Assembly: GCF_011400295.1 (NCBI RefSeq)
Contig: NZ_CP049859.1
Span: 868,001 to 932,000 of the forward strand
Origin: Erysipelothrix sp. HDW6A
GTDB taxonomy: Bacteria > Bacillota_I > Bacilli_A > Erysipelotrichales > Erysipelotrichaceae
Reading direction: 5' to 3'
DNA length: 64,000 nt
The notes under the pieces: generated by a model
Seen by the model: the letters and a program-made list of their open reading frames with translations, nothing else
Told to the model about the DNA's origin: nothing
Database searches by the model: none
Shown: piece by piece, positions 1 to 64,000 of the stretch
Numbering within the stretch: position 1 is the first letter of the stretch
Layout of the letters: every line of letters begins with the position of its first letter
Translations under genes and position numbers: made by a program

Positions 1-149
1 AATGTGATGTTCAGACTTGAAATATTATCTTTAGCTATTAGTGCTTGTTTTTTCCCAAGTTCTGTAAGAGGGGAGTCACAAAAACCCTGAATCTTTTTCT
101 GTTGATTAAATAATGTTTGTCCATGTCTAATTAAGTATAGTGTTTTCAT
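1..149 (-). CDS. histidine phosphatase family protein (N-terminal part, runs off window)
   Basis: Only the first 49 codons are in the window. They start at an ATG at 147-149 on the minus strand and read toward position 1. The N-terminus has the phosphohistidine motif LIRHGQT, followed by DSPLTELG, the usual second signature of the phosphoglycerate-mutase-like superfamily. Such proteins remove phosphate from small metabolites or phosphoproteins through a phosphohistidine intermediate; the substrate cannot be told from this fragment. It lies just downstream of the aldo/keto reductase on the same strand with a 12-bp gap, so the two are probably co-transcribed. Confidence 0.8.
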   Translation of the reverse strand, partial: MKTLYLIRHGQTLFNQQKKIQGFCDSPLTELGKKQALIAKDNISSLNIT

Positions 150-161
150 TAATTATTTCCC

Positions 162-1013
162 TTACACATTTCTAACGAGTGAAACTAGGCGTTCAACTGC
201 TTCCGGTGTCTGATGATTGAAAAATGAACTTGTCTCTGTATCTAGAGATTGAATCAGTTCCATGTCGCTGTCAGAAAGTTCAAAGTCAAAGATATTAATG
301 TTTTCTTTCATTCTTTCTTTGTTAATTGTTTTTGATAATGGCACAATGTTTCTTTGGTGTAACCATCTTAGTATTACTTGTGCAACAGTCTTATCATATT
401 TGCTGCCGATCTTTTTCAATACTTGGTTATTGAATATATCATGTTGTCCTTCTGCAAAAGGGGCCCATGCTTGAACTTGTACGTTATACTTATTGTTAAA
501 AGGAACTGCTGCTATCTGTTGATGAAATGGATTTACTTCAATTTGATTCACTGAGGGAATAATTTCTTGGTTTAAACTCAAATCTACGAGTCTATCAGGA
601 TAAAAGTTGCTAACGCCAATTGCTTTGATTAATCCTTCTTTTTGACAATCTGACATGGCTCTATAAGTTCCGTAGTAGTCACCAATAGGCTGATGAATTA
701 ATACAAGATCAAGATAATCTAAACTCATTAGTTCTAAAGATTTTAGGATTGATTCTTTAGCTTTTTCATACCCTGAATTACTAATCCACACTTTTGTTGT
801 AATAAAAAGGTCTTCTCTTGGTATCCCTGATTTAGCAATTGCGTCACCTACTGCTTTTTCGTTTCCATAGGATTGTGCAGTATCAATGAGTCGATACCCA
901 ACGCCTAGTGCATCGATCACAGCATTTACACATTGGTCATAGTCAGTAATCTGAAATACACCAAATCCAACTGAAGGCATTTCTATACCGTTATTTAACA
1001 CAATATTTTTCAT
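162..1013 (-). CDS. aldo/keto reductase
   Basis: A 283-residue cytosolic NAD(P)H-dependent oxidoreductase of the AKR superfamily (2,5-diketo-D-gluconate reductase-like group). The catalytic tetrad is visible: Asp44 and Tyr49 in LIDTAQSYGNE, Lys74 in TTKVW and His107 in LVLIHQP. The cofactor-binding LSKT and the late KERMKENI segment are also present. I start at the ATG at 1011-1013 because a strong AAGGAGG lies just upstream; the frame is open 14 codons further but without a ribosome site. It is divergent from a MerR regulator and has a MerR-type promoter, so expression is probably induced by whatever that regulator senses. The physiological substrate is unknown, probably a reactive aldehyde or ketone. 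Confidence 0.92.
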   Translation of the reverse strand: MKNIVLNNGIEMPSVGFGVFQITDYDQCVNAVIDALGVGYRLIDTAQSYGNEKAVGDAIAKSGIPREDLFITTKVWISNSGYEKAKESILKSLELMSLDYLDLVLIHQPIGDYYGTYRAMSDCQKEGLIKAIGVSNFYPDRLVDLSLNQEIIPSVNQIEVNPFHQQIAAVPFNNKYNVQVQAWAPFAEGQHDIFNNQVLKKIGSKYDKTVAQVILRWLHQRNIVPLSKTINKERMKENINIFDFELSDSDMELIQSLDTETSSFFNHQTPEAVERLVSLVRNV

Positions 1014-1054
1014 TCTTCCTCCTTGATGATTAGTTACTAAGCATCTATAATACA

Positions 1055-1085
1055 ACTATACAGTACGGGAGTTACTATCGGTCAA
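1055..1085 (-). promoter_or_regulatory. MerR-type promoter of the aldo/keto reductase (19-bp spacer)
   Basis: On the minus strand, TTGACC (1080-1085) and TATAGT (1055-1060) are separated by 19 bp instead of 17. The spacer contains the imperfect dyad AGTA-N7-TACT. An over-long spacer with an internal dyad is the hallmark of promoters that MerR-family regulators untwist. The regulator gene starts 18 bp away in the other direction. Confidence 0.7.
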
Positions 1086-1102
1086 GAGAAAGCAGGTAAA
1101 TA

Positions 1103-1498
1103 ATGAGTGAGATATATACAATGAAACAAGTTTGTGGAATTACTGGACTAACTTATGATACTTTGAAATATTATTGTATTGAAGGACTGGTTCCAAATCA
1201 TAAAAGAAATCAAAGTAATCATCGAGTGTTTGATGACAAAGATGTAAACTGGATAAAAGGTTTGATTTGTTTAAGGAATTGTGGGATGAGTATAAAGTCA
1301 ATGAAAGACTATATGAATTTATGTATGGGTGGAATTGAAACAATAGACAATCGGAAGAAAATGTTAGAAGAAACTGAAACTCAACTGAATAAAGAATTAC
1401 AAAGAATAATAGAAGCCAAAAAATATATTGAAAACAAATTTTCGTACTATCAATCTATTGTAGATGGAGAAATAGAATATTCGAGTAACCTTGATTAA
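1103..1498 (+). CDS. MerR family transcriptional regulator
   Basis: A 131-residue DNA-binding regulator. The N-terminal winged helix begins with YTMKQVCGITGLTYDTLKYY (residues 5-24), where the usual RYY of the family is KYY. The second half is a coiled-coil dimerisation helix (about residues 85-120). There is no C-terminal sensory cysteine cluster, so it is not a metal or redox sensor of the MerR/SoxR kind; the small C-terminus resembles the NmlR/AdhR-like aldehyde-responsive group. It is divergent from the aldo/keto reductase, whose promoter has the 19-bp spacer these proteins act on. The effector is unknown; electrophilic aldehydes are a guess from the target gene. Confidence 0.88.
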   Translation: MSEIYTMKQVCGITGLTYDTLKYYCIEGLVPNHKRNQSNHRVFDDKDVNWIKGLICLRNCGMSIKSMKDYMNLCMGGIETIDNRKKMLEETETQLNKELQRIIEAKKYIENKFSYYQSIVDGEIEYSSNLD

Positions 1499-1605
1499 TA
1501 CTAAAAAACCCACTGAAAGTAAGGTCTTGAGGTAACTTCTGCTTTGATATTAGAAGTGGAAGTTACTGTTTCAATTAATACCCTACAATAAATGTTAAAA
1601 AGTAC

Positions 1606-1634
1606 TTGCTTAAGCGTTTGTTGTATGGTATATT
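1606..1634 (+). promoter_or_regulatory. promoter of the first tRNA-Asn/tRNA-Glu unit
   Basis: TTGCTT (1606-1611), a 17-bp spacer and TATATT (1629-1634) lie 18 bp before tRNA-Asn. The -10 region and the bases after it resemble the promoter of the second tRNA-Asn copy at 2592-2620. Confidence 0.7.
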
Positions 1635-1652
1635 TTATAAGCACTTGGCCAT

Positions 1653-1728
<76 letters not shown>

Positions 1729-1735
1729 TTAATTT

Positions 1736-1811
1736 GGCCCGTTGGAGAAACGGTTAACTCACATGCCTTTCACGCATGCATTCACGGGTTCGAATCCCGT
1801 ACGGGTCACCA
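1736..1811 (+). tRNA. tRNA-Glu (TTC)
   Basis: A 76-nt cloverleaf with acceptor GGCCCGT pairing ACGGGTC (one G-U pair), discriminator A and encoded CCA. The anticodon loop CTTTCAC gives TTC, which reads GAA/GAG. It is second in the Asn-Glu unit and is followed by an intrinsic terminator. An identical copy lies at 3278-3353. Confidence 0.97.
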
Positions 1812-1822
1812 ATGTGTAAATC

Positions 1823-1850
1823 AACTCTTACTTTATGTAAGAGTTTTTTA
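1823..1850 (+). terminator. intrinsic terminator of the first tRNA unit
   Basis: AACTCTTAC and GTAAGAGTT form a stem around a short TTTAT loop, followed by a T-run. Near-identical hairpins follow the tRNA copies at 2725 and 3365, so the duplicated unit included its terminator. Confidence 0.85.
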
Positions 1851-1886
1851 TTGTTTTGTGTTAGGATAAATCTAGAGGTGATTTCA

Positions 1887-2558
1887 ATGGAAATACAAGT
1901 TAATGGCGTAACACTCTATTATGAAGTTCTAGGTAATGGACCGAAACCATTTATTTTTCTTCACGGAAATGGCGAAGACCATAACACATTTACAGGTATT
2001 GAAAAGTATTTAGGTGATAGCTATACGCTTTATTTAGTTGATAGCCGTGGTCATGGTCAAAGTAGCAATCTTGAAAAGATTACCTATGGTGATATTGCTG
2101 AGGATCTAATATCCTTTATTAAGTCTTTAAATCTCAAGAAACCACATGTCTTTGGTTATTCAGATGGAGGTAATGTAGCTTTGATTGCAGCGATTGCTCA
2201 AACTGATCTTTTAGCTGACATAATGATTGCGGGAGCTAATGCTACACCAGAAGGCCTAGGAACAGCTTTGAGAGCTATGAAAGAAGAATATAAGTACAAA
2301 CCTAATAAATATCTTAAGATGATGCTAGACGAGCCTAATTTGAGCTCTGATGATTTATCTAGAATTAATAATAAAGTCTATGTTGTTCGAGGAGAACATG
2401 ATGTCATTACGAGAGACCATACACAGTGGATTGCTCAATCCATCCCTAATTCAGAATACATAGAAGTAGAAAATCAGGATCATGGATCGTACGTATCGGA
2501 TTCTTTAATGCTATCAACAATCATAAAAAAATATATGACTGAAGATACTAGAGAATAA
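1887..2558 (+). CDS. alpha/beta hydrolase
   Basis: A 223-residue alpha/beta-fold hydrolase, presumably cytosolic because no signal peptide is seen. The oxyanion-hole motif FLHGNGED is at residues 24-31. The nucleophile elbow GYSDGG holds Ser92, and Asp172 (RGEHD) and His199 (NQDHG) complete the triad. The start is the ATG at 1887, preceded by GAGGTG; the open frame upstream runs through the tRNA-Glu gene and is not coding. It sits alone between two tRNA units. The substrate is unknown, probably an ester or lactone-type compound. Confidence 0.9.
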   Translation: MEIQVNGVTLYYEVLGNGPKPFIFLHGNGEDHNTFTGIEKYLGDSYTLYLVDSRGHGQSSNLEKITYGDIAEDLISFIKSLNLKKPHVFGYSDGGNVALIAAIAQTDLLADIMIAGANATPEGLGTALRAMKEEYKYKPNKYLKMMLDEPNLSSDDLSRINNKVYVVRGEHDVITRDHTQWIAQSIPNSEYIEVENQDHGSYVSDSLMLSTIIKKYMTEDTRE

Positions 2559-2591
2559 GCACAATAATTTATGGAAAATGCGCTTTTCATA

Positions 2592-2620
2592 TTGCCAATA
2601 CTTTGGTTATATGATATATT
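2592..2620 (+). promoter_or_regulatory. promoter of the second tRNA-Asn
   Basis: TTGCCA (2592-2597), a 17-bp spacer and TATATT (2615-2620), ending 17 bp before the tRNA. The layout matches the promoter at 1606-1634. Confidence 0.7.
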
Positions 2621-2637
2621 TTATAGGCGTTCAAAAT

Positions 2638-2713
<76 letters not shown>

Positions 2714-2724
2714 TAAAGATATTT

Positions 2725-2752
2725 AACTCTTACTATCCAGTAAGAGTTTTTA
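2725..2752 (+). terminator. intrinsic terminator after second tRNA-Asn
   Basis: AACTCTTAC / GTAAGAGTT stem with a six-base loop and a following T-run; the same hairpin type as at 1823 and 3365. Confidence 0.85.
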
Positions 2753-2761
2753 TTTACGCCA

Positions 2762-2793
2762 AGAAAAAAGCATCTAAATTTACTTAGATGCTT
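2762..2793 (-). terminator. terminator of the small minus-strand gene at 2798
   Basis: On the minus strand AAGCATCTAA and TTAGATGCTT form a 10-bp stem followed by a run of six T. It begins right after the stop codon of the 114-residue protein gene. Confidence 0.85.
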
Positions 2794-2797
2794 ATTA

Positions 2798-3142
2798 TTA
2801 CCAAGTCTTTGTAAGACTTTCTAGAGTAGATTTAAATTTATAGAGAAGATTGTTTTCTCCGACAGTATTTATCTTGAAGAATACTGCCTCACTACCACCA
2901 GCAGTAATTGCTGCAACTTCTATGTCTTCACCGTTTCCAACGATTGTGACAGTTAAGGATAATCGGTTCTTTCCAAAATAACTATAACGTTCATAAACAC
3001 GTGTAGACACATTGACTGTACCATCATGATAATTATAGCTATCTTCAAAACTCATTGAAATACTCATTGAACGAATGCTATTATCTAAAACATTGAGGAA
3101 TGATTGATAATCACCTGTAGTTTTGTATATATATTTTGCCAT
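2798..3142 (-). CDS. small conserved protein, DUF6054-like
   Basis: A 114-residue soluble protein beginning MAKYIYKTTGDYQ, with no signal peptide and no membrane segment. The start at 3140-3142 is set by TAAGGAGGA upstream; the frame is open 17 codons further without a ribosome site. The conserved-looking core is YSYFGKNRLSLTVTIVGNGE followed by AAITAGGSEAVFF, an alternating beta-strand pattern. From memory it resembles the DUF6054 family of small Firmicute proteins, whose function is not known; a profile search would settle this. It is a single gene between two tRNA units with its own terminator. Confidence 0.75.
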   Translation of the reverse strand: MAKYIYKTTGDYQSFLNVLDNSIRSMSISMSFEDSYNYHDGTVNVSTRVYERYSYFGKNRLSLTVTIVGNGEDIEVAAITAGGSEAVFFKINTVGENNLLYKFKSTLESLTKTW

Positions 3143-3230
3143 GATTGTCCTCCTTATAAGTACATTATACCCATTATAGAGTGTTTTAAACAAACTTTTC
3201 TTAAAAAAGTTAATTTATATGTATTTTCTC

Positions 3231-3259
3231 TTTACACGATGAATATATATTGCTATAAT
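3231..3259 (+). promoter_or_regulatory. promoter of the second tRNA-Glu
   Basis: TTTACA (3231-3236), a 17-bp spacer and a perfect TATAAT (3254-3259), 18 bp before tRNA-Glu. Confidence 0.75.
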
Positions 3260-3277
3260 ACAAAGGCATTAATAAAT

Positions 3278-3353
3278 GGCCCGTTGGAGAAACGGTTAAC
3301 TCACATGCCTTTCACGCATGCATTCACGGGTTCGAATCCCGTACGGGTCACCA
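3278..3353 (+). tRNA. tRNA-Glu (TTC), second copy
   Basis: A 76-nt gene with the same sequence as the copy at 1736-1811, with CCA encoded. It has its own promoter and terminator. Confidence 0.97.
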
Positions 3354-3364
3354 TATCGAAATCA

Positions 3365-3393
3365 AAACTCTTACATTTAGTAAGAGTTTTTTT
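3365..3393 (+). terminator. intrinsic terminator after second tRNA-Glu
   Basis: AAACTCTTA / TAAGAGTTT stem followed by seven T; the third copy of this hairpin type in 1.6 kb. Confidence 0.85.
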
Positions 3394-3555
3394 ATATCAA
3401 ATTATTTTACTTAGTATCATATAACCGATAATACATAATTGGATATTTTTAGCGAGCTGTCATGATAACTTCATAAAACTTTTCAAAAATTATTGAGTGA
3501 ATATGATAGAATAGTTTAAATGGGTTTTACCCTAATGAAAGTAAGAGGATATGCA

Positions 3556-5355
3556 ATGTCAAATAAATATGAATTACCACAACGTTCAGAAGTAGCAATA
3601 CAAGATACTTGGGATTTGACACCAATCTTCGCAAGTGATGAAGCTTGGTATCAAGAGTTTGAAAAACTTAGTAAAGATCTTGGTGATGTAAGTGGGTTTA
3701 TCGGAAAACTTACAGATTCTGCAGATGCATTACTATCAGGTTTAAAATATCGTGATGATATGAGCTATCGCCTTGAAATGCTATATGTTTATGCACATCT
3801 AATGTTTGATGTCGATACAACTGACAGTAAGTATCAAGCAATGAATGCAAAGATTCAGTCACTTGTTGCTGATTTTGGTGCAAGTTTTGCATTTTATAGC
3901 ACTGAATTATTAGCAGGCGATGAGAAACAAATTCGAGGATTTCTTGAGTCAAATGAAGCATTAGGATTATATACTCATGAATTTGATCGACTCTTTAAAT
4001 CACGTGCTCACATTTTAAGTGATAAAGAAGAAAAACTCTTAGCATCAGCAGGAGAAATCTTTAGCATTCCTTCAACAACTTTCGGTATGATCAACAATGC
4101 CGATATTAAGTTCCCAACAATCAAAGATGAAAATGGCGTTGATGTTCAGTTATCGCATGGTATTTATTCATTAATGATGGAAAATCCTAATCGTGATTTA
4201 CGTGAACGCGCATTTAAAGCAATGCAAAACACTTATGGTGACCTAAAAAACACCTTAGCAAGTACATTGTCCGGAAATGTGAAGATTCATAACTACAGTG
4301 CTAGAATCCGTCACTATGAGTCGGCACGTCATCAAGCTTTATTTGGAAATGATATTGATGAAGCCGTTCACCAAAACTTAATCGATGGAATTCACAAGAA
4401 TATTCATTTACTTCATGATTATGTAGCATTACGTCAAGATGCACTTGGTTTAGAAGACATTCAAATGTATGACCTGTATACTCCAATGGTTGATGATGTA
4501 GACTTAAGCTTTACTTATGAAGAAGCAAAAGCAATCATTCTCGAAGCATTAAGCGTTATGGGTGAAGAATACTCAGCAGTCCTAAAACGTGCGTTTAACG
4601 AACGTTGGATTGACGTTAAAGAGAATAAAGGTAAACGTTCAGGTGCTTATTCCTCAGGTGTTTATGGTACAGCTCCATACATCCTTATGAACTGGCGTGA
4701 TACAATTGATAACATGTTCACCTTAGCTCATGAGTTAGGACACTCTGTTCACTCATACTTTACTCGTAAGTATCAACCTTATATTTATGGAGATTATTCA
4801 ATCTTTGTAGCAGAAGTTGCTTCAACTACAAACGAGAACCTATTACTTAACTACTTGTTAGATCAGTATGAAGATCCAAAAATTCGTGCATACTTACTTA
4901 ACCATTATCTTGATACAGTTAAAGGAACTGTATTCCGTCAAACTCAATTTGCAGAGTTTGAACATAATATCCATGTTGCTGATCAAGAAGGTACAGCATT
5001 AACTGCAGACTACCTCATTGATTCATACTATGCTCTAAATCAATACTACTATGGCGAGAAAGTATCAACAAAAGAAATAGGATACGAATGGGCACGTATT
5101 CCACACTTCTACTACAACTATTATGTTTACCAATATGCAACTGGATTCAGTGCAGCAACACTCTTCTCGGAGACAATCTATAACGGTGGAGATGCAACTC
5201 CTTATCTTGAATTCTTGAAATCAGGAAGTAAAGATTACCCAATTAATGTCTTGAAAAAAGCAGGTGTAGATATGCATGATACCCTCGCAATTGATACTAC
5301 ATTGAATAAGTTTGATGAATGCCTAAAAGAATTACGTACATTAATTGTTAAATAG
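3556..5355 (+). CDS. pepF: oligoendopeptidase F
   Basis: A 599-residue cytosolic zinc metallopeptidase of family M3 that cuts short peptides. The zinc site HELGH is at residues 392-396, with the third ligand expected in the following EVAST-type helix (FVAEVASTTNE). The N-terminal helical lobe (about residues 5-200) matches the M3 N-terminal domain, and the length is normal for PepF (about 600). The ATG at 3556 follows AAGAGGAT at a suitable distance; the 12 codons upstream lack a ribosome site. It is a single-gene unit with a strong terminator at 5363. Its role is probably peptide turnover. Confidence 0.95.
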   Translation: MSNKYELPQRSEVAIQDTWDLTPIFASDEAWYQEFEKLSKDLGDVSGFIGKLTDSADALLSGLKYRDDMSYRLEMLYVYAHLMFDVDTTDSKYQAMNAKIQSLVADFGASFAFYSTELLAGDEKQIRGFLESNEALGLYTHEFDRLFKSRAHILSDKEEKLLASAGEIFSIPSTTFGMINNADIKFPTIKDENGVDVQLSHGIYSLMMENPNRDLRERAFKAMQNTYGDLKNTLASTLSGNVKIHNYSARIRHYESARHQALFGNDIDEAVHQNLIDGIHKNIHLLHDYVALRQDALGLEDIQMYDLYTPMVDDVDLSFTYEEAKAIILEALSVMGEEYSAVLKRAFNERWIDVKENKGKRSGAYSSGVYGTAPYILMNWRDTIDNMFTLAHELGHSVHSYFTRKYQPYIYGDYSIFVAEVASTTNENLLLNYLLDQYEDPKIRAYLLNHYLDTVKGTVFRQTQFAEFEHNIHVADQEGTALTADYLIDSYYALNQYYYGEKVSTKEIGYEWARIPHFYYNYYVYQYATGFSAATLFSETIYNGGDATPYLEFLKSGSKDYPINVLKKAGVDMHDTLAIDTTLNKFDECLKELRTLIVK

Positions 5356-5362
5356 TTAAATG

Positions 5363-5397
5363 ACTCAGGAAGTACAAAGCTTCCTGAGTTTTTTTTA
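5363..5397 (+). terminator. intrinsic terminator of pepF
   Basis: ACTCAGGAAG / CTTCCTGAGT, a 10-bp stem followed by eight T. Confidence 0.92.
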
Positions 5398-5455
5398 TTA
5401 CATACCATGCATTGAATACTCTTTGATTGTACAATAAGAAAAAGAGGGTGTAGGT

Positions 5456-6394
5456 ATGAAGTGTTGTTCAATTAACAGAGATAATGTAATGAATTCTAAT
5501 GAAAATGTTGCGAACATATTGAGAGAATTTTCAAAAACTGATGTATTAATGGTTCAGATTCCGCAAGGAAGCTACAGTATTGGTGACAACTCTGATATCG
5601 GTTTTGATACGGACCATGAGTTTCTTCAACAAGACGTCCATCTCGATTCATTCAAGATTGATATTACAAGTGTTACAAATTTACAATTTAGAAAATTTGT
5701 AGAAGAGACTGGATACATTACAGATGCTGAGCTTGTTGGTTCATCGTTTGTCTTTAAGTCATTATTGGAAAATGAAAAGTATCGAGACGTCCCAGGTTTA
5801 GACTGGTGGAAAGATGTTGAAGGAGCTAACTGGAAATATCCTTTTGGAGATAAACGCTCATATGAGCAACTTCTTAATCATCCAGTGGTTCATGTAAGTG
5901 CTCGTGATGCTCTTTCCTGCTGTAAATGGGCAGGAAAACGGCTGCCTCATGAAATCGAATGAGAAGCTGCGGCAAGAGGCGGGAAGTCTGGTTCATTGTA
6001 TCCATGGGGTAATGAGCTTGAGCTTGATGGTATTCATCGATGCAATGTCTTGCATGGGGACTTTCCAAGTGAGAATACACTGGAAGATGGATACCATGAA
6101 ACTGCTCCTGTCGATGCTTTTTATACCAATGATTACGGGATTCAAAAGATGATTGGGAATGTATGGGAATTATGTTCCAATAAAGCCCGAATTGATAGAG
6201 AAGAGATACAAGTAGAATCGATTGATGAGCAGATTGAAATTTATCAACAAGGGTCTATTGATTACTACGCGGCTAAGGGTGGATCATTTCTTTGCCATGA
6301 ATCGTATTGTAATCGATACCGATTAAAAGCCAGAAACGGGGTAGACCGTCTTACTTCTGCAAGTAATATCGGTTTCCGTTGTGTACAAGAGTAA
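5456..6394 (+). pseudogene. formylglycine-generating enzyme family protein, interrupted by in-frame TGA
   Basis: Read through one TGA at 5960-5962 (codon 169), the frame encodes about 312 residues of a sulfatase-modifying factor (SUMF1/FGE) protein. Family landmarks before the stop are PQGSYSIGDN, the GSSFVF segment, and HPVVHVS...WAGKRLP. After it come EAAARGG, YPWGNE, GNVWELC and GGSFLCHESYCNRYR. The stop replaces the Trp of the family's highly conserved TEAEWE-type motif, so it is a single TGG-to-TGA change. Both FGE catalytic cysteines are kept (codons 280 and 285, C-x4-C), so the intact protein would be a true oxygen-dependent formylglycine generator and not only an FGE-fold relative. 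No sulfatase is in the window. It could be a recent pseudogene, a sequencing error or a low-level readthrough gene. Confidence 0.85.
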
Positions 6395-6398
6395 AAGA

Positions 6399-6427
6399 AA
6401 AGTTTGGCAATTGGCCAAACTTTTTTA
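6399..6427. terminator. bidirectional terminator between the FGE pseudogene and the CoA-binding gene
   Basis: AGTTTGGC / GCCAAACT (8 bp, 5-base loop) with a T-run on the right and an A-rich tract on the left. It serves the two convergent genes; the T-run touches the stop codon of the minus-strand gene. Confidence 0.85.
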
Positions 6428-6814
6428 GTTTTCGTTTCGATTGTAGGTTGCGATGACACAATCTTTAATAATATTTAGATTGAGTGACTCAGCTTTCTTA
6501 ACAAGTTCTTCGCTAAGAGTTCCTGGCTGTAACCAAATCGTTTGTATTCCTTTTTCAACAACATCATCCAATGCATTAATTCCAATAGATGCATTCACAA
6601 AGAACACAGCTACATCAACATTTTGTGGAATGTCGCTAACCTTTTTATAAACAGGGTCATTGTCCAATGTTTCAAGTGTTGGATGAACTGGATATACATG
6701 TTTACCTTTTGATTTTAAGAGTTTGTAGGCATAATTCGACATACGTGTCTCGTCATTACTGGCACCAATAATCGCAAAGGCTTTGTTACTTAAAAGTACT
6801 TCATAAGGATTCAT
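6425..6814 (-). CDS. CoA-binding domain protein (YccU-like)
   Basis: A 129-residue single-domain Rossmann protein of the CoA_binding_2 family. The nucleotide-binding start AFAIIGASND lies near the N-terminus (residues 12-21), and VYPVHP, VDVAVFFVN and IWLQPG follow as the usual strand-end motifs. It has no catalytic domain; relatives bind CoA or related nucleotides and have no settled function. The start at 6812-6814 follows AAAGGAGA at correct spacing. It is 55 bp downstream of the ring-cleaving dioxygenase on the same strand with no terminator seen between, so they are probably co-transcribed. Confidence 0.88.
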   Translation of the reverse strand: MNPYEVLLSNKAFAIIGASNDETRMSNYAYKLLKSKGKHVYPVHPTLETLDNDPVYKKVSDIPQNVDVAVFFVNASIGINALDDVVEKGIQTIWLQPGTLSEELVKKAESLNLNIIKDCVIATYNRNEN

Positions 6815-6869
6815 AGGAGAATCTCCTTTCGTAAGGATACTTTATCATATAATTGTGTTGATTTGATGA

Positions 6870-7838
6870 TTATTTTCTGTAGTTAATTCGTGTTGTATCG
6901 AAAGGACGGATTGTTCTTTCAATTTCTTCACGATTGCCTTCTAAGAATGGTGGTAAGCTTAAGCTTTCACCAAGTGTTGCGAGAGGCTCATCAACTGTAA
7001 ATCCTGGTACATCAGTCGCAAATTCATAAAGAATGCTATCAACACGTGTATAGAGTGATTCAAAATAGAATCGTGTTACAAATCCTGAGTTAGGATAGTA
7101 TAGACTGTTCACATGTTCAATACGTTTCATAAGTTCTGCATGGTCTGGAATTCGTAAAGCAATATGGTGAACTGAACCATACCCTTGGTATTCGTTTTGT
7201 GATTTTTGATCAACGCGTACATGAATACTTGAGCTGTTTCCGCCATCACCTGTTTCGTAGCGGATAGCACCTTCTTCTTCACCAATACGTCTAAAGCCTA
7301 ATGTATCAATTAACCATGATTCTTGGCCTTCTAAATGACGTACAGTGATTTCAATGGTACCGATACCAATAATCGCGAACTCATCAGGAACATCACTCCA
7401 CTGGTTTGGAGTTCCTGGAGCTGTACCCCCAGCACCGTTTTCATCAGATACTAAACGATAACGTAGACCATCATGGTCTTCGAAACGTAAACCTTTAACC
7501 CCGAAAAGTTCATCAATGTCATGATGTTTGACTTTGAATTCTTCCAAACGTTTGAACCAGTAATCTAACGCTGCATCACTTGGAACACGAAGTCCAATTG
7601 AAGTGATAGCGTTTGTACCACGAACCGCTTTAGGAATACCCGGGAAGTCGAAGTATGTTAAGTCGTTACCTGCTGATGCATTCTCATCTCCGAAGAACGT
7701 ATGATAGGCAGTAACGTCATCTTGATTAACTGTCTTCTTTAAGAGACGAAGACCTAAAACTTGAGTCATAAATTCATAATTCTTTTGTGCATCACTTGCG
7801 ATTGAAGTAATGTGATGCCAACCTGTAATTTTTTTCAT
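6870..7838 (-). CDS. ring-cleaving dioxygenase / VOC family protein (MhqA/MhqO-like)
   Basis: A 322-residue protein with two vicinal-oxygen-chelate modules (about residues 5-130 and 155-285). Likely metal ligands are the His in GWHHIT (residues 7-10) and the His in YGSVHHIALR. Its length and the N-terminal HHITSIASDAQKN motif fit the Firmicute MhqA/MhqE/MhqO group, which removes quinones and catechol-like compounds. It is cytosolic, with a good ribosome site (AAAGGAG) before the ATG. A clear promoter lies upstream at 7865-7893. The actual aromatic substrate is not known, and some relatives may be glyoxalases. Confidence 0.88.
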   Translation of the reverse strand: MKKITGWHHITSIASDAQKNYEFMTQVLGLRLLKKTVNQDDVTAYHTFFGDENASAGNDLTYFDFPGIPKAVRGTNAITSIGLRVPSDAALDYWFKRLEEFKVKHHDIDELFGVKGLRFEDHDGLRYRLVSDENGAGGTAPGTPNQWSDVPDEFAIIGIGTIEITVRHLEGQESWLIDTLGFRRIGEEEGAIRYETGDGGNSSSIHVRVDQKSQNEYQGYGSVHHIALRIPDHAELMKRIEHVNSLYYPNSGFVTRFYFESLYTRVDSILYEFATDVPGFTVDEPLATLGESLSLPPFLEGNREEIERTIRPFDTTRINYRK

Positions 7839-7864
7839 ATGGGTAATACTCCTTTTCTACTTCT

Positions 7865-7893
7865 ATCCTATTTGATTTTATTCTCTACTGCAA
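7865..7893 (-). promoter_or_regulatory. promoter of the ring-cleaving dioxygenase
   Basis: On the minus strand TTGCAG (7888-7893), a 17-bp spacer and TAGGAT (7865-7870). Just upstream is a 9-bp direct repeat CTGTTATTC at 7911-7919 and 7926-7934 (15-bp period), a possible regulator site. Confidence 0.6.
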
Positions 7894-8030
7894 GATTGTT
7901 GACTAATGGACTGTTATTCACAAGCCTGTTATTCTCTTCACGACCTTTACCATAACGATAAACGATAAAAAGTTAATGTTTCAGATTTACATTTTTGAAT
8001 TTCAGTGTTTTCCGGTGCTTTTCTTCAACA

Positions 8031-8059
8031 TTGAACACATGTCTATGCTTTAATATATT
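8031..8059 (+). promoter_or_regulatory. promoter of the nrd operon
   Basis: TTGAAC (8031-8036), a 17-bp spacer and TATATT (8054-8059), 25 bp before nrdI, with AAGGGGAGG as ribosome site. I could not find a convincing pair of NrdR boxes. Confidence 0.7.
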
Positions 8060-8083
8060 TAGCTTTAAGGGGAGGTAGTAAAA

Positions 8084-8449
8084 ATGAAAATCGTATATGA
8101 CAGTTTAACAGGACAGTGTGAGAGATTTGCTCTTAAAGTGTCCGAAGACGCAGAGAGTATTCTAGATTATGATGGCGATGATTCAGAACTCTTTTTAATT
8201 ACTCGATCATGGGATTTTGGTAAAGTTACAGATGAAACATTTGAATTTTTAGATACCTATGCCCCAAAAGTCGTAGGTTTAGCAGTAGGTGGCAATCGAA
8301 ACTGGGGAACTAATTTCGGTGCAGCAGGTGATAAGATTAATGCTCAATTTGGAATTGAATTGGTATTAAAGTTTGAAGGTTCAGGATTTTCCAATGATGT
8401 CACTATTGTTAAAGAATGGATTGAATCATATAAGGAGGATGCAGCATGA
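8084..8449 (+). CDS. nrdI: flavodoxin-like NrdI, class Ib ribonucleotide reductase activator
   Basis: A 121-residue FMN protein that delivers the oxidant used to build the dimanganese tyrosyl radical in NrdF. The flavodoxin-like start KIVYDSLTGQCERFA and the GLAVGGNRNWG loop near the flavin match NrdI. It is first in the nrdI-nrdE-nrdF-nrdH-like operon, with a 4-bp overlap (ATGA) into nrdE. Its presence supports a class Ib enzyme. Confidence 0.94.
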   Translation: MKIVYDSLTGQCERFALKVSEDAESILDYDGDDSELFLITRSWDFGKVTDETFEFLDTYAPKVVGLAVGGNRNWGTNFGAAGDKINAQFGIELVLKFEGSGFSNDVTIVKEWIESYKEDAA

Positions 8450-10554
8450 GTGTTAAAGTAAATCAAATCCCTGAGTGGGTCATATTAAACAATCAGATCT
8501 TAGATGCTGATGGTAATGTTAAAGATTTAAATAAAGATAAAGAAGCGGTACGTTCTTATTTCCTAAACTATGTAAATAAACATACGCAGTTTTTTCATTC
8601 ATTAAAAGAAAAATTAGATTATATGGTAGAGAATGAATACTATGAGAAAGAATTCTTAGATAAGTATTCATTTGAACAAATTCAAGCAATTTATGATATT
8701 GCTTATGATGCGAAATTTAGATTCCCAACATACATGGGTGCTTTCAAGTTCTACAATGATTATGCAATGAAGTCAAATGATGAACGTCGTGTATTCTTAG
8801 AACGATATGAAGATCGTTTATCAGTGATTGCTTTATATCATGCTGATGGTGATTTTGAATTAGCGAAACGTTTAATTAAGTCATTAATTGCACAAGATTT
8901 TACACCAGCTACACCGACCTTACTTAATACTGGTAAGAAAAAACGTGGAGAATTCGTATCTTGTTTCTTACTTGAAGTAGATGACTCACTAAATGATATT
9001 GCTCGTGTTCAAGAGTTCGCAATGCAACTTTCAAAACTAGGTGGTGGTGTATCCATCAACCTAACAAACTTACGTGCTAAAGGAGAGTCGATTAAAGACA
9101 TTCCTGGGGTTGCTAAAGGGGTTGTAGGGGTTGCTAAGCTTCTTGATAATGCCTTCCGTTATGCGGACCAAATGGGTCAACGTCAAGGTGCTGGAGCGGT
9201 TTACCTCAACGTATTCCACAGTGACATCGAAGATTTTCTATCAACTAAGAAATTAAACGCTGATGATGATGTCCGTGTAAAAACTTTATCAATGGGTGTA
9301 GTAATGCCAGATAAGATGATTGAACTTGCACGTGAAGATAAAGATATGTATGTCTTCTATCCTCATACAGTATTTAAAGAATATGGTATCCCATTCTCAG
9401 ATATCGCAATTGATATGGAGAAATGGTATGACGCGTTAGTAGAAAACCCAAATGTTCGTAAACGTAAAATTAATCCACGTAAACTCTTTGATATGATTGC
9501 GCAATTACAAGGTGAGTCAGGGTATCCTTACATCATGTATGCCGATAATGTTAATAAAGAGAACCCACTCGCAGATCCAATTAAATTCTCTAACCTCTGT
9601 ACAGAGATCCTACAACCTTCTGTAGTATCATCCTATGCAGACTATCAAAATAGAGAGGATGACAAGATTGGTCTTGATATCTCATGTAACCTTGCAAGTG
9701 GTCACATGGGTAATATGATTAAAAATAATACAATTGAAGAAACTGTTATTGCAGCGATGGAAATCATGAACTCTGTATCAGAAAAAACAAACATTGCTCA
9801 TGTTCCGGCAGTTGCACGTGCTAATAATCTCATGCGTTCCGTTGGATTTGGAATTATGGGTCACCATGGTTTTATCGCAGAGAACTATATTGCTTATGGA
9901 AGTCCAGAAGATATTGATTTAATTGATGTATTCTTTAGTTTAATTAACTTCTATAGTCTAAAATTCTCCATGCAAAAAGCTCGCGATACAGGATTACGTT
10001 TCTATGGCTTTGAGCGTTCAGATTATGCTGATGGATCATACTTTAATGATCGCGGACCTGTTCATCCAAAATATGATGTCGTTAAAGATATTCTTAAAGA
10101 TGTCGTGATTCCTACAGAAGAAGAATGGACACAGTTAAAAGATGATGTTATGACCTTTGGTTTATACAACTCCAATAGATTAGCTGTTGCACCTAACGGT
10201 TCAATTGCTTATGTCATGAGTGCAACACCATCCCTAACACCAATCAAACAACTTGTTGAAGAACGTACTTATGGTAACTCAAAAACATACTTCCCTATGC
10301 CTGCTGCAGACGTTGCTGGATTTATGTATGAGTCAGCCTATTCCATGGATAAATACCGTGTTATTGACGTCATTGCGACAGCACAGAAACACGTTGACCA
10401 AGGGATTTCATTTGAACTCTGTATAACGTCAGATGAAACAACACGAAGTCTACAAAAATATTATCTCTATGCTCATTACCAAGGAATTAAAACACTGTAC
10501 TATACTCGTACACAAAAGCTGCGTATTGATGAATGCGTTAGCTGTGCAGTTTAA
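8446..10554 (+). CDS. nrdE: class Ib ribonucleoside-diphosphate reductase, alpha subunit
   Basis: The 702-residue catalytic subunit that reduces ribonucleoside diphosphates to deoxy forms. Visible landmarks are TPATPTLLNTGKK, GGGVSINLTNLRAKGE, NLCTEILQPS with the active-site Cys, and the C-terminal redox pair CVSC just before the end. The length is normal for NrdE, which lacks the ATP cone of class Ia. It overlaps nrdI by 4 bp and is 12 bp upstream of nrdF, where GAGGAGG serves as ribosome site. Confidence 0.96.
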   Translation: MSVKVNQIPEWVILNNQILDADGNVKDLNKDKEAVRSYFLNYVNKHTQFFHSLKEKLDYMVENEYYEKEFLDKYSFEQIQAIYDIAYDAKFRFPTYMGAFKFYNDYAMKSNDERRVFLERYEDRLSVIALYHADGDFELAKRLIKSLIAQDFTPATPTLLNTGKKKRGEFVSCFLLEVDDSLNDIARVQEFAMQLSKLGGGVSINLTNLRAKGESIKDIPGVAKGVVGVAKLLDNAFRYADQMGQRQGAGAVYLNVFHSDIEDFLSTKKLNADDDVRVKTLSMGVVMPDKMIELAREDKDMYVFYPHTVFKEYGIPFSDIAIDMEKWYDALVENPNVRKRKINPRKLFDMIAQLQGESGYPYIMYADNVNKENPLADPIKFSNLCTEILQPSVVSSYADYQNREDDKIGLDISCNLASGHMGNMIKNNTIEETVIAAMEIMNSVSEKTNIAHVPAVARANNLMRSVGFGIMGHHGFIAENYIAYGSPEDIDLIDVFFSLINFYSLKFSMQKARDTGLRFYGFERSDYADGSYFNDRGPVHPKYDVVKDILKDVVIPTEEEWTQLKDDVMTFGLYNSNRLAVAPNGSIAYVMSATPSLTPIKQLVEERTYGNSKTYFPMPAADVAGFMYESAYSMDKYRVIDVIATAQKHVDQGISFELCITSDETTRSLQKYYLYAHYQGIKTLYYTRTQKLRIDECVSCAV

Positions 10555-10566
10555 GAGGAGGCTAGC

Positions 10567-11640
10567 ATGTTAAAAGAAATAATGAACAAAAGTGCAACTC
10601 GTGCTTATGATGGTGCTAACTGGAATGAACATGAAGATAACTTTACACAAACTTTTTATGAACAAAACTTAAGTCAATTCTGGCGTCCAGAAGATATTAG
10701 TTTGCAACCAGACTTGAATTTATGGGCAACACTTTCACCAGAGATTCGTACAGCTTATTCGCAAAACTTAGCCGTACTTACTTTCCTTGATACGTATCAA
10801 GGGGATATCGGAATGCCTGTTGTATCACGATCACTAGATGATGGCTTCCACCAACGTAAAGCGGTATTAAACTTTATGGCTGCTATGGAGAATGCTGTTC
10901 ATGCGAAGTCTTATTCAAATATCTTTATGACTTATCTTCAAAATGATGAGATTGATGAGATGTTTGCTTGGACTGAAACAAATAAGAACATGCAACGTAT
11001 CCTTGCGCTCATTGTGGGCTATTACGAAGACTTAGACCGTATGACATACCGTAAACGTTATGATGGTCTAGGAGAACCTGTTGATGAGTTAGAGTTTAAA
11101 GTAGCTCAATGGAAAGCAATGGTTGCTTCAGTCTTCTTAGAATCCTGTTTATTCTACAGTGGTTTCTACTACCCATTATATTTCTATGGACAAGGAAAAC
11201 TCATGCAAGCAGGGGAAATCATTAACTTGATTCTTCGTGATGAAAGTATTCACGGATTGTATGTAGGAAACTTAGCAATGGAAATCTACCAATCATTCAG
11301 TAAAGACCTTCAAGAAGAGTTATACAATTGGTTGGTAACATATCTTGATGAAATCTATCAAGAAGAAGTAGAACTCATTGAATCAATTTACGATCCTGTA
11401 GATTTATCCCATGACGTTAAGATATTTGTACGTTATAATGCTAACAAAGCAATGATGAACTTAGGATTTGAAGCTTACTATGAATATGAGGAAGTAAACC
11501 CTGTTGTATTAAATGGATTAAACACTGAGACAAAAACAATGGATAACTTCTCAATGAAAGGAAATGGGTATCAAAAGATGAAATCTGAATCATTGTCAGA
11601 TGATGACTTCATATTTGATGCACCAAAGATTACACGATGA
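10567..11640 (+). CDS. nrdF: class Ib ribonucleoside-diphosphate reductase, beta subunit
   Basis: A 357-residue radical-generating subunit. All metal-site residues appear intact: Asp75 (LTFLDTYQ), Glu108 and His112 (MENAVHAKSYS), the radical Tyr116, a Glu in VFLESCLF, and the Glu/His pair in RDESIHGLY. This is therefore the classical metal-dependent form and not the metal-free variant known from some Mollicutes. The C-terminus has an acidic DDDFIFD tail that should dock on NrdE. It overlaps the next gene by 4 bp (ATGA). Confidence 0.95.
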   Translation: MLKEIMNKSATRAYDGANWNEHEDNFTQTFYEQNLSQFWRPEDISLQPDLNLWATLSPEIRTAYSQNLAVLTFLDTYQGDIGMPVVSRSLDDGFHQRKAVLNFMAAMENAVHAKSYSNIFMTYLQNDEIDEMFAWTETNKNMQRILALIVGYYEDLDRMTYRKRYDGLGEPVDELEFKVAQWKAMVASVFLESCLFYSGFYYPLYFYGQGKLMQAGEIINLILRDESIHGLYVGNLAMEIYQSFSKDLQEELYNWLVTYLDEIYQEEVELIESIYDPVDLSHDVKIFVRYNANKAMMNLGFEAYYEYEEVNPVVLNGLNTETKTMDNFSMKGNGYQKMKSESLSDDDFIFDAPKITR

Positions 11641-11891
11641 CAAAAATTAAAATGTTGACACAAGATAACTGTCCAAAATGTATTGCATTAAAAAGTTTCT
11701 TAGAACTTGGATTACGTAATAAATATCAAGATGATATTGAAGTTGTAAAACGAGAAGAACAAGCAGATGCATTCATGGATTTAGTTCAAAAACACAAGAT
11801 TATGGCAACACCAGTACTAATTGCTGGAGATGCAGTATTAGCTGATACAAGTCCATCTAAAGTTGCTGAGTTCTTAAAAGAACACATCTAA
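11637..11891 (+). CDS. thioredoxin/glutaredoxin-like protein, probable NrdH-type reductant
   Basis: An 84-residue thioredoxin-fold protein with a CPKC active site at residues 13-16 and the cis-Pro motif MATPVLIAG. Its position as last gene of the nrd operon, overlapping nrdF by 4 bp, points to the electron donor for NrdE. It differs from classical NrdH (CVQC) in the active site and has an internal insert (ELGLRNKYQDD), so I leave the symbol blank. Confidence 0.85.
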   Translation: MTKIKMLTQDNCPKCIALKSFLELGLRNKYQDDIEVVKREEQADAFMDLVQKHKIMATPVLIAGDAVLADTSPSKVAEFLKEHI

Positions 11892-11896
11892 AAGCA

Positions 11897-11924
11897 AAGA
11901 CATCACAAGAGTGATGTCTTTTTT
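11897..11924 (+). terminator. terminator of the nrd operon
   Basis: AAGACATCAC / GTGATGTCTT (10 bp, loop AAGA) then TTTT. Confidence 0.9.
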
Positions 11925-11980
11925 GGTGGGAAAAATATCGGTGTGAAACAAGAATATGGTATGATAGGAATACATATTGA

Positions 11981-12778
11981 ATGGGCGTGATGACTTTGAA
12001 AGAAAAACTAATACAGATTTACAAAATGATGACAGCAGGGGATGCTACGCTATTCATCTATGCCTTTGCATATTCTTTAATTGTTGGGATCGCACCATTC
12101 TTAATTATTGCGGTAGTATTCTTAGGAAGTCGTTTCACCAATGTTGACGTGTTGATAGACTTCTTATCTCGTTATGTACCTGCTGATTTAATCAACCCTT
12201 TTATTGGTTATATTAGTAATTTTGATATCGAAGGACAACTGTACTTATTCATATCAATTTTATCTGTGAGTTTGTGGGTAGGTTCTAAGTCAATTTACTC
12301 GTTTATTCTTCTAAGTAGTGAATATGATGATGTAAAAGTTAGTCATATTATTCTTAGAATTTTATCCTTGTTCTACTTTATTCTGCTTATTATCACAATC
12401 ATGGGTGTAGGTTTTATTGCTACCTTATCGGGCATTGCGCTACGATTATGGATCTTACCAACAATGATTGTATTCTTTTGCATTTTCTATTTGATGACAT
12501 CCTTGCGAGTTCGCTCTTTTTTAAGGGTTCTTCCTGGAGCTGTCATTGCAAGTGGATTACTTAATGTCCTTGGTATGGTTTTCTTTAATTATGTAAATCA
12601 ATTTAGTAATTACCAAAATATTTATGGACCTTTAGCATCGGTTATGATTCTTATGATTTCATGTTGGATTATTTCCTGGATTGTATTCCTTGGATACACC
12701 GTTAATTTTGTATTGTATCCTACTGAGAGTGAAGCAACAATGTATGGGATACGTTTCCGTGCACCAAAAAAAGACTAA
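11981..12778 (+). CDS. YihY/BrkB family inner-membrane protein
   Basis: A 265-residue integral membrane protein with about six hydrophobic segments. Family features include the GIAPFLIIAVVFLG stretch after the first membrane entry, a SLWVGSKSIYSF segment and the Y-N-I-Y-G-PLASVM motif near residue 212. YihY proteins were once taken for ribonuclease BN; their role is unsettled, perhaps transport. The start is uncertain: ATG at 11981 or ATG at 11990, neither with a strong ribosome site. It converges with ybaK, the 3' ends overlapping by 4 bp. Confidence 0.85.
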   Translation: MGVMTLKEKLIQIYKMMTAGDATLFIYAFAYSLIVGIAPFLIIAVVFLGSRFTNVDVLIDFLSRYVPADLINPFIGYISNFDIEGQLYLFISILSVSLWVGSKSIYSFILLSSEYDDVKVSHIILRILSLFYFILLIITIMGVGFIATLSGIALRLWILPTMIVFFCIFYLMTSLRVRSFLRVLPGAVIASGLLNVLGMVFFNYVNQFSNYQNIYGPLASVMILMISCWIISWIVFLGYTVNFVLYPTESEATMYGIRFRAPKKD

Positions 12779-13248
12779 ACTTCTAATACATCATGGAATG
12801 ACGCATTAACACTGTTTGCTAAATCTTGTGGATTAACGATAATATGACATCCTCGACGTCCACCAGACACGAGGATTTTTTCATAATTTAAAGCTGACGT
12901 ATCGAGGATGGTAGGGAATAGTTTCTTCATTCCGATTGGAGAACATCCACCTCGTACATATCCAGTTAAGTTTAAAAGTTCTTTTAAATGAAGCAGGGCA
13001 ACTTTTTTCACACCAAAGGCTTGTGCTGCTTTCTTCATCGAAATGTGAGCATCTAATGGAATGACAACCACAAAATGATCAGTCCCTTGTTCAAGAACGA
13101 TAGTCTTAAAGATTGGAATGGTTTTATCGTCGAGGTATTGGTATGCCTTGTTTGCATCAAATTCCTCCTCAGGGTCATAATTTATGGATTCATAATCGAT
13201 TTTAAGCTGTTCTAATTTTCGCATTGCGTTAGTTTTTTTAAATTTCAT
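12775..13248 (-). CDS. YbaK/EbsC family aminoacyl-tRNA deacylase
   Basis: A 157-residue editing protein that hydrolyses mischarged tRNA, typically Cys-tRNA(Pro) in the YbaK branch. Landmarks are KTIVLEQGTDHFVVVIPLD with a conserved Lys environment, the KKVALLHLKELLNLTGYVRGG segment and SPIGMKK, then a GGRRGCHIIV C-terminus, all typical of YbaK. I start at the ATG at 13246-13248, preceded by GGTGA; four codons upstream are open but only with a TTG start. It is transcribed on its own, away from the folate operon. Confidence 0.9.
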   Translation of the reverse strand: MKFKKTNAMRKLEQLKIDYESINYDPEEEFDANKAYQYLDDKTIPIFKTIVLEQGTDHFVVVIPLDAHISMKKAAQAFGVKKVALLHLKELLNLTGYVRGGCSPIGMKKLFPTILDTSALNYEKILVSGGRRGCHIIVNPQDLANSVNASFHDVLEV

Positions 13249-13289
13249 TTTTATCACCAATATTAGTTTACCACATTTGTCCTTTTAGC

Positions 13290-13318
13290 TTGCATTGTTA
13301 AGACCAGATTGTTATCCT
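13290..13318 (+). promoter_or_regulatory. promoter of the THF-riboswitch/folT/fhs transcript
   Basis: TTGCAT (13290-13295), a 17-bp spacer and TATCCT (13313-13318). Transcription would start a few bases before the riboswitch. Confidence 0.6.
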
Positions 13319-13327
13319 TATTCTGTC

Positions 13328-13459
13328 AAGCAAAGTAAATAACATGTGTTAAGTGCTAGTGGACGCGAAGGTGCTACTAGACGAAACGAAAGTGCAGTGT
13401 GTTATTGCCTTCGGTTGCAAAACCTCTTCTTTATGATGCTTGATAAGGAAAAGAGGGTT
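13328..13459 (+). promoter_or_regulatory. tetrahydrofolate riboswitch with translational expression platform
   Basis: The leader has the core of the folT-class THF riboswitch: GTGTTAAGTG (about 13346), the P3 arm CTAGT/ACTAG (13356-13380), the ACGAAACGAAAGTGCAGT block (13381-13398) and ATTGC after P2. P2 is AATAACA paired with TGTTATT (13338-13344 with 13399-13405). P1 may be GCAA (13330-13333) with TTGC (13415-13418). Downstream, AACCTCTT (13421-13428) can pair with the ribosome site AAGAGGGTT (13451-13459), while GGTT-GCAA-AACC (13413-13424) is a competing hairpin that would free it. Ligand binding would thus block translation of the folate transporter. Confidence 0.85.
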
Positions 13460-13465
13460 CTATAT

Positions 13466-13972
13466 ATGAGAACAAAAGATTTGGTGTTTATGGCACTATT
13501 TATTGTATTGGAAGTTATTAGTACTCGTTTTCTAAGCCTTGAATTTGCAACGCTTAGAATCGGATTTACTTTCATTGCATATGCGCTTGCAGGACTGTTC
13601 TATGGTCCATTACGCGGTGGTCTAATGGCTGCTGCAGCTGATATTATTGGTATCGTTCTTTGGCCAAAAGGTGGCGTTTACTTTGTGGGATTTACAATTT
13701 CTGCATTTCTACAAGGTGCTAGTTTTGGATTCTTGAAGAGTGATGGTTCTATAGATAAACGTTTAATAGCAATACTATTGTTTGAAACAATTGGTGTTAG
13801 CTTAATACTTAATACATATTGGCTTCATATTATGTATGATAAAGCATGGATACTGTTTATTGGTCCACGTATTGTCAAAGAAGCTGTATTAATAGTTATC
13901 CGTTTCACTGTGATTCGATCTGTTGTTATTCCGTTATACAATCGTATTAAAGAAGAAAGGCTCCTAGTATGA
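13466..13972 (+). CDS. folT: ECF transporter S component, folate-specific
   Basis: A 168-residue integral membrane protein with about six helices, the substrate-binding subunit of an energy-coupling factor vitamin transporter. The segments LRIGFTFIAYALAGLFYGPLRG, ADIIG and GFTISAFLQG are typical of FolT. The start is the ATG at 13466, after the AAGAGGG that the riboswitch can hide. The shared ECF ATPases and EcfT are not in this window. The THF riboswitch upstream and the fhs gene downstream (4-bp ATGA overlap) make folate the likely substrate. Confidence 0.92.
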   Translation: MRTKDLVFMALFIVLEVISTRFLSLEFATLRIGFTFIAYALAGLFYGPLRGGLMAAAADIIGIVLWPKGGVYFVGFTISAFLQGASFGFLKSDGSIDKRLIAILLFETIGVSLILNTYWLHIMYDKAWILFIGPRIVKEAVLIVIRFTVIRSVVIPLYNRIKEERLLV

Positions 13973-15555
13973 ACTCATTAAAACACTTATTAGATGCATT
14001 AAACTTAGAAGATACAGAGGTCATGATGTATGGTCATGACAAAGCAAAGATTAGCTTAGAAGTCCTTAACCGTGAGGATAAAGGAAAAGTTATTCTTATG
14101 ACAGCAATCAATCCAACACCTTTTGGTGAAGGAAAAACAACGATGAACATTGGTTTGTCGATGGCTTTAAACGCTCTAGAATACTCTGCAATTAGTGCCT
14201 TACGTGAACCTTCAATGGGTCCTGTATTTGGTATGAAAGGTGGAGCAACAGGTGGAGGGAAAGCGCAAGTTATTCCTAAAGCTGACATTGATTTACACTT
14301 TACAGGAGATATGCATGCAATTACAGCATGTCATAACTTATTAACTGCATTATTAGAAAATCATATCTATCATGGAAACGAACTTGGTATTGATCCAGAT
14401 CGTATTCTATGGAATCGTGTACTTGATGTTAATGATCGCTCCCTACGTCGTATTGAAGTAGCGGGTCATAAATCATCATTTGATATTACAGCTGCATCTG
14501 AAATTATGGCGATTCTATGTCTTGCCAATGATTTGGAAGATTTAAGAAATCGACTCAGTAATATCTTAGTAGCATATACCGTAGATGGTAAAGAAGTAAG
14601 TGCGAAAGATTTAAATGCAGTAGGTTCAATGATGTTGGTGCTTAAAGATGCCATCAAACCAAATCTTGTATCAACTTTAGAAGCAACACCAGCTATCTTA
14701 CATGGTGGTCCATTTGCGAATATTGCACATGGTTGTAATTCTATTATCGCAACTAAAATGGCAGCTAAGTTAAGTGACTATGTCGTAACTGAAGCTGGAT
14801 TCGGTGCTGATTTAGGTGCAGAAAAATTCTTTGATATCAAGTGTCGTCTTGGAGAAATTAATCCATCAGCTACAGTTATTGTAGCGACAGTTCGTGCGTT
14901 AAAATATAACGGTGGTGTTGGTGTTAAAGAGATTGCTAATGAAAACTTAGAAGCATTAAAACTTGGTTCACAAAACCTTGTGCAACACGTGGAAAACATG
15001 AAGAAATTCAAGGTTCCTGTAGTAGTGGCGATTAATCGCTTTGATACAGATACTGATGCTGAAATTGCATACTTAGAAAGTCTTAGTGAAATACTTGGAG
15101 TTGATGTTATTCCTTGTGAGGTATTTGCTAAGGGTGGTCAAGGTGCCATTGAACTTGCACACAAGGTTGTTGAAATCTGTAATACACCAAGCAAACTTGA
15201 ATACTTATATCAAGATACAACAATTGAAGCAGCAATTAAAACTGTTGCTACAGAAATTTATCGAGCAGACAATGTAGTTTACTCAGATGAAGCAAAAGAA
15301 CAATTAAAAGAGCTTGAAGCTCGTTTCCCTGAAGGTCTTCCAGTATGTATTGCGAAAACACAATACTCATTTAGTGATGATGCTAAGAAACTCAATGCAC
15401 CTCGTGACTTTGAAGTAACAGTTCGTCAACTAAAATTAGCTGCTGGTGCTGGATTTGTAGTAGCATTACTAGGAAATGTTATGAGAATGCCGGGATTACC
15501 AAAAGTTCCTAACGCAAACCATTTGGATTATGACGGTCAAGTTATAGGAATGTAA
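13969..15555 (+). CDS. fhs: formate--tetrahydrofolate ligase
   Basis: A 528-residue cytosolic enzyme that joins formate and THF with ATP to give 10-formyl-THF, the one-carbon donor for purines and initiator tRNA. The P-loop region NPTPFGEGKTT (residues 46-56) and the REPSMGPVFGMKGGATGGG motif are present; the C-terminus VVALLGNVMRMPGLPKVPNA is typical. It is somewhat shorter than the usual 555 residues, mainly at the N-terminus. It shares a riboswitch-controlled transcript with folT. Confidence 0.96.
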   Translation: MNSLKHLLDALNLEDTEVMMYGHDKAKISLEVLNREDKGKVILMTAINPTPFGEGKTTMNIGLSMALNALEYSAISALREPSMGPVFGMKGGATGGGKAQVIPKADIDLHFTGDMHAITACHNLLTALLENHIYHGNELGIDPDRILWNRVLDVNDRSLRRIEVAGHKSSFDITAASEIMAILCLANDLEDLRNRLSNILVAYTVDGKEVSAKDLNAVGSMMLVLKDAIKPNLVSTLEATPAILHGGPFANIAHGCNSIIATKMAAKLSDYVVTEAGFGADLGAEKFFDIKCRLGEINPSATVIVATVRALKYNGGVGVKEIANENLEALKLGSQNLVQHVENMKKFKVPVVVAINRFDTDTDAEIAYLESLSEILGVDVIPCEVFAKGGQGAIELAHKVVEICNTPSKLEYLYQDTTIEAAIKTVATEIYRADNVVYSDEAKEQLKELEARFPEGLPVCIAKTQYSFSDDAKKLNAPRDFEVTVRQLKLAAGAGFVVALLGNVMRMPGLPKVPNANHLDYDGQVIGM

Positions 15556-15581
15556 GAACATCACTTCGATGTTCTTTTTTT
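15555..15581 (+). terminator. terminator of the folT-fhs operon
   Basis: AGAACATC / GATGTTCT (8 bp, loop ACTTC) followed by seven T. Confidence 0.9.
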
Positions 15582-15634
15582 ATACACTTTAATAAGTTGA
15601 ACTGTGTTAAAATGATTGGGCAAGGAGTGACACT

Positions 15635-17794
15635 ATGGAAAGAAATGTACACGATTTATTAAAACAATCGCTAACAGCTTATAAAGGACAGCAAATCGAT
15701 GCAGTATTAAAACTTGTTGAAGATGGGAATACGGTACCTTTTATTGCTCGTTATCGTAAGGAAATGACAGGAAGTCTCGATGAAGTTCAAATTCGAGAAA
15801 TAATTGATCGTTTCGAATACTTAAGTAACTTAGAGAAGCGTAAAGAAGAAGTACTACGCTTAATTGATGAACAAGGGAAACTTACAGATGAACTAACTGT
15901 TGCAATTGAGAAGGCTGATAAGCTTCAACAATTGGAAGATATCTATCGACCATACAAACAAAAACGTAGAACGAAGGCAACCATCGCTAAAGAACGAGGA
16001 CTCGAACCGATTGCATTGCGTGTTCTATCGTTACCAATGGATTTTAATGTTAAAGAATTTGAAGCATATATTAGTGAAGAGAATGAACTCTTAACTGTAG
16101 AAGACGTTATTGCAGGGGTCCATGAGATTCTTGCAGAGAGCATTGGGGATGAAGCACGTTATCGCGCTTGGATCCGTGATATGACCTTTAATACTGGAAT
16201 TGTTGCGACCAGTCTGAAAAATGCTGATAATGATGAGCGTAAAGTTTACGAAATGTATTATGAGTTTAGCCAAGCTATCTCTAAGATTGCATCTCATCGT
16301 GTTCTTGCGATTAATCGTGCAGAGAAAGAAGATGTGCTCAAAGTTAGCTTGAATGTTGAAGAAGAAACAGCGTTAAACTATATGCGCCGTTTTCAAATCG
16401 GTAATAAACAAAGTTCGACAGCTCATGACTATGTTGATGCAGCAATTGTTGACAGTTATAAACGTTTTATTGCACCAGCAATTGAAAGAGAAATCCGTAA
16501 CCAACTTACAGAAATGGCAGATGCTCAAGCAATCCATATCTTTGGTGAGAACTTACGAAATCTCTTAATGCAAGCGCCACTTAAAGGACATATTGTCATG
16601 GGATTTGACCCAGCATACCGTACAGGATGTAAACTAGGAATAGTTGATGAGACAGGGAAAGTATTAGCTGTAGATGTAATCTATCCACACAAACCAGCAC
16701 CTGAAGCTAAACAACGCCAAGCAGGACCACGATTCTTAGAACTTGTTAAGAAATATAACGTTGATACTGTTGCGATTGGTAATGGTACTGCAAGTCGTGA
16801 ATCGGAACAATTTGTATCAACACAATTGAAGAATCAAGAAGATAAAGTAAGTTATGTTATTGTAAATGAAGCAGGAGCTTCAGTCTACTCCGCATCTGAA
16901 GGAGCTCGTAAAGAATTTCCTGATTTACAAGTAGAAGAACGTTCAGCTATTAGTATTGCTCGTCGTATACAAGATCCACTTGCTGAACTTGTCAAGATTG
17001 ATCCGAAGTCTGTTGGGGTTGGACAATATCAACATGATGTATCACAAAAAGAATTAACTTCTGCTTTGGATTTCGTTGTTGAGACAACGGTTAACAGAGT
17101 TGGAGTTGATGTTAATACAGCATCGCCTGAACTCTTAGTTCATATCTCAGGGCTAACCAAAACAACAGCTCAAAACCTGGTGAATTATCGAATTGAAAAC
17201 GGAGCTTATTCAAGCCGTACAGAAATCAAATCTGTGCCACGCCTAGGACCTAAATCCTATGAACAAGCTATTGGTTTCTTAAGAATTCCTCAAGGTAAAA
17301 ATATTCTTGATAACACGGGTATTCACCCAGAAAGTTATGCTGTGGTACGCCAATTACTAAAAAATCTAGGACTTAAAGAAACGGATTTAGGCAGCGAAAA
17401 AGCTATTGAAGCTTTAAATGCTGGAAATCTGTACAGTGATGAATATGGAGTCGGTAAAGAAACATTTTACGATATCGTAAGCGCACTAAAACAACCAGGA
17501 CGAGATATGCGTGACAGTATGTCGGGACCTTTATTACGTCAAGATGTATTAAGTCTAGAAGATCTTAAAGTTGGTTTAGAACTTCAAGGTACAGTTCGTA
17601 ACGTTGTTGATTTCGGTGCCTTTGTAGATATTGGAGTTAAGCAAGATGGGCTTGTACACATTTCAAAACTAAGTAAAAACTTCGTAAAGCATCCAACAGA
17701 TGTAGTGTCGGTAGGAGATATTGTTAAAGTATGGGTTGTTGATGTTGATGTTCAAAAGGAAAGAATTCAACTATCAATGATTCCTATGAACTAG
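15635..17794 (+). CDS. tex: Tex family RNA-binding transcription accessory protein
   Basis: A 719-residue cytosolic nucleic-acid-binding protein. The order is the helical Tex N-terminal domain (VPFIARYRKEMTG near residue 35), a YqgF/RuvX-like fold beginning GFDPAYRTGCKLG near residue 322, a helix-hairpin-helix region (about 500-555) and a C-terminal S1 domain (about 645-715, GTVRNVVDFGAFVDIG). The length matches Tex. The role is in transcription or ribosome-associated RNA handling; the exact action is not settled. It is a single gene with an AAGGAG ribosome site. Confidence 0.94.
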   Translation: MERNVHDLLKQSLTAYKGQQIDAVLKLVEDGNTVPFIARYRKEMTGSLDEVQIREIIDRFEYLSNLEKRKEEVLRLIDEQGKLTDELTVAIEKADKLQQLEDIYRPYKQKRRTKATIAKERGLEPIALRVLSLPMDFNVKEFEAYISEENELLTVEDVIAGVHEILAESIGDEARYRAWIRDMTFNTGIVATSLKNADNDERKVYEMYYEFSQAISKIASHRVLAINRAEKEDVLKVSLNVEEETALNYMRRFQIGNKQSSTAHDYVDAAIVDSYKRFIAPAIEREIRNQLTEMADAQAIHIFGENLRNLLMQAPLKGHIVMGFDPAYRTGCKLGIVDETGKVLAVDVIYPHKPAPEAKQRQAGPRFLELVKKYNVDTVAIGNGTASRESEQFVSTQLKNQEDKVSYVIVNEAGASVYSASEGARKEFPDLQVEERSAISIARRIQDPLAELVKIDPKSVGVGQYQHDVSQKELTSALDFVVETTVNRVGVDVNTASPELLVHISGLTKTTAQNLVNYRIENGAYSSRTEIKSVPRLGPKSYEQAIGFLRIPQGKNILDNTGIHPESYAVVRQLLKNLGLKETDLGSEKAIEALNAGNLYSDEYGVGKETFYDIVSALKQPGRDMRDSMSGPLLRQDVLSLEDLKVGLELQGTVRNVVDFGAFVDIGVKQDGLVHISKLSKNFVKHPTDVVSVGDIVKVWVVDVDVQKERIQLSMIPMN

Positions 17795-17810
17795 CGTTTG
17801 GGCATATTCA

Positions 17811-17838
17811 TTGCTCAAGTGGTGGAAGTAGATATAAT
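17811..17838 (+). promoter_or_regulatory. promoter of trxA
   Basis: TTGCTC (17811-17816), a 16-bp spacer and TATAAT (17833-17838), 27 bp before the gene, with AGAGGAGG as ribosome site. Confidence 0.75.
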
Positions 17839-17864
17839 AACAGTGTAAGAGGAGGTAGCATAAA

Positions 17865-18176
17865 ATGGTAAAACATATAACAGATACAGATTTTGATACA
17901 CAAATTGCTGAAGGACTTACATTTGTTGATTTTTGGGCACCATGGTGCGGTCCATGTAAAATGTTAGGACCTGTTATTGACGAGTTATCAACAGAATTTG
18001 AAGGTAAGATAAAAATTGCTAAATTGAATGTTGATGAAAATCAAATCACAGCACAAAAATATGGCATTATGTCTATTCCAACAATGATCTTATTTGAAAA
18101 TGGAAAACCTGTAGAAAAAGTACAAGGATTCCATCCTAAACAAGCGCTACACGAATATTTAAGTAGCAAAATTTAA
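17865..18176 (+). CDS. trxA: thioredoxin
   Basis: A 103-residue classical thioredoxin with WCGPC at residues 27-31 and the cis-proline motif MSIPTMILF. It reduces disulfides in cytosolic proteins and is recharged by thioredoxin reductase, which is not in this window. It has its own promoter and terminator. Confidence 0.97.
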   Translation: MVKHITDTDFDTQIAEGLTFVDFWAPWCGPCKMLGPVIDELSTEFEGKIKIAKLNVDENQITAQKYGIMSIPTMILFENGKPVEKVQGFHPKQALHEYLSSKI

Positions 18177-18188
18177 ATAATAAAAGAG

Positions 18189-18227
18189 AGTAACCCAGAT
18201 AATGTTCTAAGTGGTTACTTTTTTTTA
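18189..18227 (+). terminator. terminator of trxA
   Basis: AGTAACC / GGTTACT stem with a 17-base loop, followed by nine T. The large loop makes it weaker than its neighbours. Confidence 0.75.
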
Positions 18228-18324
18228 TGCGTTCATAACATGAATTTGACGTTCATTACAATAAGTTTTCATTTAATAGTTTAATTGTGCTAGAATATAA
18301 TGGAATGGTGAGAAAGAGGTGCTT

Positions 18325-19554
18325 ATGATGAATGAAGAGTTAAAAGAAGATATTATTCAAGAAGAAAACGATGAGAAATCATCACGTCAAGAATACTCAC
18401 GACACGATTTTGGTTGGGAAAGTTTTGCTTCTGTTGAAGAGTCAAGACAGAATCAACTTATTTCTGAAATCTACAGCATTATGAATACTGGGGATGACGA
18501 TAAACTTGAGTTTATCAAGAAAGAGTGGCAATCTTTATCAGAAGAAGGAATTGACGAAGCGTTGGAAGAACGATTTAATCAAGCAGTGCATCGTTACGAA
18601 ACACGTCAAGAACGTTTAACTGAAGCTCAAACAACGAAAAAGCGTTTGATCCAAGAAGCAGAAGCAGTAAAACAATCTACAGATTGGAATAAGACTGCTA
18701 CTTACTTACAGAAACTACAACAAGATTGGAAAGAAGCAGGATTTGCAGGTCAAGATATTGATCAAGACTTGTGGGAAAAATTCCGTGCTGTTAATGATGT
18801 ATTCTTTGATCGTCGTAGCGAACATTATGCTAATTTAGCTGATGAACGTGAAGACACACGTAAAGTGAAAGAAGAACTCATTGAACGTGCCAATGCAATT
18901 AAAGAATCAGAAGAATGGAAAAAAACTTCTGTAGCAATGCGTGATCTCATGACTGAGTGGAAACAAGCTGGTTTTGCTGGTCGTGAGTTTGAAGATGACC
19001 TTTGGGAAAAATTCAATGCTGCACGTCAATACTTCTATCAAAAACAACGTGAGTTCTTTGATGCAATGCGTGAAGAACAAAATAAAGCACGTATCGGTAA
19101 AGAAGAAATTATTGTTAAAGCAGAAGAAGTTGTCAAAGGATTTAATCTTGAAACTAAACGTGAAGAGATGGAAACACTCTTTGAAACATGGAAACAATTA
19201 GGACATAGTGGACGTGATTTTGAAGAAAAACTATGGAATGAATTCCGTGCAATTCAAGATGACTTCTATTCGGCATTAAAAACACGTGATGCATCAATTC
19301 GTGAAGACCAAATCGTTGATATTGAAAGTGAACTTGAAACACTTGAAGTTCGTATCGATACATTAGAAGGTTTGAATGATAAAATTGAAGCTAAACTTTC
19401 AAGTTTAGAAGGACAACTCCAAACAAATGAATCTGAAGAACTCCAAGAAGAGTATGAATCTCTTAAAGTTACTTTAGATGATAATCGTAAAAAAATTGAT
19501 GAATACAATGAAACCTATAATAAATTGTCTTCACAAGCTGATCGATATAAATAA
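18325..19554 (+). CDS. DUF349-repeat protein
   Basis: A highly charged cytosolic protein of about 409 residues with repeated DUF349 units. The pattern W-x-KxxxF.G.....DLWEKFRAxxxxFF recurs four times (ends near residues 90, 165, 240 and 320), joined by KEELIEKAE-type helices. The last 80 residues are a predicted coiled coil. The function is unknown; DUF349 proteins in other bacteria are RNA- or ribosome-associated or stress-related, so no role is assigned here. The start is ATG 18325 or 18328 after AAGAGGTG. It has its own terminator. Confidence 0.88.
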   Translation: MMNEELKEDIIQEENDEKSSRQEYSRHDFGWESFASVEESRQNQLISEIYSIMNTGDDDKLEFIKKEWQSLSEEGIDEALEERFNQAVHRYETRQERLTEAQTTKKRLIQEAEAVKQSTDWNKTATYLQKLQQDWKEAGFAGQDIDQDLWEKFRAVNDVFFDRRSEHYANLADEREDTRKVKEELIERANAIKESEEWKKTSVAMRDLMTEWKQAGFAGREFEDDLWEKFNAARQYFYQKQREFFDAMREEQNKARIGKEEIIVKAEEVVKGFNLETKREEMETLFETWKQLGHSGRDFEEKLWNEFRAIQDDFYSALKTRDASIREDQIVDIESELETLEVRIDTLEGLNDKIEAKLSSLEGQLQTNESEELQEEYESLKVTLDDNRKKIDEYNETYNKLSSQADRYK

Positions 19555-19558
19555 TTAA

Positions 19559-19583
19559 AGGTACCCGAAAGGGTACTTTTTTT
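19559..19583 (+). terminator. terminator of the DUF349 gene
   Basis: GGTACCC / GGGTACT stem with a GAAA tetraloop and seven T. Confidence 0.9.
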
Positions 19584-19615
19584 GTTATAATGATGCAGAA
19601 TCGGAGAGTGAATTC

Positions 19616-20797
19616 ATGAGAAAAATAATCGTAGTAGGTGCAGGACCTTCAGGAATGATGGCAGCAATATCAGCTAAAAGACATTATCCCAATGATGCCG
19701 TAATCTTAGTTTAAAGAAATAAACGTTTAGGGACTAAATTACGTTTAACAGGTGGTGGACGTTGTAATGTAACTGCTAATGTTGATATTGATACCGTCGT
19801 AAGAAGTATCCCTAAAAATGGGAAGTTTTTATATAGTAGTTTAAGCAGCTTTGGACCTCAAGAAATACAAAGTTTTTTTCATGATGCAAACTGTCCATTA
19901 AAAGAAGAAGATCATGGACGTATGTTTCCAGCTAGTAATAAATCACAATCAATCATCGATGCGCTTCATCAAGAACTTAAAAATAGTGGTGTGCAAATTA
20001 TGTATGAGTCCTATGTTGAAGGTTTGGATGCTCAAGATAAAATGATACGTATTAATGGTAAAGTGTATTCCTATGATCATCTTATCCTAGCCACAGGTAG
20101 TAGAACTCTTCCTGGGAGTGGCTCGGATGGAAATGGATATGAATTAGCGAAATCGGGAGGACATTCTATTACGAATTTACTTCCTGCTGAAGTGCCACTC
20201 GTAAGTAATGATGCTTTTATCCAAGAGAAAGTCTTGCAAGGATTATCTTTTCAAGATGTTAGTGTAACAGTCTACCAAAAGGGTAAGAAAAAACAAACAA
20301 TTACTCACGATTTACTGTTTGCTCATTTTGGTATATCGGGACCGAGTGCATTAAGAGCAAGTTTCTACGTTCAACAGGTATTTGAAAAAGAAAGACCAGT
20401 AAATTTATCAATAGATTTCTTACCAGCACATTCATATGAAGTCTTACAGAAGTCAGAGGATATCCATGAAACACTACAGAATTTAGGACTTCCAAAGCGA
20501 TTGATTAACTACTTAGATTCCATAAGTAAGAATAAACAAGAAGTAATTGAACATGTAAAGAACTTTAAAATGACTGTGTATGAGACACGAGGATTTAGTC
20601 ATGCATTTGTTACCAATGGTGGCGTTAGTCTCAAAGAAATTGATCCCAAAACTATGAAGTCAAAGATAGAACCATCGATATCATTCTGTGGAGAACTTTT
20701 GGATACCAATGCATTTACAGGTGGATTTAATATTACCTCTGCATTTTCTACAGGTTATACTGCAGGAAAATACTGCTTTGAAGGAAATGTTGATTAA
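19616..20797 (+). pseudogene. BaiN/RdsA (HI0933) family FAD-dependent oxidoreductase, interrupted by in-frame TAA
   Basis: The reading frame from ATG 19616 encodes KIIVVGAGPSGMMAA, the FAD-binding Rossmann motif, then meets a TAA at 19712-19714 (codon 33). The same frame continues RNKRLGTKLRLTGGGRCN, the family signature. The stop sits where relatives have the Glu that binds the FAD ribose (VILVE-RNKRLG), so one G-to-T change (GAA to TAA) explains it. The rest (about 360 residues, to GGVSLKEID, CGELLDTNAFTGGFNI and AFSTGY) is intact. Any internal restart, for example at ATG 19922, would lack the FAD domain. Relatives reduce or saturate steroid-like or other enoyl substrates. It overlaps the VanZ-like gene by 1 bp, so it heads that operon. 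Confidence 0.87.
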
Positions 20798-21360
20798 TGT
20801 TTGCAAGACATCGAGGAATTGGATGGCTTCAAACAGGGATTCCATTATTAATAATAATTTTCCTTGTTGCATACTTTCTCTATCTTAAAAACATGAGTAG
20901 AAAGCAAAGAATGCTGAAGACGGGTCTTTTACTCAGTATATGGTGTATAATAGAAATAACACAGTTTCCAATGGCGATTAATAATACTGCTTGGGAACAC
21001 ATACGTACCGCTCATAATTTCAAGTATAATCTTGAAGCATTTGATGCAATAATCATTGCATTTAAAGGTGGCTATCGCTTAAGTATTGCGGAGATACTTG
21101 TAAATGTTTTGATGTTTATTCCATTTGGAATAAGTGTTACACTCTTAAGTTATAAAGGTAAGTATGCGTTTCTAAAAGTTTTTTCTTATTCATTGTTATT
21201 GAGTGTCTGTGTCGAATTAATCCAATTAGTAACACTTTACTATTCTCTTAATGTAAGAATATTTGATATCAACGATATTTTTCTTAACACCTTAGGAGGT
21301 GTATTAGGGTACATAGTAGTGAAACTAATATTGAGGGTGAGAAAGGAATTTAATCGATGA
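20797..21360 (+). CDS. VanZ-like family membrane protein
   Basis: A 187-residue membrane protein with about five hydrophobic segments. It has the VanZ-like pattern EILVNVLMFIPFGI, then SVCVELIQL and the FDINDIFLNTLGGVLGY ending. VanZ-like proteins lower sensitivity to teicoplanin or act on cell-envelope substrates in a few cases; most have no known function. The start codon overlaps the stop of the upstream pseudogene (TAATG) and its end overlaps the DUF885 lipoprotein by 4 bp, so the three form one transcript. Confidence 0.87.
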   Translation: MFARHRGIGWLQTGIPLLIIIFLVAYFLYLKNMSRKQRMLKTGLLLSIWCIIEITQFPMAINNTAWEHIRTAHNFKYNLEAFDAIIIAFKGGYRLSIAEILVNVLMFIPFGISVTLLSYKGKYAFLKVFSYSLLLSVCVELIQLVTLYYSLNVRIFDINDIFLNTLGGVLGYIVVKLILRVRKEFNR

Positions 21361-23117
21361 AGAAAATTTTGAGTGTCCTTTTAGTGACACTTTTACTCCT
21401 TACTGCTTGTTCAACCAAGCAAGAGGTACCAAGAGAAGATGTTGAAGTTAGTTCTGAGTTTTCAGAATATCTTGACACTTTGTTGGTTGACTTTGTAAGT
21501 CCTACTGATTTTGGGATAAACTTTATTCTTAATAAACCAGAAGACTACAAATTTGAACCGGAGCTTTACGAAATAGGTTTTACAACAGAAGAAGATCTCA
21601 AGGAGTCTGTTAGTGAAGCCAAGGAAATGATAAAAGAATTAAAGAAATTCAGTGAATCATCATTATCAAACCAACAACTTCTGGATCGTGATGTCGTCAT
21701 AGAATATCTGGAAGATTTAATTGAAATGGAACCGTACTACGATTATGAATACGGATCATCAATGATAGGATACCAGAGAAATACAATGTCTAACTTTACG
21801 TCTACCTTGGAGTCGTATCAATTTAGAACGAAATTTGACGTTGATGCCTATCTGAATTTATTAGAAACATTCCCTGATGCAGTACAAAAATATCTTGATT
21901 TAGAGTTAGTCCGTCAGAAGAATGGAACAGGCTTTGGAAAAGAAGAGATTGTTGAAATTATAAAAGTAAATACTGACACAGCGCAACAAGCGAAGAACAG
22001 TGATTACTTCTTAATAGCGCACTTCAATGATGCTATATCGAAACTCGATTTTCTAACAAGTGAAGAAAAGAATGCTGCAATCGCTAAGCATAAAACTTTA
22101 ATCTCAGAAAATCTTGCAGGTGCTTATCAAAATGTTGTAGACACACTATCTCAAGTCGATGCTTCTACTAGTACAGGTCTTGCTAATAAACCTGATGGTA
22201 AGAAATACTATGAACTGCTCTTACAACAAGAAACAGGTCTAAAAGCTTCCATTAAAGATATAGAAAAAGTATTAAACGAAGAAGAAGCAAAAGTTAGAAA
22301 ATATATGATGTTCTTATCAGAAAAAGATTATGAGAACATGTACTCACGTTACCAAGAGCGTAGTTTTGGAAACTTTACATCAGGAAAGGAACTTCTAAGT
22401 GCAATTCAAAATTCCTATACTGAAGAGTTTCCAAAGATTGATGAACCATATTATGAACTTCGCAAAGTTGATGAATCAATAGCGGCAGCCTCAAGTCCTG
22501 CATTCTATTACACACCTGCGATAGACTATAATGGTTCTGAACCACAAATTATCTATATTAATGGTGACTTTGATAATTCATTGTATACCACATATGCTCA
22601 CGAAGGATTGCCAGGACATATGTACCAGTTTAGCTACTTTATGACACTGAAAGACATGCACCCAATCCGATCCCTTGTCTCACATACAAGCAATGCTGAA
22701 GGCTGGGCAAACTATACCGAAAGACTAGCGGTAAAATATGTGTCAGATCAAGCGTATGCTGATTTCTATGACATGATGGAGACGTTCACAGAGTTGTTCC
22801 ATATCAAAGCAGATATTGGGATTCACTACTATGGATGGAATCTAACGGAGTTTAGAGAGCTTCTTGATACTTATTTTGTTGGTATTGATGAAGAGACAGC
22901 ACAAAGTATTTATACAATGATTGTCCATAATCCAGCTACTTATCCTACATATTATCTCAGCACTATTTATATCAAAAACTTAAAAGAAAAAGCTCAAAAA
23001 GAACTTGATGAGAAGTATTCTGATGTGGAATTCCATGAAGCATTCTTATCGTCGGGTTCCGCTTCATTCAATGTGATTGAGAAAGAAATTGAAAAATATA
23101 TTAACAGTAAAAAATGA
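21357..23117 (+). CDS. DUF885 family lipoprotein, probable zinc peptidase
   Basis: A 586-residue surface lipoprotein. The N-terminus is a lipoprotein signal, with LLLTAC ending at Cys18 as the lipobox. The C-terminal half has the DUF885 metal motif HEGLPGH (residues 415-421, HExxxGH) and a further candidate ligand in SNAEGWANYTERLA. The family is predicted to be metallopeptidases, possibly carboxypeptidase-like; the substrate is unknown. The size is typical. It is the last gene of the BaiN-VanZ-DUF885 unit and shares a bidirectional terminator with the convergent tetR. Confidence 0.9.
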   Translation: MKKILSVLLVTLLLLTACSTKQEVPREDVEVSSEFSEYLDTLLVDFVSPTDFGINFILNKPEDYKFEPELYEIGFTTEEDLKESVSEAKEMIKELKKFSESSLSNQQLLDRDVVIEYLEDLIEMEPYYDYEYGSSMIGYQRNTMSNFTSTLESYQFRTKFDVDAYLNLLETFPDAVQKYLDLELVRQKNGTGFGKEEIVEIIKVNTDTAQQAKNSDYFLIAHFNDAISKLDFLTSEEKNAAIAKHKTLISENLAGAYQNVVDTLSQVDASTSTGLANKPDGKKYYELLLQQETGLKASIKDIEKVLNEEEAKVRKYMMFLSEKDYENMYSRYQERSFGNFTSGKELLSAIQNSYTEEFPKIDEPYYELRKVDESIAAASSPAFYYTPAIDYNGSEPQIIYINGDFDNSLYTTYAHEGLPGHMYQFSYFMTLKDMHPIRSLVSHTSNAEGWANYTERLAVKYVSDQAYADFYDMMETFTELFHIKADIGIHYYGWNLTEFRELLDTYFVGIDEETAQSIYTMIVHNPATYPTYYLSTIYIKNLKEKAQKELDEKYSDVEFHEAFLSSGSASFNVIEKEIEKYINSKK

Positions 23118-23141
23118 CATTCTTACGAGTGTCATTTTTTT
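23108..23141. terminator. bidirectional terminator between DUF885 and tetR
   Basis: ATGACATTC / GAGTGTCAT (9 bp with one G-T pair, loop TTAC), with an A-run on the left and a T-run on the right. The stop codons of both convergent genes fall inside it. Confidence 0.88.
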
Positions 23142-23701
23142 GGATATAATGTGATATTTACTAATTCAATCAGTGTTTCTACATTCTGGTTCTCGAATCG
23201 AATTGAATCAAGGAGTGAATGAATTACAAACTGGTTGAACGCTTCTGGTGTAAGTTTCTCAGTCCATATTGAGTTATCAACATGGGGATCATGCTTAAGA
23301 GCATCTAAGAAAATTTCTGAAAGAACTTTAAAGTCGCGTCGTTTATGAGCACGTGCTTGTTCTTTCACTTGCGGTGTGAAAGATCGATAGTAGCTCGCAA
23401 AGATTGCATGATATTCATTAGCGTTTGTTTTGACTAACTCAAAGACATCATGAATCAATTGTGTATAGTTGTCAGAATCTTTATATTCAAGAAGAGGTTT
23501 CTGAAAGTACTCTAACCACGTGAAATGTACAAAAGCCATAATCATTGCTTCTTTTGATTCAAAATAATTGTATACAGATCCCACCGAAACATTAGCTTCT
23601 TCTGCAAGTCTTCGGATACTTATCGCATCCAAACCATCTTTCATAACAATTTGTTGGATGATGGTAATTAGGTAATCTTTGCTTATAGCTTGCTTCTTCA
23701 T
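23132..23701 (-). CDS. TetR/AcrR family transcriptional regulator
   Basis: A 189-residue repressor. The N-terminal helix-turn-helix is ISIRRLAEEANVSVGSVYNY (about residues 22-41), followed by FESKEAMI; the C-terminal ligand domain is unassigned. The start at 23699-23701 is preceded by AGAGGTGATACT. The gene has a near-perfect promoter that overlaps the promoter of the divergent yjdM-like gene. A TGAAC-GGT-GTTCA palindrome sits just downstream of its own -10, probably an auto-operator. The ligand is unknown. Confidence 0.92.
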   Translation of the reverse strand: MKKQAISKDYLITIIQQIVMKDGLDAISIRRLAEEANVSVGSVYNYFESKEAMIMAFVHFTWLEYFQKPLLEYKDSDNYTQLIHDVFELVKTNANEYHAIFASYYRSFTPQVKEQARAHKRRDFKVLSEIFLDALKHDPHVDNSIWTEKLTPEAFNQFVIHSLLDSIRFENQNVETLIELVNITLYPKK

Positions 23702-23712
23702 AGTATCACCTC

Positions 23713-23774
23713 TGAACACCGTTCATTATAGTCAAGCTTTCTCCCCTTGTCAAATAGTTTACATAGGGTATACT
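23713..23774. promoter_or_regulatory. overlapping divergent promoters and palindrome of tetR and yjdM-like gene
   Basis: On the minus strand, TTGACA (23748-23753), a 17-bp spacer and TATAAT (23725-23730) form a full-consensus promoter for tetR. On the plus strand, TTGTCA (23747-23752), a 16-bp spacer and TATACT (23769-23774) drive the yjdM-like gene. The two -35 hexamers occupy almost the same bases, so only one polymerase can bind at a time. A 13-bp palindrome TGAAC-N3-GTTCA (23713-23725) abuts the tetR -10. Confidence 0.8.
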
Positions 23775-23795
23775 TAATAAGAAAGAGGTGATAGT

Positions 23796-24116
23796 ATGCT
23801 TCCAGCATGTCCACAATGTAATTCAGAGTACACATATGAAGATGGAGCAATGTATGTTTGCCCAATGTGTAACTATGAGTGGAATGAAACAACAATAGAA
23901 AACGAACAAGTTCGTGATGCGAATGGTGTCGTTTTACAAGATGGTGATGACATTATCGTAATTAAAGATTTAAAAGTAAAAGGTGCATCACAAGCATTAA
24001 AACAAGGTACCAAAGTAAAGAATATTCGTTTGGTAGAAGGCGATCATAATATTGATTGTAAGATCGATGGCTTTGGTGCTATGAGTCTGAAATCTGAATT
24101 TGTTAAGAAAGCATAA
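23796..24116 (+). CDS. zinc-ribbon YjdM (PhnA-like) family protein
   Basis: A 106-residue protein with an N-terminal zinc ribbon, CPQC at residues 5-8 and CPMC at 22-25, then a small beta-barrel domain ([26 protein letters not shown], broken here only by family variation). This matches YjdM, formerly called PhnA because of its place beside phosphonate genes in E. coli; no phosphonate function has been shown for it. It is cytosolic. It is divergent from tetR with an overlapping promoter, so TetR probably represses it, and it ends in a strong terminator. Confidence 0.92.
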
Positions 24117-24176
24117 AAAAACTGGGTTTTGAAGTGAAACCAATTATTGGGTTCACTTCATTTCCCAGTTTTTATT
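24117..24176. terminator. large bidirectional terminator between yjdM-like gene and nagB
   Basis: A long hairpin, AAACTGGG with CCCAGTTT outside and TGAAGTGAA with TTCACTTCA inside, A-rich on the left and T-rich on the right. It ends both convergent genes. Confidence 0.9.
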
Positions 24177-24882
24177 TTGTAAGTTTTGAAGCAGCGGCTT
24201 CGTCTACGATTACGATAACGTCTTGATGATTTTGAAGAGCACTTGCAGGTAAGTCAGTTGTAGGTGTATCTTCAATCATGCCTTTAATTGCATCGGCTTT
24301 CTTTTCGCCGTATGCAAAAAGAATAATTTTCTTAGCTGACATAATGGATTTAATACCCATTGAGTAAGCGAAACGAGGTACGTCATCGATTGAATCGAAA
24401 TTACGTGAGTTTGCTTGGATTGTGCTTTCAGTTAATGATACTTTCTCAGTTGTTGAATCAAAGCTTGCACCAGGTTCGTTAAAACCGATATGTCCATTTT
24501 CTCCAATTCCTAAGATTTGAATATCAATAGGATTTGAAGCGATAATTGCATCGTAACGATCGCATTCTTTTTGTGCATCTGTTTCTAAACCATTTGGTAA
24601 GTGGTTTACTTTAAATGGTTTCTTTGCAAAGAGATGTTCGTTCATAAAATAATGGTAACTTTGATCATGATCGGCACCAATACCAATATATTCATCAAGG
24701 TTAACAGATACTACATCAGTGAAATCTAAGTCACTTGCTGTTAAACGGTCATAAAATGAAATTGGTGTACTACCAGTTGCTAGACCAAAAACATTCAATG
24801 ATTTATTTTCTAAAGCTTCTTTAATAATTGAATAGCCTAATTCTGCTCCTTCAATATTATCTTTTACTATATGTATTTTCAT
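24172..24882 (-). CDS. nagB: glucosamine-6-phosphate deaminase
   Basis: A 236-residue cytosolic enzyme that converts glucosamine-6-phosphate to fructose-6-phosphate and ammonia. Landmarks are GLATGSTP (phosphate loop), NLDEYIGI, the catalytic [14 protein letters not shown] and the C-terminal [12 protein letters not shown]. The length is that of the short, non-allosteric Gram-positive NagB. The start at 24880-24882 follows GAGGG; four codons upstream are open without a better site. It is divergent from nagA, the preceding step of the pathway. Confidence 0.96.
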
Positions 24883-24909
24883 ACTATCCCTCATCTTCCT
24901 TCTCTTACT

Positions 24910-24937
24910 ATTATAGTCAATTCTTAGGTAAAATCAA
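24910..24937 (-). promoter_or_regulatory. promoter of nagB
   Basis: On the minus strand TTGATT (24932-24937), a 16-bp spacer and TATAAT (24910-24915). Confidence 0.75.
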
Positions 24938-24963
24938 TGGAATGTTCATTTAATTAGTGATAC

Positions 24964-24977
24964 AATGTATATACATT
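24964..24977 (+). promoter_or_regulatory. 14-bp perfect palindrome upstream of nagA, candidate operator
   Basis: AATGTATATACATT is its own reverse complement. It lies between a TACAAT -10-like hexamer (24961-24966, overlapping by 3 bp) and the AAGGAGG ribosome site, where a repressor such as a GntR/NagR-type protein would block transcription. It is not the exact NagR site of Bacillus, so the regulator is inferred. Confidence 0.55.
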
Positions 24978-24994
24978 ATTAAGGAGGAAATATA

Positions 24995-26146
24995 ATGTTA
25001 ATTATAAATGGTCGAATATATTTAGAAGACAGAATTATTGAAAATGGTTTCGTATCTTTGAAAGATGGAATTATTGAAGGTGTAGGAATGATGGAAAATG
25101 CACCTGAAGATAGTGAAATCATTGATGCTAAAGGACAGAACGTATTACCTGGTTTTATTGACCAACATATTCATGGAGCTAATGGTGCTGACCATATGGA
25201 TGCTACTCAAGAAGCTCTTCGAGACATCGCAACATTCATTCCTAAAGAAGGTACTACTTCATACTTACCAACTACAATGACACAATCAATTCCAGCAGTT
25301 AGCGAAGCTTTGGAAGAAATCGTAAAATATAAAGAAACATCCAATGGACCTGGACAAGCTGAAATGTTAGGTGTTCACTTAGAAGGACCATTTATTTCCG
25401 CAAAACACGTAGGAGCACAAAACCCAGAATTTGTATTGAAACCTACAAAACATGATTTTGATATTTTCTGGGAAAAATCAAAACATACAATTAAGTTAAT
25501 CACTTATGCTCCTGAAGAAGCAGAAGAAGGCTTTACAGATTATTTAAGAACAAAAGGTGTTATTCCTTCAGCTGGTCATACGGATGCAGGTTACCAACAA
25601 ATTGTTGATGAAATCGCTCATGGATTGAGTAACTTAACTCACTTCCATAATGCTATGAAACCTCACCATCACCGTGAACCAGGTGCAGTAACTGCAGGTT
25701 TCTTATATCCACAACTTAAAGCTGAATTAATTGTTGATGGTATCCATCTACACCCAGCAGTAGTCAAAGCAACATATCAAATTAAAGGTGTTGATAATGT
25801 TATTGTGATTACAGATGCTATGCGTGCTAAAGGATTACCTGATGGAAAATATGACTTAGGTGGTCAAGAAGTAGAAAAAATTGGTAAAGAATGCCGTATC
25901 TCTAATGGTGCATTAGCTGGATCAGTTGCTGAAATGGACTTTGTTGTTAGAAACTTCAAAGATTTCACAGGAGCACCAATGGAAGATCTTGTTAAAGTAT
26001 CATCAGAAAACGTTGCAAAACATCTTAACGTATTCGGTAGAAAAGGAAGTATTGCTGTAGGTAAAGATGCTGATATCGTTATTGTTACAGATAATATTGA
26101 TGTACAAACCACAATCTGTCGTGGAGTTGTAGCTTACCAAATTTAG
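24995..26146 (+). CDS. nagA: N-acetylglucosamine-6-phosphate deacetylase
   Basis: A 383-residue cytosolic amidohydrolase that removes acetate from GlcNAc-6-phosphate, feeding NagB. Metal and substrate motifs are seen in order: DQHIHGANGADHMD, HLEGPF, AGHTDAGY, LTHFHNAM and VITDAM. The length is normal and the ribosome site AAGGAGG is strong. It is divergent from nagB; together they recycle amino sugars from host glycans or the cell wall. Confidence 0.96.
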   Translation: MLIINGRIYLEDRIIENGFVSLKDGIIEGVGMMENAPEDSEIIDAKGQNVLPGFIDQHIHGANGADHMDATQEALRDIATFIPKEGTTSYLPTTMTQSIPAVSEALEEIVKYKETSNGPGQAEMLGVHLEGPFISAKHVGAQNPEFVLKPTKHDFDIFWEKSKHTIKLITYAPEEAEEGFTDYLRTKGVIPSAGHTDAGYQQIVDEIAHGLSNLTHFHNAMKPHHHREPGAVTAGFLYPQLKAELIVDGIHLHPAVVKATYQIKGVDNVIVITDAMRAKGLPDGKYDLGGQEVEKIGKECRISNGALAGSVAEMDFVVRNFKDFTGAPMEDLVKVSSENVAKHLNVFGRKGSIAVGKDADIVIVTDNIDVQTTICRGVVAYQI

Positions 26147-26150
26147 ATTT

Positions 26151-26173
26151 AAGCACCTTCGGGTGCTTTTTTT
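26151..26173 (+). terminator. terminator of nagA
   Basis: AAGCACC / GGTGCTT stem with a TTCG tetraloop and seven T. The next gene begins 14 bp further with an ATGAGGAG ribosome site, so it may be read through to some extent. Confidence 0.9.
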
Positions 26174-26186
26174 ATGAGGAGATACT

Positions 26187-27224
26187 ATGAAAAAAGTTGG
26201 AATTATTGGAGCAGGAATCGTAGGGGCTAGTGCAGCATTTTATCTTACTAGAATGGGGTATGAGGTAAAGATTTATGACGCTGGTTATGCTCAAGGGACA
26301 AGAGCGGCTGTTGGGATTATTTGTCCATGGGTTAGCCAAAGACGTAATAAGTCTTGGTATGATTTAGCGAATCGAGGAGCACATCATTATTTGTCTCTTA
26401 TTAAGGACGTAAGCGATGACCGCTTCTTTAAACAAAACGGGACCTTAATTACCCATGATACGAAATTAGATAAACAGTATAATATTGCCCTTAAAAATAA
26501 AGAAAATGCCCCAATGATGGGTGAGGTTTATTTACTTACAAAGGAAGAAGTACAAGAAAAAATTCCTGAAGGGTTCGAGCTTGATGAAGCAATTTTCGTT
26601 GCTGGTGGAGCTCAAGTAGATGGAGCATTGCTAATTGATATTCTTTTGAAGGATTCACAAATAAAAGTAATTCCAAAAAGAGTTTACTTAGAGGATATGA
26701 CGATAGATGGTGAGATGTTTGATACTGTTATTGTTGCTGCGGGTCCGTGGCTTAATGAGGCACAGTCAAATGAATATGACATTAAGATACAAAGAGGACA
26801 GTTGATTGCTTTGGAAGCACCTGAGGTGATTGATTCATATCCAGTAATTATGCCTCAAGGAGAAGCTGATATATTGTTTCAAGAGAATCGAATCATTATA
26901 GGTGCTACTCATATTGATTTGGATACGGAAAAAGCGTATCGATCTGAAGAAGCTATGTACTTGAAACACAATGTCGAAGCTATTATTCCAAATATCTATG
27001 ATATGAAAGAAATAGATTACAGAGTAGGCTTTCGTTCGGTAAGTAGGAACCATCAAGCATTCTTTGGACCAACAGATCATAATATGACGCAATATGTAGT
27101 AAGTGGTCTTGGTTCTTCGGGATTGACTGTGGGTCCTTATATTGCTTATTTAATAGCGCAAAGCATTAATGGCAAAGATATTGATTTTTCACAATATAGT
27201 CCACATTTGTACAAAGGCGAATAG
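26187..27224 (+). CDS. FAD-dependent oxidoreductase (DAO/glycine-oxidase-like)
   Basis: A 345-residue flavoprotein of the D-amino-acid oxidase/DadA superfamily. The N-terminal Rossmann motif GIIGAGIVGASAA is at residues 5-17. The middle has VAAGPWLNEAQ and the C-terminal end has YVVSGLGSSGLTVGPYIA, which closes the FAD site. No signal peptide is seen. The substrate is an amine or amino acid by family, but which one is not evident. It directly follows nagA, with a terminator between, and has no obvious promoter of its own. Confidence 0.86.
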   Translation: MKKVGIIGAGIVGASAAFYLTRMGYEVKIYDAGYAQGTRAAVGIICPWVSQRRNKSWYDLANRGAHHYLSLIKDVSDDRFFKQNGTLITHDTKLDKQYNIALKNKENAPMMGEVYLLTKEEVQEKIPEGFELDEAIFVAGGAQVDGALLIDILLKDSQIKVIPKRVYLEDMTIDGEMFDTVIVAAGPWLNEAQSNEYDIKIQRGQLIALEAPEVIDSYPVIMPQGEADILFQENRIIIGATHIDLDTEKAYRSEEAMYLKHNVEAIIPNIYDMKEIDYRVGFRSVSRNHQAFFGPTDHNMTQYVVSGLGSSGLTVGPYIAYLIAQSINGKDIDFSQYSPHLYKGE

Positions 27225-27283
27225 TAAGCTGTGATTCAATTGTTAATATTAACGAAATATAAACTTTGTCTAGATTGTTTTCT

Positions 27284-27311
27284 TTGTATTCATATATTAT
27301 TAGTGTATAAT
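27284..27311 (+). promoter_or_regulatory. promoter of the LytTR regulator operon
   Basis: TTGTAT (27284-27289), a 16-bp spacer and TATAAT (27306-27311), 22 bp before the gene. Confidence 0.75.
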
Positions 27312-27333
27312 TTATTTAGATAGGAGAAAATCC

Positions 27334-28065
27334 ATGATAAATATTTATCTTTGCGATGATGAACCTCAGGTTGTTTCAAAGTACAAATATTTGATTAAGA
27401 GATATGCACTATCGCGTTCTCTTGATATAAATATTGAGACCTTTGAGCGGGGGGAGGAATTGTTGTTTCATCTTGAAGATCATGTCAGTACACCTGATAT
27501 AATCTTTATGGATATTTTTATGGACGAATTAAATGGAATCGAAACATCAAAACGAATTCGTGAGTTAGGAATTAATGCTTTTATTATTTTTCTAACGACT
27601 ACTTCTGATTTCGTTTTTGAGGCGTTTGATGTTCGTTCTTTTAACTATCTTGTTAAACAAGATACAGATGAAGCCCGTTTTAGAGAAGTTTTAGGCAATG
27701 TTATCAACCAAGTTGAGAAACATGCACCAGATTTTTTTGATTGCTCATTCGGATCAGAATCCCGAAGGATACCCTTTAAGAATATTACACACTTTGAAAT
27801 TTATCGAAGAGTTATGCGCGTACATTATAATAATGACGAGTATTTTGATTTTTACGAAACAATGGATAATTTAGCTGAACAATTAGAAGAAAAAGCGTTT
27901 GTACGTGTACACCGTTCTTTCTTAGTAAATTTGCGTCACATCGTTCTTTTTAAGAACCAGTTGATACGTTTGAGTAGTGGTGTAGAACTGCCATTAGGAA
28001 AAGCATATCAGGTACAAGTTAAAGAGAGCTTTAATGAATTTGTTTCAAACGACTGGAGCGAATAG
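27334..28065 (+). CDS. LytTR family response regulator (AgrA-like)
   Basis: A 243-residue two-component response regulator. The receiver domain (1-125) has the acidic pair Asp8-Asp9, the phospho-acceptor Asp60 (IIFMDIFMD) and a switch region TTTSDFVFEAF. The C-terminal LytTR DNA-binding domain (about 140-240) has RRIPFKNITHFEIYRRVMRV and FVRVHRSFLVNL. This layout is that of AgrA/ComE/BlpR regulators, which usually serve peptide quorum sensing. Its 3' end overlaps the next gene, an AgrC-like protein, by 32 bp. No AgrD or AgrB was found nearby. Confidence 0.92.
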   Translation: MINIYLCDDEPQVVSKYKYLIKRYALSRSLDINIETFERGEELLFHLEDHVSTPDIIFMDIFMDELNGIETSKRIRELGINAFIIFLTTTSDFVFEAFDVRSFNYLVKQDTDEARFREVLGNVINQVEKHAPDFFDCSFGSESRRIPFKNITHFEIYRRVMRVHYNNDEYFDFYETMDNLAEQLEEKAFVRVHRSFLVNLRHIVLFKNQLIRLSSGVELPLGKAYQVQVKESFNEFVSNDWSE

Positions 28066-29374
28066 GAGTGTTGAGCTATTGGGGTATCTCGTTTCAGTTA
28101 TTAGTGTTTTATCTTTATATACCTTTGTGTCATTATATTCTTTGCGTGATTTAGCTAAATACCGCAAGAATAAAAATGTCACTTTTGTTGTGGGAATTTG
28201 TATATTAACATTTATTTTTGTAGTTAATGAGCAACGCGTTATGGCAGGAACCATTTTCTATGAATTTATTGTTTTTGTGATTATGTACATCTTTTATCGC
28301 TTATATTATCGATCACAGTCACTTTTAGCGGTGTTTGGTGCTTCACGATACGTGTTGTACTTATTTACGAGTAAAGTTCTTACGCAGTCTTTGATATCCC
28401 TTGTAAGTGGGTATTCAATCTTAGAACTGTATGAACTCGGTTATTCACGTTGGATTTTAGTAGTATCAATATTGGTTGCAGCCATTTGCATTCAACTCTT
28501 ATATATGACCGTAGTAAAAAATAGAGGCTTTGTAAGGCTTGTAAGTCATCCAAGTCAACTTTGGTTTGTAACGGGGATAAAGTTTCTTCTTAGTGCCTTT
28601 ATTCTCTTTGCATTTCAAATGAGTATAAGAATTGATAATTTGGTTGTCGCAGCTCTAATCAATATTGTAGGGGTGTTGATGGTAGTTGTGTTTGATGTTG
28701 TCGTTGTATCAAATGGAATACGTTTCGTTACCCTTCTTCAACATGAACAAGAAAATCTCATCTTACAAAAATTATATGAAACCCAAGTATCAAATTATAA
28801 GTCTTATGAATTATTTACTCAGCAGTTTCAAACATTTAGAAAAGAATTGAACACAAATTTTCCTGCGATAATTGGTATGATACGTCGCCAGGAAGGTGAA
28901 CAAGCTATTCGTTTATTAGATGATATTGCAGTTCAAATGGGAGATAACAGTGTTGTTAAACGTAACTACACAAACTTTCCTTTCTTAGATGCTGTACTTT
29001 TATCGTTCTCGAATATATGTCATGAAAAAGACATAGACTTTGATGTTTTAGTCTATTGGGAAAAAGGTATTTATATTGATGATTTAAAGATAGTTCGTGT
29101 GTTTACCGATATCTTTGACATGGTTATTGATAAAGTTGAAAGTCAAGCAAAAGAAAAGCGCCTCATATTTATGCGCTCGAATCCTCATAAGCATTGGCTT
29201 GAGGTAATTATTAAATTTCCTATTATTGATCTAGAGGAAGAAGAAACACTGGATGTACTTATGAACATGATGGAAAGCTTCGGAGGATTAATGGACTATC
29301 GTATTCACCAACGTCATTCTGTCATTGCCTTACATTTCCCTAAAATAGATTCTATGGATGATAACTTTCAATAA
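28034..29374 (+). CDS. AgrC-like membrane sensor with degenerate kinase domain
   Basis: A 446-residue protein. The first 225 residues hold six or seven membrane segments (NINTAHK-type sensor array of the AgrC kind). A linker helix (about 235-265) and a GHKL-like domain follow. The features needed for phosphotransfer are not seen. The place of the phosphorylated His (RHD-x-N-H in AgrC) reads FRKELNTN; the N-box reads MVIDKVES; and no GxGL glycine box follows. The start is uncertain: ATG 28034 overlaps the regulator gene by 32 bp and has only AGAGAG upstream, while a TTG at 28079 has AGGAG. I infer a pseudokinase or a signal-transducing scaffold for the LytTR regulator. Confidence 0.8.
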   Translation: MNLFQTTGANRSVELLGYLVSVISVLSLYTFVSLYSLRDLAKYRKNKNVTFVVGICILTFIFVVNEQRVMAGTIFYEFIVFVIMYIFYRLYYRSQSLLAVFGASRYVLYLFTSKVLTQSLISLVSGYSILELYELGYSRWILVVSILVAAICIQLLYMTVVKNRGFVRLVSHPSQLWFVTGIKFLLSAFILFAFQMSIRIDNLVVAALINIVGVLMVVVFDVVVVSNGIRFVTLLQHEQENLILQKLYETQVSNYKSYELFTQQFQTFRKELNTNFPAIIGMIRRQEGEQAIRLLDDIAVQMGDNSVVKRNYTNFPFLDAVLLSFSNICHEKDIDFDVLVYWEKGIYIDDLKIVRVFTDIFDMVIDKVESQAKEKRLIFMRSNPHKHWLEVIIKFPIIDLEEEETLDVLMNMMESFGGLMDYRIHQRHSVIALHFPKIDSMDDNFQ

Positions 29375-29594
29375 ACCACCGTGTTCTTTCAAAGAATAAC
29401 TTTCTAACCTGATTTTGAATTCGACATTCATATAAGATACCAGCGCCGCCTACTTGAGAAGCGGCGTTTCTTATTTGTAATACTTTGTCGATTGGATACT
29501 TTACATTATCAAATACGATAAATAGTGGCATCATATCTCCAAATTGATTGACATGGACAACCACATCTATATATTTCTTATAATATTTCTGCAT
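29352..29594 (-). CDS. small protein of unknown family, divergent from LexA-like repressor
   Basis: An 80-residue soluble, basic protein. I do not recognise the family. It has an N-terminal strand-rich part (YIDVVVHVNQFG, MPLFIVFDNVKYPIDKV) and the conserved-looking NAASQVGGAGILYECRIQNQ followed by KLFFERTRWFIE. GAAGGTGATCC is a good ribosome site and a TTGATT-16-TATAAT promoter lies at 29613-29640. The -35 is inside a perfect 12-bp inverted repeat, so the LexA-like repressor encoded divergently probably shuts it off until it is cleaved. A role in the DNA-damage response is a guess from this arrangement. Its 3' end overlaps the AgrC-like gene by 23 bp, tail to tail. Confidence 0.72.
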   Translation of the reverse strand: MQKYYKKYIDVVVHVNQFGDMMPLFIVFDNVKYPIDKVLQIRNAASQVGGAGILYECRIQNQVRKLFFERTRWFIESYHP

Positions 29595-29612
29595 AGGATC
29601 ACCTTCGAGTAA

Positions 29613-29696
29613 ATTATATCAAATAAGTTGCGTAAATCAATATATTTACGCAACTAATAATAGAAAGTTGCACTTGTGTTACGTATTCTGTAATAT
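29613..29696. promoter_or_regulatory. divergent promoters with perfect 12-bp inverted-repeat operator
   Basis: The inverted repeat AGTTGCGTAAAT (29626-29637), a six-base spacer, and ATTTACGCAACT (29644-29655) is perfect in both arms. It covers the -35 (29635-29640) of the minus-strand promoter TTGATT-16-TATAAT (-10 at 29613-29618). The plus-strand promoter TTGCAC (29668-29673), 17-bp spacer and TAATAT (29691-29696) starts 13 bp from the repeat and drives the repressor gene. The size and position fit a dimeric repressor site controlling the small gene most strongly. Confidence 0.8.
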
Positions 29697-29712
29697 TAAA
29701 GAGAGGTGCTCT

Positions 29713-30300
29713 ATGACATTACAAGAAATAATTACAATTTATAGGGAACGATTGGGTTTGTCGCTAGAAGATATCAGTGATGCTGTTGCTGTTAGTAAAT
29801 CGACAGTTTCACGTTGGGAAAATGGAATCATTAAGAAGATATCTGAAGACAACAAGCTCAAACTATCCAAGCTTTTTAATATCGATATTGATGATTATCT
29901 ACAACATCGCTTTTTTAAGCCTGTTTTAGGAACCGTTAGAGCTGGGTACAATTTGTTAGCCGATGAACATGTCATTGGCTATGAAGAAGTCAGTAAGTCT
30001 GATTATGATCGTGGTGATTATTTCCTAAAAGTTGTAGGTGATTCCATGACAGGATCCCGTATTTATGATGGCGACATTGTCTATATTCAAAAAGTTAGTG
30101 CTGTAGATAGTGGTAGTATTGCCGTGATTCTTATTGAAGAGGACGAAGTAACCATTAAACGTGTTATCTATAAAGATAAGTTAATGATTTTAGAAGCAAG
30201 TAATCCAGAATATGAGACACGTTACTATAATGAAGAAGATGTATTAAACCATAAAATCCAAATTCTTGGTAAAGTACTCAAAGTAAAAGTAGATTTTTAG
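29713..30300 (+). CDS. XRE-type LexA-like self-cleaving repressor (S24 peptidase)
   Basis: A 195-residue repressor. The N-terminal XRE helix-turn-helix (residues 15-37, LSLEDISDAVAVSKSTVSRWE) replaces the winged helix of classical LexA. The C-terminal S24 domain has the Ala77-Gly78 cleavage bond (GTVRAGYN), nucleophile Ser111 (VVGDSMTG) and Lys149 (VTIKR), so RecA-stimulated autoproteolysis is expected. The start at 29713 follows AAGAGAGGTG. It is divergent from a small unknown gene across a perfect inverted repeat. It is followed after 11 bp, without a terminator, by the Bce-type response regulator. Confidence 0.9.
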   Translation: MTLQEIITIYRERLGLSLEDISDAVAVSKSTVSRWENGIIKKISEDNKLKLSKLFNIDIDDYLQHRFFKPVLGTVRAGYNLLADEHVIGYEEVSKSDYDRGDYFLKVVGDSMTGSRIYDGDIVYIQKVSAVDSGSIAVILIEEDEVTIKRVIYKDKLMILEASNPEYETRYYNEEDVLNHKIQILGKVLKVKVDF

Positions 30301-30311
30301 GAGGATAGAGT

Positions 30312-30986
30312 ATGTACACAATAATGATTGTAGAAGATGACACAACGATTCGTGAAGAGCTTACTCTCTTCTTAGAAAATAATGGGTATGGCGTTATTGC
30401 TTTAACTGACTTTCAAAATGTTGTTGGTGAACTGGAGAAATCAACGGTTCATTGTGTTTTCCTAGATTTGAGTTTACCAAATATTGATGGCTATTTCATT
30501 GCGAAAGAGATACGCAAGATAAGTGATGTGCCTATTATTGTAGTTACAAGCCGTGATAATACTCTCGATGAGTTGATGTCAATGAACTATGGAGCAGATG
30601 ACTTTGTAACAAAACCATATAACCTTCATGTCCTACTTGCTCGACTTCAATCAATATTACGAAGAACCTATGAAAAGAATGACACTAAAGAAATAACGGT
30701 TCGAGGGGTTTCCGTTGATTTACCAAGGGGTATCGTTAAGTTTGAAGGAGAGACTCAAGAACTTACTAAAAATGAGATGGGAATAATTTCGTATCTAATT
30801 CAGAATAAGAATTCAATTGTATCTCGTTCTGATTTGATGGAATATCTTTGGAATACTGATTGGTATGTTGATGATAATACTTTAACTGTTAATATTAATA
30901 GATTAAGAAAAAAACTGGAAGAAATCGGAGTCGTTGATTTTATCGAAACAAAACGTGGGATTGGGTACAGTATCAATGACAATTAA
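30312..30986 (+). CDS. OmpR/PhoB family response regulator (BceR-like)
   Basis: A 224-residue regulator. The receiver domain (1-118) has Asp9-Asp10, phospho-acceptor Asp52 (VFLDLSLPN) and Lys of FVTKPY. A C-terminal winged helix (about 128-222) has ELTKNEMGIISYL and LTVNINRLRKKL. It overlaps its histidine kinase by 11 bp, and the pair is followed by a BceAB-type ABC transporter, the layout of antimicrobial-peptide sensing and resistance modules. A TNACA-N4-TGTAA-type target lies before the transporter. It is 11 bp downstream of the LexA-like repressor gene and may share its transcript. Confidence 0.93.
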   Translation: MYTIMIVEDDTTIREELTLFLENNGYGVIALTDFQNVVGELEKSTVHCVFLDLSLPNIDGYFIAKEIRKISDVPIIVVTSRDNTLDELMSMNYGADDFVTKPYNLHVLLARLQSILRRTYEKNDTKEITVRGVSVDLPRGIVKFEGETQELTKNEMGIISYLIQNKNSIVSRSDLMEYLWNTDWYVDDNTLTVNINRLRKKLEEIGVVDFIETKRGIGYSINDN

Positions 30987-31977
30987 AAAGTATTTAAAAG
31001 ATAAGTTATATTTTATTTCAATTACTGGATTAGTGATTGTTTTCTTAATGCTTTTATTTGGAGTGACAGATACCACACTTGCGGTAAGTGTTACAACTAT
31101 TTTATGCGTTCTTGTAGTAGCAGGCTCCGTATTAATTGTTGAGTGGAAACGTCGCTACTTATTTTATAAAGAAATAGACTTAGCGCTTGATAATCTAGAA
31201 AAGAAGTATTTCATTCATGAGATGTTACCGAAGAGTGGTTTTCTAGATGGTGATATTCTTCTAGAAATAATGAATGAACTCTCGAAATCGATTGCTAATG
31301 AAGTATCCAATATCAATAACGCACACAAAGAATACTTAGACTTTGTGGAAATGTGGATCCATGAAGTTAAGACGCCTTTGGCAGCAATTTCATTAATTAC
31401 TTCAAATAATAAAAGTGTTGAGATGGTCCGAGTTAAAGAAGAGGTAAAAAAGGTTGAAAAGCAATTAGAACAGATTCTCTTTCATGCTCGTTCGTCTTCT
31501 CTTGAAAAGGATTATATTATACAAAGTATTGACCTAGAAAAAGTCGTCAGAACCAGTGTTAAAGATCTATCGACACAATTTATTAGTAAGAATATTATCT
31601 TGAATTTAGATCTTGAAAATACCATCGTCTACTCGGATCCAAAGTGGTTAGAGTATATCTTTAAACAGATTCTTGAAAACGCTCTAAAATATAGCGATGA
31701 TGGAAAGACCATTATAATTCGTTCAGCAATTCATAATCAAAGTGTACAGGTTGATATTATAGATGAGGGAATTGGGATTTCTGAGTCTGATATTAAACGT
31801 GTCTTTGATCGTGGATTCACGGGTCAGATTGGACGTAACTCACGCCAGGCAACAGGATTTGGTCTATACTTGGTTAAGACCCTTAGTGAGCGTCTTGGTA
31901 TCGGACTATCAATTGTTTCTGATAAAGGTACGACTGTAAGTCTTGTGTTTCCTAAATCAGATATGAATTTCAGGTGA
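30976..31977 (+). CDS. intramembrane-sensing histidine kinase (BceS-like)
   Basis: A 333-residue kinase with two membrane helices (about residues 11-30 and 35-55) joined by only a few residues, so it has no outside sensor domain. This is the intramembrane-sensing type that reads the state of its partner ABC transporter. The phosphorylated residue is His129 (EMWIHEVKTPLAA); the N-box is LENALKYSDDG and the glycine motifs are IIDEGIGISESD and GFGLYLVK. The start is the ATG at 30976, which overlaps bceR; the ribosome site is weak. Kinase activity looks intact, in contrast to the AgrC-like protein upstream. Confidence 0.92.
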   Translation: MTIKKYLKDKLYFISITGLVIVFLMLLFGVTDTTLAVSVTTILCVLVVAGSVLIVEWKRRYLFYKEIDLALDNLEKKYFIHEMLPKSGFLDGDILLEIMNELSKSIANEVSNINNAHKEYLDFVEMWIHEVKTPLAAISLITSNNKSVEMVRVKEEVKKVEKQLEQILFHARSSSLEKDYIIQSIDLEKVVRTSVKDLSTQFISKNIILNLDLENTIVYSDPKWLEYIFKQILENALKYSDDGKTIIIRSAIHNQSVQVDIIDEGIGISESDIKRVFDRGFTGQIGRNSRQATGFGLYLVKTLSERLGIGLSIVSDKGTTVSLVFPKSDMNFR

Positions 31978-31985
31978 ATCTGATA

Positions 31986-31999
31986 TTACAATAATGTAA
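31986..31999 (+). promoter_or_regulatory. BceR-type binding box upstream of the ABC transporter
   Basis: TTACA-ATAA-TGTAA is a perfect inverted repeat that matches the TNACA-N4-TGTAA consensus I recall for BceR-like regulators. It lies 72 bp before the ATPase gene, right after the kinase stop codon, so the transporter has its own inducible promoter. Confidence 0.75.
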
Positions 32000-32070
32000 G
32001 TTAAATGGCATTAAATTCGATGGTAGGTATAGTTGTGAATTATTATACTTACGGTATTGGAGGGTATCAC

Positions 32071-32838
32071 ATGAAAACAATTTTAGATGTAAGAAACATT
32101 GAGAAAATTTATGGGAAACGCGGTAACGTAACGCACGCTCTTAACGGAGTCTCGTTCAGAATTGATGAAGGTGAGTTTGTGGGGGTTATGGGACCGAGTG
32201 GTTCTGGTAAGACGACATTGTTAAACTGTATTGCGACAATCGATACAGTAACAAGTGGTAGTATTTTTGTAGATGGTAAGGATACTACAAAATTAAAGAG
32301 TGACCAACTGCAAGAATTTAGAAGGGATGAACTAGGATTTATATTCCAAGACTTTAATCTTCTAGATACACTGACTGCCTACGAAAACATTTCCTTAGCT
32401 TTATCCATTCAAGGAAGTCGTCACGCAGATATTGATAAAAGGATTAAAGAAGTTGCAAAGCTATTGGATATTGAAGAACATCTTCAAAAGTTTCCTTATC
32501 AGCTTTCTGGTGGGCAACAACAACGTGTTGCGAGTGCTCGAGCAATAATCACGAATCCAAGTCTAATTCTGGCTGATGAGCCTACTGGAGCTTTAGATTC
32601 AAAATCGAGCCGTATGCTTCTAGAAAAGCTGCAAGATTTAAATACAGATACAAATGCTACTATTATGATGGTAACGCACGATGCATTCAGTGCAAGTTAT
32701 GCGAAAAGAATTCTGTTTATTAAAGATGGTAAAGTGTTTAATGAATTGGTTCGTGGTAATAAGTCACGTAAGGAGTTCTTCGATGAGATTATCGATGTAG
32801 TAACACTTCTTGGAGGTGACGTTTCTAATGTACTTTAA
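32071..32838 (+). CDS. ABC transporter ATPase (BceA-like)
   Basis: The 255-residue ATP-binding subunit of a MacB/BceA-type exporter. The Walker [10 protein letters not shown] is at residues 41-49; the signature LSGGQQQR and Walker [13 protein letters not shown] follow, with the family's His in MMVTHD. The start at 32071 follows TTGGAGGG; the open frame further upstream covers the promoter and BceR box. It overlaps the permease gene by 11 bp. Together with the permease it should free targets from cell-wall-active peptides such as bacitracin or defensins. Confidence 0.94.
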
Positions 32839-34801
32839 ACTTGCATTAAAGAACGTAAAGAAAAGTTATCGAGACTTTTCTGTATACTTTATTACCTTAA
32901 CCTTTGCGGTTGCTTTCTTCTATGTGTTTAATTCGTTCGAACAACAACGAGTTATTTTACAATTAAATGAAGTTCAAGGATTTATGTTTGAATCGCTGTC
33001 TATCATTATGGATGTCATCTCTGTAATCGTTGCGCTTGTCTTTGCATATTTAATTATTTATGCAAATAACTTCTTGATTAGACGTCGTAAGAAAGAACTA
33101 GCGACTTATACTCTACTTGGTATGAAGAAATCAACAATTTCAAAAATATTGATATACGAGTCATCGGTCATTGCTTTTGTATCCTTGATTGTTGGTGTTG
33201 CCTTAGGTACAGGCTTATCCCATATATTTGTGCTATTAACGGCCAAAATATTAAGTGTCACTGTTAATTATGGATTTATCTTTTCGATCACTGCACTCAT
33301 TAAGACAGTAGGTATCTTCGCACTATTATTTGGTGTAGTTATGATCTTTAACAGTCGTGTCCTTAATAAATATAAGCTTATTGACTTACTTCAAGCAGAT
33401 CGTAAGAATGATGAAACTGTTGTTAAGCAAACGAAACTCTCTGTCTTTGTCTTTATATTAGGAGCAGTGCTCTTAGGAATTGCATATAAATGGGTTCTTA
33501 TTCCTGGAGAAATAGTCTTTTCACTCTTTCCGATTATTGCATTAGGCATCATCGGTACAGTTCTTGTTTTCAAAGGGCTGGCTGGCTTCATGTTGAAGTT
33601 TATTCAAAGTAACAAGAGTGTTTACTATCATGGTCTTAATACATTCGTTTTCAGACAACTAAGTTCAAAAATCAACGTTACCTATAAAACGATGGCCACA
33701 ATAAGCATTCTTATACTGTTTGGAGTGGGTACGTTGGTAACAGGATTTAATATTAATAATGTATTAGCTTCACAAATTAATCAAAGTATTGCTTCTGACC
33801 TCAATGTAGTATTAAAGGATGATTCTAGAAAATTTAAGTATGACCCATCCAGTGTGAAAGAAGAGATTATTACAACTACATATATTGAATCAAATCCTGA
33901 AATTGTATCACAATTAGAAACGCTGTCAGGAGGCTCTGAGGTTGTGAAAGTCGCAACTCTACAATATATGAGTGTGAGTGATTTTAATAAACACTTAAAG
34001 GAACATGGAGAGAAAGGGATAGACTTAAAAGAAGGTGAATTCTCACTTTCCACAATTCCATACAATATGAATCGCACTACAAAATTCTTACCTGAAATGA
34101 TTTCGGATGGTAGTGAATTAAAGGTATCAAATGCAAAGCTTAAATATAAAAAAATTGGTGAAGTAAGCAGTTTAATTACCATCAACAATGATTTAAGAAA
34201 TGTATATTTGATTGTGAACGATTCAGAGTTAAAGACTCTTCTAAATAACCAAAGTATTCAAGTAAGTTCCGTTATGACACGTCATAGTTTTGAACTAAAT
34301 AAAGATGTAGATTCTTATGCATTCAAAGATAAGTTGGTACATGATAACAATTTGGATGAGAACTCAGACTTAGTACTTTCTGCACAGGAAATGTTGGATC
34401 AAATGTCTGGTGTTGAATTAACACTTGCTTATATTTCGATTTACTTAGGTCCTGTATTTCTAATAACCTGTGCTGTCATTCTTGCCTTACAACAACTCTC
34501 AGAGGCTACTGACAATAAGAAACGATACAAAGTATTATCGGACCTTGGAGTTGACTCAAAACTTATCAAGTCATCGGTATTAAAACAAATTAGCGTGTAT
34601 TTCTTAATTCCGCTAAGTATTGGGCTCCTTCATTCTTACGTCGGAGTTAAGGCAGTTGCAGGAAGCTTTACTGCAGCATATAAGGAATCAATCATCTCGT
34701 TTGCTCCTACTGTTACAATCTTAGTGTTTGTATTAGGAATATACATGGTCTATTTTTGGATTACTTACAAAGGGAGCCTAGCAATTATTCTAGAAGACTA
34801 A
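32828..34801 (+). CDS. ABC transporter permease (BceB-like, FtsX family)
   Basis: A 657-residue membrane protein with ten predicted helices. An N-terminal FtsX unit (about residues 50-180, RRRKKELATYTLLGMKKS) is followed by further helices, a long extracellular domain of roughly 200 residues (about 315-515) between helices 7 and 8, and a second FtsX unit at the end (YKVLSDLGVDSKLIKSS). This outside domain is the peptide-sensing hallmark of BceB. The start is the ATG at 32828 after TTGGAGGTGA. The substrate cannot be predicted from the sequence. Confidence 0.93.
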   Translation: MYFKLALKNVKKSYRDFSVYFITLTFAVAFFYVFNSFEQQRVILQLNEVQGFMFESLSIIMDVISVIVALVFAYLIIYANNFLIRRRKKELATYTLLGMKKSTISKILIYESSVIAFVSLIVGVALGTGLSHIFVLLTAKILSVTVNYGFIFSITALIKTVGIFALLFGVVMIFNSRVLNKYKLIDLLQADRKNDETVVKQTKLSVFVFILGAVLLGIAYKWVLIPGEIVFSLFPIIALGIIGTVLVFKGLAGFMLKFIQSNKSVYYHGLNTFVFRQLSSKINVTYKTMATISILILFGVGTLVTGFNINNVLASQINQSIASDLNVVLKDDSRKFKYDPSSVKEEIITTTYIESNPEIVSQLETLSGGSEVVKVATLQYMSVSDFNKHLKEHGEKGIDLKEGEFSLSTIPYNMNRTTKFLPEMISDGSELKVSNAKLKYKKIGEVSSLITINNDLRNVYLIVNDSELKTLLNNQSIQVSSVMTRHSFELNKDVDSYAFKDKLVHDNNLDENSDLVLSAQEMLDQMSGVELTLAYISIYLGPVFLITCAVILALQQLSEATDNKKRYKVLSDLGVDSKLIKSSVLKQISVYFLIPLSIGLLHSYVGVKAVAGSFTAAYKESIISFAPTVTILVFVLGIYMVYFWITYKGSLAIILED

Positions 34802-34802
34802 A

Positions 34803-34835
34803 AAAGAGCTGAAATTTAATTCAGCTCTTTCTCTG
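34803..34835. terminator. terminator after the Bce module, shared with the convergent gene
   Basis: AAAGAGCTGAA / TTCAGCTCTTT (11-bp stem, 6-base loop) with T-rich and A-rich flanks. The stop of the minus-strand gene lies in the loop. Confidence 0.88.
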
Positions 34836-35499
34836 TATTGATTTCTTTAAATTGATTAAAGTGTTCTAGGTGTAAGATATCGATAAAAATATCGACTCCC
34901 TTACCAAAGAATTCGTTGAGTTCTTTGATGTTGTTATTGTATTTTACGGACAGTAATTCTTTAGGATTGATAATTTCCTTACTGATATCATAGCGTAATT
35001 GAGCGATTAATAATGCCGCGAGTGCATTCACTTCGTATTTTAGCCAATCAACATCAAGGTCGATTGATCCTTGTAGTGATGAATGATGTTCTTTTAATAA
35101 GTTGCTCTCAAAAATTGCTTTTTGTAGATAGATTACACATTGTACCGATGACTCGTGTCCATAAGCTGTTACGAAAGACATAACATCGTTAAAAATTTCA
35201 TGACCGTCAGGTGTATTAAAATAGGTCGAATATTGTTGTTCATCGTAATCAAGATTATAGAATGCATAGGTTAACTTTTGCAATACTGCTCTTAGAGCTT
35301 TATCCTTTTCAAGTTTATTTTGCTGTTCTATTTGTTTCTTCTGATTTTCTCGTATCTTACGGAGTTCGTTTTTCTGTGATTGTTGGTTTCCTATATATGA
35401 ACTAATGTATCCGAAAAGTGAACTCATTAATACACCGAATAAACTGATAATTGCAGCAACTACTGCTGGTTGATTTTTAAGTTCTTCCCATATTGACAT
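34816..35499 (-). CDS. membrane-anchored coiled-coil protein of unknown function
   Basis: A 227-residue protein. One N-terminal membrane helix (about residues 11-36, VVAAIISLFGVLMSSLFGYI) is followed by a charged coiled coil (about 39-66, QQSQKNELRKIRENQKKQIE) and a mostly helical cytosolic domain (70-227). I do not recognise the family. AGAGGTGA precedes the ATG. It converges with the Bce transporter and lies next to tRNA genes. Nothing in it suggests an enzyme; phage-exclusion proteins can have this shape, but there is no direct support for that. Confidence 0.72.
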   Translation of the reverse strand: MSIWEELKNQPAVVAAIISLFGVLMSSLFGYISSYIGNQQSQKNELRKIRENQKKQIEQQNKLEKDKALRAVLQKLTYAFYNLDYDEQQYSTYFNTPDGHEIFNDVMSFVTAYGHESSVQCVIYLQKAIFESNLLKEHHSSLQGSIDLDVDWLKYEVNALAALLIAQLRYDISKEIINPKELLSVKYNNNIKELNEFFGKGVDIFIDILHLEHFNQFKEINTEKELN

Positions 35500-35539
35500 A
35501 ATGTCACCTCTCTTATCTAGTATACATCATTGAAAGAAA

Positions 35540-35561
35540 TAAAAAACTCACTTTCGTGAGC
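35540..35561 (-). terminator. terminator of the first tRNA-Asp/Gly unit
   Basis: On the minus strand GCTCAC-GAAA-GTGAG followed by six T. Confidence 0.85.
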
Positions 35562-35572
35562 TTATTTAATAT

Positions 35573-35646
35573 TGGAGCAGGTGAGGGGAATTGAACCCCC
35601 GCCTCAACCTTGGCAAGGTCGTGTTCTACCATTGAACTACACCTGC
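35573..35646 (-). tRNA. tRNA-Gly (GCC)
   Basis: A 74-nt cloverleaf with acceptor GCAGGTG / CACCTGC, discriminator T and encoded CCA. The anticodon loop TTGCCAA gives GCC, reading GGC/GGU. It follows tRNA-Asp on the minus strand. A second copy lies at 37725-37798. Confidence 0.97.
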
Positions 35647-35652
35647 ATAAAA

Positions 35653-35728
35653 TGGCGGTCCAGACGGGACTCGAACCCGCGATCTCCTGCGTGACAGGCA
35701 GGCATGTTAACCACTACACCACTGGACC
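35653..35728 (-). tRNA. tRNA-Asp (GTC)
   Basis: A 76-nt cloverleaf with acceptor GGTCCAG / CTGGACC, discriminator G and encoded CCA. The anticodon loop CTGTCAC gives GTC. It is first in the Asp-Gly unit; a second copy lies at 37805-37880. Confidence 0.97.
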
Positions 35729-35755
35729 ATTTCATGCATTTTCCAACGCCTATTA

Positions 35756-35784
35756 AGAATACCATACGACTTAAGATAGTGCAA
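35756..35784 (-). promoter_or_regulatory. promoter of the first tRNA-Asp/Gly unit
   Basis: On the minus strand TTGCAC (35779-35784), a 17-bp spacer and TATTCT (35756-35761), 27 bp before tRNA-Asp. The remainder of the 366-bp gap up to the lipoprotein gene at 36095 holds only the repeat at 35805 and A/T-rich sequence with no gene I can support. Confidence 0.65.
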
Positions 35785-35804
35785 TACCAAAACAGCAAAA
35801 AGTG

Positions 35805-35843
35805 ACGATAAATTTCAAATAAAAATTCCTTTTGATAGAATAC
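35805..35843 (+). repeat. 39-bp direct repeat, copy 1
   Basis: This 39-bp segment begins ACGATAAATTTC and ends GATAGAATAC. It matches 36858-36896 in the same direction at 37 of 39 positions. The copies lie on either side of the lipoprotein gene, between the duplicated tRNA units. Confidence 0.85.
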
Positions 35844-36094
35844 AAAGGATATTTCATAAATTACAATATTCTTTTGCATCAAACTAGATTGAGTAATGAA
35901 TTTTCCTATCATAAGGCAATTAACAGGATTTTTAGAATGCATTAGTTCTATTGTTAGAAAACACAGCCTATATTATTTTGCGTTTCGCATATATTTTGTA
36001 GTTTGAATCGAACCTTTTCATATAAAATTCACAAAAGGGAAGACTAAAGCAAAATGATAATGTATACTATTAACATAGTTTATGGAGGAAAAAT

Positions 36095-36556
36095 ATGAAG
36101 AAACTATTACTTTTAGTATTTGCAGCGTTGCTTTTAGTGGGCTGTGGATCCGATAAGCAGAAGACTACAACAACTGTATGTACAATTGATAAACCATACA
36201 TAGCATATACATCTGCTAAACAAACAATCATTTCTGAGGGAGATATTGCAAAAAAAGTTAGCTTTGAAGGCATTATCGTTGCTCCCAGCAAAGAAGAATT
36301 AGATGAAGCAATCCCGTTATTTGATGCAGGACTTAAATCCATTAATTCTTTGGACGGAGTTACAGCAAAATATGAACGTATAGATGAAGTGACTATTAAA
36401 GATATTGCAGAATATGATTTAGAAAAAACAAGCATTGACACATTGAGTCAAATTGGTTTAATGCAAACAACAACAGATTCTAAAGTTAAAGTAATTTCTG
36501 TAGAACAAACAACCAACCTTCTTACATCTAATGGGTTTACTTGTAAAGCTGAATAG
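36095..36556 (+). CDS. small lipoprotein, YehR/DUF1307-like
   Basis: A 153-residue surface lipoprotein. The signal peptide ends in LLLVGC with Cys17 as lipid attachment, followed by a Ser/Lys/Thr-rich linker. The mature part has one strand-rich domain with Cys29 (TVCTIDKP) and a near-C-terminal Cys (GFTCKAE), which could form a disulfide. It loosely resembles the YehR/DUF1307 family of small Firmicute lipoproteins, function unknown. TGGAGGAAAA precedes the ATG and a short terminator follows. It sits alone between two tRNA units. Confidence 0.82.
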   Translation: MKKLLLLVFAALLLVGCGSDKQKTTTTVCTIDKPYIAYTSAKQTIISEGDIAKKVSFEGIIVAPSKEELDEAIPLFDAGLKSINSLDGVTAKYERIDEVTIKDIAEYDLEKTSIDTLSQIGLMQTTTDSKVKVISVEQTTNLLTSNGFTCKAE

Positions 36557-36581
36557 ACTTTTATTAGCTTGATTATATTTG

Positions 36582-36602
36582 GACGCACAAAGCGTCTTTT
36601 TT
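36582..36602 (+). terminator. terminator of the lipoprotein gene
   Basis: GACGC-ACAAA-GCGTC followed by six T. Confidence 0.85.
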
Positions 36603-37051
36603 AATGCATATACGAATAATAGAAACTCTATACTCTACAAATTAATTATATTGAGACTTATTTAACAAAGAACTATTTTGGAGTTTAACTATGATTGGGC
36701 TAAGTTTTTTTAGGATACGTGGCAGATTGGTTAATTACGAACTATGATTTCATTCAGTCAGGTTTGGAAAAAGGCATCGATTGTTTATTTAGAATGTGCA
36801 TTTATCTTTTTTAGTGGTGATAAATAAGATAGAATATAATCTTTATGCTAATTAGTTACGATAAATTTCAAATATAGATTCCTTTTGATAGAATACCGCG
36901 AATATCCATTGAAACTAAGGTTTTAATAAATGATGAACTGAAGTATTTTGGTATCAATCACTAATAAAGCATACATTAAGTTCTTTGGGAAACTATCAAA
37001 TAGTTAAGCTGTGTTACAATATTACTATATAGTATAAAGTGAGGATTCAAT
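36603..37051 (+). other. gene-free stretch with a possible gene remnant
   Basis: This 449-bp stretch has no intact gene. It contains the second repeat copy (36858-36896). A 36-codon open stretch at about 36705-36818 reads GYVADWLITNYDFIQSGLEK without a start codon. It faintly resembles the C-terminal NYDFI-type segment of Bax-inhibitor-1/YccA membrane proteins, and may be a decayed fragment. Confidence 0.35.
36858..36896 (+). repeat. 39-bp direct repeat, copy 2
   Basis: Matches 35805-35843 at 37 of 39 positions in the same orientation, 1,053 bp apart. Confidence 0.85.
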
Positions 37052-37684
37052 ATGAAATACAAAGCGGTAATCTATGATATCGACGGAACAATTCTCAACA
37101 CTTTAAATATGAATATGATTCCCTTAATACAAATAATAAAAGAAGAAACTGGGGAAGAGTGGTCTTTTGAACGTGTGTTAAAGTATGCTAGTTATCCTGG
37201 CCTTAAAGTAATTGAAGAATTGGGTGTGGAAAATCCAGAGCTTACCTATCAACGATGGGTACAATACGTCAATGAGTTTGAAGGTGGAGCGAGTCTTTAT
37301 GGTGGGTTTCTAGAAGTATTTGATGCCTTCGAGAAGCGTGGCATCACCCAAGCGGTAGTATCGGCAAAGACAAGAACTCAATATGCTATTGATATGGAAT
37401 CAAAAGGATACAATCGATATATGAAGGTAGAAGTACTTGCGGATGATATTAATCAAGCTAAACCAAGCCCAGAATCATTATATAGATGTCTGGAACTGTT
37501 AGATATGCAAGCTCATGAGGTTATCTATATTGGTGATGCTGTGAGTGATTATGAAGCTGCAAGTAGTGCAGGTATTGATTTTGGATATGCTCGATGGGGT
37601 AGTACTTCTTCAGAAGGAATTGTAAATCCTGATTATGTATTTGAAAAACCTATTGATATCTTGAAATTGCTTACTGAAGCATAA
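37052..37684 (+). CDS. HAD superfamily hydrolase (phosphoglycolate-phosphatase-like)
   Basis: A 210-residue cytosolic HAD phosphatase, subfamily IA. Motif I is YDIDGTILNT (residues 8-17, nucleophile Asp9), motif II is VVSAKTR, motif III has KPSPES and motif IV is YIGDAVSDYEAA. A helical cap lies between about 18 and 80. Relatives hydrolyse small phosphorylated metabolites such as phosphoglycolate or pyrophosphate; the substrate is not clear here. It is convergent with the second tRNA unit, whose terminator overlaps its stop. Confidence 0.92.
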   Translation: MKYKAVIYDIDGTILNTLNMNMIPLIQIIKEETGEEWSFERVLKYASYPGLKVIEELGVENPELTYQRWVQYVNEFEGGASLYGGFLEVFDAFEKRGITQAVVSAKTRTQYAIDMESKGYNRYMKVEVLADDINQAKPSPESLYRCLELLDMQAHEVIYIGDAVSDYEAASSAGIDFGYARWGSTSSEGIVNPDYVFEKPIDILKLLTEA

Positions 37685-37706
37685 AAAAACAACTCATAGG
37701 AGTTGT
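37683..37706 (-). terminator. terminator of the tRNA-Ser/Asp/Gly unit
   Basis: On the minus strand ACAACTC-CTAT-GAGTTGT followed by seven T. Confidence 0.88.
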
Positions 37707-37724
37707 TAGTTGTAATTTCGTCTT

Positions 37725-37798
37725 TGGAGCAGGTGAGGGGAATTGAACCCCCGCCTCAACCTTGGCAAGGTCGTGTTCTACCATTGAACTACACCTGC
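37725..37798 (-). tRNA. tRNA-Gly (GCC), second copy
   Basis: A 74-nt gene with the same sequence as the copy at 35573-35646; last in the Ser-Asp-Gly unit. Confidence 0.97.
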
Positions 37799-37804
37799 AA
37801 AGAA

Positions 37805-37880
37805 TGGCGGTCCAGACGGGACTCGAACCCGCGATCTCCTGCGTGACAGGCAGGCATGTTAACCACTACACCACTGGACC
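37805..37880 (-). tRNA. tRNA-Asp (GTC), second copy
   Basis: A 76-nt gene with the same sequence as the copy at 35653-35728; 6 bp before tRNA-Gly, as in the first unit. Confidence 0.97.
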
Positions 37881-37886
37881 ATTGAA

Positions 37887-37977
37887 TGGCGGAGATGGAG
37901 AGATTTGAACTCTCGCGCCGGTTACCCGACCTATACCCTTAGCAGGGGCACCTCTTCAGCCTCTTGAGTACATCTCC
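37887..37977 (-). tRNA. tRNA-Ser (GCT)
   Basis: A 91-nt class II tRNA with a long variable arm, acceptor GGAGATG / CATCTCC, discriminator G and encoded CCA. The anticodon loop CTGCTAA gives GCT, reading AGC/AGU. It is first in the Ser-Asp-Gly unit and has no copy in the first cluster. Confidence 0.96.
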
Positions 37978-38010
37978 ACATGTGCTTAATTCTTTGCTGA
38001 ATGCTTATAC

Positions 38011-38039
38011 ATACTATCATAAGAAAAAGTTCATGGCAA
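38011..38039 (-). promoter_or_regulatory. promoter of the tRNA-Ser/Asp/Gly unit
   Basis: On the minus strand TTGCCA (38034-38039), a 17-bp spacer and TAGTAT (38011-38016). Confidence 0.65.
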
Positions 38040-38250
38040 TACTAATCTATTAAAAAACTATAATTTTCATATCTATTTTATCTAAGAGTGATATCTGATT
38101 AATATATAGATAATATTTAGTAATATTTATGGTAGCTTAGCCTTAAGCGAATGAATATATTAAAGGAAAAGAAAACTTTCTACTATTTCCCTTTTTATTA
38201 AAGAGCTTGTCATGTATAATTTAAGAAATAACTATTTATGGAGGAATCTA

Positions 38251-39351
38251 ATGCCAATAGAGAAAAAAAGAGAGTTTATAATTAATTTTGTATATTACGC
38301 CATAACGTTTGGGTTAGCGTTTTTTGTCTTTAGATTCTCTGTGAAGTATCTAATGCCATTTATTTTCGGATTTTTCATTGCTTTTGCATTGAAACCAATC
38401 GTTAATCGTTTAATTAAAATGTTTGGCGAGAATAGTTTTGTTCGCATTGCAGTCATATTGATTTTCTATATAATAGTAGGACTAGCAATTTTCGGAATAT
38501 TCTTTGGTGTTGTTACTGTTGTTGAAAGAGTATCAAGCACATTACCAAGAGTATTTAACGAATCCGTTATGCCTCTACTTAATAACCTTATTGATTATAC
38601 TGAAGATCTCTTGAATTCTCTAAGCCCAGAAATGCTTGTTGAATTGGAATCTGTATTCGATTCAATTATCGCAAGTCTCAAGGGTTGGATTGGTAATTTC
38701 TCTAAAACTGGCCTTGATTGGTTAACTGGATTTGTTGGATCAGTTCCAAGTATGTTAATTAGTATCTTAATTTCAATCATCTCATCATTCTTCTTTACTT
38801 TAGATTATCAACCAATCGTAAATAAAGTCTTATCCATGTTACCAAAACATTGGGCAGAACTCGTGTTTGATGTGAAATCTAGTTTTAAAAACACAATTGG
38901 AAAATATCTTATTGCTTATGGAAAACTAATTACGCTAACATTTATCGAATTATCAATCGGCTTCCTTATAGTAGGTATCGACAATGCTATTCCCTTAGCG
39001 GCAATGATTGCGGTAATAGATATACTACCTGTTCTTGGAACGGGTACAGTTATGATACCTTGGTTTATTATCGAGTTTATCAGGGGTAATATTAGTTTAG
39101 GTATCGCACTCTTTGTAATCTATATAATAATTACAGTCATTCGTAATATTCTTGAACCTAAACTAGTGGGTGATCAAATTGGACTTCATCCTTTAGTTAC
39201 ACTAGTTTGTATCTTTGTAGGATTAAGACTAGCTGGATTTGCAGGGATGTTTGGCTTACCAATTGCAGTGACAATTATTAAGTCGCTTCATGATCAAGGA
39301 AAAATCTTATTCTTTAAACGATTAAAAGCAGAAGAAGAATCAATGTCATAA
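38251..39351 (+). CDS. AI-2E/YtvI family membrane protein
   Basis: A 366-residue membrane protein of the AI-2E transporter family. It has about eight hydrophobic segments: two near the N-terminus, a long soluble stretch (about 85-160), then a cluster beginning SMLISILISIISSFFFTLDY and the conserved GNISLGIALFVIYIIITVIRNILEPKLVG. The last motif (NxxxPKLVG) is diagnostic. Relatives include YtvI and proton-driven antiporters; the substrate is not known. The start at 38251 follows TGGAGGAAT; the 13 codons upstream lack a ribosome site. It is a single gene. Confidence 0.9.
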   Translation: MPIEKKREFIINFVYYAITFGLAFFVFRFSVKYLMPFIFGFFIAFALKPIVNRLIKMFGENSFVRIAVILIFYIIVGLAIFGIFFGVVTVVERVSSTLPRVFNESVMPLLNNLIDYTEDLLNSLSPEMLVELESVFDSIIASLKGWIGNFSKTGLDWLTGFVGSVPSMLISILISIISSFFFTLDYQPIVNKVLSMLPKHWAELVFDVKSSFKNTIGKYLIAYGKLITLTFIELSIGFLIVGIDNAIPLAAMIAVIDILPVLGTGTVMIPWFIIEFIRGNISLGIALFVIYIIITVIRNILEPKLVGDQIGLHPLVTLVCIFVGLRLAGFAGMFGLPIAVTIIKSLHDQGKILFFKRLKAEEESMS

Positions 39352-39369
39352 GACACTGATTCTTTTTTT
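39337..39369 (+). terminator. terminator of the AI-2E family gene
   Basis: GAATCA and TGATTC with TGTC/GACA inside and an ATAA loop, then seven T. The stop codon is in the loop. Confidence 0.9.
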
Positions 39370-39417
39370 ATCGTTTAGCTATTTATCTATAGAGCAGTAT
39401 GCTAAAATAGTCCTTGT

Positions 39418-39460
39418 AAAGCAAGTGCGTGTGCACTATTTAAATTTACATGCTTTTTTT
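39418..39460 (+). ncRNA. possible attenuator or small RNA before the str operon
   Basis: AAAGCA and TGCTTT enclose an inner hairpin AGTGC-GTGT-GCACT, followed by seven T. A TAAAAT -10-like hexamer lies at 39403-39408 but I see no good -35. It ends before the rpsL promoter, so it is either a short independent RNA or a second terminator for readthrough from upstream. Confidence 0.4.
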
Positions 39461-39482
39461 ATCATTTCTGAGTGAAAAAATG

Positions 39483-39510
39483 TTGACATTTAGTCTTAGT
39501 ATGATAAGAT
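39483..39510 (+). promoter_or_regulatory. promoter of the str operon
   Basis: Consensus TTGACA (39483-39488), a 16-bp spacer and TAAGAT (39505-39510). Confidence 0.85.
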
Positions 39511-39516
39511 GGTTAA

Positions 39517-39616
39517 GCTTATACATTAATACTGGGTTTCCTGTGTGGAGACCTCAATAATGTAAAGAGCTCGGCACACTTGGAACTGTGTGCATATAGA
39601 AGGAAGGAGACAATTA
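39517..39616 (+). promoter_or_regulatory. structured 5' leader of rpsL
   Basis: A leader of about 100 nt with two hairpins: GGTTTCC / GGAGACC (39535-39541 with 39547-39553) and GCACAC / GTGTGC (39574-39579 with 39588-39593). The second ends just before the AAGGAAGGAG ribosome site. It could be a regulatory site for a ribosomal protein of the operon (S7 or S12), but I cannot match it to a known class. Confidence 0.5.
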
Positions 39617-40033
39617 ATGCCTACAATTAATCAATTGATTACACATGGTCGTACCCGTCGTGTTTATAAATCAAAATCACCGGCACTAGGTCGTAGTTTG
39701 AATACGATTAAACGTCAAACAACTCAAGTTAATAGCCCACAAAAACGTGGAGTATGTACACGTGTTGGTACAATGACACCTAAGAAACCTAACTCAGCTT
39801 TACGTAAATATGCGCGTGTTCGTTTGAGTAATGGTATGGAAGTTACGGCTTACATTCCTGGAATTGGACATAACCTACAGGAACACAGTGTCGTGTTAAT
39901 TCGTGGTGGTCGTGTTAAAGACTTACCAGGGGTTCGTTATCACATCGTTCGTGGTACACTGGACTGCGCTGGAGTTAATGACCGTCGCCAAGGCCGTTCA
40001 TTATACGGTACAAAAAAACCTAAAGCAGAATAA
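39617..40033 (+). CDS. rpsL: 30S ribosomal protein S12
   Basis: A 138-residue decoding-centre protein of the small subunit. The signature [11 protein letters not shown] is at residues 54-64 and [13 protein letters not shown] near 97-109. The lysines at the classical streptomycin positions (Lys56 or 57 and Lys101) are wild type, so no resistance change is seen. The start is the ATG at 39617 after AAGGAAGGAG. It is first in the str operon with rpsG, fusA and tuf. Confidence 0.98.
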
Positions 40034-40062
40034 TTACATCAATAGTGAGAGGAGTGAATTAA

Positions 40063-40533
40063 ATGCCTAGAAAAGGACAAGTCCCAAAACGAGACGTCGT
40101 TGCTGACCCAATATACAATTCAAAATTAGTAACGCGTTTAATTAACAGAATCATGGTTGATGGTAAAAAAGGTTTAGCACAATCAATTCTGTACAATGCA
40201 TTTGCAATTATCGAAGAAAAAACAGGACGCCAACCAATGGAAGTCTTTGAACAAGCTCTAGACAACGTGTTACCAGTTCTTGAACTGAAAGCTCGTCGTG
40301 TTGGGGGTTCAAATATTCAAGTTCCAATCGAAGTTACTCAAGAACGTCGATTAACACTTGGACTACGTTGGATCGTTCAATATTCACGCACACGTGGCGA
40401 GAAGACAATGGAACAACGCTTAGCAGCTGAAATCATTGATGCTTCAAACGGCACAGGTGCTTCAGTTAAGAAACGTGATGACATTCACAAAATGGCAGAA
40501 GCTAACCGAGCATTTGCACATTATCGTTTTTAA
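40063..40533 (+). CDS. rpsG: 30S ribosomal protein S7
   Basis: A 156-residue primary 16S-binding protein of the small-subunit head, full length. [12 protein letters not shown] at the N-terminus and [11 protein letters not shown] with LGLRWIV in the middle are typical. It lies 29 bp after rpsL with GAGAGGAG as ribosome site. S7 is often the autoregulator of this operon. Confidence 0.98.
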
Positions 40534-40566
40534 TTTAGTTAACGGGAAAGGAGAATTAATAGCCTT

Positions 40567-42636
40567 ATGGCACGTGAGTTTACATTAGACAATATGCGTA
40601 ATATCGGGATTATGGCCCATATTGACGCTGGTAAAACAACAACCACAGAACGTATCCTTTACTATACAGGCCGTACACACAAGATTGGGGAAACTCATGA
40701 CGGTGCTGCTACAATGGACTGGATGGCACAAGAACAAGAACGTGGTATTACCATTACTTCCGCGGCTACAACAGCTGCATGGAAAGGTCATCGTATTAAC
40801 ATCATCGATACTCCAGGTCACGTTGACTTTACAGTTGAGGTAGAACGTTCATTACGAGTACTTGACGGAGCAGTAACAGTTCTTGATGCTAAATCAGGAG
40901 TTGAGCCACAAACTGAAACAGTTTGGCGCCAAGCTACAAAATACAACGTTCCACGTATCGTGTTTGTTAATAAGATGGATGCTACTGGAGCCGATTTCTA
41001 CATGGCTGCTGGTACAATCGTTAATCGATTAGGTGCTAAATCAGCACCAATTCAACTACCAATCGGAGTTGAAGACAACTTTGTTGGATTAATTGATATT
41101 GTTCAACAAGAAGCACATATGTTTGCTGATGTTTCACAAAAAGAAGATGACATTGTTGAGATTCCTGAGGAATTCAAAGCACAAGTCGCTGAAGCTCGTG
41201 AAGCATTATTCGAACAAATTTCAGATTTTGATGAAGAGTTTATGATGATGATCCTTGAAGGTGAAGAACCAACAGTTCCTCAAATCAAGGAAGCAATTCG
41301 TAAAGCTGTTATCAGTGGTGAATTCTTCCCAGTACTTTGTGGTGCTGCTTATAAGAATAAAGGTGTTATCGCAATGCTTGATGCAGTTATCGATTACTTA
41401 CCTTCACCAATTGATATTCCACCAGTTAAAGGTACATTACCAAACGGTGAAGAAGCAGTTCGTGAATCAAGTGATGATGCACCATTCTCAGCTTTAGCAT
41501 TTAAAGTTGCAACTGACCCATTCGTAGGTCGATTGACATACTTCCGTGCTTACTCAGGAGTTGCAGAATCAGGTTCAGCAGTTTACAACTCATCAAAACA
41601 AAAAAGAGAACGTTTCGGCCGTATTATGCAAATGCATGCTAACCACCGTGAAGAAATTCAAAATGTTTACGCTGGTGAAATTGCAGCTGCAATCGGTTTA
41701 AAAGTTACAGGTACAGGGGATACACTTTGTGATGAAAAACACGAAATTATCCTTGAATCAATGATCTTCCCAGAACCAGTTATCAACGTCGCTGTTGAAC
41801 CAAAAACAAAAGCTGACCAAGATAAGATGGGTCTAGCTCTTGCAAAACTTGCTGAAGAAGATCCAACATTTAAAACATATACTGATGAAGAAACAGGACA
41901 AACAATCATCGCTGGTATGGGTGAGCTTCACCTTGACATCATCGTTGACCGTATGAAACGTGAATTCAAAGTTGAAGCTAATGTTGGTGCTCCACAAGTT
42001 GCTTATCGTGAAACAATCCGTAAAGCAGCAGAGTGTGAAGGTAAATTCGTACGTCAATCTGGTGGTCGTGGACAATACGGTCACGTATGGATTAAGTTCG
42101 AACCAAACCCAGGAAAAGGTTTCGAATGGGTTGATGCAGTTGTTGGTGGTACAGTTCCTCGTGAATATATCAAACCAGCACAAGAAGGTTTAGTATCAGC
42201 ACTTGAAGGTGGTTTAATCGCTGGATATCCTGCAATTGATATTAAAGCTACATTATTTGATGGATCAAGTCACGATGTTGACTCCTCAGAAATGGCATAT
42301 AAGATTGCTGCAAGTTTAGCACTTCGTGAAGCTGCTAAGAAATGTGATCCTGTACTTCTAGAACCAATCATGGATGTAGAAATTACAGCTCCTGCAGAAT
42401 ACTTAGGTGCAGTAATGGGTGATATCTCTTCACGTCGTGGACAAATCCGTGACCAAGAAGAACGTAACAATGCAGTTACTGTTAAAGCGTTCATCCCATT
42501 GTCAGAAATGACAGGTTATACAACTGACCTTCGTTCCTTTACACAAGGACGTGGTAGTTCATCAATGCAATTTGATCACTATGATCAAGTACCTAAGAGC
42601 ATTGCTGAAACAGTTGCAAAGAAGAAAAATAACTAG
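40567..42636 (+). CDS. fusA: elongation factor G
   Basis: The 689-residue GTPase that moves tRNA and mRNA through the ribosome. The P-loop [10 protein letters not shown] is at 17-26, with DTPGH and NKMD as further G motifs and RGITITSA in switch I. Domains II-V are complete to [12 protein letters not shown]. It is 33 bp after rpsG in the str operon. Confidence 0.98.
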
Positions 42637-42730
42637 TTATATATATTCTTAATACGTATTGATTTTATCAGTCGTTTATCTTAATATATAGTTGATAGGC
42701 AATGAATTTAAAATATAGGAGGAAATTGCA

Positions 42731-43915
<1,185 letters not shown>

Positions 43916-43940
43916 TTTTTGTTAAACTAGATAAAATTAA

Positions 43941-43970
43941 AGAAGAAACTCAATGTTTCTTCTTTTTTTA
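43941..43970 (+). terminator. terminator of the str operon
   Basis: AGAAGAAAC / GTTTCTTCT (9 bp, loop TCAAT) then a long T-run. Confidence 0.92.
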
Positions 43971-44067
43971 TAATTTCGTTCAATTTTGATTTTTATGACT
44001 TCTAAGTGAACAAAAAATAGATACAATTGCACATATATATGATATACTTCACTGAGTGGAGGCGCTT

Positions 44068-45048
44068 ATGAAAAAATTGTATATGGTTTTAGTTGTTATA
44101 GCTATAGCGCTAGTCTTTGTGCTTAGACAACAAGAAAGTGACACAATTATTATATACTCAAGTGCGGAGCAGTTTCGTAACGATGAGTTACAAAGTCAAT
44201 TAAATAAAAAATTCCCAGAGTTAAATGTTCGTGTAATGTATACACCTACAGCTAAAGCAGCTGCAAAGCTCTATGTTGAAGGGAAAGATTCTGATGCTGA
44301 TATCGTATTAGCATTAGAGACAAGTTATATGAACAAAATTATAGATTCACTTGCAGATATTGAAGGATATAGTAAAGCTGATTATCTCCCTGGTTTCGGA
44401 CCAGAAACACATAACAATAAATTTGTTACATGGGAACGTCAAGCAGCATCGATTGCAATTAATCCTGATGTGCTAGCTAAGTATAATTTACCCGCTCCAA
44501 CTAGTTATGAGGATTTACTTGATCCAATGTATAAAAACTTGGTAGCAATGCCTGATCCTAAATCTAGTGGTACAGGATATATGTTCTATAAGAATGTAGT
44601 AAATATGCTCGGTGATGAAGCAGCTTTAGAATATTTTGATAAACTAGCGAAGAACGTTAAACAATTTACAGAATCTGGATCAGGTCCAGTGAAGCTTCTT
44701 AACCAAGGTGAAGTAGCAGTAGGGATTGCTTTAACATTTCAAACAGTTAAAGAAATTAATAAAGGAATGCATCTTGAAGTTATATTCTCAGAGTGGGGCT
44801 CACCTTACTCATTAACAGGTACAGGTATTGTGAGTGGCCATGAGTCTAACCCAGATGTTATCCGTGTCTACGATTTCTTAGTGAATGATTTTATTTATTA
44901 CGATAAAGAAAATTTTTCTCCAGAAAGAATTATGAAAAATCAGAAGAATCTTATTGATAATTATCCTACTGATTTTGATTATGCTGATATGACAGGTATT
45001 GATAGCATTCAAGAAAAGGAACGACTACTAAGTATGTGGAAGTTCTAA
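44068..45048 (+). CDS. ABC transporter substrate-binding protein (AfuA/PhnS-like), copy 1
   Basis: A 326-residue extracytoplasmic binding protein of the COG1840-type group that includes ferric iron, 2-aminoethylphosphonate and thiamine binders. The N-terminal hydrophobic segment (about residues 3-18) has no lipobox cysteine, so it looks like a membrane anchor. The mature part starts SDTIIIYSSAEQFRNDELQ and has PTAKAAAKL, DADIVLAL and MPDPKSSGTGY. The paired Tyr of iron binders is not obvious, which argues against iron. The start is ATG 44068 after GTGGAGGC. It heads a five-gene operon with a close paralogue next. Confidence 0.88.
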   Translation: MKKLYMVLVVIAIALVFVLRQQESDTIIIYSSAEQFRNDELQSQLNKKFPELNVRVMYTPTAKAAAKLYVEGKDSDADIVLALETSYMNKIIDSLADIEGYSKADYLPGFGPETHNNKFVTWERQAASIAINPDVLAKYNLPAPTSYEDLLDPMYKNLVAMPDPKSSGTGYMFYKNVVNMLGDEAALEYFDKLAKNVKQFTESGSGPVKLLNQGEVAVGIALTFQTVKEINKGMHLEVIFSEWGSPYSLTGTGIVSGHESNPDVIRVYDFLVNDFIYYDKENFSPERIMKNQKNLIDNYPTDFDYADMTGIDSIQEKERLLSMWKF

Positions 45049-45070
45049 TCTAAGTATTATTGAGGGTATT

Positions 45071-46051
45071 ATGAAAAAATTATATATAGCATTAACCGCA
45101 ATTGCGATTCTTTTGTTATTTGTAGTTAATAAACAAGAGAGTGATACTATTATTATATATTCTAGTGCTGAACAGTTTAGAAATGATGAACTCCAATTGC
45201 AAGTCAACAAGAAATTTCCAGATTTAAAAGTGAGAGTCATGTATACGCCGACTGCTAAAGCTGCTGCTAAAGTAATGATAGAGGGCGAGAATACTGATGC
45301 TGATATCATTCATGCACTAGAAATTGGGTATATCAATAACCTAAAACATTTATTAGGTGATGTTTCCGAGCTTACAAGAATCGATTACTTAAAAGAGTTT
45401 AATCCAAAAAACTTTGACAACAATTTTGTAATTTGGGAACGTTATGCGGGTTCGTTTACAGTGAACCGCGATATTTTGGATAAACACAATCTTCCTGTTC
45501 CTACTTCTTATGAAGATTTACTTGATCCTATGTATAAGAACTTAATTGCAATGCCTGATCCTAAATCTAGTGGTACCGGCTTCTTCTATTATAAGAACCT
45601 AGTAAACGTTATGGGAGAACAGGCAGCCCTAGAATACTTCGATAAACTGTCTGTAAATATCAAACAGTTTACAGAGTCAGGTTCGGGTCCGGTTAAACTA
45701 CTGAACCAGGGTGAAGTTGCAGTTGGACTGGCGATGACATTTCAGTCGGTTGGGGAAATCAATAAAGGAATGCCTTTAGAGATATACTTTCCTCAAGAAG
45801 GGTCACCTTACTCGATGTCAGGTACAGGGATTGTTAAGAAATCTGAACACAAAAAAGATGTAAGACGTGTATTTGACTTCTTAGTGAATGATTTTATTAA
45901 TTATGACAAAGAACATTTCTCACCAGAAATGATAATGAAAAACCAAATAATAACAATGGATAATTATCCAACTGATGTTGAATACGCGGATATGACGGGT
46001 ATCGAAGACATGGCAGAAAAAGAGAGGTTGCTAAGTTTATGGAAGTTCTAA
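45071..46051 (+). CDS. ABC transporter substrate-binding protein (AfuA/PhnS-like), copy 2
   Basis: A 326-residue paralogue of the preceding gene. The two share long identical blocks such as QFRNDEL, VRVMYTPTAKAAAK, PTSYEDLLDPMYKNL, MPDPKSSGTG, KQFTESGSGPVKLLNQGEVAVG and the C-terminal EKERLLS-WKF. They differ most around residues 85-125. It also has an N-terminal anchor without a lipobox. Two binding proteins for one permease suggest two related ligands or different affinities. TTGAGGGT precedes the ATG, and its end overlaps the ATPase gene by 13 bp. Confidence 0.88.
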   Translation: MKKLYIALTAIAILLLFVVNKQESDTIIIYSSAEQFRNDELQLQVNKKFPDLKVRVMYTPTAKAAAKVMIEGENTDADIIHALEIGYINNLKHLLGDVSELTRIDYLKEFNPKNFDNNFVIWERYAGSFTVNRDILDKHNLPVPTSYEDLLDPMYKNLIAMPDPKSSGTGFFYYKNLVNVMGEQAALEYFDKLSVNIKQFTESGSGPVKLLNQGEVAVGLAMTFQSVGEINKGMPLEIYFPQEGSPYSMSGTGIVKKSEHKKDVRRVFDFLVNDFINYDKEHFSPEMIMKNQIITMDNYPTDVEYADMTGIEDMAEKERLLSLWKF

Positions 46052-46821
46052 ATCAAAAATCAAAATTAATTGTAGATGGATTATTTAAAGAGTATGACGG
46101 AAAGACAGTCTTGGATCATATTTCTTTTGACGTAAAAGAGGGAGAATTCCTTAGTGTCCTAGGACCATCAGGTTGTGGTAAAACAACCTTACTGAGAATC
46201 TTAATTGGCCTTGAAAGCCAAAACTCTGGAACAATTGTGATGGAAGACAAAGATATTAGTAATCTAGCGCCTCATGATCGTGGGATGGGTATTGTATTTC
46301 AAAACTATGCATTGTTCCCTAATATGACGGTATTGGAGAACGTTACCTATGCTTTAAAGATTCGTCCAGATATGAAGGGTCAAGCAGATGAGATTGCACG
46401 TAGAACATTAGATCTCATTGGTATGACTGATCAACTCAATAAGAAACCAAGTCAGCTATCAGGTGGACAACAACAACGTGTTGCGATTGCTCGTACACTT
46501 GCGCTCAATCCTAACGTGATTCTCTTGGATGAGCCTATTTCTGCACTTGATGTTACAAACCGTGAAATTATGAAGCGTGAGTTGAAGTCTATTCAAAAGA
46601 AATTTAATGCTACGATGATATTCATTACTCACGAACAAGAAGAAGCGTTCTATCTATCAGATCGTATTATGGTTATGAGTAATGGTAAAATCGAACAACT
46701 TGATACACCACAAAATATTTATCAAAACCCAGCAAGTGATTATATTAAAGAATTCGTTATTGACCATCTAGATCAAAAATATGAGTCATTAGTAAAGAGT
46801 ACAGGTAGAAACCATGAATAA
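46039..46821 (+). CDS. ABC transporter ATPase (PotA/PhnT-like)
   Basis: The 260-residue ATP-binding subunit of an importer. Walker A GPSGCGKTT starts near residue 40; signature LSGGQQQR, Walker B VILLDEPISALD and the switch His in FITHEQEE follow. There is only a short tail after the ATPase core (to DHLDQKYESL), without the TOBE regulatory domain of many PotA/FbpC proteins. It overlaps both neighbours by a few bases. Confidence 0.92.
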   Translation: MEVLNQKSKLIVDGLFKEYDGKTVLDHISFDVKEGEFLSVLGPSGCGKTTLLRILIGLESQNSGTIVMEDKDISNLAPHDRGMGIVFQNYALFPNMTVLENVTYALKIRPDMKGQADEIARRTLDLIGMTDQLNKKPSQLSGGQQQRVAIARTLALNPNVILLDEPISALDVTNREIMKRELKSIQKKFNATMIFITHEQEEAFYLSDRIMVMSNGKIEQLDTPQNIYQNPASDYIKEFVIDHLDQKYESLVKSTGRNHE

Positions 46822-48400
46822 TCGCTCAATAAAAGCCGCTAAGGTTCTTGTTGGGGTATTCCTCTTAGTTTCTGTAATCTTTCCGTTGATTACTGTTTTC
46901 TTAAATATCAACGGTGCAGATATCGCTGAAATATTTAGAACCGATCAATTTAGAACATATTTATGGAACTCACTTACAACTACAATAGCAGCAACACTAC
47001 TATCGGTTGGGTTGGCGTTCACCTTAGCATGGCTAATAAATCGTACAAAAATTCGTTATAAATCATTATTCTCAGTTTTATTTACATTACCAATGTTAAT
47101 ACCTTCTATCTCACACGGGATGGGACTTGTATTATTATTTGGTGATAATGGACTGATTACAAATATGTTGGGAATCAATATTGGACTCTATGGACCAACA
47201 GGTATCATCATTGGATCCATATTATACTCTTTCCCAGTTGCATTCCTAATGCTTACAGATATCTTCCGTTATGAAGATTACACAACTTATGAATCGGCAG
47301 AGGTATTAGGTGTTTCAAAATTAAAGCAATTTTGGGTTATCACACTACCTAACATGAAGATGCCATTAATCTCTTCACTCTTTGCAGTATTTACCATGAT
47401 CTTCACAGACTACGGGGTTCCTCTTAGTGTAGGTGGGAAAACAATGACTCTATCGGTATACATGTACCGTGAAGTTATTGGTTTACTTAACTTTTCTAAA
47501 GGAGCAATTATAGGGGCTATTCTTTTAATCCCAGCAGTTATTGCATTTATTATAGATTTAAAGAATGAAGGCGAGCATAGTGAGTCAACAGTTGCCAAGC
47601 CATTCGATATCAAAGTAAATAAAAAACGAGATATCATCGCTTATGTATTCTGTATTGTTACATTAGTGCTGACTATCTTACCACTCATTGCATTTATTAT
47701 CTTATCCTTTGTGAAGAAGTATCCAATTGATATGTCATTCTCATTGGTGAATGTTCAAAATGCATTTGGCTTAGGTGTTGGTTCATATTTACTTAACTCA
47801 ATCACAATAGCCTTACTAACAGCTCTTGTAGGAATAGCAGTTAGTTTCTTTACAGCCTTCCTTACAGCTAGAAGTAAAAAGACATTCTCAAACTTAGCAC
47901 TGCACTTAATCGCAATGCTATCACTAGCAATCCCAGGTATCGTACTTGGTCTTGGTTATGTACTATTCTTCAACGGTACAGCGATCTACGGTACAATCAC
48001 AATCTTGGTACTTGTAAACATTGTTCACTTCTTTGCATCACCATATCTCCTAGCTTATAACTCATTGACACAATTCAATGAATCATTAGAAGATGTATCG
48101 ATGACACTTGGAATTAGTGGATGGCATATGTTAAAGGATGTCTACATTCCATGTACACAAGATACTATTATTGAGATGTTCTCGTATATGTTTGTTAATG
48201 CGATGGTTACAATTTCCGCTGTATCCTTCCTCGCTAACTTACGAAACATGCCAATATCTTTATTAATACCTCAGTTTGATTCTCAATCATTGATTGAAGC
48301 AACAGCCTTTATTTCGGTATTAATATTAGTAAGTAATATTGTAGTAAAAGGACTTGTTTATTTAACAAAACGATATTTTGTGAAAAGAGAGGTAGCTTAG
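46814..48400 (+). CDS. ABC transporter permease, two fused membrane domains (PhnU/PhnV-like)
   Basis: A 528-residue permease with two binding-protein-dependent transport domains fused in tandem (about residues 1-255 and 270-528). Each half has about six helices and an EAA-like loop (YESAEVLGVSKLKQFWVITLPNM and LEDVSMTLGISGWHMLKDVYIP). Fused permeases of this kind serve iron, phosphonate and similar importers. A hydrophilic linker (KNEGEHSESTVAKPFDIK) separates the halves. The next gene begins at the base after its stop codon. Confidence 0.92.
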   Translation: MNNRSIKAAKVLVGVFLLVSVIFPLITVFLNINGADIAEIFRTDQFRTYLWNSLTTTIAATLLSVGLAFTLAWLINRTKIRYKSLFSVLFTLPMLIPSISHGMGLVLLFGDNGLITNMLGINIGLYGPTGIIIGSILYSFPVAFLMLTDIFRYEDYTTYESAEVLGVSKLKQFWVITLPNMKMPLISSLFAVFTMIFTDYGVPLSVGGKTMTLSVYMYREVIGLLNFSKGAIIGAILLIPAVIAFIIDLKNEGEHSESTVAKPFDIKVNKKRDIIAYVFCIVTLVLTILPLIAFIILSFVKKYPIDMSFSLVNVQNAFGLGVGSYLLNSITIALLTALVGIAVSFFTAFLTARSKKTFSNLALHLIAMLSLAIPGIVLGLGYVLFFNGTAIYGTITILVLVNIVHFFASPYLLAYNSLTQFNESLEDVSMTLGISGWHMLKDVYIPCTQDTIIEMFSYMFVNAMVTISAVSFLANLRNMPISLLIPQFDSQSLIEATAFISVLILVSNIVVKGLVYLTKRYFVKREVA

Positions 48401-49294
48401 ATGATTACAAAAAATCAATTTGAAGTATTAGTAACACTTGATCAAGAGAAAGATTCTCCAGTTACACAACGTCGCCTGGGAGAACTCTTAGAGTTGTCCG
48501 TAGGTACAGTTAATAAAACATTAGCGGAATTGGAAGAACTTGGACTTATTGATAATAAGTATGTTGTTAGTGAAGAAGGCTATGCAGCACTTGAACCATA
48601 CCGTGTTAAGAAAGCAGTTATTCTTGCAGCTGGATTTGGATCGCGATTAGTTCCAGTTACACTTAATACACCAAAACCTTTAGTACGCGTAAAAGGTAAA
48701 CGTATTATAGATGGACTTCTCGATGCATTGCTTGCAGTTGGTATCGATGACATTACATTAGTACGTGGTTATCTAAAAGAAGAGTTTGATGTTCTACTTA
48801 ATAAATATCCAATGATTAAGTTCATTGATAATGATATCTATAATGAAGCAAACAATATCTCTTCTGCAGTTCTTGTACGTGATAAGATTGCGAATGCATA
48901 TGTAGCGGAGTCTGATTTATTAGTTTACAATCCAAAGATTATCCGTAAGTATGAATACGAAACAAACTATCTATCGAAGAAAGTTGACGTTACAGATGAC
49001 TGGTGCTTCAAAACGAAGAGTGGTTATATTACTGAAGTTCTTATTGGCGGACGTGATGTACATCAAATGTATGGAATCTCATATTGGTCGAAAGAAGATG
49101 CTGATAAATTTGAGAAGCATTCATTAGAAGTCTTTGAAAGCCCAGGAGGGAAAGAAAAGTTCTGGGATGAAGTTGCACTTACAAACTTTAAGAAAGACTA
49201 TAAAATAGCAATCCGACCATGCCAAGAGGGCGATATTATAGAGATTGATACTTTCAATGAATTAAAACAAATAGATGAAACATATAATGTGTAA
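48401..49294 (+). CDS. winged-helix / sugar-phosphate-type cytidylyltransferase fusion (LicC/PntC-like)
   Basis: A 297-residue two-domain protein. Residues 1-66 form a MarR-like winged helix (TQRRLGELLELSVGTVNKTL). Residues 70-297 form a nucleotidyltransferase with KAVILAAGFGSRLVP (71-85) and the Lys of TPKPLVRVKGK (92). This resembles LicC (phosphocholine cytidylyltransferase) and PntC (2-aminoethylphosphonate cytidylyltransferase). It directly abuts the importer permease, so the imported compound is probably its substrate and is activated with CTP for transfer to a surface polymer. The winged helix could regulate the operon or help the enzyme fold. Choline-phosphate is the main alternative to a phosphonate. 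Confidence 0.85.
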   Translation: MITKNQFEVLVTLDQEKDSPVTQRRLGELLELSVGTVNKTLAELEELGLIDNKYVVSEEGYAALEPYRVKKAVILAAGFGSRLVPVTLNTPKPLVRVKGKRIIDGLLDALLAVGIDDITLVRGYLKEEFDVLLNKYPMIKFIDNDIYNEANNISSAVLVRDKIANAYVAESDLLVYNPKIIRKYEYETNYLSKKVDVTDDWCFKTKSGYITEVLIGGRDVHQMYGISYWSKEDADKFEKHSLEVFESPGGKEKFWDEVALTNFKKDYKIAIRPCQEGDIIEIDTFNELKQIDETYNV

Positions 49295-49315
49295 ACTGCC
49301 TAAGGGCAGTTTTTC
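49293..49315 (+). terminator. terminator of the transporter/cytidylyltransferase operon
   Basis: AACTGCC-TAAG-GGCAGTT followed by TTTT. Confidence 0.88.
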
Positions 49316-49426
49316 ATGTTTTTAGAATAATAGAGGATAAAAACAACCTAAAAACATTCAAAAAGCCTTGTATTAAGTGCGAAATAAGCTTTTTTGGATA
49401 AAATGAAAAAAACTGAGCAAAAACCC

Positions 49427-49454
49427 TTGAAATCAATACTATTTAGTGTATAAT
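49427..49454 (+). promoter_or_regulatory. promoter of the S10-spc-alpha cluster
   Basis: TTGAAA (49427-49432), a 16-bp spacer and TATAAT (49449-49454). No other strong promoter is evident in the 14 kb that follow. Confidence 0.8.
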
Positions 49455-49460
49455 AATCAA

Positions 49461-49577
49461 GCAACTGCGTAGAAGTGCGAGGTTGCCGGCACACCGAAGA
49501 GCGTTGTCATGGTCGGTGAGAAGTCGGGGAATTTGCACAGAGCAGGCCCATAAATGGGCGGAAGAAGGAGGATTTCC
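49461..49577 (+). promoter_or_regulatory. structured leader RNA of the S10 operon
   Basis: About 115 nt of GC-rich sequence within AT-rich surroundings. The leader has a hairpin CACCGA / TCGGTG (49492-49497 with 49513-49518). An outer GTGC / GCAC pair (49475-49478 with 49535-49538) closes a multi-branch structure, and GCCC-ATAAAT-GGGC (49546-49559) lies just before the ribosome site. No open frame of note is present. The design suggests autoregulation by a ribosomal protein of the operon; which one is not evident. Confidence 0.7.
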
Positions 49578-49889
49578 ATGGCAAAGAATTTTATTCGTAT
49601 TCGTTTAAAAGCATATGAACACCGCACAATTGACAGTGCAGCTCAAAAGATTGTTCAAGCAGCTAACGATCACGGAGCTAAGAAAGTTGTTGGCCCAGTA
49701 CCATTGCCAACTGAAAAACAAATCGTAACAGTATTACGATCGGTACACGTTAATAAGGATTCTCGTGAACAATTTGAATCAAGAACACACAAACGTTTGA
49801 TTGAAATTGTAGGACCTACAGCGGAGACAATCGATGCATTAAGCCGATTAGATCTACCAAGTGGTGTCGATATCGAGATCAAACTTTAG
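49578..49889 (+). CDS. rpsJ: 30S ribosomal protein S10
   Basis: A 103-residue protein of the small-subunit head and part of NusB/NusE antitermination. [16 protein letters not shown] and [10 protein letters not shown] are typical. The start at 49578 follows AAGGAGGA; the open frame upstream is leader. It is first in the S10-spc-alpha cluster. Confidence 0.98.
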
Positions 49890-49904
49890 TAGAAGGGAGA
49901 AATC

Positions 49905-50591
49905 ATGAAAGGATTATTAGGACGTAAATTAGGAATGACTCAAGTCTTTACAGCTGACGGAACTTTAATTCCTGTATCAGTAGTTGAAGTATTACCAAAC
50001 GTTGTCTTACAAAAGAAAACAATGGAATCAGATAACTACGAAGCAGTTCAATTAGGTGTTGTCGATGTTAAAGCACAACGTGCAAACAAATCTGAGATTG
50101 CTCACGCTGCTAAAGCAAATTCTGCGGCAAAGAAATTTGTTCGTGAAATTGCTGGTTCAGAAATGTTAAGTTACGAAATTGGTGATGAAATTAAAGCTGG
50201 TTTATTCGCAGCTGGTGAATTTGTTGATGTATCAGGTACATCACGTGGTAAAGGATACCAAGGTGCAATCGTACGTGGTAACCAAAAACTAGGACCTAAA
50301 GCTCACGGTTCAGGATACCACCGTGGTATTGGATCATTAGCTTCAGCTGGTATTATTCCAACAATCAAAAAAGGTGGCGTCATGCCAGGTCAACATGGTG
50401 GATTCACTACAACAAATCAAAATCTTGAAATTGTTAAAGTTGACGAAGAAAACAACTATTTATTAATTAAAGGTAATATTCCTGGACCACGTCGTGGATT
50501 TGTAACAATCAAATCAACAGTTAAACGTGTTAAATCAAAAGATCCAGTTGAATTAGTAGACTACGCTAAGGAGGAATCAAACAATGCCTAA
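49905..50591 (+). CDS. rplC: 50S ribosomal protein L3
   Basis: A 228-residue early-assembly protein near the peptidyl-transferase centre. MKGLLGRKLGMTQ, GTSRGKGYQGA, QHGGFTTTNQN and MPGQHGG are the family blocks. It has a C-terminal tail (VKSKDPVELVDYAKEESNNA) beyond the usual 210 residues. Its end overlaps rplD by 8 bp. Confidence 0.97.
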   Translation: MKGLLGRKLGMTQVFTADGTLIPVSVVEVLPNVVLQKKTMESDNYEAVQLGVVDVKAQRANKSEIAHAAKANSAAKKFVREIAGSEMLSYEIGDEIKAGLFAAGEFVDVSGTSRGKGYQGAIVRGNQKLGPKAHGSGYHRGIGSLASAGIIPTIKKGGVMPGQHGGFTTTNQNLEIVKVDEENNYLLIKGNIPGPRRGFVTIKSTVKRVKSKDPVELVDYAKEESNNA

Positions 50592-51213
50592 GCTAGATGT
50601 TCTTAACTTAGAAGGAAAAAGTGTTGGTTCACTTGACCTTAACGAGGCAGTGTTTGGTATTGAGCCAAATACACAAACTGTGTTCGAAGCAGTAATTATG
50701 CAACGTGCATCATTACGTCAAGGAACACATTCAACAAAAACTCGTACTGAAGTTCGCGGTGGTGGTAAAAAACCATGGCGTCAAAAAGGTACAGGTCGTG
50801 CACGTACAGGATCAATCCGTTCACCACAATGGCGTGGTGGTGGAATTGTATTCGGACCTAAACCACGTGATTACAAATACAAATTAAACCGTAAGGTTCG
50901 TCGTTTAGCTTTACGTTCAGCATTATCACAACACGTTCTTGATTCAACATTAAAAGTTGTTCAAAACCTTGAGATGGCAAACGTAAAAACTAAAGAATTT
51001 GCAAACGTTATGAATGCATTAGGTTTAGAACGTAAAACATTATTTGTAGTTTCAAATGAAGATGAAGTAAACAATGCTTACTTATCAATGAGAAACTTAA
51101 ACAATACAATGTTATTTACAGTTCAAGACTTAAATACATACGACATTGTAAATGCTGATGTTCTTGTATTTACAGAAAAAGCAGCTGTTGAAGCTGGGGA
51201 GGTGTTCGCATAA
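50584..51213 (+). CDS. rplD: 50S ribosomal protein L4
   Basis: A 209-residue exit-tunnel protein. GGGKKPWRQKGTGRARTGS is the tunnel-loop signature, where macrolide mutations occur in other species; it looks wild type. The start overlaps rplC by 8 bp and the end overlaps rplW by 1 bp, suggesting coupled translation. Confidence 0.97.
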   Translation: MPKLDVLNLEGKSVGSLDLNEAVFGIEPNTQTVFEAVIMQRASLRQGTHSTKTRTEVRGGGKKPWRQKGTGRARTGSIRSPQWRGGGIVFGPKPRDYKYKLNRKVRRLALRSALSQHVLDSTLKVVQNLEMANVKTKEFANVMNALGLERKTLFVVSNEDEVNNAYLSMRNLNNTMLFTVQDLNTYDIVNADVLVFTEKAAVEAGEVFA

Positions 51214-51497
51214 TGAAACGTAACCCTAGAGACATTATCGGTCGCCCAATCATTACTGAAAAAACAGTAATGATGCAACAAAATGATAACCGAGTTACAT
51301 TTGAAGTTGCTAAAGGTGCTAATAAAATTGAAGTTCGTCAAGCAATTGAAGAAATCTTCAATGTAAAAGTAGTAAGTGTTAACATGGTTAACGTAAAACC
51401 ACGCAAGAAACGCGTTGGTAAATACGAAGGAACCACAAAGTCAGTTCGCAAAGCTATTGTGAAACTTGCTGAAGGTTCAAACATTGACATTATCTAG
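51213..51497 (+). CDS. rplW: 50S ribosomal protein L23
   Basis: A 94-residue protein at the tunnel exit, docking site for trigger factor and SRP. RDIIGRPIITEKTV, YTFEV-like RVTFEV and NVKPRKKRVGKY match the family. It overlaps rplD by 1 bp (TAATG). Confidence 0.97.
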   Translation: MKRNPRDIIGRPIITEKTVMMQQNDNRVTFEVAKGANKIEVRQAIEEIFNVKVVSVNMVNVKPRKKRVGKYEGTTKSVRKAIVKLAEGSNIDII

Positions 51498-51562
51498 TCA
51501 ATAACATCTATCGGAAGAAGTACGCTATTTCCGGATAATTCGCGTAGGAGGAAAATTAAGTA

Positions 51563-52399
51563 ATGGCAATTAAAAAGTATAAGCCAACTACTCCTGGACG
51601 TCGCGGGATGACAACTTTAGCTAATGAAACATTAACTAAAGGCGCAAAACCAGAACGTTCATTAGTAGCTCCACTCAATAAGACAGGTGGTCGTAACAAT
51701 AACGGTCGCATTACAACACGTCACATTGGTGGTGGGCACAAACGTCAATATCGTATTATTGACTTCAAACGAAATAAAGATGATATTCCTGCAAAAGTTG
51801 CAACAATTGAATACGATCCAAACCGTTCAGCAAACATTGCTTTATTAAATTATGTTGATGGTGAAAAACGTTATATCTTAGCTCCTAAAGGTTTAGTAGT
51901 TGGAGATACAGTTGTTAGTGGTAAAGAAGCAGATATTAAAGTTGGAAATGCTAAAGAACTTGGACTTATGCCAGAAGGTACAATCGTCCATAACATTGAG
52001 TTGAAACCAGGCCGTGGTGCACAATTAGTGCGTTCAGCAGGTACATCAGCACAAGTTCTTGGTATTGAAGAAAAATATGTAACAGTGCAATTAGCATCAG
52101 GTGAAGTTCGTAAGATTCTAGCAACATGCCGTGCAACAATCGGAGAAGTTGGAAACTCAGAACACTCACTTGTAAATATTGGTAAAGCTGGACGTAGCCG
52201 TAACATGGGTATCCGTCCAACAGTTCGTGGTTCTGTAATGAACCCAGTTGATCACCCTCACGGTGGTGGTGAAGGACGTACACCTATTGGACGTAAATCA
52301 CCAATGACTCCATGGGGCAAAAAAGCTATGGGTGTTAAAACTCGTCGTACTAAGAAATCTTCGGCTAAATTAATTGTTCGCCGTCGTAACGAGAAATAA
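51563..52399 (+). CDS. rplB: 50S ribosomal protein L2
   Basis: A 278-residue core protein needed for subunit association and peptidyl-transferase assembly. [30 protein letters not shown] and the active-centre [15 protein letters not shown] are present. It is 65 bp after rplW, the largest gap in this part of the cluster; a small hairpin TATTTCCGGATAA-type sequence lies there without a T-run. Confidence 0.98.
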
Positions 52400-52419
52400 G
52401 CGAAAGGAAGGAAAACAAC

Positions 52420-52698
52420 ATGAGTCGTAGTTTAAAAAAGGGTCCATTTTGTGACTTGCACTTGATGAATAAAGTTGACAAACTTAATGAATCAGGCAAA
52501 AAAGAAGTTATCAAAACTTGGTCACGTCGTTCAACTATTTTCCCTCAATTCGTAGAACATACGTTTGCGGTGCACAATGGTAAAGAACACGTTCCAGTAT
52601 TTGTTACTGAAGATATGGTTGGACACAAATTAGGTGAATTTGTTCCTACACGTAAATATTCAGGACATGCAGCTGATAAGAAGGCAGGACGTAAGTAA
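52420..52698 (+). CDS. rpsS: 30S ribosomal protein S19
   Basis: A 92-residue head protein. [21 protein letters not shown] and [18 protein letters not shown] are the family signatures. Its last base overlaps the rplV start. Confidence 0.98.
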
Positions 52699-53033
52699 TG
52701 GAAGTTAGAGCAGTAGCTAAAACAGTACGTGTAACATCACGTAAAGCAAGACTTGTTCTTGATGAAATCCGTGGTCTTGATGTAGATCACGCAGCAGCAA
52801 TTCTTAAATATTCACCTAACAATGCTTCTAAGATTATTGAAAAAGTGTTGAAGTCAGCAGTAGCTAACGCAACAAACAATCATCAATTAGAAGAAGAAAA
52901 ATTATTCATCTCAGCATGCTATGCTGATGAAAGTATCACAATGAAGCGTTTCAGACCTCGTGCTAAAGGTTCTGCAGCGCCTATCATGAAGCGTACAAGC
53001 CACATCACTGTTGTGGTTTCGGAACGCGTGTAA
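52698..53033 (+). CDS. rplV: 50S ribosomal protein L22
   Basis: A 111-residue tunnel-constriction protein. [15 protein letters not shown] and [18 protein letters not shown] are the family blocks, the latter containing the beta-hairpin region. It overlaps rpsS by 1 bp and ends 13 bp before rpsC. Confidence 0.97.
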
Positions 53034-53046
53034 GGGAGGAAAAACA

Positions 53047-53826
53047 ATGGGACAAAAAGTAAATCCGATCGGTATGCGCGTTGGTGTTATTCGTGATTGG
53101 GAATCACGTTGGTATGCAGAGAATGACTTTGCTGACCTTCTTCACGAAGACGCATTAATCCGTGATTACATCTTCAAAAACTTGAAAGATGCATACGTTT
53201 CACGCGTAGAAATTGAACGATCAAAAAATCGTGTTGACGTTATTATCCGTACAGCTCGCCCAGGTGTTGTAATTGGAGTTAACGGAGCAAACATTGAAAA
53301 AACAAAAGCAGCTATCGCAAAAATTGCTGATGGCAAAACTGTAAACATTAAAGTATTAGAAGTTGCAAACCCAGATTTGGATGCACATCTAGTAGCACGT
53401 AACATTGCTGAGCAATTAGAACAACGTGCATCATTCCGTACAGCTCAAAAACGTACAATTCAAAGAACTATGCGTTCAGGTGCTAAAGGAATTAAAACAG
53501 CTGTTTCAGGTCGTTTAGGCGGTGCTGATATGGCTCGTACAGAAGGTTATGCAGAAGGAGTTGTTCCTCTCCATACACTTCGTTCAGATATTGATTATGC
53601 TCACTATGAAGCAAATACACAGTTTGGTATCTTAGGTGTTAAAGTTTGGATCTGTCGTGGAGAAGTATTACCAGGACAATTAGTTCAAGAACCAGAAGCT
53701 CCTAAAGGTGGCAAGTTCGATCGTCCACGTCGTCGTCGTAATGACCGTCGTCAAGGACAAGGTAACCGTCCACAACAAAATGCTAAACCAGTTGCTGCTG
53801 CACAGGATGAGCAAGGAGGTAACTAA
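53047..53826 (+). CDS. rpsC: 30S ribosomal protein S3
   Basis: A 259-residue mRNA-entry-channel protein with the KH domain around residues 40-105 ([20 protein letters not shown]). The ATG at 53047 follows AAGGGAGGA. It is longer than the usual 210-220 residues because of an Arg- and Gln-rich C-terminal tail of about 40 residues ([18 protein letters not shown] and on), which is low complexity. Confidence 0.97.
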
Positions 53827-53828
53827 TT

Positions 53829-54251
53829 ATGTTAATGCCAAAACGTACAAAATATAGAAAACCACATCGTCTTTCATACGAAGGTCGTTCCAAAGCTGGT
53901 CGTACAGTTGCATTTGGTGAATATGGTTTAGTTGCTGAATCAGGTAACTACGTAAGTAACCGCCAAATTGAAGCAGCACGTATCGCTATGACTCGTTATA
54001 TGAAACGTGGTGGTAAAGTTTGGATCAAAATCTTCCCACACTTAGCAATTACAAGAAAACCTCTTGAAGTTCGTATGGGATCTGGTAAAGGTGCACCTGA
54101 AGGTTGGGTAGCAGTTGTAAAACCAGGACGTGTTATGTTTGAAATTGCAGGTGTTCCTGAAGATGTAGCTCGTGAAGCATTCCGTCTTGCATCACACAAA
54201 CTTGCAGTTAAAACCCGATTTGTTCGTAAAGGAGAGGAGGAACAAGTATGA
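53829..54251 (+). CDS. rplP: 50S ribosomal protein L16
   Basis: A 140-residue protein at the A-site and central protuberance. [14 protein letters not shown] is the usual start, with [11 protein letters not shown] and [19 protein letters not shown] later. AAGGAGGT is the ribosome site. It overlaps rpmC by 4 bp. Confidence 0.97.
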
Positions 54252-54451
54252 CAACAATCAAAGAAATTCGTGAAATAAGCAATGCAGATTTACTTGTTGA
54301 AATTGACACATTAAAAGAAGAACTCTTTGATCTTCGTTTCCAACAAGCAATAGGTCAACTTGAAAATCCTGCTCGTCTAAGAGAAATCCGTAAAACGATT
54401 GCTCGCATCAAAACAGTTATCACTGAGCGTGAGCTTAGTGACGAGAAGTAG
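54248..54451 (+). CDS. rpmC: 50S ribosomal protein L29
   Basis: A 67-residue helical hairpin protein near the tunnel exit. [32 protein letters not shown] contains the family signature. It overlaps rplP by 4 bp (ATGA) and lies 14 bp before rpsQ. Confidence 0.96.
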
Positions 54452-54465
54452 GAGGTCATTAGGCG

Positions 54466-54726
54466 ATGGAAAGAAATAAACGCAAAGTCTACCGTGGTAC
54501 TGTTGTGTCAGATGCAATGGATAAAACAGTGGTAGTTGAAGTAAAAACATCAAAACGTCATCCACTCTATGGAAAACGTGTAAACTATTCAAAGAAATTT
54601 AAAGCTCATGACGAAAACAATGAATTCAGCACAGGTGATTTAGTAGAAATTATGGAAACACGTCCATTATCAGCTACAAAACACTTCCGTGTAATTCGTT
54701 TAATCGAAAAAGCTGTTGTATTGTAG
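54466..54726 (+). CDS. rpsQ: 30S ribosomal protein S17
   Basis: An 86-residue OB-fold protein that binds 16S early. [31 protein letters not shown] and [13 protein letters not shown] match the family. A GGAGGT ribosome site lies 8 bp before the start. Confidence 0.97.
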
Positions 54727-54738
54727 GAGGTTGTCGAG

Positions 54739-55107
54739 ATGATACAAAACGAATCGAGATGTAAAGTCGCCGACAACACAGGCGCAAAAGAAATCTTAGT
54801 TATCCGTTCATTAGGCGGTAGCGTACGTAAAACATCTAACATCGGTGATATCGTTGTTGGAACAGTTAAAGTTGCTATTCCTGGTGGAACAGTTAAAAAA
54901 GGTGATGTTGTTAAAGCGGTAGTTGTCCGCTCAAAATACGGTGTACGTCGTGGAAATGGTTCATACATTAAATTCGATGACAACGCAGTTGTTATCCTAA
55001 AAGATGATATGACACCACGTGGAACACGTATCTTTGGACCAGTAGCTCGTGAGCTTCGTGAGAAAAACTTCATGAAGATCGTCTCATTAGCTCCAGAAGT
55101 GTTATAG
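54739..55107 (+). CDS. rplN: 50S ribosomal protein L14
   Basis: A 122-residue interface protein, first of the spc portion. [18 protein letters not shown] and [20 protein letters not shown] are canonical. The spacing to rpsQ is 12 bp with no promoter seen. Confidence 0.98.
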
Positions 55108-55116
55108 GAGGCTTTT

Positions 55117-55425
55117 ATGAAAATCAAACGTAACGATAAAGTTCAAGTAATCACTGGGTCATATAAAGGCACAATTGGTGAAGTCATCGAAGTCAATCCT
55201 AAAGAAGATAAAGTAAAGGTTGAAGGTGTTAACTTAGTTAAGAAACACATGAAACCTTCACAAATCAACCCAGATGGTGGAATCTTTGAACAAGAAGCAT
55301 GGATTCATGTTTCAAACGTAATGCTATACGATTCAAAAGCAAAAGCTCCAAGTCGTGTAGGATTCAAAGAAGAAAAAGGTCAAAAAGTACGTTTCTATAA
55401 AAAATCCGGAAACGTCGTTAAATAA
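55117..55425 (+). CDS. rplX: 50S ribosomal protein L24
   Basis: A 102-residue assembly initiator with a KOW motif (KVQVITGSYKGTIGEV, residues 8-23) and VEGVNLVKKHMKPSQ. It is 9 bp after rplN. Confidence 0.97.
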   Translation: MKIKRNDKVQVITGSYKGTIGEVIEVNPKEDKVKVEGVNLVKKHMKPSQINPDGGIFEQEAWIHVSNVMLYDSKAKAPSRVGFKEEKGQKVRFYKKSGNVVK

Positions 55426-55439
55426 GGAGGTATAGCTAA

Positions 55440-55985
55440 ATGAACCTTAAAGAACAATATAAAACAGAAGTTGTTGAAAGTTTAGTAAAGAAATTTAACT
55501 ATACTTCAGTAATGCAAGCTCCAAGACTTGAAAAAATTGTAGTTAACATGGGTGTTGGGGAAGCAATCAACAATACAAAAATCTTAGAAGATGCAGTTGA
55601 AGACTTAACAATCATTACAGGTCAAAAACCAGTAATTACAAAAGCTAAGAAATCAATCGCTAACTTCAAACTTCGTGATGGCATGCCAATCGGTACAAAG
55701 GTAACTCTTCGTGGCGAAAAAATGTATGACTTCCTCGAAAAGTTAATTAAAGTTGCACTTCCACGTGTACGTGACTTCCGTGGTATTAACGGTGGATCAT
55801 TCGATGGTCGTGGAAACTTCACAATGGGAGTTAAAGAACAATTAATCTTCCCAGAAATCGATTATGATAAAATCAATAAAGTTCGCGGTATGGACATTAC
55901 AATTGTTACTACAGCGCAAACTGATGAAGAAGGATATGCTTTATTACAAGAATTAGGCATGCCTTTCAAAAAGGAGGGTAACTAA
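55440..55985 (+). CDS. rplE: 50S ribosomal protein L5
   Basis: A 181-residue 5S-rRNA-binding protein. [30 protein letters not shown] and [16 protein letters not shown] are the family blocks. Its end overlaps the rpsN start by 1 bp. Confidence 0.98.
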
Positions 55986-56254
55986 TGGCTAAGAAATCAA
56001 AAATTGCTCGTGAATTACAACGTCAAGCAGTAGTTGAACGTTACGCTGAAAAACGTGCGAAGTTAAAAGCTGAAGGTGATTACATCGGGTTACAAAAATT
56101 ACCACGCGATGCATCCCCTGTACGTTTACACAACCGTGATAAAGTTGATGGTCGTCCTCGTGGTTATTTACGTAAATATGGTATGTCACGTATTCGCTTC
56201 CGTGAATTAGCTCATAAAGGGCAAATTCCAGGCGTACGTAAGGCAAGCTGGTAG
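55985..56254 (+). CDS. rpsN: 30S ribosomal protein S14, zinc-independent long form
   Basis: An 89-residue S14 with [33 protein letters not shown]. It has no cysteines, so it is the zinc-free (C-) type. In many Firmicutes the spc operon carries the 61-residue zinc type instead and the long form is placed elsewhere. It sits between rplE and rpsH in normal order. Confidence 0.96.
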
Positions 56255-56273
56255 TTAGGAGGAACATTTCAAT

Positions 56274-56672
56274 ATGTATGTAACAGATCCAATTGCAGAT
56301 TTATTAACACGCGTTCGTAATGCTATTCAAGCAAAACACGATGTTGTTGAGGTTCCTGCAAGTAAAGAAAAAATCGAAATTACACGAATCTTGAAAGAAG
56401 AAGGTTTCATCCGTGACTACATGGTTAGCGGTGAAGGCTATAAGAAGAGCATTACTGTTGTTCTTAAATACGGTCCAAACGGCGAACGAGTAATCAGCGG
56501 TCTAAAACGTATCTCAAAACCAGGAAAACGTGTTTATGCAAAAGTTGATGAAGTACCACGCGTTCTTAACGGACTTGGTATTGCCATCATGACAACATCC
56601 GAAGGTTTGCTAACAGACAAACAAGCTCGACAAAAACATGTCGGCGGTGAAGTCTTAGCTTACGTTTGGTAA
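56274..56672 (+). CDS. rpsH: 30S ribosomal protein S8
   Basis: A 132-residue 16S-binding protein and known repressor of spc operons in other bacteria. [28 protein letters not shown] and the C-terminal [19 protein letters not shown] are typical. Confidence 0.98.
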
Positions 56673-56688
56673 GAGAAGGAGAGACACT

Positions 56689-57234
56689 ATGTCACGTATC
56701 GGAAATAAAACGATTACCATTCCGGCAGGCGTTGAAGTCGATGTAAAGGCTGGTAATGAGGTGACAGTTAAAGGTCCTAAGGGAACATTAACACGTCAGT
56801 TCAATAGTCTATATACAATCGATATCAATGAGGGCATTATTACAGTTACACGCCCTAATGATACAAAATTAGTAAAACAAATTCATGGAACAACACGTTC
56901 ATTAATCAATAACATGATTGAAGGTGTTAATGAAGGATTCAAGAAAGAACTAGACCTAGTTGGGATCGGGTATCGTGCATCTAAGTCAGGTAACACATTG
57001 GTCTTGAATGTTGGATACTCACATCCAATCGAATTCGAAATTAATGAAGGTCTTGAAGTCGAAGTACCATCAGCTACATCAATCGTAGTTACAGGTATCG
57101 ACAAACAAATGGTTGGAGAATTTGCAGCAAACGTGCGTGCAACTCGTAAACCAGAACCATACCTTGGTAAAGGTATTAAATACAAAAATGAAGTTATCCG
57201 TCGTAAAGAAGGAAAAACCGCAGCTAAGAAATAG
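56689..57234 (+). CDS. rplF: 50S ribosomal protein L6
   Basis: A 181-residue protein at the factor-binding base. [27 protein letters not shown] and the C-terminal [24 protein letters not shown] signature are present. AGAAGGAGAG is the ribosome site. Confidence 0.98.
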
Positions 57235-57255
57235 TGGGAAAGGAGAAATTGAATT

Positions 57256-57612
57256 ATGGCAAAAAAACTATCTAGAAATCAAGAACGTATGCGTAGACAC
57301 GCTCGCGTTCGTCGTAAAGTCAGTGGAACGCAAGAACGCCCACGTCTTAGCGTATATCGCTCCAATGGAAACATTGCAGCACAAATTATTGACGATGTAG
57401 CACAAGTTACACTTGTTGCAACTGGCTCAGTAGCGTTAAAACTGGAAAACGGTGGGAACGTGGAGGCAGCAACTAAAGTTGGTGCTGAAATCGCAAAACT
57501 TGCAAAAGATAAAGGTATTGATACTGTTGTATTTGACCGTGGTGGATACATCTACCATGGCCGTGTAAAAGCACTCGCTGAGGCAGCTCGTGAAGCTGGG
57601 CTCGAGTTCTAA
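57256..57612 (+). CDS. rplR: 50S ribosomal protein L18
   Basis: A 118-residue 5S-rRNA-binding protein. [21 protein letters not shown] and [26 protein letters not shown] are canonical. Confidence 0.98.
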
Positions 57613-57624
57613 TAAAGGAGGCGC

Positions 57625-58134
57625 ATGATGAATCGTAAACCTAGAAGAGAAGCACGCGAACAAGAATTCGAAGAACGTGTTGTTGTCATCAATCGTGTTA
57701 CAAAGGTTGTTAAAGGTGGTCGTCGTTTCCGCTTTGCAGCTCTCGTAGTCGTAGGTGACAAAAAAGGTCGTGTTGGATTTGGAACAGGTAAAGCAAACGA
57801 AGTTCCAGATGCAATTCGCAAAGGTGTAGAAGCAGCTAAGAAAAATCTTATTAACGTTAAATTAGTAAATGGTAGTTTACCACATACAGCAACAGGTACA
57901 TTTGGTGCAGGAGAAGTATTCGTACGTCCAGCAATCGAAGGTACAGGAGTTATCGCTGGTGGAGCTATCCGTGACGTTATGGAATTAGCTGGTGTTACAG
58001 ACGTATTAACAAAATGTATCGGATCACGCACACCAATTAATATGGTACGTGCAACATTTGATGCATTACAATCAATGAATACAGTTAATGAAGTAGCAGC
58101 TTTACGTGAAATTAAAGTTGAACAAGTTCGATAG
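57625..58134 (+). CDS. rpsE: 30S ribosomal protein S5
   Basis: A 169-residue fidelity protein lining the mRNA entry. [31 protein letters not shown] and [17 protein letters not shown] are the N-terminal blocks. Two ATGs are adjacent (57625 and 57628); AAAGGAGG sits closer to ideal for the second. It is followed after only 11 bp by rplO, where rpmD would normally lie. Confidence 0.97.
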
Positions 58135-58145
58135 GAGGAACCTTT

Positions 58146-58586
58146 ATGAAATTACATGAACTAAAATATAATGAAGGTGCACGCCAAGATCGTAAACGTA
58201 TCGGACGTGGTCAAGGATCAGGTACTGGTAAAACTTCAGGTAAAGGTCACAAAGGGCAAAATGCTCGTAGTGGCGGTGGAGTTGCACTAGGATTTGAAGG
58301 GGGACAAACACCTCTTTACAAACGTATTCCAAAACGTGGTTTCCAAAATGTTAACCGTGTAGAATACGCAGTTGTAAACCTATCTTCATTAAATGCATTT
58401 GAAGATGGTGCAGAAGTAACAATCGAAATGTTACTTGAAAAACGCATCATTAATAAAACACTTGACGGAGTTAAAATCTTAGGTCAAGGTGAATTAGAGA
58501 AAAAATTAACTGTTAAAGCTAACGCATTCTCTAAATCAGCAATTGAAAGTATTGAAAAATTAGGTGGAAAAGCTGAGGTTATCTAA
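58146..58586 (+). CDS. rplO: 50S ribosomal protein L15
   Basis: A 146-residue late-assembly protein. [34 protein letters not shown] and [17 protein letters not shown] are canonical. It overlaps secY by 1 bp. Confidence 0.98.
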
Positions 58587-59878
58587 TGAAACTATTTACT
58601 GATTTATTTAAAAATAAGGAAATCAGAATAAGAATCATTTTTACACTCGCTATGCTATTGTTATATCGCTTAGGAACAGTTGTACCTGTTCCTAACGTGG
58701 ATAGCACGAAGTTATCTGCGATGATGACTTCACTTGAGTCCGACTCACTAGTCGGAATGATGAATATTCTTGGTGGTGGTTTCTTACAATCGCTATCTGT
58801 ATTCTCATTAGGCGTAGGTCCATATATCACCGCTTCCATTATTATTCAATTATTATCAATGGATGTTATTCCATATTTAACGGAACTAACAAAGTCAGGC
58901 CAAAAAGGTAAACAACAAATAGATCGTATTACACGTTATCTTGCAGTTGTTCTTGGTTATGTACAATCTATTGTTATTATTGCTGTGTTTAACACACAGT
59001 ACGGTATATTGCTAGGAACAGCACCTACGGATTATCTATTCATGGGTACAGTAATTACAGCAGGTACAATGTTCTGTCTTTGGTTAGGTGATCAAATCAC
59101 TGCTAAAGGTGTTGGAAATGGTATTTCATTACTTATTTTCTCCGGAATTGTGTCCCAAATGCCTCGTACATTTACAAGCGCATTTAACAGTATTGTTACA
59201 CCAGAAAGTACATTAGGTTGGTTATGGTTTGGATTATATGTTGTTGCATACTTTGCAATCATTATCCTTGTCGTATTTATGAGCAAAGCTGTTCGTAAGA
59301 TCTCAATCCAATATACATCAAGTACAGGTGGATCAATGCGTGGTAAGGGAATGAACCACTTACCATTGATGATTAACTCAGCATCAGTTGTCCCAGTTAT
59401 TTTTGCTGGAGCAATTATGCAAGCACCAATCATCGTCTTAAGCTGGTTAAACCAAGGTACTGTTTACAAATTCTTAAGTACATATTTTGTAACCAGTCAT
59501 CCTGTTGGATTATTAATCTATGCAGTACTCGTAATTCTCTTTACTTTCTTCTATACCAACTTACAAGTTGATCCAGAGAAGATTGCTGAAGACTTTAGTA
59601 AAAACAATTCCTATATTCCAGGTGTTCGTCCTGGTAAGGATACTCAAAAGTACATTAGTACAATTCTGAACAGAATCACAGTTCTTGGTGCAGCGTTCTT
59701 AACATTTATCGCTGTAATACCACACATCTTACCACTTGTTACTAACGGATTGATTCCATCATCCACAGCACTTGGTGGGACAGGTATTATCATCGTTGTT
59801 GGGGTTGCTTTAGAAACTGTGAAAGAACTTGAAGGACGTTTAGCTCAACGTTCCTACAAGGGACTCTTTAATCGCTAG
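58586..59878 (+). CDS. secY: preprotein translocase subunit SecY
   Basis: The 430-residue channel of the Sec translocon, with ten membrane helices. Landmarks are YRLGTVVPVPNVD near the first helix, the plug region after SVFSLGVGPYITASII, and GIRPGKDT-like GVRPGKDTQKYI in cytosolic loop C5. It is part of the spc operon, between rplO and adk. Confidence 0.98.
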   Translation: MKLFTDLFKNKEIRIRIIFTLAMLLLYRLGTVVPVPNVDSTKLSAMMTSLESDSLVGMMNILGGGFLQSLSVFSLGVGPYITASIIIQLLSMDVIPYLTELTKSGQKGKQQIDRITRYLAVVLGYVQSIVIIAVFNTQYGILLGTAPTDYLFMGTVITAGTMFCLWLGDQITAKGVGNGISLLIFSGIVSQMPRTFTSAFNSIVTPESTLGWLWFGLYVVAYFAIIILVVFMSKAVRKISIQYTSSTGGSMRGKGMNHLPLMINSASVVPVIFAGAIMQAPIIVLSWLNQGTVYKFLSTYFVTSHPVGLLIYAVLVILFTFFYTNLQVDPEKIAEDFSKNNSYIPGVRPGKDTQKYISTILNRITVLGAAFLTFIAVIPHILPLVTNGLIPSSTALGGTGIIIVVGVALETVKELEGRLAQRSYKGLFNR

Positions 59879-59888
59879 GAGGTATCAT

Positions 59889-60539
59889 ATGAATATATTA
59901 ATTATGGGACCTGCAGGTAGCGGAAAAGGCACAATGTCGACACAGATCGTTAAAGAGTTTGGTGTTGCTCATATTTCAACAGGAGATATGTTCCGTGCAG
60001 CTATTTCAAACGGAACACCTGTTGGCTTAGAAGCAAAATCATACATGGATGCTGGTAAACTTGTACCTGATGAAGTTACAGACCGAATGGTCAAAGAGCG
60101 TATCTCGCAAGATGATACAAAAGATGGCTATCTACTAGATGGTTATCCAAGAAATTTAAGCCAAGCTCATGCAATTGAAAGTATGGCAAAAGAAATAGGG
60201 AAACCTGTTGAAGTTGTTATTAACTTAGAGATTCCATATGAAGCATTGGTAAAACGTATTACAGGACGTCGTCTCTGTAAAACATGCGGTGCAATCTATA
60301 ACATTTATTCAAACCCTTCAAAAACAGAAGGTGTCTGTGATTTAGATGGTGGAGAATTGTACCAACGTAGTGATGACACTGAAGAGAAACTCGCAGTACG
60401 TTACAACGAATACATCGAACAAACACAAGCTTCAATTGAATATTTCAATGAAAAAGGCTTAGTACATAACGTCAATGCAGACAGACCTGCAGAAGAAGTT
60501 ATGGAGCAGATTCGAAAAATTTTGGAGGCGGTTAAATGA
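59889..60539 (+). CDS. adk: adenylate kinase
   Basis: A 216-residue enzyme that interconverts AMP, ADP and ATP. The P-loop GPAGSGKGT is at 7-15, with LDGYPRN and RRLCKTCG. The lid has a zinc site CKTC...CDLD (Cys-Cys-Cys-Asp), usual in Gram-positive long forms. It lies 10 bp after secY and overlaps map by 4 bp. Confidence 0.97.
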   Translation: MNILIMGPAGSGKGTMSTQIVKEFGVAHISTGDMFRAAISNGTPVGLEAKSYMDAGKLVPDEVTDRMVKERISQDDTKDGYLLDGYPRNLSQAHAIESMAKEIGKPVEVVINLEIPYEALVKRITGRRLCKTCGAIYNIYSNPSKTEGVCDLDGGELYQRSDDTEEKLAVRYNEYIEQTQASIEYFNEKGLVHNVNADRPAEEVMEQIRKILEAVK

Positions 60540-61306
60540 TTTCAACCAAGTCTGAACGAGAATTAGATTTAATGCGTGAAGCAGGTCGTATTGCTTTTGA
60601 AGCTCAAGAAGTAGTGAAAGAAGCAATCAAGCCAGGTGTCTCTACAAAACACCTCGACGACTTGGCTCACCGTTATATTCTAAGTCAAGGTGCAACACCA
60701 GCGTTTCTTGGTTATAATGATTTTAGCGGTTCCATATGTGCTTCGGTTAACGAAGTATTAGTCCATGGGATTCCAAGTTCTGATGAAATCCTGAAATCGG
60801 GTGATATTATCACAATCGACGTAGGAGCAATTTATAAAGGCTACTACAGTGACCATGCATGGACTTATCCAGTTGGAGAAATAAGTGATGAAGCTAAGAA
60901 ACTCTTAGAAGTTTCAGAAGAATCACTCTTTGCTGGAATTGAAGCAGCTGTTGCTGGTAATCGCGTTGGCGATATTGGTCATGCTATTATGCAAGTGGTA
61001 TTACCACATGGCTATGGTTTACCTGTAGAATATACAGGACATGGTTTGGGTACATCAATGCATGAAGCACCCTATGTTCCTAATGTTGGAGTACCAGGTA
61101 AAGGTGTTTTATTAAGAAAAAACATGGTTATTGCAATTGAACCAATGGTTCAAATTGGTACAAACAAAACTAAAGTTCTTGATGATGATTGGAGTGTTAC
61201 ATCAAAAGATGGATCACTGACAGCTCATTTCGAACATACAGTTGTTGTTAACGAAAACGGATATGAAATATTAACTCGAAGTAAGGAGGCAATTAGACAC
61301 TCATGA
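60536..61306 (+). CDS. map: type I methionine aminopeptidase
   Basis: A 256-residue enzyme that removes the first Met from new proteins. Metal ligands are in [31 protein letters not shown] and HFEHTVVV. It overlaps adk and infA by 4 bp each, consistent with coupled translation. Confidence 0.97.
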
Positions 61307-61521
61307 GTAAAGAAAATGTTATCGAAGTTGATGGCGTAGTGCTTGATACATTGCCTGGTGCAATGTTTAAGGTAGAACTAAGTAATGGTCACGAAATATT
61401 AGCTCACGTATCTGGTAAAATCCGTATGCATTACATTCGCATTTTACCGGGAGACCGCGTGACTGTAGAAATCTCACCTTATGATTTATCACGTGGGCGC
61501 ATTACATTTAGACATAAATAG
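61303..61521 (+). CDS. infA: translation initiation factor IF-1
   Basis: A 72-residue S1-fold factor that binds the A site during initiation. [20 protein letters not shown]-type text and [18 protein letters not shown] are canonical. It overlaps map by 4 bp. Confidence 0.97.
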
Positions 61522-61541
61522 AAGGTTTAGGAGGAAATACT

Positions 61542-61655
61542 ATGAAAGTTAGACCATCTGTAAAACCAATGTGTGAAAAATGTAGAGTTATTCGACGCAA
61601 TGGTAGAGTAATGATTATTTGTGAAAATCCAAAACACAAACAAAGACAAGGATAG
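61542..61655 (+). CDS. rpmJ: 50S ribosomal protein L36
   Basis: A 37-residue protein, [20 protein letters not shown] at the start and [12 protein letters not shown] at the end. It keeps the zinc site C11, C14, C27, H32 (Cys-Cys-Cys-His). AGGAGGAAA precedes the ATG. It lies in the usual place between infA and rpsM. Confidence 0.97.
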
Positions 61656-61669
61656 GAGGACGTCATTTT

Positions 61670-62035
61670 ATGGCTCGTATAGCAGGAATTGACATTCCAC
61701 GTAACAAACGTGTAGTTATTTCATTAACATATATTTACGGTATCGGATTGCCAACATCACAACAAGTATTGGCAACAACAGGTATCGATGAAAACATTCG
61801 TGTTAAAGATCTTACTGAAGATCAAGTTAACGCAATTCGTCGAGAAATCGAAAAAGTTAAAGTTGAAGGGGATCTTCGTCGTGAAGTGAACTTAAACATT
61901 AAACGTTTAATGGAAATCGGTAGCTACCGAGGTATTCGTCACCGCCGTGGCTTACCTGTTCGTGGTCAACGTACAAAGACTAACGCACGTACACGTAAAG
62001 GACCACGTCGTACAGTTGCGAACAAGAAGAAATAG
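61670..62035 (+). CDS. rpsM: 30S ribosomal protein S13
   Basis: A 121-residue head protein contacting L5 and L31. [23 protein letters not shown] and [28 protein letters not shown] are canonical. It is the first gene of the alpha portion. Confidence 0.98.
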
Positions 62036-62054
62036 TAAGTAGGAGGAAAACGTA

Positions 62055-62444
62055 ATGGCAAAGCAAAAAGTAGCACGTAAACGTCGTGTTAAGAAAAATA
62101 TAGCTCGTGGAATTGCGCACATTCACTCAACATTCAATAATACGATTGTGACAATCTCAGACGAGCAAGGAAACGTTCTCGCTTGGTCAAGTGCTGGAGC
62201 ATTAGGCTTTAAGGGTTCACGTAAGTCAACACCTTATGCAGCTCAAATGGCTTCTGAAGCAGCAGCTAAAGCAGCTGTTGATCACGGAATGAAATCAGTA
62301 GAAGTAAGCGTAAAAGGACCTGGTCCTGGACGAGAATCAGCAGTGCGTGCATTACAAGTTGCAGGACTAGATATTAGCGTAATTAACGACGTAACTCCAG
62401 TTCCTCATAATGGATGCCGTCCACCAAAACGTCCACGTGGATAA
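62055..62444 (+). CDS. rpsK: 30S ribosomal protein S11
   Basis: A 129-residue platform protein. [33 protein letters not shown] and the C-terminal [17 protein letters not shown] are canonical. Confidence 0.98.
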
Positions 62445-62480
62445 TATCTTAAATCTAAACAAACCAGGAGGTATTCATAG

Positions 62481-63440
62481 ATGAACAAGTTTGAACGTGC
62501 TAAATTTGAAGTTAAAGAGTTTGATGAAACAGCAAATTACGGAAAGTTTGTAATTGAACCCCTTGAAAGAGGATTTGGGAATACTATTGGTAATGCCTTA
62601 AGACGAGTATTACTGTCATCACTACCAGGTGCGGCAGTATACTCCATTAAAATCGAAGGTGTTTACCACGAGTTTACATCAATCGCTGGAGTTGGTGAAG
62701 ATGTAACTGGTATCGTCCTAAATGTTAAAGATCTTGTTATCAATATTGCTGATGATGAAATCTACACCTTACGAATCTTACAAAAAGGTCCTAAAGTAGT
62801 AACTGCTGCAGATATTGAGTGTCCAGCTAATGTTGAAATTTTAAACAAAGATCACATTATAGCTACACTTGCAGAGGGTGCTGTTTTAGAAATGGAACTT
62901 AAAGCTCGTAATGGTCGTGGATATGTTAGTTCAGATGAAAATAAACTGATCTATCAAAATGCATCACAAGGTATTGGCACGATTTTTACAGACTCTATTT
63001 ATACTCCAATTGAACGAGTGAAATACCTCGTTGAGCCAACTCGTGTTGGTCAAGACTCAAAATATGATCGCTTAATTATGGAAATTTGGACAAATGGAGC
63101 AATCCAACCTCAAGTTTCTCTATCATTAGGATCAAAAATCTTAATGGATCATTTAGAGCAAATTGTAGCAATTAAAGACTCAGTATACGAAAGCGAATCA
63201 GTAATTCGTCCTGATGTATCAGGTGTTGAAAATCCAATGTCGACAATGATGATTGAAGACTTAGATCTTTCAGTACGTTCATATAACTGCTTGAAACGCG
63301 CAGGCATTCAAACAGTTGAAGAACTAACCTTAAAATCAGAAGATGAAATGATGCGTATTCGTAATTTAGGTAAGAAATCACTTAAAGAAGTTAAAGACAA
63401 GCTCTTTGATCTTGGATTAGGCTTCAAGTCATTTGAATAG
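62481..63440 (+). CDS. rpoA: RNA polymerase alpha subunit
   Basis: The 319-residue subunit that nucleates RNA polymerase assembly. The N-terminal domain has ERGFGNTIGNALRRVLLSSLPGAAV. The C-terminal domain (about 250-315) has the helix-hairpin-helix VRSYNCLKRAGIQTVEEL, which contacts UP elements and activators. The length is normal. Confidence 0.98.
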   Translation: MNKFERAKFEVKEFDETANYGKFVIEPLERGFGNTIGNALRRVLLSSLPGAAVYSIKIEGVYHEFTSIAGVGEDVTGIVLNVKDLVINIADDEIYTLRILQKGPKVVTAADIECPANVEILNKDHIIATLAEGAVLEMELKARNGRGYVSSDENKLIYQNASQGIGTIFTDSIYTPIERVKYLVEPTRVGQDSKYDRLIMEIWTNGAIQPQVSLSLGSKILMDHLEQIVAIKDSVYESESVIRPDVSGVENPMSTMMIEDLDLSVRSYNCLKRAGIQTVEELTLKSEDEMMRIRNLGKKSLKEVKDKLFDLGLGFKSFE

Positions 63441-63451
63441 GAGGATAAACC

Positions 63452-63814
63452 ATGAGAAACCGTAAATTAGGTCGTGATGCAGCTCACCGTAAAGCGTTAC
63501 TACGTAACCTTTCAACAAGCTTGATTGTTCACGGACAAATCGAAACTACAGAAATGAAAGCTAAAGAATTACGTTCTGTTGCAGATAAACTCGTTACACT
63601 TGCAAAACGTGGTGATTTACACGCACGTCGTCAAGCAGCACGTATTGTCTTCAATGTTGTTGCTGATGAGAAAACAGGACAAACAGCTTTACAAAAATTA
63701 TTTGACGAAATTGGACCAAAATATGCAGACCGCAATGGTGGTTACACACGTGTTATCAAAACTGAAATGCGTCGTGGAGATGCAGCTCCAATGGCAATCA
63801 TTGAATTTGTTTAA
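63452..63814 (+). CDS. rplQ: 50S ribosomal protein L17
   Basis: A 120-residue protein near the tunnel exit. [30 protein letters not shown] and [25 protein letters not shown] are canonical. It is the last gene of the cluster and is followed by a terminator. Confidence 0.98.
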
Positions 63815-63823
63815 TCATTAATC

Positions 63824-63847
63824 TAAGTGACTTCGGTCACTTTTTTT
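63824..63847 (+). terminator. terminator of the S10-spc-alpha cluster
   Basis: AAGTGAC-TTCG-GTCACTT followed by seven T. Confidence 0.93.
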
Positions 63848-63853
63848 ATAAAG

Positions 63854-63877
63854 AAGCCATCACGTTTGTGATGGCTT
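63854..63877 (-). terminator. terminator of the convergent gene at the window end
   Basis: AAGCCATCAC / GTGATGGCTT, a perfect 10-bp stem. Read on the minus strand it is followed by TCTTTAT, so it probably ends the gene entering from the right. The gene's stop codon lies in the stem. Confidence 0.75.
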
Positions 63878-64000
63878 TACTGTGTTTAGGAACTCTCGTG
63901 CAACGCGATTGATAATCTCCAAAGCGAGCTTAAGTTCATTGGGTGTTACACGTGATAAGCTGATTCTAAAAGAATTATTATAGTTATCCGTGTTGTAGTA
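63860..64000 (-). CDS. C-terminal end of a probable PLP aminotransferase or MocR-type regulator (partial)
   Basis: Only the last 46 residues are in the window. The piece reads SFRISLSRVTPNELKLALEI and continues with INRVAREFL. The FRISLSRV segment followed by a helical end is like the C-terminus of fold-type I aminotransferases and of the aminotransferase domain of MocR/PdxR regulators. The call rests on a short segment, so the identity is tentative. Confidence 0.5.
   Translation of the reverse strand, partial: YYNTDNYNNSFRISLSRVTPNELKLALEIINRVAREFLNTVKPSQT

Follow-up and report, generated by a model that had tools for sequence, protein, structure and literature searches.

BirA and NadR are enzyme-repressors in which a DNA-binding domain is fused to a ligand-activating enzyme, and in Haemophilus sialic acid is scavenged, CMP-activated and then placed on lipooligosaccharide. 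Among enzymes acting on phosphonates, PntC of the LicC-like fold has been described (Rice et al. 2019, PMC6697681); in Tde-PntC, E104 contacts the amine of 2-aminoethylphosphonate (AEP). The authors of that study reported that aromatic residues are also kept in Ari-PntC and gave a second Glu, E196, as an observation on Tde-PntC rather than as a definition of the family, and nowhere does their text use the word salvage, uptake or transport. The AEP transporter proteins AepX, AepS and PhnS, all of Pfam family SBP_bac_6, serve mineralisation in other bacteria (PMC8316502). The ligands of two organophosphate-binding proteins, AfuA and P5PA, are phosphorylated small molecules, and AfuA holds its sugar through His205-Asp206 (PMC4546632). 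In the open-access literature we found no earlier account of an importer-linked PntC or of the operator described below.

Here we analysed a window of 64,000 nucleotides from Erysipelothrix sp. HDW6A, in which five ORFs, all on the + strand, lie between tuf and the S10 operon and encode two binding proteins (SBP1 and SBP2), an ATPase, a fused permease and a winged-helix cytidylyltransferase, hereafter the enzyme. This operon probably serves the salvage of a headgroup for the cell surface, most likely AEP, with activation by CTP and regulation by the winged helix. Its features are as follows.

43939-43965, + strand: terminator-like stem-loop after tuf, the upstream boundary of the unit, from sequence
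43978-44011, no strand assigned: candidate operator GTTCA-N24-TGAAC, about 57 bp 5' of the SBP1 ATG; the same motif occurs in importer promoters
44068-45048, + strand: SBP1, SBP_bac_6, phnS2-like, with an N-terminal membrane segment and without a lipobox Cys
45071-46051, + strand: SBP2, SBP_bac_6, 69% identical to SBP1
46039-46821, + strand: ABC ATPase, PhnT2-like by profile match
46814-48400, + strand: fused double-domain permease, PhnU2-like by profile match
48401-49294, + strand: enzyme gene, whole ORF
48401-48592, + strand: MarR-type winged-helix domain of the enzyme, recognition helix SVGTVN intact
48596-49291, + strand: LicC/PntC-type cytidylyltransferase domain of the enzyme
48908-48910, + strand: codon for E170 of the enzyme
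49293-49312, + strand: terminator-like stem-loop after the enzyme gene

Since terminator-like stem-loops flank the operon on both sides, the five genes look like a transcription unit of their own. The ORF calls and profile matches bore out the gene order and families proposed in the first-pass annotation, which had also described the genes as packed with overlaps or zero gap; this holds for three junctions, the spacings being, in order, +22, -13, -8 and 0 nt, but not for that between the two binding proteins, where there is a 22-nt gap. The operon is kept in other genera and classes, and its arrangement is therefore not due to chance.

Both binding proteins had phnS2 as the top NCBIfam match (1e-52 and 7e-59), and the ATPase and the fused double permease matched PhnT2 (3e-98) and PhnU2 (4e-122) best, a likeness in all three parts to AEP importers of the PhnSTU2/AepSTU type. 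However, none of the three protein types reached the curated cut-offs, the scores being 179-200 of 393 bits for TIGR03261, 329 of 458 for TIGR03265 and 409 of 593 for TIGR03262, or about 45-70% of the thresholds. SBP1 and SBP2 (224/326 identical residues) are a local duplication, and most relatives have a single binding protein. Iron, thiamine and polyamine, which the first-pass annotation had set against its own proposal, were rejected as ligands, the corresponding families scoring at least 40 orders of magnitude below phnS2. The nearest solved relatives of the binding proteins include AfuA and P5PA; as in the AfuABC/P5PAB organophosphate importers, the phosphate-site Ser-Gly-Thr motif (SSGT) and the next Ser-Gly are invariant, whereas the sugar-binding pair of AfuA is replaced by an invariant Phe224-Gln225 (SBP2 numbering). 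The structure model of the binding protein was poor (pLDDT 44.8) and was left out of all conclusions.

We surveyed 148 genomes of the order Erysipelotrichales, 20 with the enzyme and 128 without, and found that the importer was accompanied by the enzyme in 12/12 importer genomes and was present in 0/128 of the enzyme-free ones. Among the 20 enzyme genomes, PEP mutase was found in 8, the importer in 12, both in 3 and neither in 3; PEP mutase was enriched in this group, and co-occurrence was significant by Fisher tests, which ignore shared ancestry. Because most enzyme genomes have either PEP mutase or the importer, the latter looks like an alternative source of AEP to biosynthesis by way of PEP mutase; the window genome has the importer and no PEP mutase. 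In addition, permease and enzyme lie in a single reading frame in five genomes; an internal ATG is kept in four of these, that of L108 with a good ribosome site, and two separate proteins may be made from these four frames as well, whereas the L111 frame has no evident internal start. LicD genes were present in 20/20 enzyme genomes compared with 60/128 of the others. The neighbourhood survey suggested earlier did place LicD within the importer cluster or close to it in several genomes (L108, L111, L115, L135/L069, L133/L067 and L047); the window operon itself contains no LicD, and the link to the enzyme is here genome-wide, through three LicD-family transferases, one of them in a capsule cluster (L004). 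At the genomic level, the constant association of importer and enzyme, the shared frames, the alternation with PEP mutase and the LicD linkage support the earlier proposal that the imported compound would be the substrate of the enzyme, bound for a surface glycan.

The same data bear on a role in scavenging phosphorus or nitrogen from phosphonates, the function of the enzyme being unrelated. Such a role, which would match the mineralisation served by the same-Pfam transporters of other bacteria, was already disfavoured and is highly improbable: the importer is strictly tied to the cytidylyltransferase, even within reading frames, and a search of the window genome for PhnJ, PhnW and PhnX gave no PhnJ and nothing above cut-off for the other two, extending to the genome the absence of phosphonate-degrading genes noted for the operon.

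Profile searches resolved the enzyme into a MarR-type winged helix and an NTP_transferase domain. Comparison of its structure model (pLDDT 93.7) with LicC and PntC, as proposed in the first-pass annotation, placed both (Z 31.4 and 25.2) above sugar enzymes (about 22); the LicC fold is present (rmsd 1.7 over 223 residues), and LicC (1JYK/1JYL) is the top match in both structure and sequence. The nucleotidyltransferase motif GXG(T/S)R-X4-8-PK, shared with PntC, appears as G78-F-G80-S-R82-X8-P91-K92 and is invariant or nearly so in the alignment. In the pocket, E170 sits at the position of LicC D105 and Tde-PntC E104, D256 at that of LicC D192 and Tde-PntC E196, and W201 at that of the LicC aromatic W136. 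The residue at the D105 position is Glu in 21/21 importer-linked enzymes, in 4/4 that are tightly Ppm-linked and in 4/4 with Ppm elsewhere, and Asp in S. pneumoniae LicC, in 5/5 choline (BCCT)-operon enzymes and in 3/3 PTS/kinase-linked enzymes. L086 was left out of the Ppm-linked set, because its neighbours are no more than AEPT-like and TagD-like and because its enzyme groups with kinase-fused ones. A kinase-fused paralogue elsewhere in the window genome has lost two residues of the metal site, with Ser in place of D107 and Gln in place of E216.

Relatives of the enzyme at 52-57% identity adjoin Ppm/Ppd/AEP transaminase genes in L045, L048, L051 and L070. These neighbours and the Glu at the D105 position favour AEP over phosphocholine, narrowing the earlier choice of AEP or a phosphocholine-like headgroup, with D256 remaining LicC-like. 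Import of phosphocholine (or phosphoethanolamine), with the enzyme acting as a LicC that makes CDP-choline or CDP-ethanolamine and bypasses choline kinase, is unlikely. It would agree with the closeness of the fold to LicC, with D256 and W201, with the phosphocholine on the E. rhusiopathiae capsule (as cited in PMC10434233) and with the position of the window capsule-cluster LicD, which occupies the slot of lic genes in related species; but the enzyme has the Glu of Ppm-linked enzymes where choline-operon enzymes have Asp, the latter form a separate clade in the tree, and it is PEP mutase that is enriched in enzyme genomes. The window operon, differing in this from LicC systems, has neither choline kinase (LicA) nor LicB. 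Phosphoethanolamine, whose size is close to that of AEP, is more difficult to rule out than phosphocholine.

Some observations run against AEP itself. D256 contrasts with the Glu of the Ppm-linked L045, L048 and L070, which resemble Tde-PntC there, and W201 keeps the LicC aromatic; the importer falls below the curated AEP-transporter cut-offs, and some related enzymes adjoin choline-kinase-like genes; the importer-linked enzymes do not form one clade (8 label changes); and in the window genome the LicD link is a genome-wide one, outside the operon. The pocket pair is thus mixed, Glu/Asp, compared with Glu/Glu in Tde-PntC and Asp/Asp in LicC, which, together with two diverged binding proteins that could mean two ligands, would suit another organophosphorus compound activated likewise (hydroxyethylphosphonate, N-methyl-AEP or an aminoalkyl phosphate). 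This we regard as distinctly unlikely, for the same Glu/Asp pair is carried by enzymes of genomes in which AEP production is expected from the Ppm-Ppd-PhnW genes.

Regulation, which was absent from the first-pass annotation, may be the more novel part of the system. We found the inverted site GTTCA-N24-26-TGAAC upstream of 14/18 importer operons, a count reached by 0/2000 shuffled controls (maximum 2). The site also precedes PEP-mutase, lic and FrbH-like genes. In the window genome the genome-wide count was 11, not clearly above the 8 of a reversed-pattern control, and the operator claim therefore rests on comparative evidence. Of the genomes whose winged helix is intact, 30/40 have the site, compared with 0/14 of those lacking an intact one, and this correspondence points to the enzyme being a regulator as well; it seems to double as the regulator of its operon and of related operons. 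It is doubtful that the site belongs to an unrelated, co-distributed regulator and that the winged helix is no more than a structural remnant: several enzyme copies do carry degenerate helices and binding of the enzyme to the site is a prediction, but the distribution just given argues otherwise, as do the Ppm operons, which have the site where the enzyme is present (L118-L122) and lack it in three enzyme-free genomes (L123-L125).

In the favoured salvage of AEP, the two binding proteins would capture the compound outside the cell, the PhnT/PhnU-like transporter would bring it in, the PntC/LicC-type enzyme would convert it with CTP to its CMP-ester, and a LicD-family transferase would move the headgroup onto a glycan; the probable target of the winged-helix domain is GTTCA-N24-26-TGAAC in the operon promoter, so that supply would follow the state of the enzyme. 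We consider it about evenly balanced whether, more broadly, the winged-helix cytidylyltransferases constitute an enzyme-repressor family sensing headgroup supply, in which, across Erysipelotrichales and their relatives, one operator unites the phosphocholine (lic) operons with those for phosphonate biosynthesis and phosphonate salvage, and in which permease-joined lineages possess a membrane-bound transporter, sensor and activator in one chain and decorate their surface from scavenged phosphonate alone. The presence of PEP mutase has served as the measure of how common phosphonate decoration is; if imported phosphonate suffices, such counts miss organisms that include small-genome relatives and several Erysipelothrix species, and phosphonates would be a resource that host-associated bacteria share. 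Through the common site, the surface chemistry of phosphocholine and phosphonate also gains a regulator that can be tested directly; in this genus, one related species bears phosphocholine on its capsule.

Compared with PntC, which the enzyme resembles in fold, motif and the Glu at the E104 position and through relatives in ppm clusters, the window enzyme is importer-fed in a genome without PEP mutase, is fused to a winged helix and has Asp for E196. The importer differs from PhnSTU2/AepSTU in being tied to activation, not degradation. Sialic-acid salvage for Haemophilus lipooligosaccharide (PMC6509186) is similar in that a ready-made group is scavenged, activated as a CMP-ester and put on the surface, but it concerns a carbohydrate, not a phosphonate, and the proteins are unrelated. 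As in BirA and NadR, a winged-helix or HTH domain is fused to a ligand-activating enzyme and a long, conserved inverted site lies before transport and biosynthesis genes of the pathway; here, however, the enzyme class and pathway are different, and some relatives are joined to a membrane permease.

The five-gene operon proposed by the first-pass annotation was borne out, two binding proteins (SBP1 and SBP2), an ATPase, a fused permease and a cytidylyltransferase all being present.

43978-44011: candidate operator, GTTCA-N24-TGAAC, upstream of SBP1
44068-46051, + strand: genes for SBP1 and SBP2
44068-49294, + strand: importer-cytidylyltransferase operon

The intergenic spacings, in operon order, are +22, -13, -8 and 0 nt, terminator-like stem-loops flank the operon on both sides, and its neighbors in the 2.04-Mb single-contig genome are tuf on one side and rpsJ on the other. 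S10 operon ribosomal-protein genes also adjoin the operon in two other Erysipelothrix species (loci L068 of genome G137 and L071 of G130); in these two copies the winged helix of the enzyme is degenerate, while further copies in the same genomes have an intact one. In five genomes (G057, G391, G433, G289 and G479), a single ORF of 830-859 codons spans permease and enzyme; an internal ATG is kept in four of these frames, none being evident in G479 (L111). The importer permease of G095 (L135/L069) is interrupted by a ~28-kb element. This element (~28.6 kb; contig C9, about 940192-968779; L135, L136 and L069) carries conjugation-like genes, with a recombinase-like gene at its end.

Pfam assigns the enzyme a winged helix of the MarR type together with an NTP_transferase domain, and its closest solved sequences are LicC (3e-31; profile 2e-44) and Treponema denticola PntC (profile 9e-16). 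Its predicted structure (pLDDT 93.7) matched LicC with a Z of 31.4, PntC with 25.2 and sugar nucleotidyltransferases with about 22 and below; by sequence and predicted fold, the enzyme is thus placed in the LicC/PntC group and not in the sugar-phosphate group. In T. denticola PntC, E104 and E196 are placed so as to bond the amine of 2-aminoethylphosphonate (AEP), the LicC equivalents being the smaller D105 and D192 (PMC6697681). These positions were compared in an alignment of the catalytic domains encoded at every fetched locus. Position 105 is Glu in all 21 importer-linked enzymes (E170 in the window), in 4/4 tightly linked to PEP mutase (Ppm; L045, L048, L051 and L070) and in 4/4 whose genomes carry PEP mutase elsewhere; it is Asp in Streptococcus pneumoniae LicC, in 5/5 enzymes of choline-transporter (BCCT) operons and in 3/3 of PTS/kinase operons. 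At position 192 the window enzyme has Asp, as does LicC; Glu occurs in L045, L048 and L070. In the tree, the enzymes linked to BCCT group in a single clade (support 100), lying outside a mixed importer-linked and Ppm-linked set (support 94), many inner branches being weakly supported. Residue pattern and tree together favor AEP as the likely substrate, short of proof.

The nearest solved relatives of the binding proteins are 8x1a, AfuA (4r72, sugar phosphates) and P5PA (6wce, pyridoxal phosphate), and they share a Pfam family with AepX, AepS and PhnS. Their SSGT motif, invariant like the SG following it, contains the Ser-Gly-Thr that binds phosphate in AfuA (S148-G149-T150) and in P5PA. In place of the essential sugar ligands of AfuA, H205-D206, they have an invariant Phe-Gln. 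Retention of the phosphate motif with loss of the sugar ligands fits a ligand that would be a small organophosphorus compound rather than a hexose phosphate. Both window proteins lack a lipobox Cys, and an N-terminal membrane segment looks like an anchor; unlike this pair, those of L040 and L135 have the Cys.

Among 148 genomes of the order (importer called at permease identity of at least 51%, PEP mutase above cut-off), this enzyme type occurred in 20: eight with PEP mutase, 12 with the importer, three with both and three with neither (G091, G119 and G141). None of these 148 genomes had the importer while lacking the enzyme. Both associations were significant by Fisher's test, uncorrected for ancestry (PEP mutase, p = 3.5e-6; importer, p = 8.6e-13). 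All five fetched Ppm genomes with the enzyme elsewhere have Ppm-Ppd-PhnW operons (families confirmed for G066). Neither PEP mutase nor PhnJ was found in any Erysipelothrix genome searched, PhnX and PhnW gave nothing above cut-off in the window genome, and PEP mutase was absent from ten further genomes checked, including other-family ones with joined permease-enzyme frames. Genomes with an importer-linked enzyme and no PEP mutase would be salvage-only decorators.

LicD was present in all 20 enzyme genomes, compared with 60 of the 128 others, and several loci place it beside the importer-enzyme genes. In L108, LicD immediately precedes SBP-ATPase-permease/enzyme and is accompanied by a flippase gene; in L115 it is also upstream, with a flippase gene separating the two, and in L111 it comes immediately after. 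The order in G095 (L135/L069) is rml genes, LicD, flippase, SBP, ATPase, permease and enzyme, and in L047 SBP and enzyme precede LicD and an epimerase gene. In E. urinaevulpis (L133/L067), the capsule cluster ends in the importer-enzyme operon, after which come the same flanking genes as are found after lic in L078. The window genome's capsule cluster (L004) shares with L078 the order of fnl-type genes, glycosyltransferase and LicD, but the pair of kinase-fused LicC genes and the LicB present in L078 are missing from it. From these comparisons we infer that headgroup supply may have been swapped around a LicD-bearing capsule.

Regulation is an addition to the earlier finding. The pattern GTTCA-N24-26-TGAAC precedes 14 of the 18 importer operons, a count reached in none of 2000 shuffles (maximum 2), and in 1.42 Mb of fetched loci there were 27, 23 and 7 matches at spacings of 24, 25 and 26 nt, with 0-6 at each other spacing from 10 to 40 nt. 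It also lies 5' of kinase-fused lic genes, of PhnW-Ppd-Ppm operons in five enzyme-bearing genomes (L118-L122), of an enzyme gene within a Ppm cluster (L070), of FrbH-like genes (L091 of the window genome, and L092) and of a distant importer in G091 (L126); it was missing at three Ppm loci of enzyme-free genomes (L123-L125). By genome, promoter-type sites occurred in 30/40 whose recognition helix (S-hydrophobic-G-x-[VIT]-[NS]) is intact versus 0/14 without one (p = 6e-7, uncorrected for ancestry). Of the ten misses, no fewer than four trace to the calling of gene starts or to absent flanking sequence (L040, L118, L074/L075 and L110). For 19 sites out of 35, the best -10 element fell between the half-sites, an arrangement characteristic of repression; at the site in the window itself the promoter was not clear, and the count across the window genome was not clearly above control (11 versus 8). 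Our preferred interpretation is that this site would be bound by the winged helix of the enzyme. No published account of such an enzyme-regulator was found in the open-access literature searched.

Other cytidylyltransferase loci were observed. In L118-L122, PEP mutase is fused to a TagD-like cytidylyltransferase domain within the operator-bearing operons, and a separate winged-helix cytidylyltransferase is encoded elsewhere. The window genome encodes a 619-aa NTP-transferase/CobD-HisC-like PLP enzyme of FrbH-like layout (L091:9082-10981, about 1249581-1251481), with a GTTCA-N24-TGAAC site and consensus-like promoter just upstream, which may yield a CMP-activated amine headgroup via decarboxylation. 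It also encodes a winged-helix/LicC/choline-kinase fusion adjoining deoC (L090:9013-10776); in its LicC domain, two residues of the metal site are substituted (D107 to Ser, E216 to Gln), and probably the kinase alone is active. An operon in L046 (4604-10929), L049 and L050 combines a kinase-fused LicC, a second LicC with Asp105, galactitol-type PTS IIB/IIC and a LicA-like kinase, with a LicB-like transporter in L046 and L050, and is possibly a PTS-fed headgroup pathway. Clusters in L112, L113, L114, L116, L072 and L073 pair a kinase-fused LicC with another cytidylyltransferase, which in L112 and L114 is joined to a further ~890 aa, and often include an Amidohydro_3 enzyme.

The proposal that the imported compound is activated for surface decoration holds up well. 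On this view, members of known families together form a salvage route within phosphonate decoration, to which a candidate enzyme-regulator belongs.
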